Positions 1-52,156 of a DNA stretch of 52,156 nucleotides are shown here, piece by piece. Where the stretch lies: positions 1-52,156 of the forward strand of contig NZ_JAQGEI010000039.1 of the NCBI RefSeq assembly GCF_029017505.1, in the 5' to 3' direction. A program made the position numbers and the translations under genes. Source of the stretch: Sedimenticola hydrogenitrophicus (GTDB lineage: Bacteria; Pseudomonadota; Gammaproteobacteria; Chromatiales; Chromatiaceae). The notes under the pieces were generated by a model. That model saw only the letters and a list, made by a program, of their open reading frames with translations. It was not told the origin of the DNA and ran no database searches. Position 1 is the first letter of the stretch. Each line of letters starts with the position of its first letter.

Positions 1-95
1 GACTCCAACCCCTTACGGAACCATTGTAGATCAGTTCTCCGCACCGGTCGGTGTCCGGCCCTCTGCCGATCGAGGGGGCCGATCAAGGGGGACGT

Positions 96-3000
96 TCAGG
101 GGACCACCAGTGTCACCCGGCTCCCCTCGCGGTTACTGCTGACATCCAGGCGTAGCGGCATCTGCTCCTTCAGCTCGGCCACGTGGGAGATGACGCCGAC
201 CATGCGGCCGGAGGATTGCAGATCGATCAGGGCACGGATCGCCAGGTCGAGGGATTCGGGATCGAGCGAACCGAAGCCCTCGTCGATGAACAGGGTGTCG
301 AGACGGATCCCCCCGGAGTAGGCCTGCACCACGTCGGAGAGTCCCAACGCCAGGGAGAGGGCGGCCAGGAAGCTCTCCCCGCCGGACAGGGTGGCCACAG
401 GGCGGCACTTGCCGGAATAGGCGTCCTCCACCTCCAGCTCCAGGCCCGAGGCAAGGTTGCCCTTGGCACGTTCGCTCTTGCGCAACAGCTGGTAGCGCCC
501 CTTGCTCATCAGTTGCAGGCGCCGGCTCGCCTCCACCAGAACATCATCCAGCAGCACGCTGAGCACGAAGCGCTGCAGGCTGATCTTGTCGCCGGTCTGG
601 CCATTGGCTACCTCGCTCAGGGTGCCGATCAGTGCGTACTGCTGCTCCAGCGCGGCGCACTGGCGCTCGCTCTCCGCCAGCTTCTGCACCGCACCCTGCA
701 ACTGCCCCTGGCGACTGTCCAGTTGCCGCCACGCCTGATCCGCCTGCTCCTTCAGTTCGGTGGCCGTTGCAAGTTGCTGCTCCCGGGCCGGAATGTCCGG
801 TGCGGTGTGCCCCTCCAGGGCGACCTGTTGCTGCTGCAGCGCCCCGGCGGTCTGCTGGCAGGACGCCTCATACTCCTGCACCGTCTGCTGCAGTGCCGTT
901 CGTTCCCGCGGCTCGAGCAGGGCCTGCTCAAACGCCCGCTGATCGGCAAAGGGACTGGCGCCCAGCGCCTCGGTCCATTGTGTTTCCGCCTGCTGCAGCG
1001 CCGCCTGCGCCGCCAGCTGTGACTCGTCGGCTGACTGACAGGTGGCCCGCGCCGATGCGTGCGCTTCGGTGGCCTGCTGGTATTGCGTGCGCGCGGCGGC
1101 AATGGTGCCGTTCAGCCGCTCCACCTCAATCCCGCTCTCGGCGATCGCCCGCTCGAGCGCGCCTGGCTCGCGGTAGGCGGTGGGCAGCTCCTGCCCGGCA
1201 CTCGTCAGCTCACTGGCGGCGGCCGCCACGGCGGCATGCGCCGCCGCCAGCCGGGCGTTGGCGGTTTCCAGATCGGCACGCCGTGACGCCTCGCTCTGCT
1301 TCAGCCGGCCCTCGTCGGCGTCGAGTGCCTGCAACCGTTGCCGAACCGACTGCAGCGTCTCCAGCGACTGCTCCAGCTGCGCCTGCCGGTCCTGCAACAC
1401 CGGCAGGGATTCGGCCACCGCCGCGCCGAGCCGCTTCTCCAGTTCGCTTATGCGGGCCTCCAGCCCCGTCGCCTCGCCCTTTTTTCGGGTGTAGGCATCG
1501 CGGGCCTCGTTCAGCCGATCCTGGGCCGCCTGCACCGCTTGGCGCGCCTGCTCCAGGGCGGCCTGGCTCGACAGATCGCTCGGCAGATCGACGGGCGATT
1601 CGGCGGGCGCCGGGTGTTCCCGGCTGCCGCAGACCGGACAGGGCTGCTCAGGCTCCAGCTCCCGGGCCAGCAGGGCCGCTTGGCCCTGATGCCAGGCCAG
1701 CTCGACCCGCTTGCACTGGTTGGTCCGCTGCAGATGGTCGGCGGCCAGCCGCTTGCCCTCCTGTTCGGCCGCTTCCAGGGTCTGCCGTTGCCGGTCGCGT
1801 TGCCGGTTCAGCTCATCCAGCACACGCCGGTCCCGCACCTGATCGCTGATCTGCTTGAGCTGCAGCGGGGCATCCGTCAACTGGTTCAGGGAGTGTTGCT
1901 GTTGACTCCGCTCGCTGTGCAGTTGCTCGCGCTGCCGGCCGGTCCGTTGCAGTTCCGCCTGCTGCCGGTGTTGTGCCTCCAGGGCCGTCTGTTCGACGGC
2001 CTGGGCCTCCTGCAAGCGACGGGTCGCCTCCACCAGCTGGACGGCACGCTGCTGATATCCCTGCAGGTTGGTCAATTGTTGCTTGGCGTTATCCAGCAAG
2101 CCATCCAGCCGCTCGCTGTCTTGCAGTGCCGCCGTCGACCCGGCCAGCGCCTTGACGGCATCATCCAGCACCTGTTGCGCCCGTTGCCGCTTGCTTGTCG
2201 CCGCCTGCAGCGCCTCACGCGCGGCCAACCAGCCGTCGCACCGGGGCTTGATTCTTTCACCCTGCTCCGCCCGCAGCAGCCGCTGCCGCAGGCGCTCGAT
2301 CTCCGGCAGGCGCCGCGCCAGTTCGGCCTGTGCCTGAAGCAGCTTATCCAACCGCCCGAATCCCTCCTGGAGGTGTCTGGCCTGCTGCAGCGCCTGCTGC
2401 GCCTGGCCATGCCGCCGCTCCGCCGCCTGACGCGCTTCAGCGGCTTCTGCCAGCGCGGGCTGAAGGTCGCGCAGCGCCTCATCCAGTTCATCCCGGGATT
2501 CCAGACCGATACCCCGCAGGATGCCCTGCTGGACATGCCTGCCCTGCTCCACCTCGCGCCGGATCCCGGCCGACTGCGCCTTCAGCCGCTCCTCCAGCTG
2601 GCGGTAGATGCGGGTCTGGAACAGCTGGCTGAAGATCTCCTCCCGCGCCTTCGATTCCGCCAGCAACAGCTCGCGGAACTTGCCCTGGGGCAGCACCATC
2701 ACCTGGCGGAACTGCTCCACGCTGAGTCCGGTAAGCTGTTCGATCTCGCGGGTCGCCTCGGTCACCTTGGCGGGGACCAACAGTTGCTCTTCCCCCGCCG
2801 GATCGATGGCCCAGAGCTGCGCCTCGGCCGCCTGGGTGGTGGTGCCCTCGCCCCGGGCCTTGGGCCGCTGCTGTTCCGGCACCCGGCGGATCCGGTAACC
2901 ACGGCCGGCCAGCTCGAAACTGAAGGTCACCTCGGTCAGGGTATCAGCGGCGGCATGATCACAGCGCATCTGGCTCCCCTCCCGCTCATTGCCGGTGGTG

Positions 3001-3164
3001 CGGCCATAGAGGGCGAAACAGATGGCATCGAGGAGGGTGGTCTTGCCCGAGCCGGTGGGGCCGTTGATCAGGAACAGCGGGCTCTCGCCCAACCGTTCAA
3101 ACGGGATGGTTTCGGACGCCTGGAACGGCCCGAAGGCGGAGAGGGTGAGGCTCAGGGGGCGCAC
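96..3164 (-). CDS. sbcC: Exonuclease subunit SbcC (SMC-like ATPase)
   Basis: Large subunit of the SbcCD (Mre11-Rad50 type) nuclease, which opens hairpins and trims DNA ends during replication and repair in the cytoplasm. The 1022 residues show the expected order: N-terminal Walker A (GPTGSGKTT, about residues 35-43), long Gln/Glu/Ala-rich coiled coil, a CPVC zinc hook near residue 510, a second coiled coil, then the ABC signature (LSGGES) and Walker B (LFIDEGFGSLD) near the C-terminus. Length matches the family. The start is a GTG whose G is shared with the sbcD TAG stop, so the two are translationally coupled. It is the last gene of a four-gene leftward operon. Family assignment is secure. 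Confidence 0.97.
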   Translation of the reverse strand: MRPLSLTLSAFGPFQASETIPFERLGESPLFLINGPTGSGKTTLLDAICFALYGRTTGNEREGSQMRCDHAAADTLTEVTFSFELAGRGYRIRRVPEQQRPKARGEGTTTQAAEAQLWAIDPAGEEQLLVPAKVTEATREIEQLTGLSVEQFRQVMVLPQGKFRELLLAESKAREEIFSQLFQTRIYRQLEERLKAQSAGIRREVEQGRHVQQGILRGIGLESRDELDEALRDLQPALAEAAEARQAAERRHGQAQQALQQARHLQEGFGRLDKLLQAQAELARRLPEIERLRQRLLRAEQGERIKPRCDGWLAAREALQAATSKRQRAQQVLDDAVKALAGSTAALQDSERLDGLLDNAKQQLTNLQGYQQRAVQLVEATRRLQEAQAVEQTALEAQHRQQAELQRTGRQREQLHSERSQQQHSLNQLTDAPLQLKQISDQVRDRRVLDELNRQRDRQRQTLEAAEQEGKRLAADHLQRTNQCKRVELAWHQGQAALLARELEPEQPCPVCGSREHPAPAESPVDLPSDLSSQAALEQARQAVQAAQDRLNEARDAYTRKKGEATGLEARISELEKRLGAAVAESLPVLQDRQAQLEQSLETLQSVRQRLQALDADEGRLKQSEASRRADLETANARLAAAHAAVAAAASELTSAGQELPTAYREPGALERAIAESGIEVERLNGTIAAARTQYQQATEAHASARATCQSADESQLAAQAALQQAETQWTEALGASPFADQRAFEQALLEPRERTALQQTVQEYEASCQQTAGALQQQQVALEGHTAPDIPAREQQLATATELKEQADQAWRQLDSRQGQLQGAVQKLAESERQCAALEQQYALIGTLSEVANGQTGDKISLQRFVLSVLLDDVLVEASRRLQLMSKGRYQLLRKSERAKGNLASGLELEVEDAYSGKCRPVATLSGGESFLAALSLALGLSDVVQAYSGGIRLDTLFIDEGFGSLDPESLDLAIRALIDLQSSGRMVGVISHVAELKEQMPLRLDVSSNREGSRVTLVVP

Positions 3165-4318
3165 TAGGCCTCTTCTCCCCGGTGGATCTGTTCCAGGAGT
3201 CCGGCAATCAGGGTCTGCTGCTGCGTGCTCAGCTCTTCTCCCCTGACCTGGCGGTAGAAGTCCCGGAACATGGCCAGTTCACCGCGTTTGAGCTGGTCCC
3301 GCTGCAGACTGCGCTGCGCTCCGCCGACCATCAGTCCCGGGCGCTCCAGGTGCAGCACGTTGGGATAGACCGCCCGCAGCTTGCCCATGATGTCGAGGAT
3401 GGCGTGGCGGTCGCTGAGGCGCACCAGCAGATAGTCGTCGCGGTGCGGATCATCCCGGCCCTGCTCCAGCAGCTGATCCAGCTCGCCTTCGAGGATGCGC
3501 ATGTCGTGCAGCGGCTGTAGCTCCACCTGCTCGATGTGACTCGTGCCGGCGTCATCCAGATCCACCAGGGTCACCGATTTGTGATGGCGGGTCTCGGAGA
3601 AGGAGTATTTGAGGATCGAACCAGCGTAGCGGATATGTTCCGCGCCGCGGCTCTGGCGCCCGTGCAGATGGCCCAGGGCGACATAATCGAACGCCTTGAA
3701 ATGGTCCGGCGAGACCCACTCGGCACCGCCGATGGAGAGCGGCCGCTCCGACTCCGAGACCTCGCCCCCGGCCAGGAAACAGTGGCTCAACAGCACGCAG
3801 GGGCCACGCCCGGCATGGTGTTCCAGGATCCGCCGGGTGAGAAATGCCATCGCCTCGTCATGGCTCGCCACTTCGTTGCCGAACAGCTGACGGACCGTGG
3901 CCGGATCGGCATAAGGGAGGGCGTAGAAGGCCACTTCATGACCCGGTTTACCCAGCAGGATCGGCTCCGGCGCCTGTTCCAACCCTGGGCCCAGATGGGC
4001 GACGATGTGCAGACCGGCCTGGCGCAAATGCCGCGCGCCAAAGGCGAGCCTTTCCGGGCCATCGTGGTTGCCGGCGATCATGATCACCGGCACCCCCAGG
4101 TCCAGGCAAATGCGGTTCAATACCTCGTCCAGCAGCGCCACGGCGGCGGCCGGCGGCACCGAGCGGTCGTAGATGTCACCAGCCACCAGCAGCACATCCA
4201 CCTGTCGCGACTCGATCAGGTCGGTGATCTGCCCCAACACGTGGCGCTGGTCCTCCAGCAGCGACAGGTTGTGGAACTGGCGGCCGATGTGCCAGTCAGC
4301 GGTATGCAGCAGCCTCAT
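3164..4318 (-). CDS. sbcD: Exonuclease subunit SbcD (Mre11-like nuclease)
   Basis: Metallophosphoesterase subunit that supplies the Mn-dependent nuclease active site of SbcCD. Metal-binding motifs are all visible: DWHIG near the N-terminus, GDIYD, GNHD and GHLHG. The 384 residues are typical for SbcD. Its ATG overlaps the TGA of the upstream RND permease (ATGA) and its own TAG overlaps the sbcC GTG, so translation runs through all junctions. The sbcD-sbcC pairing is normal; coupling to an efflux pump upstream is not. Confidence 0.97.
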   Translation of the reverse strand: MRLLHTADWHIGRQFHNLSLLEDQRHVLGQITDLIESRQVDVLLVAGDIYDRSVPPAAAVALLDEVLNRICLDLGVPVIMIAGNHDGPERLAFGARHLRQAGLHIVAHLGPGLEQAPEPILLGKPGHEVAFYALPYADPATVRQLFGNEVASHDEAMAFLTRRILEHHAGRGPCVLLSHCFLAGGEVSESERPLSIGGAEWVSPDHFKAFDYVALGHLHGRQSRGAEHIRYAGSILKYSFSETRHHKSVTLVDLDDAGTSHIEQVELQPLHDMRILEGELDQLLEQGRDDPHRDDYLLVRLSDRHAILDIMGKLRAVYPNVLHLERPGLMVGGAQRSLQRDQLKRGELAMFRDFYRQVRGEELSTQQQTLIAGLLEQIHRGEEA

Positions 4319-7300
4319 CGGCCCATCAGCCGGTACCAGCCGGCCATGCCCCGTTCCATCAGCAGGTAGTTCACCGGCACCAGCAGCAGGGTGATGAAGG
4401 TGGCGAAGAGGATGCCGAAACCGAGGGAGATCGCCATCGGGATCAGGAACTGGGCCTGGGTGGACTGCTCGAACAGCAGCGGCATCAGGCCAATGAAGGT
4501 GGTCAGGGAGGTGAGCATCACCGGACGGAAGCGCGCCACCCCGGCATTCAGGATGGCGTCATGCAGGCCGCTGGAGCGCTTGTGATTGTTGATGAAATCC
4601 ACCAGCACCAGGCTGTCGTTCACCACCACGCCCACCAGGGCCATCATCCCCAGCAGGCTGAGCATGGTGAGATCCATGCCCATGATCCAGTGCCCCCCCA
4701 GGGCACCGATGGCGCCGAACGGGATGATCGACATCACCACCAGCGGTTGCACATAAGACTTGAACGGAATCGCCAGCAGGCCATAGATCACGAACAGCAT
4801 GATCCCCAGGCCGATACCCATGGAGGCGAACGACTCCCGCTGCTCCCGCAGCTCGCCCTCGAAGCTGTAGTTGACCCCGGGGTACTGCACCAGCAGGTTG
4901 TCGAGGTAATCGGTCAGTTCGCCCTGCAGCAGGGTCATGTTGGCTGTCGCCTTGTTGATGTCGGCGGCCACCTTGACGGTGCGGTAGCGGTCGATGCGAA
5001 TAATGGAGGTGGGGCTCTTGCCCGGTTTCAGGGTGACCACCTGACCCAGCGGCACACTCAGGCCGGTGGCACTGGTGATGCGCAGATCCTGCAGATTGGT
5101 CACCGATTTACGCTCGCTCTCGGGATACCGCACCATCACCCGGATGTCATCCCGGCCGCGCTGGATACGCTGCACCTGAAAGCCGAAGAAGGCGTTGCGG
5201 ATCTGGTTGAGCACGTCGGATCGGCTCAGGCCGAGGGCGTGGGCCTCGGCCTTCAGCTCGATCTGCAGCTCCTCCTTGCCGTCCGACAGGGTGTCGCTGA
5301 TATCGAACACCGCCGGGTAGAGCGCCAGCCGCGCCTTGGTCTGGTCCGCCACATCCGAGAGGGTGGCGAAATCGAGACCGGAGAACTGGATCTCGATCGG
5401 GTCCGAGATGCGCCCAATCTCCGCCCGGAAGGTGAGGTTCTCGGCGCCGGGAATCACCCCGATCATCTTGCGCCACTCGCGTACCAGTTCGATGCTGGTG
5501 ACCGTCGAGGTACGGTCTTCCGGCGCCACGATCTCGAACATCACCAGCCCGGTGTGGGAGCCGGAGCCGCGCGCACCACTGGCACCGGTGGTGGATTGGA
5601 TATCCAGTACCAGATCCAGCCCGTCCGCATCCCGGTACTTCTCCTTTAACTCAAAGGCGGCATCGGTGATCTTGCGGACATAGCGGTCGGTCACCTCGAA
5701 TGGGGTGCCGGTGGGCATGGTGAGCGAGGCCCGCGCCAGTTCGCTCTGCACCCGCGGCCAGAAGGTGAAGCGGGTCCAGCCGGTGGTGGCCAGGGTGACC
5801 ATGATCAGCAGGATGCCGGCAAACAGCACCAGGGTGGTCCAGCGATTATCCAGGGCGGTCTTCAGCAGCGGCCGGTAATAACGCAGGATCGCCCGCTCGA
5901 AACCGTCGGCGAAGCCCTGCTGAAAACGCTCCAGCAGCCCCGGCCGGCCGCGCTCGGAACGCAGCTTGATGTGCTTGAGGTGGGCCGGCAGGACGAACTT
6001 GGATTCGATCAGCGAAAACAGGAAGATCGGGATCACCACGATGGGGATCTGGGCGAACAGCAGGCCGCGGTGCCCCTCGATGAAGGCCAGCGGCAGAAAC
6101 GCCGCGATGGTGGTGAGGATACCGAAGGTGACTGGAATGGCCACCTCGCGGGTGCCGCGGATCGCCGCCTCCAGCCCGTTCTCGGCGTGACGCAGATGGG
6201 TGTAGACATTCTCGCCGGTGACGATGGCGTCATCCACCACGATACCCAGCACCAGCAGGAAGGCGAACAGGCTGAACACATTCAGGCTGACGCCGAAAAA
6301 CGGCATCGCCACGAAGGCCCCCATGAAGCTGACCGGCACCCCGATGAACACCCAGAAGGCGATGGAGGGACGCAGGAACAGGGTCAACAGCAGCAGTACC
6401 AGGACACCGCCCTGGATGGCGTTGTTGGTGAGGGTCCGCAGGCGCTTCTTGACAATCCGGGAGCGGTCGCGCCAGGTGGTCATCTCAACCCCCTGGGGCA
6501 GCGCGGCCTGGCGCTCGGCCACGTAAGCCTTCACCTTGTCGGCCACGTCGATGGCGCTCTGCCCACCCACCCGGTATACATCCACAAAAGCGGCCAGTTT
6601 GCCGTTGAAGCGGCTGCGTAGCGCGGCCTCCTCGAAGCCGTCATTGACCCGGGCCAGGTCGCGTACCCGCACGATACTGCCGTCGGGGTGGGTCAGCACG
6701 ATGATGTCGTCGAACTGGTCGCGCCGGTAGGCCTGGCCCTTGGAGCGGATCAGGATCTCGCCCGCCTCGGCCTTGATGTTGCCCGCCGACAGATCCAGCG
6801 CACTGCGGGAGATCGCCTCGGCCACCTCGCGCAGGCTGATGCCGTACTGGCGCAGACTGTCTTCCGCTACCTCGATGGCGATCTCATAGGCCCGCACCGA
6901 ATCCAGCTCCACCTGGGTGATGCCGGGAATCCGCAACAGATCGTTGCGCACCCGGTCGGCCAGGTCGCGGATCTCCTGCTCCGGGTAGTCACCGGCCACG
7001 GCCACGGTGATCACCTCGCGCCGGCGGGTGACCAGGCTGACCACCGGCTTCTCCGCCTCGACCGGCAGGTTGTTGATGGCGTCGACCCGGCTCTTGATAT
7101 CCGCCAGCAGCTCCCGGGGATCGTAACCGCTGTCGATCTCCAGGCCGATGCTGGCGGTGCCCTCGGCCGAGCGGCTGACGATCTCCTTGATCCCCTCCAG
7201 GTCCTGCACCGCCTCCTCCACCAGGATAGCGATGCCCTGTTCCGCATCCTCCGGGGTGGCGCCGCGCAGGTTGATCACCACATCGACTTGCTGCGCCTCC

Positions 7301-7416
7301 AGGCTCGGAAACACCTCCAGCGGGATGCGCTGATAGAGCGACATCAGGCCCATGACCAGCAGGCTCACCATCAGCAGATTGGCGGCCACATGGTTACGTG
7401 CAAACCAGGCGATCAT
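4315..7416 (-). CDS. RND-family efflux permease (AcrB/MexB-like)
   Basis: Inner-membrane proton-driven pump of the hydrophobe/amphiphile RND family, expected to export hydrophobic or toxic compounds with the adaptor encoded just upstream and an outer-membrane channel encoded elsewhere. The 1033 residues have the duplicated RND plan: TM1 at about residues 10-30, a large periplasmic loop, a TM2-6 block containing VVDDAIV (the paired aspartates of the proton relay in TM4), a second periplasmic loop from about 550, and TM8-12 with GVVVNDSLVLVDF. The start overlaps the adaptor stop (ATGA). The substrate cannot be read from sequence. No TolC-like gene is present in the window. Confidence 0.93.
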   Translation of the reverse strand: MIAWFARNHVAANLLMVSLLVMGLMSLYQRIPLEVFPSLEAQQVDVVINLRGATPEDAEQGIAILVEEAVQDLEGIKEIVSRSAEGTASIGLEIDSGYDPRELLADIKSRVDAINNLPVEAEKPVVSLVTRRREVITVAVAGDYPEQEIRDLADRVRNDLLRIPGITQVELDSVRAYEIAIEVAEDSLRQYGISLREVAEAISRSALDLSAGNIKAEAGEILIRSKGQAYRRDQFDDIIVLTHPDGSIVRVRDLARVNDGFEEAALRSRFNGKLAAFVDVYRVGGQSAIDVADKVKAYVAERQAALPQGVEMTTWRDRSRIVKKRLRTLTNNAIQGGVLVLLLLTLFLRPSIAFWVFIGVPVSFMGAFVAMPFFGVSLNVFSLFAFLLVLGIVVDDAIVTGENVYTHLRHAENGLEAAIRGTREVAIPVTFGILTTIAAFLPLAFIEGHRGLLFAQIPIVVIPIFLFSLIESKFVLPAHLKHIKLRSERGRPGLLERFQQGFADGFERAILRYYRPLLKTALDNRWTTLVLFAGILLIMVTLATTGWTRFTFWPRVQSELARASLTMPTGTPFEVTDRYVRKITDAAFELKEKYRDADGLDLVLDIQSTTGASGARGSGSHTGLVMFEIVAPEDRTSTVTSIELVREWRKMIGVIPGAENLTFRAEIGRISDPIEIQFSGLDFATLSDVADQTKARLALYPAVFDISDTLSDGKEELQIELKAEAHALGLSRSDVLNQIRNAFFGFQVQRIQRGRDDIRVMVRYPESERKSVTNLQDLRITSATGLSVPLGQVVTLKPGKSPTSIIRIDRYRTVKVAADINKATANMTLLQGELTDYLDNLLVQYPGVNYSFEGELREQRESFASMGIGLGIMLFVIYGLLAIPFKSYVQPLVVMSIIPFGAIGALGGHWIMGMDLTMLSLLGMMALVGVVVNDSLVLVDFINNHKRSSGLHDAILNAGVARFRPVMLTSLTTFIGLMPLLFEQSTQAQFLIPMAISLGFGILFATFITLLLVPVNYLLMERGMAGWYRLMGR

Positions 7417-8675
7417 GGGCGGGACCGAGCGGTCGTGCCGGCAGCTTCGGCCTGCCGCTCCACGGACCGGCTGGCCCGTTCAGCAGCCCCCTGCCCCCGT
7501 TCCGCAACGTCGCCGCCCATGCGTTTTACCGGCGTGCCGCTGCTGACCTGGCCCAGGGGCGTCAGCACCAACTGCTCGTCTGCCTTCAGACCGCTGCCGA
7601 TCAACGCCTCGCGGCTGTTCTGCCAGGCCACCGCTATCTCCCGGCGCTGCAACACACCCTGGTCGAACAGGTAGACATAGCTGCCCTGGTAGATGGCCGA
7701 GTTGGGAATGACAATGGCATCCGTCAGGGTGCGACCCTGAATCTGCGCGGTCACATACTGGCCGATCTTGAGTGGCCGCCGCCCGTCCCGGTCCTCCGCA
7801 TAGGGGTTGTCGATCTGGGCGGTCACATAGAGCTGCTGACTCTGTTCATCGATGGCTCCGGCGGTACGCACCAGGGTGGCCGGCCACCGCTCCGGCGCAC
7901 TCCCCAGATTGTTGATGATCCCGACCGCGGGCAGATGACTCTGGCCAGCGCCGTTATTGCGATAGTTTTCCGGCAGTTCCACATAGCCCAGCTCGCTGTT
8001 TTTCAGCGGCAGCCGCACTTCCACCCGGTCGGTGGCGTAGATCCGGGCCAGCGCCTGGTTGGCGGAGACCACCACGCCGCGGTCGACGCTGCGCGAGAGG
8101 ATCCGCCCGGCGTAAGGCGCCCTGATCTCGGTGCGTTCCACCGCCAGTCTGGCCTGGGCCAGTTTGGCCCGGGCAGCATCGATCTGGGAACGGGCGGCCG
8201 CCATCTGCGGTTTACGCAGGGCATAATCCGATACCTCTCCGCGCTGGTTGAGGATCGCCCGATCCTTTCTGGCCTGCTCCGCGAGCGCCTGCTGCTCCTG
8301 CAGATTCACCTGGGCGTTGGCCAGTTCGGCGGCAGCGATATCCACCTGGATCTTGTAGTCGCGGGGATCGATGGTGAGCAGGGTCTCTCCCGCCTCGAAA
8401 AAACCGCCATCGCGGAAATTGGGGCTGACGGCGATGATCTGTCCCGACACCTGGGCCACCAGCTCACCCTCGGTACGGGGCTGTACCCGGCCGAAGGAGT
8501 GGATCACAGGGGTATAATCGCGCGGCACCACCCGCGCGGTCTCGACCACAATCACCGGGGTGGGGGGAGCGTCACGTTTTGCCGCAACCGGCTTGAAGTG
8601 AGAGATCAGCTGTGTGGCACCGAAAAACAGAACCAGCAAAAGCAACGGCAAGAGCTTGCGCATCATCATACTCAA
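7413..8675 (-). CDS. RND efflux periplasmic adaptor (membrane fusion protein)
   Basis: Membrane-fusion component linking the RND permease to an outer-membrane channel. A single N-terminal hydrophobic segment (about residues 5-24) anchors the protein; lipoyl/barrel-sandwich halves flank a helical hairpin (about residues 100-190), followed by a beta-barrel region and a low-complexity, charged C-terminal tail. The first possible codon is a TTG at 8675; in-frame ATGs at 8669, 8666 and 8663 follow at once and are equally likely, as no strong Shine-Dalgarno decides. It heads the operon adaptor > permease > sbcD > sbcC. Confidence 0.92.
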   Translation of the reverse strand: MSMMMRKLLPLLLLVLFFGATQLISHFKPVAAKRDAPPTPVIVVETARVVPRDYTPVIHSFGRVQPRTEGELVAQVSGQIIAVSPNFRDGGFFEAGETLLTIDPRDYKIQVDIAAAELANAQVNLQEQQALAEQARKDRAILNQRGEVSDYALRKPQMAAARSQIDAARAKLAQARLAVERTEIRAPYAGRILSRSVDRGVVVSANQALARIYATDRVEVRLPLKNSELGYVELPENYRNNGAGQSHLPAVGIINNLGSAPERWPATLVRTAGAIDEQSQQLYVTAQIDNPYAEDRDGRRPLKIGQYVTAQIQGRTLTDAIVIPNSAIYQGSYVYLFDQGVLQRREIAVAWQNSREALIGSGLKADEQLVLTPLGQVSSGTPVKRMGGDVAERGQGAAERASRSVERQAEAAGTTARSRP

Positions 8676-9029
8676 CAGAATAGTTTTTTATAATTGTGAC
8701 ACTTCAGCGGATTGGGACGGCCCGCAGATCCAGGTGCGTCCGACCGGCCATTCTATGCCCTTCCCTTACCCATGAAAAGACACCCCGTTTGCGCATCGGT
8801 TCCAGCCCCAGCATGAGGCTGCTTCTGATTACCCGTCGGTTACCCCATCCGGCGGCCATCCACCCAGCGCGGCACCCCCTTCACGACCTGCCCCACACGA
8901 ACAGGCCGATTGATGAATAAATTATTTCCTATTTCGCCTGACCACTCCCTCTGCCACATATTTTTACTATCCTATGTGGATGGAGGATAGAGAGCATCAA
9001 TCACTCTCATACACAGGTTGCAGCCCGCT
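8676..9029. promoter_or_regulatory. Divergent intergenic region between efflux operon and REC-GGDEF gene
   Basis: No convincing gene lies in these ~350 bases. An AT-rich patch just upstream of the adaptor (about 8681-8697) is a likely promoter area for the leftward operon. A 6-bp inverted repeat (CTATCC...GGATAG, 8967-8990) lies about 40 bases upstream of the regulator start and could be an operator. Neither has a clear sigma-70 consensus. Confidence 0.4.
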
Positions 9030-9989
9030 ATGATGACAGAAGTACAGAGGGATAAAACGGTTCTGATTATCGACGACAGTCCAATAAATATTGAACACCT
9101 CGCCCAGGTACTCAAATCGGAATACAACATAAAAGTGGCCAACAGTGGCGGCCCCGGAATCGAAGTGGCCCGCAACCAGTCACCGGATCTGATCCTGCTG
9201 GATGTCGTCATGCCCGATATGGACGGCTATGAAGTCTGCCGTCGCCTCAAGGCGGACGATGCGACGCGCAAAATCCCCATCATCTTCATCACCACCAAAA
9301 ACGAAATGGAAGATGAGACCCTCGGCCTGACACTGGGTGCGGTCGACTACATCACCAAGCCCTTTCGCACACCAATTGTCAGGGCGCGGGTGAGGAACCA
9401 TATCCAACTGAAACACAACAGCGATCTGTTGGAAAAACTGGCCATGATCGACGCCTTGACCAACCTGCCGAATCGCCGCCGCTTTGAACAGATACTGAAA
9501 CGCGAGTGGGCGCGCTGTCGTCGCTCCCAGGAACCGCTATCGATCATCCTGCTCGATATTGATCACTTCAAACAGTTCAATGATCATTACGGTCATCTGG
9601 CGGGAGACCGTTGCCTGAGCCGGGTCGCCCGGGCACTGCCGATACCACTGAAGCGGCCCGCCGACAGCGTCTTTCGCTATGGCGGCGAGGAGTTCATCGC
9701 GGTGCTGCCGGAAACGGATCACAGTGTCGGCCTGAATCTGGCCGAGGAGATGCGCGCCCAGGTGGCGAAACTGTTGATTCCCCACGCCTACAGCAGCACC
9801 AACCACCCCTATATCAGCGTCAGCCTGGGAGTAACCACCACCACGCCCAACTCACGCAGCACGCCACGAACTCTGGTACAGCTGGCCGACAAGATGCTCT
9901 ATGCGGCAAAGAACGCCGGCAGAAACTGTGTCATGGGGAAAGTATTCAATGGCGAGACCGACTATGACCTGGATCCGGCGGGTGCCTAA
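9030..9989 (+). CDS. Response regulator with diguanylate cyclase output (REC-GGDEF)
   Basis: PleD/WspR-type soluble regulator that should make c-di-GMP from two GTP when phosphorylated. The receiver domain (about residues 1-130) has the acidic pair IIDD and phospho-acceptor D58 (LLDVVMPD). The GGDEF domain (about 150-310) carries an intact GGEEF signature (218-222) and an RxxD inhibitory site (RPAD) five residues before it, so it is predicted active and product-inhibited. A TTG twelve bases upstream (9018) is possible, but the ATG ATG at 9030/9033 is preferred. The hybrid kinase follows on the same strand after about 120 bases and is the obvious candidate partner (inference). Confidence 0.9.
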   Translation: MMTEVQRDKTVLIIDDSPINIEHLAQVLKSEYNIKVANSGGPGIEVARNQSPDLILLDVVMPDMDGYEVCRRLKADDATRKIPIIFITTKNEMEDETLGLTLGAVDYITKPFRTPIVRARVRNHIQLKHNSDLLEKLAMIDALTNLPNRRRFEQILKREWARCRRSQEPLSIILLDIDHFKQFNDHYGHLAGDRCLSRVARALPIPLKRPADSVFRYGGEEFIAVLPETDHSVGLNLAEEMRAQVAKLLIPHAYSSTNHPYISVSLGVTTTTPNSRSTPRTLVQLADKMLYAAKNAGRNCVMGKVFNGETDYDLDPAGA

Positions 9990-10111
9990 CATGACCCCCA
10001 TCACAGTCGCGGCGATAATGATCGGATATACAGATAGGTAACCGCTCTCACATTGGCAAGGGTATGCCAACCCGCATCCGTTCATGCATTTTACCGGAGT
10101 CCGTTTACCGC

Positions 10112-13100
10112 ATGAATATCAGACTGAAATTTATCCTGTTCATCCTTGGCATGGTCGTCATGTTAATGCTGCCGCTGGCAACCGGCGGTTTCTGGATCAT
10201 CAACCGGATTATTTTCAATCTGTATGAAAACAGCTTCACCCGGGAAGTACGGAATATCGATACCGCCATCCGGGAGAGCGCCCGCAGCTTCAAGCGCGCC
10301 GGCATCTTCTCCCAGGATGAGTATCTGAAGCTGGAGGGCAACAAACTGATCGCCGAACTGCAGCAGTACCGTTTCGGTGCCACCGGCGGCCTGATCATCC
10401 TGGACCGGACCGGCCGTCCACTGCTGAAATCACGTCCCAATGGAGATGCCCTGCCAGACGTCGGCCTGATCGGCAAGATCGCGCCGGATCAACAGACCGG
10501 GAACCTCAGCTTCGACGCACACGGCGAATCCATGTTCGCGGTGTTCGAGCGCTCGGAATGGGGCTGGTTCGTCATCCTGAGTATCAGCGAATCGGAGATG
10601 TTCGCCCAGCGCAATCTATTTGCCGTGCTTGCCCTGTTATTGACGCTGACACCCCTGGTTGGTGTGACCCTGCTTTCAATCATCTTCTACCAACAATTTT
10701 ATAAGCGCATCGACTGGACGCTGGAGGCGCTCAAACTGATCGAGCAGGGCCACCTCGATACCCGTATCCCGGCCCCCGTCCATGATGAACTGGGTGAGAT
10801 CCAGAACGGCATCAACAGTATGGCTGAAACATTGTACGACCTGATCTCCAATCTGGAACAGCGTGTCGATCAACAGACCCATGCGCTGCGTCACTCAAAA
10901 GAGCTGGCGGAGGCGGCCAATCAGGCCAAGGGCGAATTCCTCGCCAATATGTCGCACGAGATACGCACACCGATGAACGGCGTGCTCGGTATGTGTCAGT
11001 TGTTGCAGTCGACCCCGCTCACCCAGAAGCAACAGCTCTATCTCAACACCATCAGTGCGGCGGCCAATTCGCTGCTGGTGATCATCAATGACATTCTCGA
11101 CTTTTCAAAAATCGAAGCGGGTGAGCTGCAATTCGAGGCCAGCCCGTTCAACCTGAATCAGGTACTCGAAGAGATTGCCGACCTGATGATTCCGGCGGTG
11201 GCGCAGAAGCGGCTGAAACTGGTGTATGACATCTCACTCGACATCGACGACCAGATCATCGGTGACAGCCTGCGCCTGAAACAGGTCCTGACCAACCTGA
11301 TAAACAATGCCGTGAAGTTTACCCGGGAAGGACAGGTGCTGTTGCGTGTCGGGGTGCAGGAGCGGGACCCGGAGCGCCTGACACTGGCGTTCGCCGTCGA
11401 AGATACCGGGCCGGGGATAGCCCCGGACCAGATCGAGCGGCTGTTCCACCCTTTTACCCAGGCGGATGCATCCACCACGCGCCGTTACGGCGGCAGCGGA
11501 CTGGGTCTCAGTATCTGTCAACGCCTGGTGGAAAAGATGGGTGGAGAGATTACCGCCGCCGCGCGACCGGAGGGCGGCAGCCGCTTCAGCTTCAGCGCCC
11601 GCTTCGGCCGCCTGGAGCTGCCCGACATCAGCCAAGAGAGCGGCCGCGGCGAACTGGCGAACAAAACCATCGTCCTGATCTGCAACGATCCGGTCGTCAC
11701 CGACACCGTGCTCAGATATCTCAAAAGCTTTCACTGCCGGACCCATCACTTCGACCGTATCGAGGCGTTTGCGGACGCCCTGGGCGACGCCCTGCTGCCC
11801 GATGCCCCCGATGCGCTCCTGCTCGATACATCGGCTGTCGGGCCAAACCATGCCAGCCTGACGGACGACCCGGACAAGGGCGCGGCAAACCGTGGAATCA
11901 AAACCCTGTTGCTGTACAGTTATGAAGACGAGCGCTTGGAAACAACCGTTGCCGCGGTACAAAAACCGTTGACCCGGGGCCGGCTGGAGAGTGCGCTGCT
12001 GGGACTGCTCAACCCGGACCAGTTCCCAGCCCGGGAAAAACACCCCGGCTGGGGTCGGGATGAAGGCGAAGTACTGACCGGCATGCACATCCTGCTGGCC
12101 GAGGATACGTTGCTCAATCAGCAGGTGGTTATCGAACTGCTGGATCAGCTGCATGTCTCGGTCACCGTGGCGGACAATGGGCGCGAAACCCTGAGTCTGC
12201 TGGAAAATCAGGGCGTGGAGGCATTCGATGCCGTGATGATGGACATCCACATGCCGATCATGGACGGCTTCGAAACCACCCGCCACATACGCAATCACCC
12301 CTTGCTGAAAACAATACCGGTGATCGCCATGACCGCCAACGCCATGACCGGCGACCGCGAACAGTGCCTGGCCGCCGGCATGGATTTCTATCTGGCCAAG
12401 CCGATCGACCGCGATGAGCTGGTCCGGGTATTACGCCAGACCCAGCGGCTGACCGGCGGCGCCCCGGAAGTGGCGATACCGCAGCAAGGCAGACCAGCGC
12501 AGCCGCAGGCGCTGCAGAGCGTCGATCTGGCGCTGTTGCTGAAACGCTTCGAGGGCGACGAGAACCGGGTACTGCGTCTGTTGCTACAGGCGGAGGAGAG
12601 CTTCCAGTCCGACCTGCTGCAGATCAGGCACTCCCTGGAGTCGCAGGATTGGCAACGCCTGGCCCAGGCCCTGCATCGACTCAAGGGTGCCGCCGGCAAC
12701 ATGGCGACCCTGGGGCTGTACCATCGCTGCGTCACCATGGAATCCGCCCTGGCGAGCGGCGAAACCGATCAGCTCGCCACCACCTACCAGGCACTGGAGA
12801 ACGAACTGGATCGGGTGATCAAGCGTATCAGCACCCTCTCCGAACAGTTGGCGGAGGAGAGCGGCCCGCAGAACGGGGCGACAATCGATCACACCACCAT
12901 CGATCTGCTGCCGCTGATGCTGCGGCTGCGGGAGCGACTGGGTCAGTCCGATCTGGTCGAGAGCAGCACGGTTGACCTGATCGAGCGGGAGATCGACAAC
13001 GCCAATCACCCGGAAACGATCAGCCTGCTGGTGCAGCAGTTGCGGGCATTCGACTACCCGGCGGCGCTGAAACTGCTGGATCAGCTGATCGCCGAACTGG

Positions 13101-13120
13101 AGGCTGAAAAACCCTGTTGA
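10112..13120 (+). CDS. Hybrid sensor histidine kinase (HAMP-HisKA-HATPase-REC-Hpt)
   Basis: Multistep phosphorelay kinase of BarA/ArcB-like layout, about 1002 residues. An N-terminal TM helix, a periplasmic Cache-like sensor region, and a second TM helix near 170-195 lead to a HAMP segment, a coiled coil, HisKA with H282 ([11 protein letters not shown]), a HATPase with DTGPGI and GSGLGLSI, a degenerate receiver-like stretch (about 525-610), a true receiver with D711 ([11 protein letters not shown]), and an Hpt domain with H855 (HRLKGAAGN). Start chosen at the ATG at 10112, which puts the TM helix at the N-terminus; an upstream in-frame ATG at 10064 would add 16 unlikely residues. Its end partner may be the preceding REC-GGDEF protein. 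The stimulus is unknown. Confidence 0.92.
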
Positions 13121-13140
13121 GCCGCAACCGACCACAGTGT

Positions 13141-13228
13141 GTAGGTTGGGGTGAGCCTGCGAACCCCAACGAATGGCGTTGGACAGATCCACCATCTGTT
13201 GGGGTTCGCTCCGCTCACCCCAACCTAC
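13141..13228. repeat. REP-like long inverted repeat (GTAGGTTGGGGTGAG family)
   Basis: An 88-base hairpin whose outer 15 bases (GTAGGTTGGGGTGAG and its complement) pair perfectly, with further CGAACCCCAAC / GTTGGGGTTCG pairing inside. It lies directly after the hybrid kinase stop. The same unit occurs at 21912-21940 and as a second paired hairpin at 22020-22104, so it is a dispersed extragenic palindromic family. Confidence 0.85.
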
Positions 13229-13258
13229 TGAAGGATCGAGCTGTTATCTGCGTCCATT

Positions 13259-13300
13259 CCATCCTTAGGTCCGTAAACGGTGCGTCCTTGCATCACTCCT
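13259..13300 (+). repeat. Dispersed 42-bp repeat, copy 1
   Basis: These 42 bases match the reverse complement of the last 42 bases of the window (52115-52156) with 4 mismatches. The core contains the palindrome GGTGCRTCC...TGCAYC. The second copy runs off the window edge, so the full unit may be longer. Confidence 0.7.
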
Positions 13301-13400
13301 CGCGGCGTTATAAACGGTACCCGATCCCAGGAATCTGATGGCCAATCAGACAAGACTACAAGACTTTTCCCAGGTTCGATAATGCGCTCGGGATAAAGCG

Positions 13401-14111
13401 TCAGCCCGCGCCGCGCAGACATTTGCCGATATAGGCCAGATGCTCGTGGGCGGCATGCCGTGCCTGGGTGGAGTCGCCGGAGCGGATCGCCTGATAGATC
13501 TCTCCATGTTGGGCATGGATCGCCTGATAGCTCTCCTCCATGGTGTAGATCTTCTCCCAGTTGTGCAGCACCATGTCGCCCAGCAGGTCGAACAGGCTCT
13601 GGGTCAGATGGATCAGCGCCACATTGTGGGAGGCGTCGGCGATGGCCATGTGGAATGCCGCATCCGCCTGCGCCTCCAGTTCCAGATCCCGCAGTTCATG
13701 GGCCGCCTGCAGCGCCTGAAAGCGCTCGCGGATGACCGCCCGGTCCCGCTCGGTCGCCCGCGCCGCCGCGTAACTGGCCGCCAGCTCTTCCAGACCATGC
13801 CGGCACTCCATCACATCGGAGAGCGCCTCCGGATTGTCTTTCAGCAGATTGGCCAGCGGGTTGGTGATGCTGGTGCCGAGGGCATCCAGGACGAAGGTCC
13901 CCTCCCCCTGGCGGCTGTAGATCAGCCCCTGGGCCTCCAGCTTCAGCAGCGCCTCGCGTACCGAGGGGCGCGACACCTTTAGCTGATCCACCAGCTCCCG
14001 TTCCGCCGGCAGCTTGTCACCGGGTTTTAACGCCCCCTTGATAATCTGGGTCTTCAACTGCTCGACGATCGAGTCCGAGACCCGGGCGGGTTTGATGGGT
14101 TGTAACTGCAT
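13401..14111 (-). CDS. pdhR: GntR/FadR-family pyruvate dehydrogenase regulator PdhR
   Basis: Pyruvate-responsive repressor of the PDH operon. The N-terminal winged helix (about residues 10-75) has GDKLPAERELVDQLKVSRPSVREAL in the classic GntR pattern; the rest is a helical FCD ligand domain (about 85-225) with conserved Arg/His residues. The ATG at 14111 gives the usual start (MQLQPIKPARV); an upstream in-frame start at 14150 would read through the leader. It is divergent from aceE, and a PdhR-like operator overlaps the aceE -10 box. A 159-bp MITE-like element sits 27 bases upstream of its ATG and may change its own promoter. Confidence 0.92.
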   Translation of the reverse strand: MQLQPIKPARVSDSIVEQLKTQIIKGALKPGDKLPAERELVDQLKVSRPSVREALLKLEAQGLIYSRQGEGTFVLDALGTSITNPLANLLKDNPEALSDVMECRHGLEELAASYAAARATERDRAVIRERFQALQAAHELRDLELEAQADAAFHMAIADASHNVALIHLTQSLFDLLGDMVLHNWEKIYTMEESYQAIHAQHGEIYQAIRSGDSTQARHAAHEHLAYIGKCLRGAG

Positions 14112-14138
14112 GGCACTTCTCCAGTAGATCAGTGTTAA

Positions 14139-14297
14139 GGGCTCGCGCAAAAATAAGTTTCGGTATTCGGTCGCCTCTGGACCCCGCTGGCGGCGTTACG
14201 CTTTTTGGCAAGGGAACGGCCATTGCCTGCAAAGCGTGCCTTGCCAGCGTGGCCCAGTGACGTCCTCGGTACTGAGAAATTATTCTTGCGCGAGCCC
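14139..14297 (+). mobile_element. MITE-like element, copy 1 (159 bp, TIR + TAA flank)
   Basis: Non-coding element bounded by 12-bp terminal inverted repeats (GGGCTCGCGCAA ... TTGCGCGAGCCC) and by TAA on both sides, consistent with a 3-bp target duplication. The same 159-bp unit occurs in inverted orientation at 50548-50706 with 7 mismatches (about 96% identical), also between TAA flanks. An internal GGCAAGG/CCTTGCC pair could fold. No transposase is inside; it would need to be moved in trans. It lies in the pdhR leader. Confidence 0.85.
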
Positions 14298-14517
14298 TAA
14301 GGACCCGACCGACTCCTGGAGTCGAGGGCCTTATCCACCTCCCGACAGACATAAGTCAGGATTATTCGCATTATATACGACCAATTATTTGTCTGACCAT
14401 TGTTTTAACAATAAATGTCGAAGATAATAAATCAATAATAAATATTTGTTTTATAAATAATAAATTCCATTGCTCCAGCAACTTCCTAAATGCTTGTTCT
14501 ATCTACTTTAAAATTAT

Positions 14518-14546
14518 TTGACATATAAAATTACTTACCTTTTAAT
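14518..14546 (+). promoter_or_regulatory. Sigma-70 promoter of aceE-aceF-lpdA-lipA
   Basis: A perfect -35 box TTGACA (14518-14523), a 17-base spacer and a -10 box TTTAAT (14541-14546, 5 of 6 matches) lie in an AT-rich patch about 75 bases upstream of the aceE ATG. Transcription should start near 14553. The PdhR-type operator overlaps the -10 and start site. Confidence 0.85.
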
Positions 14547-14558
14547 GGTCCGACCATT
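14544..14558. promoter_or_regulatory. PdhR-type operator
   Basis: AATGGTC-C-GACCATT is a perfect 7+1+7 inverted repeat. It fits the GntR/FadR-family half-site pattern (TGGT..ACCA) known for PdhR boxes and covers the aceE -10 box and start site, the position expected for repression. A lone half-site-like GACCAATT lies further upstream, at about 14379-14386. Confidence 0.8.
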
Positions 14559-14622
14559 GATATTACTAACAACGCATACTAATAATTCCAACAAGCACTG
14601 AACCAGTAGAGGAAGAGAAGCC

Positions 14623-17310
14623 ATGATCAATCGTTCAAGCGAGTACCGGGATGTGGATCCCCAGGAGACCCTGGAGTGGATGGAGGCGATCGATGTGGTG
14701 CTGGAGCGGGAGGGCACGGAGCGTGCAAAATTCCTGATCAAGCGCACCATCGACAAGGCCACGGCGGCCGGGGTCGAGCCGCCGGACTGCTCCCGCACCC
14801 CCTATCTGAACTCGATTCCGGTCAGCCGTGAGCCGAAGCTGCCCGGCGACCCGGTCGTCGAGGCACGGCTGCGCGACATCATCCGCTGGAACGCCATGGC
14901 CATGGTGGTGCGGGCCAACCGCAAGCCGGCCGCCCCCGGCGGACACATCGCCAGCTTCCAGTCCTCGGCGGTGCTCTACGAGACCGGCTTCAACCACTTC
15001 TGGCGCGCCGCCAGCGACGTACACGGCGGTGACCTGATCTATTTCCAGGGCCATGCGGCACCGGGCATCTACGCCCGCGCCTTCCTGGAGGGACGCATCA
15101 GCGAGGAACAGCTGGACAACTTCCGTATGGAAACCGGCGGCAAGGGCCTCCCCTCCTACCCCCATCCCTGGCTGATGAAGAACTTCTGGCAGTTCCCCAC
15201 CGTCTCCATGGGCCTGGGGCCGATCATGGCGATCTACCAGGCGCGTTTCATGAAGTACCTGGAAAACCGCGGCCTGATCCCCAAATCCAACCGCAAGGTG
15301 TGGGTGTTCCTGGGTGACGGCGAGACCGACGAGCCGGAGGCGCAGGGCGCCATCGCCCTGGCGGTGCGCGAAAAGCTGGACAACCTGATCTTCGTCATCA
15401 ACTGCAACCTGCAGCGCCTGGACGGCCCGGTACGCGGCAACGGCAAGATCATCCAGGAGCTTGAGGGCAATTTCCGCGGCACCGGCTGGAACGTGATCAA
15501 GGTGATCTGGGGCGCCTCCTGGGACAAGCTGCTGGCCCAGGACCACAACGGCCTGCTGCGCAAGCGCATGGAAGAGTGCGTGGACGGCGAGTACCAGAGC
15601 TTCAAGGCGAAGGACGGGGCCTATGTGCGTGAATACTTCTTCGGCAAGTACCCCGAACTGAAGAAGATGGTGGAGCACATGAGCGACGATGAGATCTATC
15701 ACGATCTGATTCGTGGCGGCCATGATCCGCAGAAGGTGTTCGCCGCCTACTCCGAGGCGGTCAACACCGTCGGCCAGCCGACCCTGATCCTGGCCAAGAC
15801 GGTCAAGGGCTACGGCATGGGCGAGGCCGGCGAGGGCCAGAACATCTCCCACCAGCAGAAGAAGCTGGGCAACGACCAGCTGAAGAAATTCCGCGCCCGC
15901 CTGGAACTAGACATCTCCGAGGAGGATGTGCTGCAGGCCAACTTCCTGAAGCCGGCCGACGACAGCGCGGAGATGCAGTACCTGCACAGCCACCGCGAGC
16001 AACTGGGCGGCTACCTGCCGGCGCGCCGCACCCAGGGCGATATCCTGACCATCCCGCCACTCTCCATGTTCGACCTGCTGCTGAAGGGCACCGGTCAGCG
16101 CACTATGTCCACCACCATGGCGCTGGTGCGGGCCATGGTCGCCATCTCCCGCAACAAGGAGATCGGCCCGCGCCTGGTGCCGATCGTGCCAGACGAGGCA
16201 CGCACCTTCGGCATGGAGGGGATGTTCCGCCAGATGGGCATCTACGCCCCCGAAGGCCAGCTCTACACGCCCATGGATTCAGGCGACATCATGCCCTACC
16301 GCGAGGACAAGCAGGGCCAACTGCTGCAGGAGGGGATTAACGAGGCCGGCGCCATGTCCTCCTGGATCGCCGCCGCCAGCGCCTACAGCAGCCACGGCGT
16401 CACCATGATGCCGTTCTATATCTACTACTCCATGTTCGGCTTCCAGCGTATCGGCGACCTGGCCTGGGCCGCCGGCGACCTGCAGGCACGCGGCTTCCTG
16501 ATCGGCGGCACCGCCGGCCGCACCACCCTGAACGGCGAGGGCCTGCAGCACCAGGACGGCCACAGCCAGCTGTTTGCCAGCTTCATCCCCAACTGCATCT
16601 CCTACGACCCCACCTACCACTACGAGGTGGCGGTGATCGTGCACGAGGGCATGCGACGCATGTTCCAGGAGCAGGAGAGTGTCTTCTACTACCTGACCAC
16701 CATGAACGAGAACTACAGCCACCCCGATATGCCGGAGGGCGCCGAGGAGGGCATTCTCAAGGGCCTTTACCACCTGCAGAGCAGCGAGGTGGAGAAGAAG
16801 GGCAAGAAGAAGAACCCCCGCGTCCAGTTGCTGGGTTGCGGCACCATCCTCAACGAGGTGATCGCCGGCGCCGAACTGCTGAAGAACGACTTCAACATCG
16901 CCGCCGATATCTGGAGCGCCCCCAGCTTCAACGAGCTGTGCCGCGACGGCCAGGACGTGGAGCGCTGGAACCGCCTGCATCCCGAGCAGGCCCCGCGGGT
17001 CAGCCACGTGGAGGCGTGCCTGAAGGATCGCGAGGGTCCGGTGATCGCTGCCAGCGACTACATGAAGAACTTTGCCGAGCAGATCCGACCCTTCGTCCCG
17101 GCCGCCTACCACACCCTGGGCACCGACGGTTTCGGTCGTTCCGACAGCCGCGAGGGGTTGCGCCGCCACTTCGAGGTGGACCGCCACTATGTCGCCATCA
17201 CCGCCCTCAAGGCGCTGGCCGATGCAGGCACCATCCCGGTCAAGCTGGTCAGCCAGGCGATTGAGCAGTACGGCATCGACGCCGACAAGCCCAATCCGGT
17301 AAGCGTTTAA
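14623..17310 (+). CDS. aceE: Pyruvate dehydrogenase E1 component (homodimeric)
   Basis: Thiamine-diphosphate-dependent E1 that decarboxylates pyruvate and acetylates the lipoyl groups of the PDH complex. The 895 residues match the homodimeric AceE family. Visible landmarks are the ThDP motif GDGETDEPEAQGAI...NLIFVINCNLQ (around residues 232-265), the HxxGxxAPG-like FQGHAAPGIYARAFLEGR region, and the C-terminal transketolase-like part. The start has a good Shine-Dalgarno (AGAGGAAG) about 8 bases before the ATG. It is the first gene of aceE-aceF-lpdA-lipA. Confidence 0.98.
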   Translation: MINRSSEYRDVDPQETLEWMEAIDVVLEREGTERAKFLIKRTIDKATAAGVEPPDCSRTPYLNSIPVSREPKLPGDPVVEARLRDIIRWNAMAMVVRANRKPAAPGGHIASFQSSAVLYETGFNHFWRAASDVHGGDLIYFQGHAAPGIYARAFLEGRISEEQLDNFRMETGGKGLPSYPHPWLMKNFWQFPTVSMGLGPIMAIYQARFMKYLENRGLIPKSNRKVWVFLGDGETDEPEAQGAIALAVREKLDNLIFVINCNLQRLDGPVRGNGKIIQELEGNFRGTGWNVIKVIWGASWDKLLAQDHNGLLRKRMEECVDGEYQSFKAKDGAYVREYFFGKYPELKKMVEHMSDDEIYHDLIRGGHDPQKVFAAYSEAVNTVGQPTLILAKTVKGYGMGEAGEGQNISHQQKKLGNDQLKKFRARLELDISEEDVLQANFLKPADDSAEMQYLHSHREQLGGYLPARRTQGDILTIPPLSMFDLLLKGTGQRTMSTTMALVRAMVAISRNKEIGPRLVPIVPDEARTFGMEGMFRQMGIYAPEGQLYTPMDSGDIMPYREDKQGQLLQEGINEAGAMSSWIAAASAYSSHGVTMMPFYIYYSMFGFQRIGDLAWAAGDLQARGFLIGGTAGRTTLNGEGLQHQDGHSQLFASFIPNCISYDPTYHYEVAVIVHEGMRRMFQEQESVFYYLTTMNENYSHPDMPEGAEEGILKGLYHLQSSEVEKKGKKKNPRVQLLGCGTILNEVIAGAELLKNDFNIAADIWSAPSFNELCRDGQDVERWNRLHPEQAPRVSHVEACLKDREGPVIAASDYMKNFAEQIRPFVPAAYHTLGTDGFGRSDSREGLRRHFEVDRHYVAITALKALADAGTIPVKLVSQAIEQYGIDADKPNPVSV

Positions 17311-17338
17311 GCCGCGCCCAGAACAAGGAGAAACAGAC

Positions 17339-18679
17339 GTGACTATTAAAGAAATTCGTGTACCGGATATCGGTGACTTTAGCGACGTGGAACTGATCGA
17401 GGTCCTGGTGGCCCCCGGTGACAGCATCGCCATGGATGATCCGCTGATCACCCTGGAGAGCGACAAGGCCTCCATGGAGATCCCCTCGGCCGACGCCGGC
17501 GTGGTGAAGGAGATCAAGGTGGCGCTGGGCGACAAGGTCTCCGAGGGCAGCCTGATCCTGCTGCTGGAGGTTGAAGGGGCCACCGCGGCCGCTGAACCAG
17601 CAGCGGCAGAAGCCGCCGCGGCTGCCGCTCCGGCGCCGGCAACTGCACCGGTAGCCGCCCCGGTTGCCGCCGCGGCCCCCAGCCGTGCCGCGCCGGTCAC
17701 CGAGCCGGCCGTCGACATCCGTAATGTCTCATTCGAGCGCACCCACGCCAGCCCCGCGGTACGGCGTATCGCCCGCGAAAAGGGCATCGACCTGAACACC
17801 CTGCAGGGCACCGGTCGCAAGGGCCGCATCACCCGGGAGGATCTCTCCAATGCGGGACAGCGGGTATTGCAGGCCCTGGCCAGCGGCCAGTTCGATGAGC
17901 CGCAGGCCGTCGCGGCCGCCCCAGCCAGCACCAGGACCGGCGCCGGCATCCCGCCCATCCCGGAACAGGACTTCTCCAAGTTCGGCGAGGTGGAGTTCCA
18001 GCCGCTGAGCAAGATCAAACGCCTCACCGGCATCAACCTGAGCCGCTCCTGGCTCAACGTGCCCCATGTCACCCACCACGACGAGACCGATATCAGCGAG
18101 GTGGAGGCGTTCCGCAAATCGCTCAAGGCGGAAGCCGAAAAACAGGGTGTGCGGGTCACCCTGCTGAGTTTCTTCATGAAGGCCTGCGCCGCCACCCTGA
18201 AGGCCTACCCCACCTTCAACGCCTCCCTGGACGGCAGCGGCGAAAACCTGATCCTGAAGAAGTACATCAACATCGGTGTCGCCGTGGACACCCCCAACGG
18301 CCTGGTGGTGCCGGTGATCCGTGATGTGGAGCGCAAGAGCATCTTCGAGATCTCCGCCGAGCTGATGGAGATGAGCGCCAAGGCGCGGGACAAGAAGCTG
18401 AAACCGGGCGACATGCAGGGCGCCACCTTCACCATCTCCAGCCTCGGGGGCATCGGCGGTACCGCCTTTACCCCGATCGTCAATGCGCCGGAGGTGGCCA
18501 TCCTCGGCCTCACCCGCTCGCAGATGAAACCGGTGTGGAACGGCAGTGAGTTCATCCCCCGGTTGATGCAGCCGATGTCGCTCTCCTACGACCATCGGGT
18601 CATCGACGGCGCCCAGGCCGCGCACTTCGTGCGTCACCTCGGCATGCTGATGAACGACGTGCGGCGGCTGCTGCTCTGA
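17339..18679 (+). CDS. aceF: Dihydrolipoyllysine acetyltransferase (PDH E2), single lipoyl domain
   Basis: Core of the PDH complex; transfers acetyl from lipoyl-lysine to CoA. The 446 residues hold one N-terminal lipoyl domain (1-80, lipoylated K43 in ESDKASME), an Ala/Pro-rich flexible linker (about 82-125), a peripheral-subunit-binding domain (about 137-170, HASPAVRRIAREKGI), and the catalytic domain with active-site H419 and D423 (DHRVIDG). The start is GTG with AAGGAG 9 bases upstream. Enteric E2 enzymes carry three lipoyl domains; here there is one, and two more sit on the neighbouring E3. Confidence 0.97.
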   Translation: MTIKEIRVPDIGDFSDVELIEVLVAPGDSIAMDDPLITLESDKASMEIPSADAGVVKEIKVALGDKVSEGSLILLLEVEGATAAAEPAAAEAAAAAAPAPATAPVAAPVAAAAPSRAAPVTEPAVDIRNVSFERTHASPAVRRIAREKGIDLNTLQGTGRKGRITREDLSNAGQRVLQALASGQFDEPQAVAAAPASTRTGAGIPPIPEQDFSKFGEVEFQPLSKIKRLTGINLSRSWLNVPHVTHHDETDISEVEAFRKSLKAEAEKQGVRVTLLSFFMKACAATLKAYPTFNASLDGSGENLILKKYINIGVAVDTPNGLVVPVIRDVERKSIFEISAELMEMSAKARDKKLKPGDMQGATFTISSLGGIGGTAFTPIVNAPEVAILGLTRSQMKPVWNGSEFIPRLMQPMSLSYDHRVIDGAQAAHFVRHLGMLMNDVRRLLL

Positions 18680-18713
18680 ACTCCCCAACACCACAACAAA
18701 CGGAATTAAGATC

Positions 18714-20804
18714 ATGAGCAACATTGAACAGATTCATGTCCCCGACATCGGGGAGTTCGAAGATGTGGAGATTATCGAGATCCTGGTGTCGGCGGGTGAT
18801 GCCATCAACATCGATGACCCGCTGCTTACCCTGGAGAGCGACAAGGCCTCCATGGAGATCCCGTCGCCGTTCTCCGGCACGGTGCAGGAGCTCTTCGTCA
18901 AGCTGGGCGACAGGGTATCGACCGGCAGCCTGATCCTCAGCCTGGACAAGGCGGCGGAACCCAAGGTGGCGGTGCAGGAGCCGCAACCGCTGCTGCAGAA
19001 AAACGCCAACCACGGCGCGGCACCGGGCGATGCCGGCAAGACCGTGCTGCAGGACGTCTACGTACCCGATATCGGCGATTTCCAGGACGTGGACGTGATC
19101 GAGGTGCTGGTGATGCCCGGCGACAGGATCGGCGTCGACACCCCGATGCTCACCCTGGAGAGCGACAAGGCCTCCATGGAGTTGCCCTCCCCCAGCAGCG
19201 GCACCGTCCACTCGGTGCATGTCCAGGTGGGCGAACAGGTCTCCCAGGGCGATCTGGTGCTGACCCTGGAGGTGGCCAGTCCCGGCGGCGCCGGCGCCAA
19301 GGCATCGTCGGCCAGGGCCGGAGCCGGCCCGACCCCGGCCGCCCCCAAGGTGGCGGCCAGCCAGGAGCCGACCGCCTATATCGGTAACGCCGACATCCAG
19401 GCCGACGTGGTGGTGCTGGGCGCCGGTCCCGGCGGCTATACCGCCGCCTTCCGCGCCGCCGACCTGGGCAAAAAGGTGATCCTGATCGAGCGCCACGCCA
19501 GCCTCGGCGGCGTCTGCCTGAATGTCGGTTGCATCCCGTCCAAGGCGCTGCTGCACGCCGCCAAGGTGCTGGAGGAGGCGCGCGACTTCCGGAACCACGG
19601 CCTCAAATTCATTGAGCCGGAGGTGGACCTGGACGCCCTGCGCGACTGGAAGAACGGCGTCGTCAGCCGCCTCACCGGCGGCCTGATGGGCTTGGCCAAA
19701 CAGCGCAAGGTGCAGGTGGTGAACGGCTATGGCAAATTCATCGACCAGAGCAATATCGAGGTCACCGACGCCGAGGGCCAGACCACCACCGTCGGCTTCA
19801 GCCAGTGCATCATCGCCGCCGGTTCGGCCCCGGTAAAACTGCCGTTCCTGCCGGATGACGAGCGCATCATCGACTCCACCGGCGCCCTGATGCTGAAACA
19901 GATCCCCAAGCGCATGCTGGTGATCGGTGGCGGCATTATCGGCCTGGAGATGGCCACGGTCTATCACGCCCTGGGTAGCCGGATCAGCGTCGTCGAAATG
20001 CTCGATGGCCTGATCACCGGGGCCGACAAGGATATCGTCAAGCCGCTGCACAAGAAGCTGGAGAAGCAGTACGAGGCGATCCTCACCCAGACCCGGGTCA
20101 GCAAAGTGGAAGCCCTGGACGAGGGACTGCGGGTCACCTTCGAGGGCGCCAAGGCACCGGAGCCCCAGCTCTATGACGCCATCCTGGTGGCTGTGGGCCG
20201 CGCGCCCAACGGCCACAAGATCGACGCCCAAAACGCCGGGGTGGCGGTGGATGATCACGGCTTCATCCACGTCGACAAGCAGCAGCGCAGCAACGTGCCG
20301 CACATCTTCGCCATCGGCGACGTGGTGGGCCAGCCGATGCTGGCGCACAAGGCGGTGCATGAGGGCAAGGTGGCGGCCGAGGTGTGCGCCGGACTCAGCA
20401 CCTTCTTCGACGCCTGGGTGATCCCGTCGGTCGCCTACACCGATCCGGAGATCGCCTGGGTCGGCAAGACCGAAGCGGAGGCCAAGGCCGAGGGGATCAA
20501 GTTCGGCAAGGGGGCCTTCCCCTGGGCGGCCAGCGGCCGTTCCCTGTCACTGGGACGGGACGAGGGGCTGACCAAAATGATCTTCGACGAGGAGAGCGGC
20601 CAGGTGATCGGTGCCGGCATCGTCGGTCCCAACGCCGGGGACCTGATCGCCGAGGTCTGCCTGGCCATCGAGATGGGTTGTGATGCCTCCGATATCGGTC
20701 TCACCGTGCACCCGCATCCGACCCTGTCGGAGACGGTGGCCATGGCGGCCGAGGCGTTCGAGGGCAGCATCACCGACTTGTTCATCCCGAAACGCAAAAA
20801 GTAA
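18714..20804 (+). CDS. lpdA: Dihydrolipoyl dehydrogenase (PDH E3) with two N-terminal lipoyl domains
   Basis: FAD enzyme that reoxidises dihydrolipoyl groups with NAD+. The 696 residues are about 220 longer than a standard Lpd. The extra N-terminal part contains two complete lipoyl domains: residues 3-78 (K44) and 113-188 (K152), each with the same ESDKASME lipoylation motif, separated by a short linker and followed by an Ala/Gly/Pro linker (about 188-225). The flavoprotein begins near 228 with GAGPGG (236-241) and the redox pair C268/C273 (CLNVGC), then a second Rossmann motif (GGGIIGLE) and the C-terminal dimer interface with HPHPTLSE. One lipoyl domain on E3 is known in several proteobacteria; two is unusual. 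Confidence 0.96.
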
Positions 20805-20821
20805 CTAGACAGGCCAGCCAA

Positions 20822-21868
20822 ATGACAGACTCCAGGGTAAAACGCCAGGTGGTGGCGGGCGAGAAGCTGCGCGATGCCGACAAGGTGTCGCGTATCCCGA
20901 TCAAGGTGGTGCCCGCCGCCACCCCGTTGCCGAAGCCGGAGTGGCTGCGCATCAAGCTCCCCGACCCGGCGCAGCGGCGCCGGGTCGAGGCGCTGGTGGC
21001 GGAGACCGGGCTGCACACGGTCTGCCAGGAGGCGGCCTGCCCCAACCTGGCGGAGTGTTTTCATCACGGCACCGCCACCTTCATGATCATGGGGGACATC
21101 TGCACCCGCCGCTGCCCGTTCTGCGACGTGGCCCACGGCCGGCCGCTGGCCCTGGACCAGGGAGAACCGGCGCGCCTGGCCGCAGCGGTGAAAAAGATGG
21201 GTCTGCGCTACGTGGTGATCACCTCGGTGGACCGGGACGATCTGGCGGATGGCGGCGCCGGCCACTACGCCGCCTGCATCCAGGCGGTGCGCGAGGCCAA
21301 TCCGGGCATCAAGGTGGAGATCCTGGTACCCGACTTCCGCGGCCGCATGGAACCGGCGCTGAATATCCTTGGCGAAACGCCCCCGGATGTGCTGAATCAC
21401 AACCTGGAGACGGTGCCACGGTTGTATAAGTCCGTGCGTCCCGGTGCCGATTACCAGTGGTCACTCGATCTGCTGCAAGAATTCAAGCGCGAGCACCCCG
21501 AGGTAGCGACCAAATCGGGCCTGATGCTGGGCCTGGGTGAAACCGTGATGGAGATCAGCCAGGTGATGCAGGATCTGCGTAGCCACGGCTGCGAACTGCT
21601 CACCCTGGGCCAGTACCTGCAACCCAGCCCCCACCATCTGCCGGTGAGCCGCTATGTCACCCCGGCCGAGTTTGATCAGTTGAAACGCTACGGCGAGGAA
21701 CTCGGCTTCTCCCACGTGGCGAGCGGCCCCTTCGTGCGCTCCTCCTACCACGCCGACGCCCAGGCCGCCGGACTGGTGGCACCGGCCCCGACCCGTGACA
21801 CCGACCGGCGGCGCAATCCCGACAGCGTTCCCCAGGTGGTCACTTGGCACGACGCCGACCTGTTTTAA
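20822..21868 (+). CDS. lipA: Lipoyl synthase
   Basis: Radical-SAM enzyme that inserts two sulfurs into octanoyl groups on lipoyl domains. The 348 residues show the auxiliary cluster motif [12 protein letters not shown] and the radical-SAM motif CTRRCPFC, plus the C-terminal RSSYHAD region carrying the conserved serine. It starts 17 bases after the lpdA stop and is clearly in the PDH operon, next to three lipoyl domains that need it. LipB is not in the window. Confidence 0.97.
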
Positions 21869-21911
21869 TATTTCTCATCATGATCCCCCGTTGCCGTCAT
21901 TGATGTAACTC

Positions 21912-21940
21912 GTAGGTTGGGGTGAGGAACGAACCCCAAC
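21912..21940. repeat. REP-like unit (GTAGGTTGGGGTGAG family)
   Basis: A 29-base unit after lipA, identical to the reverse complement of 22076-22104 and closely related to the arms of the hairpin at 13141-13228. The internal TTGGGG...CCCCAA arms pair with each other. Confidence 0.8.
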
Positions 21941-22019
21941 GAGGCTATGCCGGCGATGCTCGAGAGCCATAGGGCGCCCTATGACTACCCCCGTGTTCCG
22001 AAACAGCTGCTTTAGTCGC

Positions 22020-22104
22020 GTAGGTTGGGGTAAGCCTGCGAACCCCAACGGGGTTTCATGCGTGTGCACCAGGATGTTGGGGTTCGTTCCTCACCCCAAC
22101 CTAC
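22020..22104. repeat. Paired REP-like hairpin
   Basis: Two inverted units of the GTAGGTTGGGG family (22020-22048 and 22076-22104) form an 85-base hairpin like the one at 13141. With the unit at 21912 they occupy most of the 21869-22195 gap, in which I see no gene. Confidence 0.8.
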
Positions 22105-22195
22105 GGGCTCATACTGACGTATCCCCTGCTGTCATCAAGCTGACCCATTCATTCATTAGCCTGTACCCGATGCAAACATTGCGGGAGACAAGCGC

Positions 22196-22336
22196 ATGAA
22201 TGAGACCCTCGCCCACGGCTTTTCCGAGGCCTGCTTCGAACAGGACGAGTTCGATTATGGCTATATCGATCTGGACAACCTGGATGACCTGGACGACGAG
22301 GAGGTGCAGGAGTATTTCGACTCCCTGGATCAGTAA
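22196..22336 (+). CDS. Small acidic protein (46 aa), function unknown
   Basis: A 46-codon frame with a good Shine-Dalgarno (GGGAG, 8 bases before the ATG). The product has 17 Asp/Glu, no Lys or Arg and one His, with an alternating acidic/aromatic/leucine pattern in its second half (DLDNLDDLDDEEVQEYFDSL). That composition and the high GC at third positions suggest a real gene. I do not recognise a family. Possible roles such as a partner for a basic or nucleic-acid-binding protein would be guesses. Confidence 0.6.
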   Translation: MNETLAHGFSEACFEQDEFDYGYIDLDNLDDLDDEEVQEYFDSLDQ

Positions 22337-22409
22337 CCGACAGTTCCCCGCGCCATCACCCACCACTTTCCGGCGGCTAGAACTGCCGCCCCCTGTGCGA
22401 TGCGTTGCA

Positions 22410-23342
22410 TCAGCGCTGCGGGTTCTCTTCCTGCAGCCCCGGCCGCCTGATCCAGCGCCGCAGCAGCCGCCTGGGCATGATGATCAGCACATTGCCCAGC
22501 ACCACCAGCGCCACTCCGGCGCCGGCCATCAGGCTCCAGTGATAGTTCTCGAACAGGGTCGAGATGCCCAGCGCCACCAGGGGGAACAACACGGTGGCAT
22601 AGGCCGCCTTCTCCGGGCCGATGCGGCCCAGCAGGGTAAGGTAGCTGCCGAAGGCTAGCACCGAACCGAACAGGGCCAGATAGAGCAGCGACAGGTTATA
22701 GGGGAGCGACGACTCGTAAGCCAGCTCCACCCCCTGCACCAGGGCGTAGAGGAACAGGATCAGCGCACCATAGACCATGCCGAAAGCGTTGCTCTGGATC
22801 ACCGGCAGCCGCCGCTGCTGGTTCCTGGCCGAGAGCATGTTGCCCAGGGAGGCGATAAAGGTCCCCAGCAGGCTCAGCAGCAACCCCTTCAGGGCGCCGC
22901 CGTTCTGCTGCAGACTGGCCACCTCGGGCCAGAACACCAGGGTGATGCCGAGCAACCCAACCAGGGCGCCCAGCACCATCGAGGCATCCATCGGCTTGCG
23001 GAAAAACAGCGCGCTGTTGACGATGTTCATCAGCACGATGGTGGAGAAGATCACCGCGATCAGGCCGCTGGTGAGCTCGGCGGTGGCCCAGTAGAAGATC
23101 AGGTAGTTAAGACAGAACAGCATCAGCCCCTGCAGCGCCATCCACAGATGCTCGTGCCGTTCGAAGCGTAACGGCAGTCCGCGCAGCCAACACCAGGCAA
23201 ACAGGATCAGCGCCGCCAGGGCGAAGCGGTAGGCGACCGACAGTTCGGGAGGCACACTGCCCAACTGGAACTTGATGGCATACCAGGTGGAGCCCCAGAT
23301 AAAGACGGCGGCGAAATAGAGACTGACGGAGTGGGTGAGCAT
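22410..23342 (-). CDS. EamA/DMT-family transporter
   Basis: Inner-membrane carrier of the drug/metabolite transporter superfamily: 310 residues, about ten hydrophobic helices in two EamA repeats, with the family-typical WGSTWYAIK at the N-terminus and a basic C-terminal tail (PRRLLRRWIRR). The substrate is not predictable; relatives export amino acids or metabolites. Single gene, facing away from the epimerase gene to its right. Confidence 0.9.
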   Translation of the reverse strand: MLTHSVSLYFAAVFIWGSTWYAIKFQLGSVPPELSVAYRFALAALILFAWCWLRGLPLRFERHEHLWMALQGLMLFCLNYLIFYWATAELTSGLIAVIFSTIVLMNIVNSALFFRKPMDASMVLGALVGLLGITLVFWPEVASLQQNGGALKGLLLSLLGTFIASLGNMLSARNQQRRLPVIQSNAFGMVYGALILFLYALVQGVELAYESSLPYNLSLLYLALFGSVLAFGSYLTLLGRIGPEKAAYATVLFPLVALGISTLFENYHWSLMAGAGVALVVLGNVLIIMPRRLLRRWIRRPGLQEENPQR

Positions 23343-23518
23343 GGTGCGGCGGCGTCCTTGTGTCCGGCAAAAGTTGTCTTATACGCGCTTGGGTTGAATA
23401 AATAAAATGGGTTTCGACAGGGCTTTTGGCCGCCCACTCTTTTCAGCGGGTCATTGAGGGTCCGGCTGGGCTATGCTTGTGACAATGCCACCGCAACCGT
23501 TCACCCCTGGGAGCCCGC

Positions 23519-24382
23519 ATGAAGATCGCCATTACCGGAGCCACCGGGTTTGTCGGCCGCCACCTCTGCCACGCGCTGGAGAACGAAGGCCATCAGCTGC
23601 TCAAGCTGGGACGCAGTGAGGTCCAGGCAGAGACGGCGCTCCTGGCGGAACGGTTACAAGGCTGTGAAACCGTAATCAATCTGGCCGGGGAAAACATCGC
23701 CCGCCGCTGGACCGAGCAATACATGCAGGCCCTGTACGACAGCCGGGTGCTGACCACCCGCGCCCTGGTACAGGCGATTCGGCTGCTGGAGCAACGGCCG
23801 GGACTGTTCATCTCCACCTCCGCCCTCGGCGCCTTCGACAGCAGCGGCCGCTATAGCGAGGCCGATGCGCCCAACGCCGGCGGCTTTTTCGGCCACCTTA
23901 CCCGCGACTGGGAGCAGGCGGCCCGCGGAGCGGAGATGCTTGGAGTACGCACCCTGATCTTCCGGCTCAGCCTGGTATTGGGGCGCGACGGCGGCATGAT
24001 GAAACAGCTGCTGCCGCCATTTCGCCTGGGGCTGGGTGGTCCGGTCGGCGACGGCAGCCAACCCTTCTCATGGATTCATATCCACGACCTGGTGCGCGCC
24101 TACCGCTTTGCCCTCGACCATCCCGAGATGGAGGGGGTCTACCACCTCAGCGCCCCCGACCCCACCAGCAACCGCGAATTCGCCCGGGCATTGGGCCGGC
24201 AACTGCACCGACCCGCCCTGTTGCCGGTGCCCCTGTTCGCCCTGAAGCTGCGTTTCGGCAAGGGGGCGGATGCACTGGCCTCCGGCCAATACCTGATCTC
24301 GGAGCGTCTGCCCGAGGCCGGATTCCATTTTCAATACGACACCCTGGCCAAGGCGTTGGCGGAGATCACGTCGGGGTTGTAG
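23519..24382 (+). CDS. TIGR01777-family NAD(P)-dependent epimerase-like protein (YfcH-like)
   Basis: Extended short-chain dehydrogenase of the YfcH/TIGR01777 group; 287 residues. The N-terminal nucleotide motif is ITGATGFVGRHL, followed by VINLAGENIARRW, a family hallmark. The usual SDR catalytic Tyr-xxx-Lys is replaced, as is normal in this group. The reaction of the family is not established; plant relatives act in plastid division. GGGAG lies upstream of the ATG. The next gene starts 25 bases downstream on the same strand. Confidence 0.9.
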   Translation: MKIAITGATGFVGRHLCHALENEGHQLLKLGRSEVQAETALLAERLQGCETVINLAGENIARRWTEQYMQALYDSRVLTTRALVQAIRLLEQRPGLFISTSALGAFDSSGRYSEADAPNAGGFFGHLTRDWEQAARGAEMLGVRTLIFRLSLVLGRDGGMMKQLLPPFRLGLGGPVGDGSQPFSWIHIHDLVRAYRFALDHPEMEGVYHLSAPDPTSNREFARALGRQLHRPALLPVPLFALKLRFGKGADALASGQYLISERLPEAGFHFQYDTLAKALAEITSGL

Positions 24383-24407
24383 CAGTATAGAATCCGGTTA
24401 TCAAACC

Positions 24408-25370
24408 ATGCACCAGAACAACGACAATCCCGTCACCATCGGCATAAGCAGCTGCCTGCTGGGAGAGCCGGTCCGTTACGACGGCGACCACAAGCGTGAC
24501 CGATTCATCACCGACCAGTTGGCAAAATACCTGCGTTTCGTCCCTGTCTGCCCGGAGATGGGCAGCGGCATGCCGGTACCGCGGCCGCCGATCCGCCTGG
24601 TGGGCGATCCGCACCAGCCCCGTGCCGTGGAAGTGGACAACCCGGACATCGATGTAACGCGCCAACTGGAGGCGTACTCGAAGAAGGCGCTCGCCACCCT
24701 GGGCGGGATCAGCGGCTATATCCTGAAGAAGGACTCCCCAAGCTGTGACATGAAGCGGGTCAAGGTCTACCCCGCGCAGGGCGGCAGCGCCGAGCGCAAG
24801 GGTTCCGGCATCTTTGCCCGGCTACTGATGGAGCGCTACCCCGACCTGCCGGTCGAGGACGAGGCGCGGCTCAACGATGCGGTGCTGCGGGAGAACTTCA
24901 TCAACCGGGTGTTCGTTTATCACCACTGGCAGCAGTTGCTGGGCGAAGGACTCACACCGGCCCGACTGATCGATTTCCATGCGCGGCACAAATACCTGGT
25001 GATGGCCCACTCCCAGGCCGCCTACAAGCGTATGGGCCGGCTACTGGCAAACGTGCCGAAGAATGCGCTCCCGCGTATCGGCGAGACTTATATCCACGAA
25101 CTGATGACCGCCCTGCAACGGCCGGTGAACCGCAAGGGGCACACCAATGTACTGCAACACATCATGGGCTACCTGAAGCGCCGCATCGACACCCATGACA
25201 AACAAGAGCTGACAGAGAGCATCGAGCGTTACCGGCAGGGCGAGATCCCGCTGGTGGTACCCATCACCCTGATCCGCCACTACTTCCGAAGGCATCCCGA
25301 CCCCTACATCAATCGGCAGGTCTACCTGCAACCCCATCCGGAAAAGTTGGGACTCAGGAATCAGCTCTAG
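24408..25370 (+). CDS. DUF523 (TudS-like) / DUF1722 fusion protein
   Basis: Two-domain protein of 320 residues. The N-terminal half (about 1-155) matches DUF523/TudS, the thiouracil desulfidase family, with the three cluster-binding cysteines in place: C16 (ISSCLLGE), C48 (PVCPEM) and C113 (DSPSCDM). The C-terminal half (about 190-310) matches DUF1722 (YbgA-type). TudS homologues remove sulfur from thio-bases with a [4Fe-4S] cluster; the role of DUF1722 is unknown. Fusion of the two is common in proteobacteria. It converges with the EamA gene to its right with only 16 bases between. Confidence 0.9.
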   Translation: MHQNNDNPVTIGISSCLLGEPVRYDGDHKRDRFITDQLAKYLRFVPVCPEMGSGMPVPRPPIRLVGDPHQPRAVEVDNPDIDVTRQLEAYSKKALATLGGISGYILKKDSPSCDMKRVKVYPAQGGSAERKGSGIFARLLMERYPDLPVEDEARLNDAVLRENFINRVFVYHHWQQLLGEGLTPARLIDFHARHKYLVMAHSQAAYKRMGRLLANVPKNALPRIGETYIHELMTALQRPVNRKGHTNVLQHIMGYLKRRIDTHDKQELTESIERYRQGEIPLVVPITLIRHYFRRHPDPYINRQVYLQPHPEKLGLRNQL

Positions 25371-25386
25371 CTCCACCTCGGTCTCA

Positions 25387-26340
25387 TCAGCTTCGTTCAT
25401 CCGCGACCAGAGGTTTCCCCGCGCTATCGGCAGTCGATACGGTACCGGCCCGCTCTGGCCGGTTCACCAGGTAGATGCCCAGGCCGACAAACAGCAGCGC
25501 TACCAGCAACAGCAGCGACAACGGCTCATCCAGCACCAGATGGCCGGCCAACACACCGAACAGGGGGGTCAGGAAGGTGAAGGCGGAGAGGCGGCCGGCC
25601 GGGTAGTGACGCACCAGCCAGAACCAGACCAGGTAGGTGATGAAGGCAACCCAGATGGTCTGAAACAGCAGACTGCCGAGGACCAGGGGCGTGAGCCGGG
25701 TGATGCCCGGCTCATCCACGGCCCACGAAGCCCCAAGCAGCAGGATGGCGGAAACGCCGAGCTGATAGAGCAGCGTCCTGGCAGGCGCCAGGGTACGCAG
25801 CACCGACGCCTTGATCACCACCGTGGTGGAGCCCCAGAGGATCGCCGCCAGCACCAGCATGCTGTCGCCGATCAGCATCTTCTGCGAGGGGAAGCTGATG
25901 GATTCTCCAAACGCCAGCAGGATGCCGGCAAAGGCACCGCTGAGACCAACCACCTGGACCCAGCGCAGCCGCTCGCCGGGGATAAAAAAGTGCGCCCCGA
26001 TCGCCACCACGAAGGGCGAGAGATAGAGAAAGATCACCGCCCGCGAGGCGTTGGTGAACTCCAGGCCCCAGAAAATCAGCAGAAACTCCCCGCTAAACAG
26101 CAGCCCGGCTACCAGCCCCCAGCCAAACGAACCATCCCGCTCCAGAATCGGTATCCGCCGCAACCCCATCCACAGCAGCAATAGCCCGGTCGCGCCCAGG
26201 GAGCGGATGCCGGCCTGCAGGAACGGTGGAACGGCGACGCCGGCCAGCTTGACCGCCACCTGTTGCAGCCCCCAACTGGCGCACAGCACCAGCAGGATGG
26301 CCATGGCCAGCAGATCGAGATGGGTTTTGCGGTCGGACAT
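25387..26340 (-). CDS. EamA/DMT-family transporter
   Basis: Second drug/metabolite transporter in the window: 317 residues, ten predicted helices, N-terminal CASWGLQQVAVKLA and the second EamA repeat from about residue 150. It is only distantly like the 22.4-kb copy, so the two are not a recent duplication. GGGAG precedes the ATG. It is followed upstream by the LysE-family gene on the same strand (gap 36 bases), suggesting a two-gene export unit. Confidence 0.9.
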   Translation of the reverse strand: MSDRKTHLDLLAMAILLVLCASWGLQQVAVKLAGVAVPPFLQAGIRSLGATGLLLLWMGLRRIPILERDGSFGWGLVAGLLFSGEFLLIFWGLEFTNASRAVIFLYLSPFVVAIGAHFFIPGERLRWVQVVGLSGAFAGILLAFGESISFPSQKMLIGDSMLVLAAILWGSTTVVIKASVLRTLAPARTLLYQLGVSAILLLGASWAVDEPGITRLTPLVLGSLLFQTIWVAFITYLVWFWLVRHYPAGRLSAFTFLTPLFGVLAGHLVLDEPLSLLLLVALLFVGLGIYLVNRPERAGTVSTADSAGKPLVADERS

Positions 26341-26376
26341 GGGTGGCTCCCGGTCGGTCTTGGGGGATCGCTTCGA

Positions 26377-26994
26377 TCAGTGCCGCAGGCCGATATAGGC
26401 ACCGGCCGCCATCATGATGGAGCCGGCCACCCGATTGAGTCCGCGCATCGCCCGTTCGGAACGGAATTTCTGCCGCGCCCAGGAGGCGGTGACCGCAATC
26501 AGCATCAGGCCCAGCATGAGACCGACCAGGGTAATCACCGAAGCCAGGACGATATCCCCGGTTGTCAGCACGCTCAGATCCATGAAGGTGGGCAGAAAGG
26601 CGATATAGAACAGGATCACCTTGGGGTTGGAGGCCGAGATCAGGAAGCCCTGGATAAAACTCTTCACTTGATCGCTCGACTTCACCCCGGCCGCTTCGGT
26701 GGCCAGGCTCGGCCGGGTGCGCCACATACGCCAGCCGAGATAGAGCAGATAGGCAGCGCCCAGAACGCGGATCACCGTGAACAGGCCGCCCCAGTGTTCG
26801 GCGATGGCCGCCAGGCCGTAGCAGGCGAAGACCAGGTAAACAATATCGCTGACCGCCATCCCCAGGCCCAGGGTGAAACAGGCGGCCGCGCCTTCGGTCA
26901 TGGCCCGTGCCAGGATTGCGAACACCCCGGGACCCGGGGTGATGGAGAAGATGAAGATGGCCACGAAAAAGGCCAGAGCGCTTTCTGCAGACAT
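26377..26994 (-). CDS. LysE-family amino-acid/metabolite exporter, copy 1
   Basis: RhtB/LysE-type inner-membrane exporter of 205 residues with about six helices and the N-terminal SITPGPGVFAI motif of the family. Start set at MSAESALAFF, the start shared with copy 2 (32289-32906); upstream in-frame codons are leader. The two proteins differ at 9 of 205 positions, and the DNA similarity continues about 86 bases upstream of the start. Confidence 0.92.
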   Translation of the reverse strand: MSAESALAFFVAIFIFSITPGPGVFAILARAMTEGAAACFTLGLGMAVSDIVYLVFACYGLAAIAEHWGGLFTVIRVLGAAYLLYLGWRMWRTRPSLATEAAGVKSSDQVKSFIQGFLISASNPKVILFYIAFLPTFMDLSVLTTGDIVLASVITLVGLMLGLMLIAVTASWARQKFRSERAMRGLNRVAGSIMMAAGAYIGLRH

Positions 26995-27080
26995 GGGTAG
27001 GGCCCTTCGCACCAGTAACCGTATGCACGGGATCATAACCGATCGGCCCGGCCAAAACAGTCGCCAAGGAGACAATTTCA
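26377..27080. repeat. 704-bp direct repeat, copy 1
   Basis: The LysE gene plus 86 bases upstream recurs in the same orientation at 32289-32992 with no net length change. Similarity begins at the stop codon and ends at GACAATTTCA on both copies. The 5.2 kb between them contains the hydrolase/GlxA/sigma-54/carbonic-anhydrase segment. Confidence 0.9.
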
Positions 27081-27240
27081 ATCTCTTTCGTCCCCTGCAC
27101 CTTCCGTTGCATAGGTAACTTGAGGGGTCGGAGTCAAATGGCGGTCACGATTTTGCCTTAACCCTTACCCGACGGGGACTTCCATCCCGCAAGATGAGAC
27201 GAGCATTGCTCGGCGCGAAAAGATACTTACTAAGCTTCCT
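27081..27240. other. Left edge of acquired-looking segment
   Basis: No gene. Contains GGGGTCGGAGTCAAAT (27125-27140), a sequence type often seen at ends of REP-associated transposon remnants, then a short CG-rich stretch before the isochorismatase stop. I cannot identify the element, and the link to a mobile element is only a suspicion. Confidence 0.3.
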
Positions 27241-27729
27241 CTACGCTAGGCTACAGCGAGCACTCAAACCTTGCAGCGCCAGGTCACTAAGAGCCTGAGC
27301 AGGGGCTGCGCAGCCTTTGGCAATAATATGGACATTCATGCCATGCGCCTGCGGCGACAAGGCGGTGTGCGTCACGCAATGCTGGGTCATCATGCCGGTA
27401 AGGTAAATATCAGTAATGCCTGCGTCGCGCAGGATTTGCTCTAGATTGGTTTCAAAGAAACTGTCGGCTTGGTGTTTGAGTACTACAGGAGCATCACCCA
27501 GTGCGGCGACGATAGCCGGGTGTATTTTCATGCCCTCCGTGTCTGGAACAAACGCTGGAGCCTCTGGCGGATTGAGATGTTGTACGCCAACAACCATCCA
27601 GCCATCGCGTTTGGCTTGCTCAATCGCGTCCACTGCGCCCTTACATGCGTTTTCTGCATTTTCCAGTGTGAATGCGCCACCGGGGAAGTAATCATTCTGT
27701 ATATCGATAACGAGTAATGCGTTTTTCAT
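27241..27729 (-). CDS. Isochorismatase-family cysteine hydrolase
   Basis: Soluble hydrolase of the isochorismatase/nicotinamidase fold, 162 residues. The triad is visible: D9 (VIDIQNDYFPGG), K85 and C118 (MMTQHCVTHTAL), with the preceding non-proline position typical of non-nicotinamidase members. The C-terminus (GLSARCSLA) is shorter and less conserved than usual (family 175-190), so the 3' end may have been clipped at the left edge of the segment. Base composition is lower in GC than in flanking genes. It follows the metallo-beta-lactamase gene by about 65 bases and is likely cotranscribed. The substrate is unknown. Confidence 0.85.
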   Translation of the reverse strand: MKNALLVIDIQNDYFPGGAFTLENAENACKGAVDAIEQAKRDGWMVVGVQHLNPPEAPAFVPDTEGMKIHPAIVAALGDAPVVLKHQADSFFETNLEQILRDAGITDIYLTGMMTQHCVTHTALSPQAHGMNVHIIAKGCAAPAQALSDLALQGLSARCSLA

Positions 27730-27794
27730 CGCGCTTCTCCTTCAGTGAAGCTTGGTGATAAGACTGTCTGTAACGGTGAGGCAGCCTTGTGGAA

Positions 27795-28688
27795 TCAGAA
27801 CCTCATCACTTCACCGTCAGCCGGAACCATGACTCGGTTCTGGATGTCGTTTTCCTGCACGAAGCCTCCAAGTTCCTCACGGCTCAGAGCGGTGTGGTTG
27901 ATGGTATCCATGTGCACGGAGATGATGGTCGCATTTTGAGCAGCCTTATAGGCGCGGAGCGTATCTTCTTTACCCATGATAATAGAATCCTGAAAACCGA
28001 TTACACGGGCATCGCCGGTATTCAAAATGATCACATCCGGGTTGTAATTGTCGAGTGTTTGAGCAACCTCGCTGCGCCAGGTGGTATCGCCGGCGACATA
28101 GATGGTTTTCTGCCCAGGCGCCTCGAATACGACCCCCATGACGTTACCGAGAATATTCGCCAGTTCAGGTGACGAATACATAGAGCCCGTACCGTGTTGA
28201 CCACCCGCTTTGCTCAACTTAACGCCGCCAAATCCGGCACTCTTCTCCAGAATACGTACGTCGGTGAAACCCTGAGAACGGATCAGGCTGGCATCAGCTT
28301 CGTTTTGAGCAAACAGCGGAATATCTTTCGATAGCAGTTCCTGTGCCGCATCATCCCAGTGATCCAGGTGAGTGTGCGTCACAATAACGGCGTCAACACC
28401 CTCGATCACCGCTTGCGCCGATATCGGCAGGTCAATCATCGGGTTGCGCAATTCGCTGCGGTAGGTGCCCTCAAAACCGGGATAGGTGCCTTTTGGGGCC
28501 AGCATAGGGTCGACCAGAAAGGTGGTGTCCACGTAAACGACTTTTATCGTGGCATTGCGAATGTGTTGCACCTGTACCTGTTGAGTGTCAGCTTGCGCGC
28601 CCGGTGCCGAATGTGTTTGGGCAAAGGCATTGCCGGTAAACACGGTCAGGGCCACAGCCCATGAGTGGGTGATGGTTTTGATGTTCAA
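27795..28688 (-). CDS. Exported metallo-beta-lactamase-fold hydrolase (UlaG-like)
   Basis: Metal-dependent hydrolase with HTHLDHWD as metal motif 1, further His/Asp ligands (AGDTTW, VHMDTINH), and overall resemblance to the UlaG branch. The start is best placed at the TTG at 28688: it has AGGA 8 bases upstream and gives a clean signal peptide (LNIKTITHS... AFA-QTHS), 297 residues. Extending to 28880 or to the ATG at 28784 would add a charged N-terminus and run into the divergent regulator. Predicted periplasmic or secreted. The substrate is unknown. Confidence 0.83.
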   Translation of the reverse strand: MNIKTITHSWAVALTVFTGNAFAQTHSAPGAQADTQQVQVQHIRNATIKVVYVDTTFLVDPMLAPKGTYPGFEGTYRSELRNPMIDLPISAQAVIEGVDAVIVTHTHLDHWDDAAQELLSKDIPLFAQNEADASLIRSQGFTDVRILEKSAGFGGVKLSKAGGQHGTGSMYSSPELANILGNVMGVVFEAPGQKTIYVAGDTTWRSEVAQTLDNYNPDVIILNTGDARVIGFQDSIIMGKEDTLRAYKAAQNATIISVHMDTINHTALSREELGGFVQENDIQNRVMVPADGEVMRF

Positions 28689-28826
28689 GTTTCTGATCCT
28701 GCGTTGTTTAGTAACCGCATTGTCGGCGAGTCTAGCGAGCCGAGAAATTGACCTTAATGACAATATTCGAAAGAATTGGGCCATAATGTTATTCTTGTCC
28801 ACTTTGAATCTGGAAGACGCATTATC

Positions 28827-29780
28827 ATGTCCATGCCCATTGTCGGTCTCGTGCTCTATCCGCAGTTCAGCCTGTTCCATGTGGCTGTTCCTTACATGGT
28901 GTTCAACACCTTACCGGACAACCGGCTGTTTGATCTGAGAATCGTGTCGTCCGGAGGTGGGCCGCAGCAGGCTGAGCGGTCGATGACGATACAGCCCGAC
29001 GGCGGTCTGGAGTTGTTGGAAATGGCGAATATCGTGGTAGTGCCGGGCTGGCGTGAACTGGACGACACTCCAGAGCCTGACTTGGCAGAAGCGCTTGTCC
29101 GTGCGCACGCAAGGGGCGCACATGTGGTGGGGCTTTGTTACGGTGCCTATGCGCTGGCATATGCGGGACTGCTTGATGGTAAAAAAGCGGCTACCCATTG
29201 GATGGCCGAAAAGGATTTCAGCGCCCGTTTTCCCAAGGTAAAGCTGGACACCAATGCCCTCTATGTGGAAGAAGATCGCCTGATCACTTCCGCTGGCACA
29301 GGTGCTGGGCTGGACTGCTGCCTGTACATTGTGCGTGAGTATTACGGCGCGCAGATGGCCAACAAGATTGCCCGTGTCATGGTGATACCGCCCCACCGTG
29401 AGGGAGGACAGGCACAGTTTATTGAGCGACCCGTTGCCGTTTCCACGCAAGACGCCCACATCAACCGCCTGCTCGACTATCTACGCGAACATCTGGCCGA
29501 ACCACACACCATTGATGAACTCGCCGCGCGCACTGCCATGAGCCGTCGCACCTTTACGCGCCATTTCAATAAGGCAACCAGCATGACGGTGGTTGAATGG
29601 CTTGTAAACGAGCGTTTACAGCATAGCCTTGAGCTGTTGGAAACCACTTCCTTGTCGGTAGAAAGAATTGCGGAGATGGTAGGCTTCCAAACAGCAACGT
29701 CATTCAGGCAGCATTTCAGGCAACGTTATCAGGTCAGCCCTATTTCTTGGCGTAAGACATTTGGTAAGATTGAAAGTTGA
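28827..29780 (+). CDS. GlxA-family transcriptional regulator (DJ-1/PfpI + AraC)
   Basis: One-component regulator, about 317 residues. An N-terminal DJ-1/PfpI-like sensor domain (1-190) has the nucleophile-elbow cysteine in VGLCYGAYA, and a C-terminal AraC helix-turn-helix pair spans about 215-315 (AARTAMSRRTFTRHF; VGFQTATSFRQHFRQRYQVSP). Start at MSMPIVGLVLYP, with GGAAG 10 bases upstream; an earlier ATG at 28776 is possible. It is divergent from the metallo-beta-lactamase/isochorismatase pair, which it probably controls (inference). Its TGA abuts the stop of the convergent sigma-54 activator gene. Confidence 0.9.
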   Translation: MSMPIVGLVLYPQFSLFHVAVPYMVFNTLPDNRLFDLRIVSSGGGPQQAERSMTIQPDGGLELLEMANIVVVPGWRELDDTPEPDLAEALVRAHARGAHVVGLCYGAYALAYAGLLDGKKAATHWMAEKDFSARFPKVKLDTNALYVEEDRLITSAGTGAGLDCCLYIVREYYGAQMANKIARVMVIPPHREGGQAQFIERPVAVSTQDAHINRLLDYLREHLAEPHTIDELAARTAMSRRTFTRHFNKATSMTVVEWLVNERLQHSLELLETTSLSVERIAEMVGFQTATSFRQHFRQRYQVSPISWRKTFGKIES

Positions 29781-31373
29781 TCATGCGTCGACCTTGGCTT
29801 TCCGTCCGTTGTCGAATCCATGGTAATTGAGCTTCTGGTACACCGCCCGGGGGGTCATTCCCAACGCGTCCGCCACCGCTCCTACATCACCATTATTCCG
29901 GTCCAGATGCTCATGCAAAATACGACGCTCCACCTCGTCTGCAGCTTTCTTTTTCAGCTCCCGAAGGTCGATGGACGTGCCCACTTCGCGTGATGTCTGA
30001 GGCACTAGATCGAGATTGATGTGGCGAATGACATGACCGTCGGCGAACAAAAAGGTGCGTTCCAGTACATTCTCCAACTCGCGGATATTGCCAGGCCAGT
30101 GGTGCCCCTCCAGGATGCGCATAGCCTCGGGGGACACCTCCTTCACCGGTGACTGATACCGCTCGGAAAACCGCACCAGAAGCATCTTTACTAACGGCGC
30201 GATGTCCTCGCGCCGTTCGCGCAGGGGCATGATGTGCAGTGGCACTACGTTGATTCGGAAGAAGAGATCCCTTCGGAACTCGCCCTGTTCCACCAATTGA
30301 GAGAGATCACGGTTGCTTGCGGCGATCACGCGCACATCGCAAGCAACGGACCGATGCCCACCTACCCGCTCGAAACGTCCTTCCTGCAACACCCGAAGCA
30401 GCGACACTTGGGCCTTGGGCGACAGGCTGTCCACCTCATCCAGAAACAGGGTCCCACCATCGGCAAGTTCAAAGCGCCCCTGGCGCTGATGCTTGGCATC
30501 CGTAAATGCCCCCTGCTCGTGTCCAAAAAGTTCGCTCTCCACCAGCTCTGCTGGCAGACTGCCGCAGTTCACTGCCACAAACGGCATTTGCAGCCGGGAT
30601 GACATGCCGTGAATGGACTTGGCGAGTACCTCCTTACCCACGCCCGTCTCGCCGAGGAGCAGCACCGTCGCACGGGTGTCGGCAATCTTCTCCACCGCCT
30701 GCAGCAGGACTCGCATGGATGCGCTTTCCGCCACCAGCCGTGGACGTTCGGACACCGAGACTGGTTCATGACGGCCCGCGTCGTCAGTCCAGAGCGCATG
30801 CAGGCGCTCCTCAATGATCCGCTGCAACTCATCCGGGGCCCTCACCTCGGCAATGACCTGTTGACCGTCACTGAAATATTCATCCCCCAGCACTGATACA
30901 GCACTGGCCGGGTCCAAGTGAATACAGATATCGCAACTATCGCTGCCCAGGGCAATACGCCGCTGAAGCTCTACCTTGGCGTAACCGAAATTACGCGCGG
31001 CCACCCCGCCGAAAATACTCGATGTCATGTGACACAGACCGGGTGCCGAATGCACAAGGCTGCCGAAGGGACAGCGTTCAGCATGAATCTGCACCTGCCG
31101 ACGATTACTGGATACCACCTGAAACCTGCCGCCGATGCTGTTTTTCAGCAACACTATCAATTCGGCGTAGCAGTCCGGCGTCAGCGGCCCGGTCAGCGCC
31201 TCCACCGCACGGTATTTCTCTTCCCAACAGGCGCTGGACTTGAAGACGATCTGCTGAATAAAGGACTGCAGGCTGCTGCAACTGGCGAAGGGCGCGATGC
31301 GACTTGCCTCGTTAATAAAGGTCTGCAGGAACTCTTCCGGTGTGAGGTCGGCAAAGGCATCGGTTTTGGACAT
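29781..31373 (-). CDS. Sigma-54-dependent activator with Cys-containing N-terminal sensor domain
   Basis: Enhancer-binding protein, about 530 residues. The N-terminal region (1-175) contains [26 protein letters not shown] and [10 protein letters not shown], resembling the methanogen-output (MetOD1)/V4R group of ligand sensors. The AAA+ domain has Walker A GETGVGKE (about 241) and Walker [11 protein letters not shown]. The sigma-54-contact loop reads GAFTDA instead of GAFTGA (about 286). A Fis-type helix-turn-helix ([21 protein letters not shown]) ends the protein. Start at the second Met (31373), with GAGAG just upstream; 31397 is the alternative. It is divergent from the carbonic-anhydrase-like gene, which has a sigma-54 promoter. 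Confidence 0.92.
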
Positions 31374-31418
31374 GGTCACTCTCGTGTTCACGGACATTCT
31401 GAAAGGGTAGCAGTTCTT

Positions 31419-31454
31419 TGAAGACGCACTTCACAAAACTGAAGTCATACTTCA
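31419..31454. promoter_or_regulatory. Tandem upstream activator sites for the sigma-54 activator
   Basis: Two 15-bp inverted repeats, TGAAGACGCACTTCA (31419-31433) and TGAAGTCATACTTCA (31440-31454), with centres 21 bp apart, i.e. two helical turns. Relative to the expected start near 31532 they lie at about -106 and -85, the usual place for enhancer-binding-protein sites. They may also control the divergent activator gene. Confidence 0.8.
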
Positions 31455-31505
31455 CCACCCAACTGCATGCAGCGGCTAAGTCACTGATTTTGGTTCGCTG
31501 CACGC

Positions 31506-31521
31506 TGGCCTCTTAATTGCA
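31506..31521 (+). promoter_or_regulatory. Sigma-54 promoter of the carbonic-anhydrase-like gene
   Basis: TGGCCTCTTAATTGCA has the invariant GG and GC dinucleotides 10 bases apart and matches TGGC-N7-TTGCA of the -24/-12 consensus. The start site should be near 31532, about 50 bases before the ATG. Confidence 0.85.
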
Positions 31522-31581
31522 ACAATAAACGGGCCAGCCTTGTGTTGGACAACATAACCACAATATGACGAGGAGATATCA

Positions 31582-32160
31582 ATGTCCCAAGTAAAAGACG
31601 AGGTGCTTTCTGCCAACGCCCGTTACGCTGGAGATTTCGGTGACAAAGGGAGCCTTCCCATGCCGCCCGGTCGGCGCTTCGCCATCCTGACCTGCATGGA
31701 TGCGCGCCTGGACCCCGCCAAATTTGCCGGACTGGCGGAGGGCGATGCCCACGTGATCCGCAACGCGGGGGGACGCGCCAGCGATGACGCCATTCGCTCG
31801 CTGGTGATCTCGTACAAATTGTTGGGCACACGGGAGTGGTTCATCATTCACCACACCGACTGCGGCATGGAGACTTTCACCAACGAGATAATGACCGGCC
31901 TGCTCAACAGCAGCCTGGAGGCAGCCACCGTAGATGCCAATGGCTGGCACGACACGGGAACGGGCCCCGGCTCGCCGGAAGGTGGTTACATCAACTGGCT
32001 CACCATCTCGGACAATGCCAAGAGCGTGCTGGAGGATGTAACGCGTGTGCGCAAACATCCGCTGGTACCGCCTGAAATCCCCATCTACGGCTATCTCTAC
32101 GACTGCAAGTCCGGAAAACTGATCGAGGTACCGGAGGCTACTGCGGCTGGGGCGGCCTGA
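31582..32160 (+). CDS. Short beta-carbonic-anhydrase-like zinc protein, copy 1
   Basis: 192-residue protein of the beta-carbonic anhydrase fold. Zinc ligands C38, H91 and C94 and the catalytic dyad D40-R42 (CMDARLD, HHTDCGM) are all present. It belongs to the short bacterial clade that also includes COS hydrolase of Thiobacillus and CS2 hydrolases, so CO2 hydration is not the only option. GAGGAG precedes the ATG. It is driven by a sigma-54 promoter and followed by a strong terminator, so it is transcribed alone. A paralogue about 80% identical lies at 39710-40291. Confidence 0.9.
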
Positions 32161-32177
32161 ATCATATCCCAATCGGG

Positions 32178-32205
32178 AAAGGCCCCGCCTGTCGGGGCCT
32201 TTTTT
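32178..32205 (+). terminator. Rho-independent terminator after carbonic-anhydrase-like gene
   Basis: GGCCCCG-CCTGT-CGGGGCC followed by six T, 17 bases after the stop codon. Classic intrinsic terminator. Confidence 0.95.
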
Positions 32206-32217
32206 CTGCGCCGGCGT

Positions 32218-32243
32218 GTCGGATTGGAGTGCGCTAATCCGAC
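32218..32243. repeat. REP-like palindrome
   Basis: GTCGGATT...AATCCGAC, an 8-bp inverted repeat with a 10-base centre, directly after the terminator and before the second 704-bp repeat. It resembles common extragenic palindromes of gammaproteobacteria. Confidence 0.6.
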
Positions 32244-32288
32244 CTACGATCCTGATAGCTGAGTCAGGTGGTTAATCAGGTAACCCAG

Positions 32289-32906
32289 TCAGTGACGCAG
32301 GCCGATGTAGGCCCCGGCCGCCATCATGATGGAGCCGGCCACCCGATTGAGTCCGCGCATCGCCCGTTCGGAACGGAATTTCCTGCGTGCCCAGGAGGCG
32401 GTAACCGCGATCAACATCAGGCCCAGCATGAGACCGACCAGGGTGATCACCGAAGCCAAAATGATATCCCCGGTCGTCAGCACGCTCAGATCCATGAAGG
32501 TGGGCAAAAAGGCGATATAGAACAGGATCACCTTGGGGTTGGAGGCCGAGATGAGAAAGCCCTGGATGAAACTCCTGACCTGGTCGCTCGATTTCACCGC
32601 GTCCGCTTCCGTTGCCAGGCTTGGCCGTGTACGCCACATGCGCCAGCCGAGATAGAGCAGATAGGCCGCGCCCAGAACGCGGATCACCGTGAACAGGCCG
32701 CCCCAGTGTTCGGCGATGGCCGCCAGACCGTAGCAGGCGAAGACCAGGTAAATAATATCGCTGATCGCCATCCCCAGGCCCAGGGTGAAACAGGCGGTCG
32801 CGCCTTCGGTCATGGCCCGTGCCAGAATTGCGAACACCCCGGGGCCCGGGGTGATGGAGAAGATGAAGATGGCCGCAAAGAAGGCCAGGGCGCTTTCTGC
32901 CGACAT
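32289..32906 (-). CDS. LysE-family amino-acid/metabolite exporter, copy 2
   Basis: 205-residue LysE/RhtB exporter, 196 of 205 residues identical to the copy at 26377-26994. The nine changes are mostly conservative (V/I, K/R, A/T), so both copies look functional. No gene lies between it and the terminator of the carbonic-anhydrase-like gene; the two converge. Confidence 0.92.
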   Translation of the reverse strand: MSAESALAFFAAIFIFSITPGPGVFAILARAMTEGATACFTLGLGMAISDIIYLVFACYGLAAIAEHWGGLFTVIRVLGAAYLLYLGWRMWRTRPSLATEADAVKSSDQVRSFIQGFLISASNPKVILFYIAFLPTFMDLSVLTTGDIILASVITLVGLMLGLMLIAVTASWARRKFRSERAMRGLNRVAGSIMMAAGAYIGLRH

Positions 32907-32992
32907 GGGATTTGACCGTATGGATCAATGACGAATCTGGCAGATCATAACCGATCGGCGCGGCCAAGGCAGTCGCCAAGATGACAATTTCA
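32289..32992. repeat. 704-bp direct repeat, copy 2
   Basis: Partner of 26377-27080, same orientation and same length. The 86 bases before the start codon are retained but more diverged than the coding part. Confidence 0.9.
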
Positions 32993-33101
32993 GCGCCAGC
33001 CTGATCGGTTGCAGATGAAATTAACCCTTCGTGGTTCAAGTTATCTATTGCGCCGGAATCGGGTACCATGCGAAATCCGCCGATACCGAAGGGAATCCAC
33101 C

Positions 33102-34334
33102 GTGAGCGCACAACACCTCAACCCCCAACCGCAGCAGTGGCGCACCCCGCTGCTGGTCATCATCGCCGGCTGCCTGATCGCCATGATCGGCTTCGGTATC
33201 CGCTCGGTGTTCGGCCTGTTCCTGGAACCCATGACCCTGACCCACGGCTGGAACCGCGAGACCTTCGCCATCGCCATGGCGATCCAGAACCTGCTGTGGG
33301 GCATCGGCGTACCGGTGGCCGGGGCCATGGCCGACCGCTTCGGGCCGATGAAGGTGCTCTCCTTCGGCGCCCTGCTCTACGCCATCGGCGTCTGGGGCAT
33401 GGCCACCACCGACAGCAGCCTGGGGCTGCACCTGTTCGGCGGTGTGCTGACCGGCCTCGGCATCGCCTTCTCCGCCTTCTCCATCGCCCTGGCGGCCATG
33501 GCCAAGGTGGTGGGGCCGGAGCGGCGTACCCTGGTACTGGGACTCGGCACCGCCGCCGGTTCCCTGGGACAGGTGGTCTTCTCGCCCCTGGGCCAGCAGT
33601 TCATCGCCACTTTCGGCTGGCAGTCCGCGCTAATGATCCTGGCCGCCTCGGCGCTGTTGATCATTCCCTTTGCCCTGGTGCTGCCGAACAGCCACACCCA
33701 CCTGGGTGAACCGGCCTACGACCAGTCGCTGGTCGAGGCGCTACGGGAGGCGGCCGGGCATCGCGGTTTCGTGCTGCTCACCACCGGCTTCTTCGTCTGC
33801 GGTTTCCACGTGGCGTTCATCACCGTCCACTTCCCCTCCTATGTGAAGGATCTGGGACTGGCCCCGGAGGTGGGGGCCTACGCCCTGGCCCTGATCGGCC
33901 TGTTCAATATCATCGGCTCGTTCCTCTCCGGCGCCGCCGGCACCCGCTGGAGCAAGAAGGGCGGCCTCGCCTTCATCTACTTCACCCGTGCGGTGGTCAT
34001 CACCGCCCTGCTGCTGGGGCCGAAGACACCCCTGACCATCTACCTGTTTGCCGCCGCCATGGGCATCCTCTGGCTCTCCACCGTGCCCCTCACCTCCGGC
34101 ATCGTCGCCCAGGTGTTCGGCGTGCGTTACATGGCCACCCTGTTCGGTATCGTCTTCTTCAGCCATCAGATCGGCAGTTTTCTCGGCGTCTGGCTGGGCG
34201 GGCGACTGTATGACACCACCGGCACCTACAACGCCGTCTGGTGGGCCGGGGTGGTGCTGGGCCTGCTGGCCGCCCTGATCCACCTGCCGATCAATGAACG
34301 TCCCCTGGCGCGATTGGCGCCCGAGACCCGGTGA
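33102..34334 (+). CDS. MFS transporter
   Basis: Major-facilitator permease of about 410 residues with twelve hydrophobic helices. The N-terminal GFGIRSVFGLFLEPM and the loop after TM2 (AGAMADRFGPMKVL) fit the OFA/monocarboxylate-type branch. The GTG at 33102 is favoured (AAGGGA 7 bases upstream); the in-frame ATG at 33009 would add 31 polar residues before TM1. The substrate is unknown, an organic anion being likely from the branch. Stands alone, upstream of glcB. Confidence 0.9.
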   Translation: MSAQHLNPQPQQWRTPLLVIIAGCLIAMIGFGIRSVFGLFLEPMTLTHGWNRETFAIAMAIQNLLWGIGVPVAGAMADRFGPMKVLSFGALLYAIGVWGMATTDSSLGLHLFGGVLTGLGIAFSAFSIALAAMAKVVGPERRTLVLGLGTAAGSLGQVVFSPLGQQFIATFGWQSALMILAASALLIIPFALVLPNSHTHLGEPAYDQSLVEALREAAGHRGFVLLTTGFFVCGFHVAFITVHFPSYVKDLGLAPEVGAYALALIGLFNIIGSFLSGAAGTRWSKKGGLAFIYFTRAVVITALLLGPKTPLTIYLFAAAMGILWLSTVPLTSGIVAQVFGVRYMATLFGIVFFSHQIGSFLGVWLGGRLYDTTGTYNAVWWAGVVLGLLAALIHLPINERPLARLAPETR

Positions 34335-34614
34335 AAGAAATCCGTATATTGCAAGGGTACATTCCATACACGATTTTGATAGACTGATTATTTGCCGTTA
34401 TCACCTAAAATGGCGAGGTTATTGACTGCAGGGTGCGGACAGCCGTCAGTACCGCTTGGCCACTCCTCCCGGGAGACGACTAATATATAGGGATATAGTC
34501 ATCGGGCCGCGTCGGAACCCCGTGGCCCGGGGCGGGCGGGCCGTTGCAACACCCCTGCAGGCACACGGGATGACGGCATTTCCATTGGATTATCAACTGC
34601 GACAAGGGCATTAC
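34335..34614 (+). promoter_or_regulatory. Leader/promoter region of glcB
   Basis: About 280 bases without a gene. AT-rich around 34345-34415 with TTGATA (34376) and TAAAAT (34406), but the spacing (24) is wrong for a standard promoter. I see no clear operator. Confidence 0.3.
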
Positions 34615-36792
34615 ATGACAGCACGTACACAGATCGGCGGCTTGCAAATCGCCAACGTGATCAAAGAATTGGTAGAGAACAGGATCATACCGGGAAGCGG
34701 TGTGAACGCCGCCGACTTCTGGAGCCAACTGGAGCAGATCGTCGACGACCTGACCCCGAAAAACCGTGCCCTGCTGGCCAGGCGTGACCAACTCCAGGCG
34801 CAGATCGACCAGTGGCACCGGCAGCATGCCGGCCAACCGCTGGATGCGGCCGCCTACAAGGCGTTCCTGGTCGAGATCGGTTACCTGCTGCCGGAGGTGG
34901 CGGACTTCAGCATCGAGACCGAGAACGTCGACCCGGAGATCGCCGAGATGGCCGGCCCCCAGCTGGTGGTGCCAATCAACAACGCCCGCTACGCCCTGAA
35001 CGCCAGCAACGCCCGCTGGGGCAGCCTGTACGACGCCCTCTACGGTACCGACGCCATCGCGCAGAGCGGCGACCTGGCCATCACCGTCGGCTACAACCCG
35101 GCCCGCGGCGCCAAGGTGATCGAGACCGCGCGCAACTTGCTGGACGAGGCGGTGGCGCTGGCGAACGGTAGCCACCGGGACGCCACCGGCTACCGCATCA
35201 TCGACGGCGTGCTGACGGTCGGCCTGGCCAACGGCAGCGAGACCGGGCTGGCGCAGCCGGAGAAACTGGCCGGTTTCAACGGCGAGGCCGACGCCCCCAG
35301 CGCGGTGCTGCTGAAGAACAACGGCCTGCACCTGGAGATCCAGATCGACCGCAACTCGCCGATCGGCAAGGGGGATGCGGCCGGGGTCAGGGACGTGCTG
35401 CTGGAGGCGGCCATCACCACCATCCAGGACTGCGAGGACTCGGTCACCGCCGTGGACGCGGAGGACAAGGCACTGGTCTACAGCAACATGCTGGGCCTGT
35501 TCATGGGCGACCTGAGCGCCGACATGGAGAAGGGCGGCAAGACCATCACCCGCCACCTGAACCCGGACCGCAGCTACCGCACCCCCGACGGCGGCAGCCT
35601 GACCCTGCCGGGCCGCAGCCTGCTGTTCATCCGCAACGTGGGTCACCTGATGACCAACGAGGCGATCCTGGACCGCAACGGCGACGAGATACCCGAGGGC
35701 ATCCTGGACGGCATGATGACCGCCCTGATCGCCCTGCACGACTTGAAAGGCAACGGCAAGTACCGCAACAGCCGGCGCGGCAGCATCTATATCGTGAAAC
35801 CGAAAATGCACGGCCCGGAAGAAGTCGCCTTCACCTGCGAGCTGTTCAGCCGCATCGAGGATGCCCTGGGCCTGGCGCGCAACACCATGAAGGTGGGTAT
35901 CATGGACGAGGAGCGCCGCACCACGGTCAACCTGAAGTCCTGCATCCAGGCCGCCAGGGAGCGCGTGGTGTTCATCAACACCGGCTTCCTCGACCGCACC
36001 GGCGACGAGATCCACACCAGCATGGAGGCCGGTCCGGTGGCGCGCAAGGAGGCGATGAAACAGCTCCCCTGGATCAAGGCCTACGAGGACTGGAACGTGG
36101 ACATCGGACTGCGCTGCGGGCTGCGCGGCAAGGCGCAGATCGGCAAGGGCATGTGGCCCATCCCCGACCAGATGGCCAATATGCTGCAGGCCAAGATCGC
36201 CCACCCGCTGGCCGGCGCCAACACTGCCTGGGTGCCCTCGCCCACCGCCGCCACCCTGCATGCCATTCATTACCACAAGGTCAACGTGGCGGCACGCCAG
36301 ACCGAACTGGCGAGCCGCGAGCTGGCCAGCCTGGACGCCATCCTGGAGATCCCGCTGATGGGCGACATTACCTACAGCGCCGAGGAGATCCAGCAGGAGC
36401 TGGACAACAATGCCCAGGGCATCCTCGGCTACGTGGTGCGCTGGATCGACCAGGGGGTGGGTTGCTCCAAGGTACCCGACATCAACGACGTCGGCCTGAT
36501 GGAGGATCGCGCCACCCTGCGCATCTCCAGCCAACACATCGCCAACTGGCTGCGCCACGGCATCTGCAGCGAGGCGCAGGCGATGGAGACCCTGAAACGC
36601 ATGGCCGCCGTGGTGGACCGGCAGAACGCCGACGACCCCAACTACCGCGACATGGCCCCGGGCTTCGACGGCGTCGCCTTCCAGGCCGCCTGCGACCTGG
36701 TGTTCAAGGGCGGCGAACGACCCAACGGCTACACCGAACCGGTACTGCACGCGCGGCGGCGCGAGGCCAAGGCGAAGTACGGCCAGGCCTGA
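34615..36792 (+). CDS. glcB: Malate synthase G
   Basis: Condenses glyoxylate with acetyl-CoA to malate in the cytoplasm. From the ATG at 34615 (AAGGG 6 bases upstream) the protein is 725 residues, the normal length of the monomeric G isoform; an in-frame codon at 34456 would add 53 unconserved residues. Family landmarks include [23 protein letters not shown], a [10 protein letters not shown] stretch with the catalytic acidic residues, and [11 protein letters not shown]. No isocitrate lyase or glycolate oxidase gene is in the window, so the glyoxylate source is not shown here. Confidence 0.97.
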
Positions 36793-36862
36793 TCGCTCCC
36801 GCACACGGGCAATTCGGACCCCGGACCACGCCGCAGTGAAACCCGGGAAAAAATCCCGTAAC

Positions 36863-36899
36863 CAATGGAAACGCCCGTCTTTGACGGGCGTTTCCATTG
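36863..36899. terminator. Bidirectional terminator between glcB and pckA
   Basis: A perfect 17-bp stem (CAATGGAAACGCCCGTC and complement) with a TTT loop, between two convergent genes. The AT-rich outer stem gives U-rich tails in both directions once transcribed. Confidence 0.85.
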
Positions 36900-36935
36900 T
36901 TGCCTGCGCCGACCCGCGCCGCAGCGACAGCGCGG

Positions 36936-38561
36936 TCAGTCGATCTGCGGACCCGCTGCCACCAGCCGTTTGCCCTCCGCCGCGTCGGTATAGCGACCGA
37001 AGTTTTCAGCGAACAGGTGGGCCAACGCCTTTGCCTTGGCATCCCACTCCGCCGCGTCGGCATAGGTGTCCCGGGGATCCAGAATGCCGCTGTCACAACC
37101 GGGTAGCTCGGTCGGTACCTGCAGATTGAATACCGGGATGCTCTTGGTTGCCGCGTGCTCGATGGAGCCATCCAGGATGGCATCGATAATGGCGCGGGTG
37201 TCCTTGATGGAGATGCGCTTGCCGGAACCGTTCCAGCCGGTATTCACAAGATAAGCGGTGGCGCCCGCCGCCTCCATGCGCTTCACCAGCTCCCTGGCGT
37301 ACCGGGTCGGGTGCAGTTTCAGGAACGCGGCCCCGAAGCAGGCCGAGAAGGTGGGGGTCGGCTCGGTGATGCCGCGCTCGGTACCCGCCAGCTTGGCGGT
37401 GAATCCGGAGAGGAAGTGGTACTCGGTCTGATCCGGCGTCAGCCGGGAGACCGGCGGCAACACGCCGAAGGCGTCGGCAGTGAGGAAGATCACCTTCTGC
37501 GCATGCCCCGCCTTGGAGACCGGCTTGACGATATTTTCGATATGGTGGATCGGATAGCTGACCCGGGTATTCTCGGTCCGCGAACCGTCGCTGAAATCGA
37601 TCTTGCCATCCGCCCCGACGGTGACGTTCTCCAGCAGCGCATCGCGCCGGATGGCGTGGAAGATGTCCGGCTCGTTCTCCTCGCTCAGGTTGATGGTCTT
37701 GGCATAGCAGCCACCCTCGAAGTTGAAAATACCGTCATCGTCCCAGCCGTGTTCATCGTCACCGATCAGCGCCCGTTTAGGATCGGCGGAGAGGGTGGTC
37801 TTGCCGGTGCCGGAGAGGCCGAAGAAGATCGCCACATCACCTTCCGCACCCACATTGGCGGAGCAGTGCATGGAGGCGATACCGCGCAGCGGCAGCAGGT
37901 AGTTCATCATCGAGAACATGCCCTTCTTCATCTCGCCGCCGTACCAGGTGCCGCCGATCAGCTGCATCTTCTCGGTGATGTTGAAGGCGACAAAGTTCTC
38001 GCTGTTGAGTCCCTGGCGCTGCCAGTCGGGGTTGGTCGCCTTGGCGCCGTTCAGCACCACGAAGTCGGGCTTGAAGTGCTGCAGCTCCTCCTCGCTGGGG
38101 CGGATAAACATGTTCTTGACGAAATGGGCCTGCCAGGCCACCTCGGTGATGATGCGCACGCTGAGGCGGGTGTCCGCATTGGCGCCACAGAAGGCATCGA
38201 CCACGAACAGGCGTTTGCCGGAGAGCTGGCGGGTCACCAGCCCCTTCAGCTCGACCCAGGTCTCCTGGGAGAGCGCCTTGTTGTCGTTCTTGCCGTGGTG
38301 CGACCACCAGAGGGTCTCCTCGGTGGTGGCGTCGCGCACGATATACTTGTCCTTCGGGGAGCGCCCGGTAAAGATACCGGTATCCACGGCGACGGCGCCG
38401 AGCTCCGTGACCACGCCGCGCTCGTAACCCTCCAGGTCGGGGCGCGTCTCCTCCTCGAACAGCTGCTCATAGGAGGGGTTATAGACAATCTCCGCCACAT
38501 CGGTGATGCCGTACTGACCGAGATCCACTCCGGCCGCAAGGCCCCTGGTCGCCATATCCAT
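36936..38561 (-). CDS. pckA: Phosphoenolpyruvate carboxykinase (ATP)
   Basis: Converts oxaloacetate and ATP to PEP, CO2 and ADP, the first step of gluconeogenesis. From the ATG at 38561 the product is 541 residues, matching the ATP-type family (E. coli about 540). The kinase P-loop is [11 protein letters not shown], the oxaloacetate/Mn region has [14 protein letters not shown], and the N-terminus has DIVYNPSY-like and [10 protein letters not shown] motifs. AGGAG lies 5 bases before this ATG, which rules in favour of it over the in-frame start at 38672. Confidence 0.97.
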
Positions 38562-38898
38562 ACTATCTCCTGAAAGCTGTTCAAAACGATGGGAATGCCG
38601 CAGCTGATCCCATGTGGTATCCATTGCCCCGTAGAGCGGAAGCTCCGTCGCCTGCATCCCCCGGGGGATCAACCGGATACCGCGGCGGTTACAGCGGGAC
38701 TGGCTGGCGTTAATGGAAAATAAAATAGTAAATAATAATTATTCTTATGAAGGCATTATGTTACACCCTTGTTCGCAGAACAAGCGCCGCGCTGACATAA
38801 CGGAATAGCCTGGCGTCATAGCCAGCCATTCTTTTTCCGCTGCGTATTTGCAGCCTATACTCGATCCACATTCGTACCGCCTAGGAGCCGGTCAAACC
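38562..38898. promoter_or_regulatory. Divergent region pckA / hydrolase with 7-3-7 palindrome
   Basis: About 340 bases without a gene. An AT-rich block (about 38707-38750) is the likely pckA promoter. A perfect inverted repeat CTTGTTC-GCA-GAACAAG (38768-38784) next to it is a good operator candidate; the regulator is unknown. Confidence 0.55.
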
Positions 38899-39480
38899 AT
38901 GCACACCAGTAACCCTATTCACCACATCATCGTCCCCGGCTACGGCAACTCCGGCGCGGCACACTGGCAGAGCCACTGGCAGCAGCGGCTGCCCAACAGC
39001 CGCCGCACCCGCCCCACCAGCTGGGACTTCCCGGAACACGACGACTGGGTCGCCGCCCTGGACCGGGAAATCACCGCCGCCGCAGGCCCGGTGATCCTGA
39101 TCGCCCACAGCCTGGGCACCATCACCGTGGCCGAATGGGCCGCTGAACACGCCTCGGACCGGGTCATCGGTGCCCTGCTGGTGGCCATCCCCGACGTGCA
39201 GCGCCCCGACCTGCCGGACGCCATCCAGGGCTTCTCCAACCCGCAACTCGCCCCGCTGCCCTTCCCCGCCATCGCCGTGCTGAGCCGCAACGACCCCTAC
39301 TCCGCCCTGCAACGCGGCCGGCTGTTCGCCGAACGCCTGGGCGCCCGCGTCGAACTCCTCGGCGACTACGGCCACATCAACCACGAATCGGGTCTGGGGG
39401 AGTGGGAGGCGGGCCTGAAATGGCTGGATGAGCTGATCACAACGGCGGGGCATACCCACTCCCGATCCATGCAACACTGA
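38899..39480 (+). CDS. RBBP9/YdeN-family alpha/beta hydrolase
   Basis: Small serine hydrolase, about 193 residues. Nucleophile motif AHSLGTITVAEW (GxSxG variant HSLG), a catalytic His in DYGHINHESG near the C-terminus, and the family start HHIIVPGYGNSGAAHWQ. Start set at the ATG at 38899 with TAGGAG 11 bases upstream. Members of this family act on small esters, but natural substrates are mostly unknown. Confidence 0.88.
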   Translation: MHTSNPIHHIIVPGYGNSGAAHWQSHWQQRLPNSRRTRPTSWDFPEHDDWVAALDREITAAAGPVILIAHSLGTITVAEWAAEHASDRVIGALLVAIPDVQRPDLPDAIQGFSNPQLAPLPFPAIAVLSRNDPYSALQRGRLFAERLGARVELLGDYGHINHESGLGEWEAGLKWLDELITTAGHTHSRSMQH

Positions 39481-39709
39481 AGGCGTAAATAGTTTCTATA
39501 CTGAAGCTTGTTGGTGATGTCTTTCCACACGCCTTTTCTATGGACTGGAAACAATACACTGATACCACGACGCACAGACCAACGGGAAGGGCCGAGGTGC
39601 CACTCATGGGAGATCGACAGGTTACGCACCCCGGTTGGTGGCTGGGTTCCTGAACTGCCGCATGGGGAATCCAGCCAGATCAGGATGCGGTAAAGCGGAG
39701 GAGATGACG

Positions 39710-40291
39710 ATGAGTAAGATTGTTGAAGAGGTGCTGTCAGCCAATGCTGCTTATGCGGACGACTTTGGTGACAAGGGCGCTCTGCCCATGCCTCCGGGGC
39801 GTCGCTTCGCCATACTGACCTGCATGGATGCCCGGCTGGATCCGGCCAAGTACGCGGGGCTCGCCGAGGGGGATGCCCATGTCATCCGCAACGCAGGGGG
39901 TCGAGCGAGTGATGACGCCATTCGTTCCCTGGTGATCTCCTACAAACTGCTCGGCACCCGGGAGTGGTTTGTCATCCACCATACCGACTGCGGCATGGAG
40001 ACGTTCACCAACGAGATCATGGGCGACCTGCTGGCGGGCAGCCTGCAGACCGCGAGCGTGGATGCCAGCGGGTGGCACGACAGCAACGCCGGTGGTGGCA
40101 CCAGCGACGGCAAGTACATCAACTGGCTGACCATCAGCGACAATGCGAAGAGTGTGGTGGAGGACGTGCTACGTATCCGCGGCAGTTCCATGGTGCCGTC
40201 GGATATTCCCATCTACGGCTATATCTATGATTGCAAAAGTGGAAAACTGGTGGAAATTCCTGAAGCAACAGCAGCCGGCAAGGCAAGCTAG
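39710..40291 (+). CDS. Short beta-carbonic-anhydrase-like zinc protein, copy 2
   Basis: 193-residue paralogue of the 31582 gene, about 80% identical, with the same zinc ligands (C38, H91, C94) and D40/R42 dyad. Divergence is concentrated at about residues 106-132, a surface segment, and at both ends. GGAGGAG lies 6 bases before the ATG at 39710; a second ATG at 39704 is too close to it. Unlike copy 1 I find no -24/-12 promoter or TGAAG palindromes upstream (39481-39709), so the two copies are likely controlled differently. Confidence 0.9.
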
Positions 40292-40378
40292 GCGTCTGTC
40301 CCGGAAAAAACGGGACGGCGGGAACGGCGTTTATTCCCACAGTTCCGCTGCCTATGTCCGCAGGTAGCAGGAGAGGGT

Positions 40379-43264
40379 TCAGCGATCGTGGACCTGACGG
40401 CCGCGGGTATCGGTGTCGAGCCAGGCACTGAATCCTGCGGCGGGGAGCGGCTTACTGAAGTAGAAGCCCTGGATCAGGTCACAGCGGTGGGCCTGCAGGA
40501 ACTGCAGCTGCTCCAGGGTCTCGACACCCTCGGCCACCACCTGCAGCCGCAGGCTGTGGGCCATGGAGATGATGGAGAGGGTCAGTTCGGCATCATCCGG
40601 GTCGGTCGTCAGGTCGCGAATGAAGCTGCGGTCGATCTTCAGGATATCGAAGGGAAAGCGTCGCAGATAGCTGAGCGACGAGTAGCCGGTACCAAAATCA
40701 TCCAGCGCCAGGGTCACACCCAGCCGCTTGAGTTCCCGTAGCAGGGCCTCCTTCTCCTCCGGGTTCTCCATCAGCAGACCCTCGGTCAGCTCCAGCTCCA
40801 GCATCGCCGGCGGCAAGCCGCTCTGCTCCAGAACCCGGCGGACCACGGGGACAATCCTGCCGTCGCGAAGCTGCAGCGGCGAGACATTCACCGCCATGCG
40901 GAACTGGGACTGACATTCACCGAACCAGGCATACGCCTGGCAACAGGCGGTAAGGAGAATCCATTCGCCTATTTCGTGGATCACCCCGAGATCCTCGGCC
41001 AGGGGTATGAACTTGTCCGGCGGCACCTGCCCCAACACCGGGTTGTGCCAGCGCAACAGCGCCTCGGCTCCCAGCAGCTCACCCCCATCGGCGCCCACCT
41101 GGGGCTGATAATGGAGTGACAGCTCGCCGTTCTTCAGGGCATGGCGCAGGCGCGATTCCATCTCCAGGCGACGCAGGGCATTCTCATTCATGGCCGGCGT
41201 GAAGAAGCGGTAAGTGTTGCGGCCACTGTCCTTGGCGTGATACATCGCGGCATCGGCGTTGCGCATCAGGATCGGTGAATCCTGTCCATCCGTGGGGTAG
41301 AGGCTTATTCCCAGACTCGCCGTGATATAGATCTCCCGGCCCTCCAGCCTGATCGACTGTTCCAGGGTTCGGATGATCTTTTCAGCGATATTGCCGGCCT
41401 CATTCTGCCCCGCCACATCGGGGATAACCACCAGAAACTCATCACCGCCCAGTCTGGCAAGGGTATCGCCGCCGCGCAGCACCTGGCCGAAGCGATGGGC
41501 GATCTTGACCAGCAGTGCATCCCCCACCGCGTGACCGAGGGTGTCGTTGACCTTCTTGAAGTTGTCCAGGTCGATAAAGATCACCGCCACGCTGAGCTCA
41601 TGGCGCCCGGCATAAGCGAGCGCCTGGGAGAGGCGGTCGAGTACCAGTAACCGATTGGGCAGGTCGGTCAGGCTGTCGTAATTCGCCTGGCGCAACAGCT
41701 GCTCCTCATAGGATTTGCGCAGGGTGATGTCCTCCTTGACCGCTATCAGGTGGGTGACCTGGTCGTGGCCATCCTTGACCGGCGCGATCACCGCCTCTTC
41801 CCAGTAGAGCTCCCCGTTCTTGCGCCTGTTGCTCAGCTGGCCGCGCCAGACGCTGCCGCCGAGTACCGCATCCCAGAGTTGTCGGTACCTTTCCAGGGGG
41901 GTGTTGCCGGACTTGAGCAGGCTGGGTTTCGCGCCCAGCGCCTCCTCGCGGCTGTAGCCTGAGACCTCCACAAAGCGGTCATTGACATACTCGATGCATC
42001 CGTCGGGATCGGTGATCATTACCGACACCGGACTCTGCTCGACGGCCAGGCTGAGCTTGCGCAGGCCCGCCTCACGGCTGCGCAGCGCCTGGCTCATCTC
42101 GTTGAAAGCGTGCGCCAGCTCGCCGATCTCATCCCGGCTCCCCCGGGTATCCAGCTCGATGTAATCGCCCCGCCCCAACGCCCGCACCCCGGAAGCGAGT
42201 CGCTCCAGGGGCTGGGAGATATTGCGGCTGAGCAGGATAAAGCCCGCCGGTAGCACCAGCATGGCCATCACGATCAGCACCGCAATGATCGAGGTCTTGA
42301 ATACCTCGAAGTTCTTCACCAGATCATCCGTGCCGACGCCGAATACGAAGACGACCGGCGCCCCCCCCTGCAGCGGCAGTTTGCCGAAGCCGAGAAAATG
42401 CCTGTCGTCGTGCCGCCACACGCTTCCCGAACGGGAGAAATCGGTCTCCCCCAGCAGTGGCAAGCCGGCCGTGGCGCCCACGCTGACCCCGTCCAGTCCG
42501 CCATAGCGCAGCCGTTCCCCGACCGAAAACATGAATTCGCCCGCCGTGTGCCGACGAATGCGCTCAACAAACTCCTCATCCAGGTACTCGACTATCCGCA
42601 CCACGCCGAGTACCCGTTGGGCGCCGTCAGGTAAGGTGCGGGTGACCGGCATGAAGGCATCGATCACCAGCATGTCATCGAGAATCCGGTACTGGAGTGT
42701 CCGTCCGCTGGGCAGGCGCTGCGGCAGCGACAAGAGCAGATTCGAATCGCTTTCCTGGAGCGGTGCCCCCGGCTCGACCCCCAGGTAGGTGAGTTCCCCC
42801 TCCTGCACGCTTGAATAGCCACCCGCTTCGCTCCCGGGCCGCGAGGCACAGTTGCAGGCGATCAGTTGCCGTTTGCTGTCATACACCGAAACATGGTGGA
42901 GAGTGCTCGCCATCGCCTGTTGCGACAGCAAGCGGGCGAGGCGTCTCTTCTCGCCATCAAACACCAGCGGCTGGTAGTCACCGATATCCTGGTAGGTATC
43001 CACCAGGCTGGTAATGGAGACCACATCCGGCCGGGCGGCCAGCAGGGAGACATCACGTTCCAGTTTGACCCGGAGTCCATGCAGTTCGCTGGAGAGGGTG
43101 TTGAAGTCGGCGGCAATCTTCCCCCTGGCGTTCGCCTCGTACTGCCGGGAGATCAACAACGACAGGGTAATTCCCAGCAGCAACAGGGAGAGCAGGATGG
43201 CGCCAAACCAGAACAGCAGCAGCTTCTGCCTGATCTTCAGATTGAGCAGGGAGACGACTTTCAT
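40379..43264 (-). CDS. Membrane GGDEF-EAL protein (HAMP-PAS-GGDEF-EAL)
   Basis: c-di-GMP enzyme of 961 residues. TM1 at about 15-35, a large periplasmic sensor (about 36-325), TM2 near 330-350, HAMP, PAS with PAC (about 405-525), GGDEF domain (intact GGDEF near 608, RxxD I-site five residues before), and EAL domain (EALLRW near 733, DDFGTGYSSL). Both catalytic domains keep their signature residues, so it may be bifunctional. Its ATG overlaps the TGA of the upstream periplasmic binding protein gene, implying that the binding protein feeds the periplasmic domain. Confidence 0.93.
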   Translation of the reverse strand: MKVVSLLNLKIRQKLLLFWFGAILLSLLLLGITLSLLISRQYEANARGKIAADFNTLSSELHGLRVKLERDVSLLAARPDVVSITSLVDTYQDIGDYQPLVFDGEKRRLARLLSQQAMASTLHHVSVYDSKRQLIACNCASRPGSEAGGYSSVQEGELTYLGVEPGAPLQESDSNLLLSLPQRLPSGRTLQYRILDDMLVIDAFMPVTRTLPDGAQRVLGVVRIVEYLDEEFVERIRRHTAGEFMFSVGERLRYGGLDGVSVGATAGLPLLGETDFSRSGSVWRHDDRHFLGFGKLPLQGGAPVVFVFGVGTDDLVKNFEVFKTSIIAVLIVMAMLVLPAGFILLSRNISQPLERLASGVRALGRGDYIELDTRGSRDEIGELAHAFNEMSQALRSREAGLRKLSLAVEQSPVSVMITDPDGCIEYVNDRFVEVSGYSREEALGAKPSLLKSGNTPLERYRQLWDAVLGGSVWRGQLSNRRKNGELYWEEAVIAPVKDGHDQVTHLIAVKEDITLRKSYEEQLLRQANYDSLTDLPNRLLVLDRLSQALAYAGRHELSVAVIFIDLDNFKKVNDTLGHAVGDALLVKIAHRFGQVLRGGDTLARLGGDEFLVVIPDVAGQNEAGNIAEKIIRTLEQSIRLEGREIYITASLGISLYPTDGQDSPILMRNADAAMYHAKDSGRNTYRFFTPAMNENALRRLEMESRLRHALKNGELSLHYQPQVGADGGELLGAEALLRWHNPVLGQVPPDKFIPLAEDLGVIHEIGEWILLTACCQAYAWFGECQSQFRMAVNVSPLQLRDGRIVPVVRRVLEQSGLPPAMLELELTEGLLMENPEEKEALLRELKRLGVTLALDDFGTGYSSLSYLRRFPFDILKIDRSFIRDLTTDPDDAELTLSIISMAHSLRLQVVAEGVETLEQLQFLQAHRCDLIQGFYFSKPLPAAGFSAWLDTDTRGRQVHDR

Positions 43265-44232
43265 CAGAAGATCGGTTCGATGGCGTCGACGTTGTCGCGT
43301 GTCACCATCACTGAATCCACCGTGACCTCCCTGGGTACCGTCTCGCCGCGCAGAATACGTATGGCGTATTCCGCCCCTTCCCTGCCGAACGTGGGATAGG
43401 TGAAACTGGCGGCCTGTTTCCCGGCACGGATGGCCTCCCGCGCCTCGCCGATATAGTCAATACCGGTGATGGGGATCGCGGCCGGATCCCGGCCCGCCTG
43501 CTTCAGCGCAATACGCGCGCCGGTGGCCATGCTGTCACTCTGGGCATAGATGGCATCGAATTCGATCCCCTCGGCCAGGGCCTCCTCTACCGCCCTGATG
43601 GCCAAGTGGCGCAACGAGTCGGCGCGCTTGATCGCGGCGATCTGGATACCGGGATAGTTGGCCAGTTGCTCCCGGAACCCCTCGGTGCGGTCGATCCCCG
43701 GGGTCGAGGTGGGGATGTGCTGCAGCACCAGGATGCGCCCCTTGCCGTGCAGCCGTTCAGCGAAGAAATCGGCCGCCTGGCGAGCAATCCGACGGTTGCT
43801 GGCGCCGATAAATAGGCTGTAATCGTCGCCTATGGTACGGCGGCTCAGCAGGATCACCGGGATACCGGCGTTGTAGACGCTGGAGATTACCGGCGCCATG
43901 GCTTCGGCATCGCGCGGGCTGGTGATCAGCAGATCTACCCCGCGCGCCCGCAGGTTCTCGATATCCACCACCTGCTGGGCGGTCTTGCCGCCGGCATCGG
44001 TATAGACGAAACGGATGAACGGGTATCGGGCAAACTCCCGCTCGATATCCCGCACCTGGGCGGCCCGCCAGTCATTGGCCATGTGATCCTGGGCAAACCC
44101 CACCAGGAAAGTGCGCTCTCCCGGCCACTCCCCGGCGCGGACCATCGCCGCCATCGAGAACAGTCCCAACAGGACAAGCACGGCCGTGATCGCTCGCGCC
44201 GGCAAGGAAAAACCACGCTGTATTTTTTTCAT
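43264..44232 (-). CDS. Periplasmic type-I (sugar-type) substrate-binding protein
   Basis: Ribose/LuxP-like binding protein of 322 residues with signal peptide (MKKIQRGF... MVRA-GEW). The two-lobed Peripla_BP_4 fold is indicated by LVGFAQDHMANDW, the GVDLLITSPRDAEAM hinge-side motif and GIDRTEGFREQL. Start chosen at MKKIQ (44232); 44301 would bury the signal. No ABC permease or ATPase is adjacent; instead its stop overlaps the start of a GGDEF-EAL membrane protein, so it probably works as a sensor subunit rather than for uptake. Confidence 0.88.
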   Translation of the reverse strand: MKKIQRGFSLPARAITAVLVLLGLFSMAAMVRAGEWPGERTFLVGFAQDHMANDWRAAQVRDIEREFARYPFIRFVYTDAGGKTAQQVVDIENLRARGVDLLITSPRDAEAMAPVISSVYNAGIPVILLSRRTIGDDYSLFIGASNRRIARQAADFFAERLHGKGRILVLQHIPTSTPGIDRTEGFREQLANYPGIQIAAIKRADSLRHLAIRAVEEALAEGIEFDAIYAQSDSMATGARIALKQAGRDPAAIPITGIDYIGEAREAIRAGKQAASFTYPTFGREGAEYAIRILRGETVPREVTVDSVMVTRDNVDAIEPIF

Positions 44233-44402
44233 GATCACCGCAACTACCGGAGGCCCCCCGCCTCGCTGCGTCCAATATAATACACCTATCGGTAAAACCA
44301 ATCTAAACTTTAGGGTTTTTCAAATTGAATCGCCGACCGGTCCTGACCTGGCGTTCCACCGGTCCGGACGTCCCGTTTCCGGGGCGGGGAGATAAGCACG
44401 AA

Positions 44403-45167
44403 ATGAATAGACGGCAGCGCATCGCCGGCGGGTTGTTGCTGAGCGCCGGCGCGCTGGGCCTGGCGGTGGCAATCCTGCCCGCGTTTCCCCAGCCGCCGGC
44501 GTACCACGACTTCGCCGACCAACGCCGCGGGCTCGGTGTGCCCAACCTGTTCAACGTGATCTCCAACCTGCCGTTTCTGCTCGTCGCCTGGCTCGGTTGG
44601 CGGGTCCCGCCCCGCCCCGGCGACGACAGGCCGGGCAACCTGCCTTACACGCTACTGTTCCTGGCACTCGCCGCCACCGGCCTGGGCTCGGCCTACTACC
44701 ACCTGGTACCGGACAACGCCCGTCTGTTCTGGGACCGACTGCCCATGAGCCTCGGCTTCGCCGCCCTGGTCACGACCGTGATCGCGGAGCGCCGGCCGTT
44801 GCACGGCCCCTGGCTGTTGCTGACGCTGGTTGGGAGCGGCCTGGCCAGCCTGCTCTGGTGGCGTTACAGCGCCCGGCTCGGTATGGAAAACCTTCTGCCC
44901 TATCTCGCCTTCCAGGCCTGGTCCCTGCTGACGCTGATATGGCTGCCGCTGCTGTTTCCCTCCCGCGACACCCCCTACCTGATCGGCGCCGTGCTGCTGT
45001 ATGGCGTCGCCCTCGGTGCCGGACAGCTTGATCGCTTCATCTTCTCCTGGGGCGGGCTGGTGAGCGGACACACGTTGAAGCACCTGGTGGCCGCCCTGGC
45101 GCTCTACCAGATCGTGCGCCTGCTGCGGGCGGCCCCCCGGAACGGGGCTGACCTGAAAATATCCTGA
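44403..45167 (+). CDS. Multispanning CREST/ceramidase-like membrane hydrolase
   Basis: 254-residue membrane protein with about seven helices. Conserved residues of the CREST (alkaline ceramidase/PAQR/Per1) superfamily are visible: FNVISNLPFL, GSAYYHLVPDN, and HTLKHLVAALA near the C-terminus, with a preceding Asp (LDRF). These would form a zinc-hydrolase site within the membrane. Start at the ATG at 44403 with GGGGAG upstream; 44325 would add a polar tail. The substrate is unknown; ceramide-type amides are a guess by family. Confidence 0.8.
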   Translation: MNRRQRIAGGLLLSAGALGLAVAILPAFPQPPAYHDFADQRRGLGVPNLFNVISNLPFLLVAWLGWRVPPRPGDDRPGNLPYTLLFLALAATGLGSAYYHLVPDNARLFWDRLPMSLGFAALVTTVIAERRPLHGPWLLLTLVGSGLASLLWWRYSARLGMENLLPYLAFQAWSLLTLIWLPLLFPSRDTPYLIGAVLLYGVALGAGQLDRFIFSWGGLVSGHTLKHLVAALALYQIVRLLRAAPRNGADLKIS

Positions 45168-45381
45168 ACTCTTGCCAGCGGAATGCTCCTGAGTGTTATT
45201 ACCTACCGGCACTCGGTAGGAACCGCCCCGTCACTCGGTAATGTCCGGTGCCGATCTGCGCACTATTGCGAGTAGGCGTCTCCCCCCTCGATTGTCAGCA
45301 TGTCTACGTGGCCCTGGGCCGCTTTTGAGTCCTGACAATAAACCGCCGATCAGCGCATCGGCCGAGAGAGGATCCGTTACC
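45168..45381 (+). promoter_or_regulatory. dctP upstream region with repeated CACTCGGTA sites
   Basis: No gene. The 9-mer CACTCGGTA occurs at 45210-45218 and 45232-45240, 22 bases apart (two helical turns); the first is part of a CCTACCG/CGGTAGG hairpin (45202-45220). An inverted pair ATTGTCAG (45291-45298)/CTGACAAT (45332-45339) lies nearer the gene. These are candidate sites for the NarL-type regulator encoded at 49897. Confidence 0.55.
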
Positions 45382-46461
45382 ATGTTCAAATCCAGATTAA
45401 CCCGAAAACTGCTGGCGGCCGCGGTCTGCGCCGTGGCCCTGATCAACCCCGCCTTTGCCGCCGAGAAGAGCTACCGGCTGAAGCTGGCGGAGACCTGGCC
45501 TTCCAATTTTCCGATCTTTGGCGACGCCACCAAAAACATGGCGGCGATGGTGGAGAAGATGTCCAACGGACGCCTGAAGATCAGCATCGATTCCAAGAAC
45601 AAGCACAAGGCGCCCCTGGGGGTGTTCGACATGGTGCGCGCCGGCCAGTACGACATGGGCCACTCCGCCTCCTACTACTGGAAGGGCAAGGACCCCAACA
45701 CCCTGTTCTTCACCACCATGCCGTTCGGCATGACCGCGCCGGAACAGTACGGCTGGTTCTACTTCGGCGGCGGCATGGAGCTGATGCAGAAGGTGTACGA
45801 CAAGCACGGCGTGCTCTCCTTCCCGGGCGGCAACACCGGCAACCAGATGGGCGGCTGGTTCCAGAAGGAGATCAACTCGGTGGAGGATCTGCAGGGCCTG
45901 AAGATGCGCATCCCCGGCTTCGCCGGCGAGGTGCTGGCCAAGCTGGGCGCCAAGCCGACCAACATCCCGGCGGGCGAACTCTACACCGCCCTGGAGCGCC
46001 ACACCATCGACGCCCTGGAGTGGGTCGGCCCGTCGCTGGACCTGCGCATGGGCTTCCACAAGATCGCCCCCTACTACTACACCGGCTGGCATGAACCCGC
46101 CACCGAACTGCAGTTCATGATCAACAAGAAATCCTGGGACAGACTGCCGGCCGATCTGCAGGAGATCCTGCGCGTGGCCATGCGCACCGCCGCCTACGAC
46201 ATGTACGTGCAGTCCTACCACGCCAGCGGCGAGAACTGGGCGAAGATGAAGAGCGAATACCCCGAGATCAAGGTCAAGACCTTCCCCAAACCGGTGATCG
46301 CGGCGATGGAGAAGGCCAACAGCGAACTGCTGGCCGAGCAGGCCGCCGGGGACCCCCTGGCCAAGGAGATCATTGACTCCCAGGCCGGCTACCTGAAGCA
46401 GGTGCGGGTGTGGAGCGACATCTCCGACGTCGCCTACCTCAACAGTCAATCCGCCAAATAA
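45382..46461 (+). CDS. dctP: TRAP transporter substrate-binding protein (TakP-like)
   Basis: Periplasmic solute receptor of a tripartite ATP-independent transporter, 359 residues with a signal peptide (MFKSRLTRKLLAAAV... AFA-AEK). It resembles the TakP/mannitol-chloroaromatic branch, which binds 2-oxoacids: GNTGNQMGGWFQKEI, the FRIPGFAG-like KMRIPGFAGEVL with the conserved Arg that grips the carboxylate, and TIDALEWVGP. Start at 45382 with GAGAGG 10 bases upstream. A strong hairpin follows the stop. The ligand is inferred, probably a 2-oxo- or hydroxy-acid. Confidence 0.92.
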   Translation: MFKSRLTRKLLAAAVCAVALINPAFAAEKSYRLKLAETWPSNFPIFGDATKNMAAMVEKMSNGRLKISIDSKNKHKAPLGVFDMVRAGQYDMGHSASYYWKGKDPNTLFFTTMPFGMTAPEQYGWFYFGGGMELMQKVYDKHGVLSFPGGNTGNQMGGWFQKEINSVEDLQGLKMRIPGFAGEVLAKLGAKPTNIPAGELYTALERHTIDALEWVGPSLDLRMGFHKIAPYYYTGWHEPATELQFMINKKSWDRLPADLQEILRVAMRTAAYDMYVQSYHASGENWAKMKSEYPEIKVKTFPKPVIAAMEKANSELLAEQAAGDPLAKEIIDSQAGYLKQVRVWSDISDVAYLNSQSAK

Positions 46462-46471
46462 TTCCACAGCC

Positions 46472-46500
46472 GCCGGACGGCCGCCAGGCGGCCGTCCGGC
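46472..46500 (+). promoter_or_regulatory. Strong intercistronic hairpin between dctP and dctQ
   Basis: GCCGGACGGCCG and its exact complement form a 12-bp GC-rich stem (13 with the loop-closing pair) and no T run follows. Such hairpins stabilise the upstream message or partly stop transcription, which would give more binding protein than membrane subunits. Confidence 0.75.
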
Positions 46501-46515
46501 CTTCGGGGTCAGGTT

Positions 46516-47052
46516 ATGTTTCTTCTGCAATTGGAAAAGGTCATCAACGGCTTCTCGGATCTGCTGGGCCGGATCGCCGGGGTGTTGTTGATCGGGCTGC
46601 TGCTGAATGTGTTTTACGACGTAGTGATGCGCTACATGTTCAACGATGTCTCCATCGGCATGCAGGAGCTGGAGTGGCACCTCTACGCCAGCGTGTTCCT
46701 GCTCGGCATCTCCTACGCCCTGCGCCACGACGGCCACGTGCGGGTCGACCTGATCTATGAACGTCAGTCGGTCAACGCCAGGGCGTGGATCGACCTGCTC
46801 GGCAGCCTGCTGTTCCTGCTGCCGTTCACCCTGCTGGTCTGCTACTACGGGGTCGATTTCGTACGTGAATCCTTCGCACTGGGAGAGCAGTCGGGTGATC
46901 CCGGCGGCCTGCCCTACCGCTGGCTGATCAAGTCGATGATCCCGTTCGGCTTCTTTGCCATGACCGTCAGCGGTATCGGGGTGATCCTGCACTCGGTCAA
47001 CACGTTGCTGGGGCGGCATCGACAAGCCCCCCATGAAGAATCCTTTTTCTGA
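46516..47052 (+). CDS. dctQ: TRAP transporter small permease
   Basis: Four-helix small membrane subunit of 178 residues (TM at about 15-40, 50-70, 90-115 and 140-160), with the family motif around VMRYMFNDVSIGMQELEWHL. It partners with the large subunit encoded 18 bases downstream. No independent promoter is apparent. Confidence 0.93.
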   Translation: MFLLQLEKVINGFSDLLGRIAGVLLIGLLLNVFYDVVMRYMFNDVSIGMQELEWHLYASVFLLGISYALRHDGHVRVDLIYERQSVNARAWIDLLGSLLFLLPFTLLVCYYGVDFVRESFALGEQSGDPGGLPYRWLIKSMIPFGFFAMTVSGIGVILHSVNTLLGRHRQAPHEESFF

Positions 47053-47070
47053 TCCGGCAGGTAGAGTGCA

Positions 47071-48360
<1,290 letters not shown>

Positions 48361-48365
48361 TGCGC

Positions 48366-48395
48366 GGAAGCGGAATTGCTTGCGATTCCGCTTCC
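48366..48395 (+). terminator. Hairpin after dctM
   Basis: GGAAGCGGAAT / ATTCCGCTTCC, a perfect 11-bp stem with an 8-base loop, 5 bases after dctM. It lacks a T run, so it may be a stabilising or partial terminator rather than a full stop before the sensor kinase. Confidence 0.6.
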
Positions 48396-48526
48396 GGCCT
48401 TGTTCCACTCCCGTGTGGTCTACCCCGGAGATTCAACTCCGTATTACTGCGTATTTTTCCCCCGCGGGCGTTACATGGGCGGCTTTTTTTGTCAGGATAG
48501 GGCCGTATCACATCATGTAGTCTTTT

Positions 48527-49876
48527 ATGTCCCTGAAAACCAAAATACTGCTGCTGGCCATACTCCCCCTGCTGCTGGTGGCCAGCCTGATCACCCTGAT
48601 CAATGTGAATCAGGCCCACACCCTGTCGGAGGAGGAGATCCACACCTTCGAGGAGAATCTGCTGGCGTCGAAAAAGCGCGAGCTGAAGAACTATGTCAGC
48701 CTGGCCCTCACCTCCATAGACCATATCATCCGCGATCAGGGCCTGGACGAGCAGACCGCCCGCAACGGGGTAAAACGGATCCTGAATGAACTGACCTACG
48801 GCGAGGATGGCTATTTCTTCGTCTATGACCGTAACGGGGTCAATCTGGTACACCCGATCCTGAACGAGCTCGTCGGACGCAATCTCTACGACCTGCGGGA
48901 CAGCAACGGCGACTACGTAATCCGCAACCTGCTGCGCATCGCCGCCGATGGCGGCGGCTTCCACCGTTACCTGTGGAACAAGCCCTCTTCCGGCCGGGAG
49001 GAGGAGAAGCTCAGCTATGCCGTCCAGGTCCCCGGCTGGAACTGGATGCTCGGCACCGGGCTCTATATCGACGACATCGCCAGCGAAGTGGCGAAGATCC
49101 GGGCCCAGGTGACGATCAACATCCGCAACACCTTTTTCACCATGCTGATGGTGATCGTCGGCACCGTCATCATCATCACCCTGATCGGCATCGCCATCAA
49201 TCTGCACGAGAGCCGGCTGGCCGATATCCGGCTGCGCGAACTGGCCCACCGCTCGGTTCGCTTCCAGGTGAATGAACGGCGGCGCTTTGCCCGCGAACTG
49301 CATGACGGCATCAATCAGTTGATGGTGTCGGTGAAATTCCGCATCGAATCGGCCATCACCAAGCTCCAGAAAGGACACGCTACGGCCCTGGAGGACCTGA
49401 AGAGCGGTGCCGGCGTGCTCAATGACGCCATCCAGGAGGTGCGGCGCATCTCCCATGACCTGCGCCCCCGGTTGCTGGACGATATGGGCCTGGGGGTGGC
49501 GCTGGAGAGCCTGACCGGCCATTTCAGCGAGCGCACCGGCATCATGACCGATCTCGCGCTGGAACTGGCGGATGAGCGGTTGCCGGAGGATATCGAAATC
49601 ACCCTCTACCGGGTGGTGCAGGAGGCGCTGACCAATATCGAGCGCCACGCCGGCCTGTGCAAGGTGCAGTTGAGGCTGCAACAGCGCGGCGGCAATGTCA
49701 CCCTGGACATCCGCGACGACGGCTGTGGTTTCGACCCCCAGACGAATCCCTTTGCCGAAGGCATCGGACTGCGTAATATGCGTGAACGCATTGAACTGCT
49801 GGGTGGCGAGTTCAGCCTCATGAGCCGGACCGGCGAAGGCACCCGCCTCAAGGCCCGGCTGCCCGATGAACCCTGA
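48527..49876 (+). CDS. Cache-domain sensor histidine kinase (HisKA_3, NarX/DegS-type)
   Basis: Membrane sensor kinase, 449 residues. TM1 (5-25), a periplasmic Cache domain (about 30-190; TYGEDGYFFVYDRNGVNLVHP is typical of sCache_2), TM2 near 205-225, HisKA_3 with H259 (ARELHDGINQ), and a HATPase_c ending with GIGLRNMRERIELLGG. sCache_2 domains often bind short carboxylates, which suits its place after a TRAP carboxylate transporter. The response regulator follows 20 bases on. Confidence 0.93.
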   Translation: MSLKTKILLLAILPLLLVASLITLINVNQAHTLSEEEIHTFEENLLASKKRELKNYVSLALTSIDHIIRDQGLDEQTARNGVKRILNELTYGEDGYFFVYDRNGVNLVHPILNELVGRNLYDLRDSNGDYVIRNLLRIAADGGGFHRYLWNKPSSGREEEKLSYAVQVPGWNWMLGTGLYIDDIASEVAKIRAQVTINIRNTFFTMLMVIVGTVIIITLIGIAINLHESRLADIRLRELAHRSVRFQVNERRRFARELHDGINQLMVSVKFRIESAITKLQKGHATALEDLKSGAGVLNDAIQEVRRISHDLRPRLLDDMGLGVALESLTGHFSERTGIMTDLALELADERLPEDIEITLYRVVQEALTNIERHAGLCKVQLRLQQRGGNVTLDIRDDGCGFDPQTNPFAEGIGLRNMRERIELLGGEFSLMSRTGEGTRLKARLPDEP

Positions 49877-49896
49877 GCCGTGATGGTACCTGGCCA

Positions 49897-50547
49897 ATGA
49901 ACGAGCACACACCGATACGCGTATTGCTGGTGGACGACCACCCCCTGGTGCGGGACGGCATCAGCTCGCGCCTGCAGGAGGAGCCGCACATTGAGGTGGT
50001 GGGCCAGGCCGGCAACGGCCGGGAGGCGATAGCACGGGCCCACGAACTGTGCCCCGACGTGGTGCTGATGGACATCACCATGCCGGTAATGGACGGGCTG
50101 GAAGCCACCCGCCGCTTCAAGGCGGAACTGCCGGAGGTCCGGGTCCTGATCCTGAGCATGCACGACGATCAGGAGTACATTGTCAAGCTGATGCACGACG
50201 GGGCCAACGGCTATGTGCTCAAGGATGTCTCATCCGATGAACTGATCAAGGCGATCGAGGCGGTCCACCAGGGCAGCACCTACTTGAGTGCCGGCGCCTC
50301 CCAGAGCCTGTTCAACAATTTCCATGGCCGACCGGGCGGGCATGAGCCGGTATTGACCCGCCGTGAGGAGACCGTGCTCAGGCTGATCGCCGAAGGTCAG
50401 TGCAACAAGGATATCGCCCGCAGCCTGAATATCTCGGTAAGGACCGTCGAGACCCACCGCCAGAACATCAAGGGCAAGCTGGATATTCACACCGCCGCCG
50501 GACTGGCCCGCTACGCCATCGAGCACAAGCTGGTGTCGCTAGGCTAA
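49897..50547 (+). CDS. NarL/LuxR-type response regulator
   Basis: 216 residues: a receiver with DDHP acidic pair, D59 (VLMDITMPVMDG) and the K in YVLKD, and a C-terminal LuxR helix-turn-helix (EETVLRLIAEGQCNKDIARSLNISVRTVETHRQNIKGKL). Cognate to the kinase just upstream and probably regulator of dctPQM through the CACTCGGTA sites. Its stop codon TAA is also the left flank of the MITE-like element. Confidence 0.93.
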   Translation: MNEHTPIRVLLVDDHPLVRDGISSRLQEEPHIEVVGQAGNGREAIARAHELCPDVVLMDITMPVMDGLEATRRFKAELPEVRVLILSMHDDQEYIVKLMHDGANGYVLKDVSSDELIKAIEAVHQGSTYLSAGASQSLFNNFHGRPGGHEPVLTRREETVLRLIAEGQCNKDIARSLNISVRTVETHRQNIKGKLDIHTAAGLARYAIEHKLVSLG

Positions 50548-50706
50548 GGGCTCGCGCAAGAATAATTTCGCAGTACCGAGGGCGTAACTGGGCCACGCTG
50601 GCAAGGCACGCTTTGCAGGCAATGGCCGTTCCCTTGGCAAAAAGCGTAACGCCACCAGCGGGGTCCAGTTGCGACCGAATACCGAAACTTATTTTTGCGC
50701 GAGCCC
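50548..50706 (-). mobile_element. MITE-like element, copy 2 (159 bp)
   Basis: Inverted copy of 14139-14297, same length, about 96% identical, with the same terminal inverted repeats and TAA on both flanks (50545-50547 and 50707-50709). It fills almost the whole gap between the convergent regulator and cfa genes (stops at 50547 and 50714), and its terminal repeats may act as a transcription barrier. Confidence 0.85.
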
Positions 50707-50713
50707 TAAGGGC

Positions 50714-51910
50714 TCAGCGCAACGAGCGATAGATCGCGGTGCGTGGGCGCTTGGTCAGCACCAGCTGCCACAGCTGCCCCTGACGGGAGCGGAAGAAGCC
50801 GGCGCAGCTGTGCAGATAGTATTTCCACATGCGGTAAAACGACTCGTCATAGCGCGCCTGCAACGATGGCCAGGCAGCGTCGAAGCGCTTCCACCAGGCC
50901 ATCAGGGTGAGGTCGTAGTCGTGGCCGAAACTGTGCCAGTCCTCGAGGATAAAGTGCGGCTGAATGGCCGTTGCAAGACGTCCCGTGGAGGGGAGTTTTC
51001 CATTCGGGAAGATGTATTTGTCTATCCAGGGATCGGTGGCGGCCGTGTCCGCATGTTCGCCGATGGTGTGCAGCAGGAAGATGCCCTGCTCCTTGAGCAC
51101 ACGGTCGACGGTGTCGAAAAAGACCGCATAGTTTTTCGGCCCGACATGCTCGAACATGCCGACCGACACCACCCGGTCGTAACTCCCCTTGAGGTCCCGG
51201 TAATCCATCAGCTCCAGACGTACCGGCAGGCCGCGACAGCGCTCCCGGGCCAGCATCAGCTGCTCACGGGAGACCGTGATGCCGTCCACCATGACCCCGT
51301 AGTGCTCGGCGGCATGCCGCGCCAGGCCGCCCCAGCCGCAGCCGATGTCCAGCAGACGCAGGCCGGGTCGCAAATTGAGTTTATGGCAGATCAGATCCAG
51401 CTTGGCGATTTGCGCCTGTTGCAGATTCTCGGCCCGCGCCCAGTAGCCGCAGCTGTAACTTATGGTTGGATCAAGCATGGCGGTGTAGACGTCGTTGCCG
51501 ATGTCATAGTGCCGCTCGCCGACCTGGAAGGCGCGCCGTCGCGACTGGCGGTTGAACAGGAGATTCTTCAGCAGCGCGCTGATCCAGCGCAAGCGGGTGC
51601 GCCGGTTGACCCGTTTCTCCACATCCCGCGACAACAGCCGGCTGATGGTCTCGTCCAGCCGCTGCGCGGTCCACAGGCCATCGACAAAGGCCTCCCCGAA
51701 TCCCAGCGATCCCTGCAGCAGGATGCGCTGGTAGACCGAGGGGTGGAACACCTGGATATCCCACGGCCGGTTGCCGTTGAAGCGCACGTCCGCCTCCGCG
51801 GCCAGATCGCGCAGAATGGGGGGAGGCGCGGGCCGCTGTTCCGGGTTCCCGCCGCTATCGGACCACTGATCCGACGGTCCGCCAGAAATAAGATCTCCTA
51901 TCTCAACCAT
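50714..51910 (-). CDS. cfa: Cyclopropane-fatty-acyl-phospholipid synthase
   Basis: SAM-dependent methyltransferase that adds a methylene bridge to unsaturated membrane lipids, usually on entry to stationary phase or stress. About 398 residues. SAM-binding motif LLDIGCGWGGLARHAAE, then VSREQL, and the CFA-specific active-site region SVGMFEHVGPKNYAVFF. The N-terminal lipid-binding domain is present. Start at 51910 (GGAGAAGG just upstream); 51928 is in frame but has no ribosome site. Confidence 0.94.
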   Translation of the reverse strand: MVEIGDLISGGPSDQWSDSGGNPEQRPAPPPILRDLAAEADVRFNGNRPWDIQVFHPSVYQRILLQGSLGFGEAFVDGLWTAQRLDETISRLLSRDVEKRVNRRTRLRWISALLKNLLFNRQSRRRAFQVGERHYDIGNDVYTAMLDPTISYSCGYWARAENLQQAQIAKLDLICHKLNLRPGLRLLDIGCGWGGLARHAAEHYGVMVDGITVSREQLMLARERCRGLPVRLELMDYRDLKGSYDRVVSVGMFEHVGPKNYAVFFDTVDRVLKEQGIFLLHTIGEHADTAATDPWIDKYIFPNGKLPSTGRLATAIQPHFILEDWHSFGHDYDLTLMAWWKRFDAAWPSLQARYDESFYRMWKYYLHSCAGFFRSRQGQLWQLVLTKRPRTAIYRSLR

Positions 51911-52156
51911 TGCCTTCTCCCAAAACAATCCATCCCCTAATGCGATACAGACAACCGGAATAGAGCGCGGCGGTATCAGCTACAAATATAGCGGATTCAA
52001 CCGGAAGCGGAAGCCTCCGTACCCGTGTCACCCCAAACGCCAGGCGGGATCAGGGTTGAATGGCACTTAACTTAAGGCGAATTGCAGGATTTTCGTCATT
52101 CCGGCGCAGGCCGGAGGAGTGGTGCAGGGATGCACCGTTTACGGACCAAAGGATGG
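51911..52156. other. Window end: cfa promoter side and dispersed repeats
   Basis: No gene. TCATTCCGGCGCAGGCCGG (about 52097-52115) belongs to a very common proteobacterial extragenic repeat. The last 42 bases (52115-52156) are the inverted second copy of the 13259-13300 repeat. Confidence 0.6.

Follow-up and report, generated by a model that had tools for sequence, protein, structure and literature searches.

The window analysed here, a contig of 52,156 nucleotides from Sedimenticola hydrogenitrophicus, carries on its reverse strand a gene for a sigma-54 enhancer-binding protein (29781–31397). Divergent from it, on the forward strand, lies a gene (31582–32160) for a 192-aa clade D beta-carbonic-anhydrase-like enzyme, assigned by Pfam, motifs, structure matches and a tree. 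The close relatives L076 and L077 begin with MSK at the second methionine of the activator (31373), so this start, giving a protein of 530 aa, is favoured as the likely true one. Between the two genes are two forward-strand palindromes of the form TGAAG-N5-CTTCA, predicted to be operators: a distal one (TGAAGACGCACTTCA, 31419–31433, centre at about -106) and a proximal one (TGAAGTCATACTTCA, 31440–31454, centre at about -85), with a centre-to-centre step of 21 bp. They are followed by a predicted -24/-12 (sigma-54) promoter on the same strand, TGGCCTCTTAATTGCA (31506–31521), which contains both the GG and the GC and agrees with the sigma-54 consensus at 9 of 12 positions; with its GC set at -13/-12, transcription is predicted to start at about 31532. 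The likely ribosome-binding site of the carbonic anhydrase (CA)-like gene, GAGGAG, is located at 31570–31575 (forward strand). Folding predicts an intrinsic terminator behind the gene (32179–32205, forward strand), with a 9-bp stem at 32179–32201 and a T run; its fold over 55 nt has a z of -1.8, and 10 of 200 shuffles were equally stable. A previous sequence-only reading had described the promoter, the two 15-bp palindromes with their spacing and positions, the divergent 192-aa gene beside the activator and the terminator, and all of them were recovered.

Taken alone, the -24/-12 match is no evidence of a promoter, as it is unremarkable in the window: the TGGCN8TGCA pattern has seven matches versus 3.9 expected, and 10 of 100 shuffles reach this number. 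The TGAAG-N5-CTTCA palindrome has three matches versus 0.02 expected, and the pair GAAG-N5-CTTC-N6..9-GAAG-N5-CTTC, with zero mismatches, was found at a single place in the 5.13-Mb genome. The genome contains one match to rpoN. With GG at -24, GC at -12, 10 bp between them and conservation in relatives, the element classifies as a putative sigma-54 promoter.

The enzyme matches Pro_CA (PF00484, E 1.6e-10) and has intact zinc motifs (CMDAR at 38 and HHTDCG at 90). Its best solved relatives are 5ztp, 6jqc, 3las, 6jqd and 1ylk (Rv1284), which carry carbonic anhydrase names, followed by 3vqj and 3ten; 1ylk, 5ztp and 3las are clade D proteins. On these features it is a member of the clade D beta-carbonic anhydrase family. 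According to one source, this clade also includes the COS and CS2 hydrolases, and those of Acidianus, Acidithiobacillus thiooxidans and Thiobacillus thioparus have negligible or no CO2 hydration activity (PMC8209446). A Phe-Phe motif is described as characteristic of CS2 hydrolase in another (PMC6382920). The window enzyme has YKLLGT at the position of NFFGT, without the Phe-Phe motif, and lies outside the nine-row CS2 hydrolase group of the tree (100/100); its assignment as a CS2 hydrolase was therefore rejected. In the tree it groups with CA-type members and not with the COS or CS2 hydrolases, on a branch separate from the COS hydrolase of strain THI115, with long branches flagged. A second, resident CA gene lies 8 kb away on the forward strand (39704–40291); its product is a paralogue with 80% identity to the window enzyme, and no operator pair with a -24/-12 box was found within 1100 bp upstream of the gene.

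The activator is composed of a sensor (about residues 20–210), an AAA+ domain (Pfam PF00158 Sigma54_activat, E 3e-68) and a C-terminal Fis-type HTH (HTH_8), and contains Walker A (GETGVGK at 249), the GAFTGA-type loop (GAFTDA at 296) and Walker B (FLDE at 318). These features identify it as a member of the NtrC family of sigma-54 enhancer-binding proteins. The GAFTDA form, a G-to-D variant, is common to all seven members of the window activator's clade and to L104; of 84 locus matches examined, 73 have the canonical GAFTGA. The sensor–AAA+–Fis HTH layout is that of the one-component activators XylR, DmpR, MopR and PoxR, from which the window activator differs by its Pfam sensor match (MetOD1, not XylR_N or V4R), by GAFTDA and by its neighbours. 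The XylR_N and V4R Pfam models gave no match to it at E 0.001, and the sensor sequence retrieved nothing below E 0.09 from the PDB. The predicted sensor structure (pLDDT 80.7) weakly resembles the TRAPP/H-NOX/V4R group, the MopR and PoxR sensor domains appearing at ranks 48 and 50 (E 0.03). We thus did not assign the protein to the XylR/DmpR V4R type, to which it bears only a weak fold resemblance. In MopR and PoxR, phenols are bound next to a zinc site. Three cysteines, Cys109, Cys122 and Cys155, are invariant across 44 aligned sensors and may form a metal or reactive-thiol site. L129 and L149 were left out of one of the alignments because the chosen stretch contained a stop.

The surroundings of the module differ in composition from the rest of the region: GC content is 0.51–0.60 in the bins from 27000 to 32999 versus 0.58–0.69 in the flanks. 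Two reverse-strand copies of a LysE-family gene mark the left (26377–27081) and right (32289–32906) edges of this insert; they lie 5.9 kb apart and are 95.6% identical over 205 aa (DNA, 90.7% over 707 columns). In four congeners (G135, G003, G061 and G095) the EamA, LysE, MFS and malate synthase genes are contiguous, with one LysE, and the five insert genes are absent at that site; in G117, another congener, the contig breaks off next to LysE. The low GC content, the LysE bracket and the empty congener sites make it most likely that the module arrived here by insertion, with a 0.7-kb flanking duplication. A further congener, G149, contains a 94% identical enzyme gene preceded by one palindrome and a degenerate box, TGGTCTCTTAATCGCA; no activator was found beside this gene or elsewhere in the genome, which is 90% complete. 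This arrangement suggests a module that decayed once its activator had been lost.

The sensor was detected in 17 of 194 genomes of the taxonomic family, this genome included, and in none of the eight other genomes of the genus, two of which are only 78% and 65% complete. We fetched the regions around all 17 other sensor matches in the family, and in 13 of them a different clade D enzyme is encoded beside the activator on the same strand. These partners have a length of 217 aa where complete, are about 29–33% identical to the window enzyme and display NFFGT in all 13 cases; the one tested (L054), a CS2-hydrolase-like protein, is closest to the CS2 hydrolase 3ten (E 5e-48).

A profile search of genome contigs with the sensor alignment gave 211 relatives, and the best 80 of these were kept as named loci, with flanks of up to 5 kb per side. 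In 65 of these best 80 loci the flanks contained a clade D enzyme: 52 CS2-hydrolase-like proteins, 12 CAs of the window type and one COS hydrolase. The first group, with 28–33% identity to the window enzyme, includes loci from Thiocapsa, Nitrosomonas, Nitrosospira and Sulfuricella. The CAs of the second group are 71–89% identical to the window enzyme and come, among others, from a Gallionellaceae record and from Methylococcaceae such as Methylococcus capsulatus Texas and Methylobacter luteus; this pairing in 12 named loci rules out an exchange of the enzyme partner unique to the present genome. The COS hydrolase locus is that of T. thioparus DSM 505 (L077), whose activator is 74% identical to the window activator and whose enzyme, encoded about 3 kb from it, is a full-length match to the COS hydrolase 3vqj of strain THI115 (E 1.3e-114). 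Upstream of this gene we found the box TGGCACTTTGTTTGCT and a palindrome pair, and a second operator/box set precedes an OmpW gene of the same locus.

As a rule, the clade D gene is close to the activator (within 1.5 kb of its match in 61 of 66 named loci, counting the 65 and L140). No clade D enzyme was seen in the flanks of 14 of the 80 loci, some of them cut by a contig end, and a fifteenth exception, L140, has only a weak clade D hit 3.3 kb away. In five of the 14 (L123, L136, L144, L145 and L153) the switch stands before a DUF938-like gene, with SDR and DUF1326-type genes behind it, and the neighbourhood in L153 also includes a PpoB2-type copper chaperone. L088, L093 and L149 have SQR-like, DsrE-like and OmpW-like neighbours, and MerC matches were found in 10 of the 80 loci. 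It should be mentioned that DUF938 in L083 and OmpW in L077 were identified by Pfam, while several other neighbours were named by resemblance.

Conservation of the switch was assessed by a strict test, which demands two GAAG-N5-CTTC sites 19–22 bp apart with at most two mismatches in 16, and, 20–180 bp beyond them, a box with GG and GC that agrees with the consensus at 9 or more of its 12 positions. The window gene, the 13 family partners, L069 and the partners from 65 named loci gave 80 genes, of which 66 were non-redundant after removal of 14 with near-identical upstream regions; L059 (a CS2 hydrolase fragment only) and L140 (the weak, distant hit) were left out, and six of the 66 upstream regions were shorter than 1100 bp. 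In total, 45 of the 66 genes passed (37 of 52 CS2 hydrolases, 7 of 13 CAs and the single COS hydrolase), versus none of 1320 dinucleotide shuffles; among the 13 family partners, 11 passed. The architecture was also absent upstream of 29 genes from the taxonomic family that encode close homologues of the window enzyme and lack the activator alongside. These controls are 29 of the 35 full-length homologues at a level of at least 74%, the other six being outside the set; one gene (L005/L069) belongs to both the controls and the partners and misses in both. The 300-bp control upstream regions contained single chance elements only: L011 has a TGGCN8TGC, L005 one exact palindrome, and L008 and L012 gapped palindromes.

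In the passing loci the operators are spaced by 20 bp (37 loci), 21 bp (five) or 19 bp (three), and the gaps between operators and box cluster at 52–54, 63–65, 111–119, 123–127, 136 and 147 bp. The 52–54 bp gap is found in the window and in four passing members of its clade (L075, L076, L077 and L078). A box with at least 10 of 12 positions within 350 bp was present in 55 of the 66 partners versus 1.3% of mononucleotide shuffles. Many of the 21 genes that missed the strict test, including 6 of the 13 CA-type ones, still show a single site or a box. In the CA loci L083, L090, L092, L108, L138 and L146 the best box lies 727–794 bp upstream of the CA gene, and a DUF938-type gene stands between the two in L083 (Pfam) and L146 (by resemblance). 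The switch is thus conserved with the activator and not with the enzyme. The sequence-only reading had regarded the region as a self-contained sigma-54 module, and this view is borne out by the occurrence of the same activator family, operators and promoter type beside other clade D genes. Its further claim that such an arrangement is not standard holds within the CA subfamily, where it is exceptional among the close homologues, but not for the activator family, beside which it is common. The promoter and palindromes that it proposed to seek upstream of homologues recur together before 45 of 66 activator-linked partners and before none of the 29 homologues lacking the activator.

In the activator tree, from which two short matches (L081 and L113) were left out, the window protein belongs to a clade of seven rows (100/100), comprising five CA-linked activators, the COS hydrolase-linked one of T. 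thioparus and L079, where the switch points towards an OmpW-like gene. Over the whole tree the partner label changes at least 15 times, versus a mean of 27 in shuffles. The mixed partners within the clade and these label changes indicate that the activator switch stays while the enzyme is exchanged among clade D types. In the enzyme tree, in which several forks are open and long branches flagged, the window enzyme is placed with the G149 homologue and the activator-linked L075, L076 and L078 (94/93, just below the mark), and the paralogue at 39704 joins paralogues of other congeners. Since the activator-linked CA of L080 falls inside the paralogue's clade and the methanotroph CAs lie apart, the switch appears to have met CA genes more than once. 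A tree of both paralogues with COS and CS2 hydrolases had been suggested earlier; in it the window enzyme stands with CA-type members, apart from the hydrolases, and the paralogue belongs to a different group.

The reading that we prefer, with a probability of about 0.55, is that of a horizontally acquired, C1-sulfur-responsive sigma-54 switch for one clade D beta-CA-like, likely COS-hydrolysing enzyme. The one-component activator would use its V4R-like N-terminal domain to sense COS, CS2 or another small C1-sulfur molecule closely derived from them, bind the two GAAG-N5-CTTC operators, two helical turns apart, and drive sigma-54 RNA polymerase at the -24/-12 promoter, so that a single enzyme is produced. 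This enzyme would most likely convert COS to CO2 and H2S by hydrolysis, either as detoxification or as a supply of sulfide for oxidation. The ligand class is suggested by the linkage of the activator and its switch to COS and CS2 hydrolase genes, and with the switch beside CS2-hydrolase-like genes in 52 of the best 80 of 211 loci and beside the T. thioparus COS hydrolase gene, a sulfur or one-carbon ligand, which the sequence-only reading had considered possible, is probably a better candidate than CO2. A search of the genome for thiocyanate hydrolase (NHase alpha), a potential source of COS, gave no match, the control genomes being silent too. Counted against the preferred reading are GAFTDA instead of GAFTGA, the lack of the Phe-Phe motif, the CA-type grouping of the window enzyme and the carbonic anhydrase names of its best solved relatives, the 21 of 66 partners that miss the strict test, the 14 of 80 loci whose flanks show no clade D enzyme, and L140. 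In five of these 14 loci the promoter drives a DUF938-like gene instead, so that the ligand may be something else.

Alternatively, the activator could sense a sulfur gas while the enzyme, an ordinary carbonic anhydrase, supplies bicarbonate or buffers CO2/H2S chemistry as the cells grow on that sulfur compound. The CA-type active-site signature and nearest solved structures agree with this, as does the 80% identical paralogue without the switch, which indicates that this type of enzyme serves other needs too. We nevertheless consider it unlikely, as elsewhere the switch drives a COS hydrolase or CS2-hydrolase-like gene and the CA occupies the same place in the circuit. Doubtful as well is a different signal, such as sulfide or persulfide, copper, a thiol or an organic sulfur compound, with the clade D enzymes as one component of a broader stress regulon. 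Some genes under the switch lie outside clade D, which would fit sulfide or another stressor as the ligand; the switch-linked DUF938-like, SDR and DUF1326 genes, the copper chaperone of L153, the SQR-like, DsrE-like, OmpW-like and MerC neighbours and the three invariant sensor cysteines all accord with this. However, a clade D enzyme is present in 65 of the best 80 of 211 loci, other neighbours being noted without a systematic count. That the -24/-12 box and palindromes are coincidental and the CA-like gene is transcribed from another promoter is very improbable: taken by itself the -24/-12 pattern shows no significant enrichment here, but a chance motif was rejected in view of the palindrome excess (3 versus 0.02), the exact pair unique in the genome and the architecture that accompanies the activator in 45 of 66 loci versus 0 of 1320 shuffles.

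Comparison with known systems revealed relations to several of them. The COS hydrolase of T. thioparus THI115 (3vqj) is a clade D beta-CA like the window enzyme, and its L077 homologue shares the operator pair and box; the window enzyme, however, is only about 38% identical to the L077 enzyme and occupies a separate tree branch. The CS2 hydrolase of Acidianus A1-3 (3ten) and its bacterial homologues belong to the same superfamily, and the activator family is paired with CS2-hydrolase-like genes more often than with any other clade D gene, with the same promoter and operators, but these enzymes have NFFGT where the window enzyme has YKLLGT. Closest to it by sequence are Rv1284 and the CA-type relatives (1ylk, 5ztp, 6jqc and 3las), and no sigma-54 activator is known to us beside these. 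Sigma-54 regulators are reported in thiocyanate dehydrogenase clusters in PMC5744179 and PMC6504805. As here, these clusters place sigma-54 control near the C1-sulfur metabolism of sulfur oxidisers, but with a different enzyme and pathway and, in PMC5744179, with a histidine kinase plus regulator. The open literature yielded nothing joining "carbonyl sulfide hydrolase" with "sigma-54", and no description of this switch was found among the matches listed there, judged by title and the start of the abstract. The accessible parts of PMC2621215, PMC10819757 and PMC6504805 mention no regulator of COS or CS2 hydrolase.

It can be tentatively hypothesized, at somewhat less than even odds, that these loci form an undescribed C1-sulfur-gas regulon spanning sulfur oxidisers, methanotrophs and nitrifiers. 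In it, a single family of sigma-54 activators with paired GAAG-N5-CTTC operators would control, besides the hydrolases of CS2 and COS, a third clade D enzyme of 192 aa, the enzymes being swapped and the switch kept.

Both COS and CS2 are important sulfur gases, and the enzymes known to hydrolyse them belong to clade D of the beta-CAs. Whether a clade D enzyme acts on CO2 or on a sulfur gas is not readable from its sequence, and the shared switch offers an independent, testable marker of substrate. The activator is a candidate COS/CS2 sensor for reporters. If the regulon is real, COS/CS2 would have their first known transcriptional sensor, those clade D "carbonic anhydrases" that are linked to the switch would be COS hydrolases in vivo, and the switch may explain why methanotrophs and nitrifiers possess such genes.

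OmpW-type genes also have the switch elements. In Thiobacillus thioparus DSM 505 (locus L077), an OmpW gene assigned by Pfam (L077:4131-4775, minus strand) is divergent from the activator gene, and a separate operator pair and -24/-12 box belong to it. The same arrangement is seen for an OmpW-like gene in L079, a member of the window activator's clade. MerC matches were found in 10 of the 80 named loci (the best 80 of 211 sensor-domain relatives), mostly between the enzyme and activator genes. Examples are the MerC-family membrane proteins encoded close to CS2-hydrolase-like genes in L061 (2505-2924, minus strand) and L065 (2966-3526).

In seven loci the same activator is adjoined by a DUF938-type gene, which is followed by the carbonic-anhydrase-like (CA) gene in L083 and L146, and by SDR and DUF1326-type genes in L123, L136, L144, L145 and L153; L153 additionally has a PpoB2-type gene after it. 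The L134 activator is identical to one from Nitrosomonas (L132), and the filing of its contig under a Bacteroidetes MAG is probably a binning error.

In the window, duplicated LysE-family transporter genes (26377-27081 and 32289-32906; 95.6% at the amino acid level) enclose a 5.9-kb segment of lower GC content, and an empty site was seen in four congeners. Its further genes are, by resemblance, isochorismatase-like, MBL-fold-like and GlxA-type AraC. An isolated TGAAG-N5-CTTCA palindrome lies at 16880-16894, away from the operator pair.

Other CA genes of the window type were revealed as well. A third one in the window's genome is a fragment close to the edge of another contig (G000:C7:543-812; 66% over residues 57-146). 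The CA of a Methylococcaceae record (L078:1846-2736, minus strand) has an in-frame N-terminal extension containing a twin-arginine-like stretch, TRRDFLAASGA, which suggests that this enzyme is exported. In a congener (G149:C168; L069 / L005), a 94% identical enzyme gene has no activator alongside it; of the promoter region's elements it retains a single palindrome and, in degenerate form, the -24/-12 box, an apparent decay of the switch.
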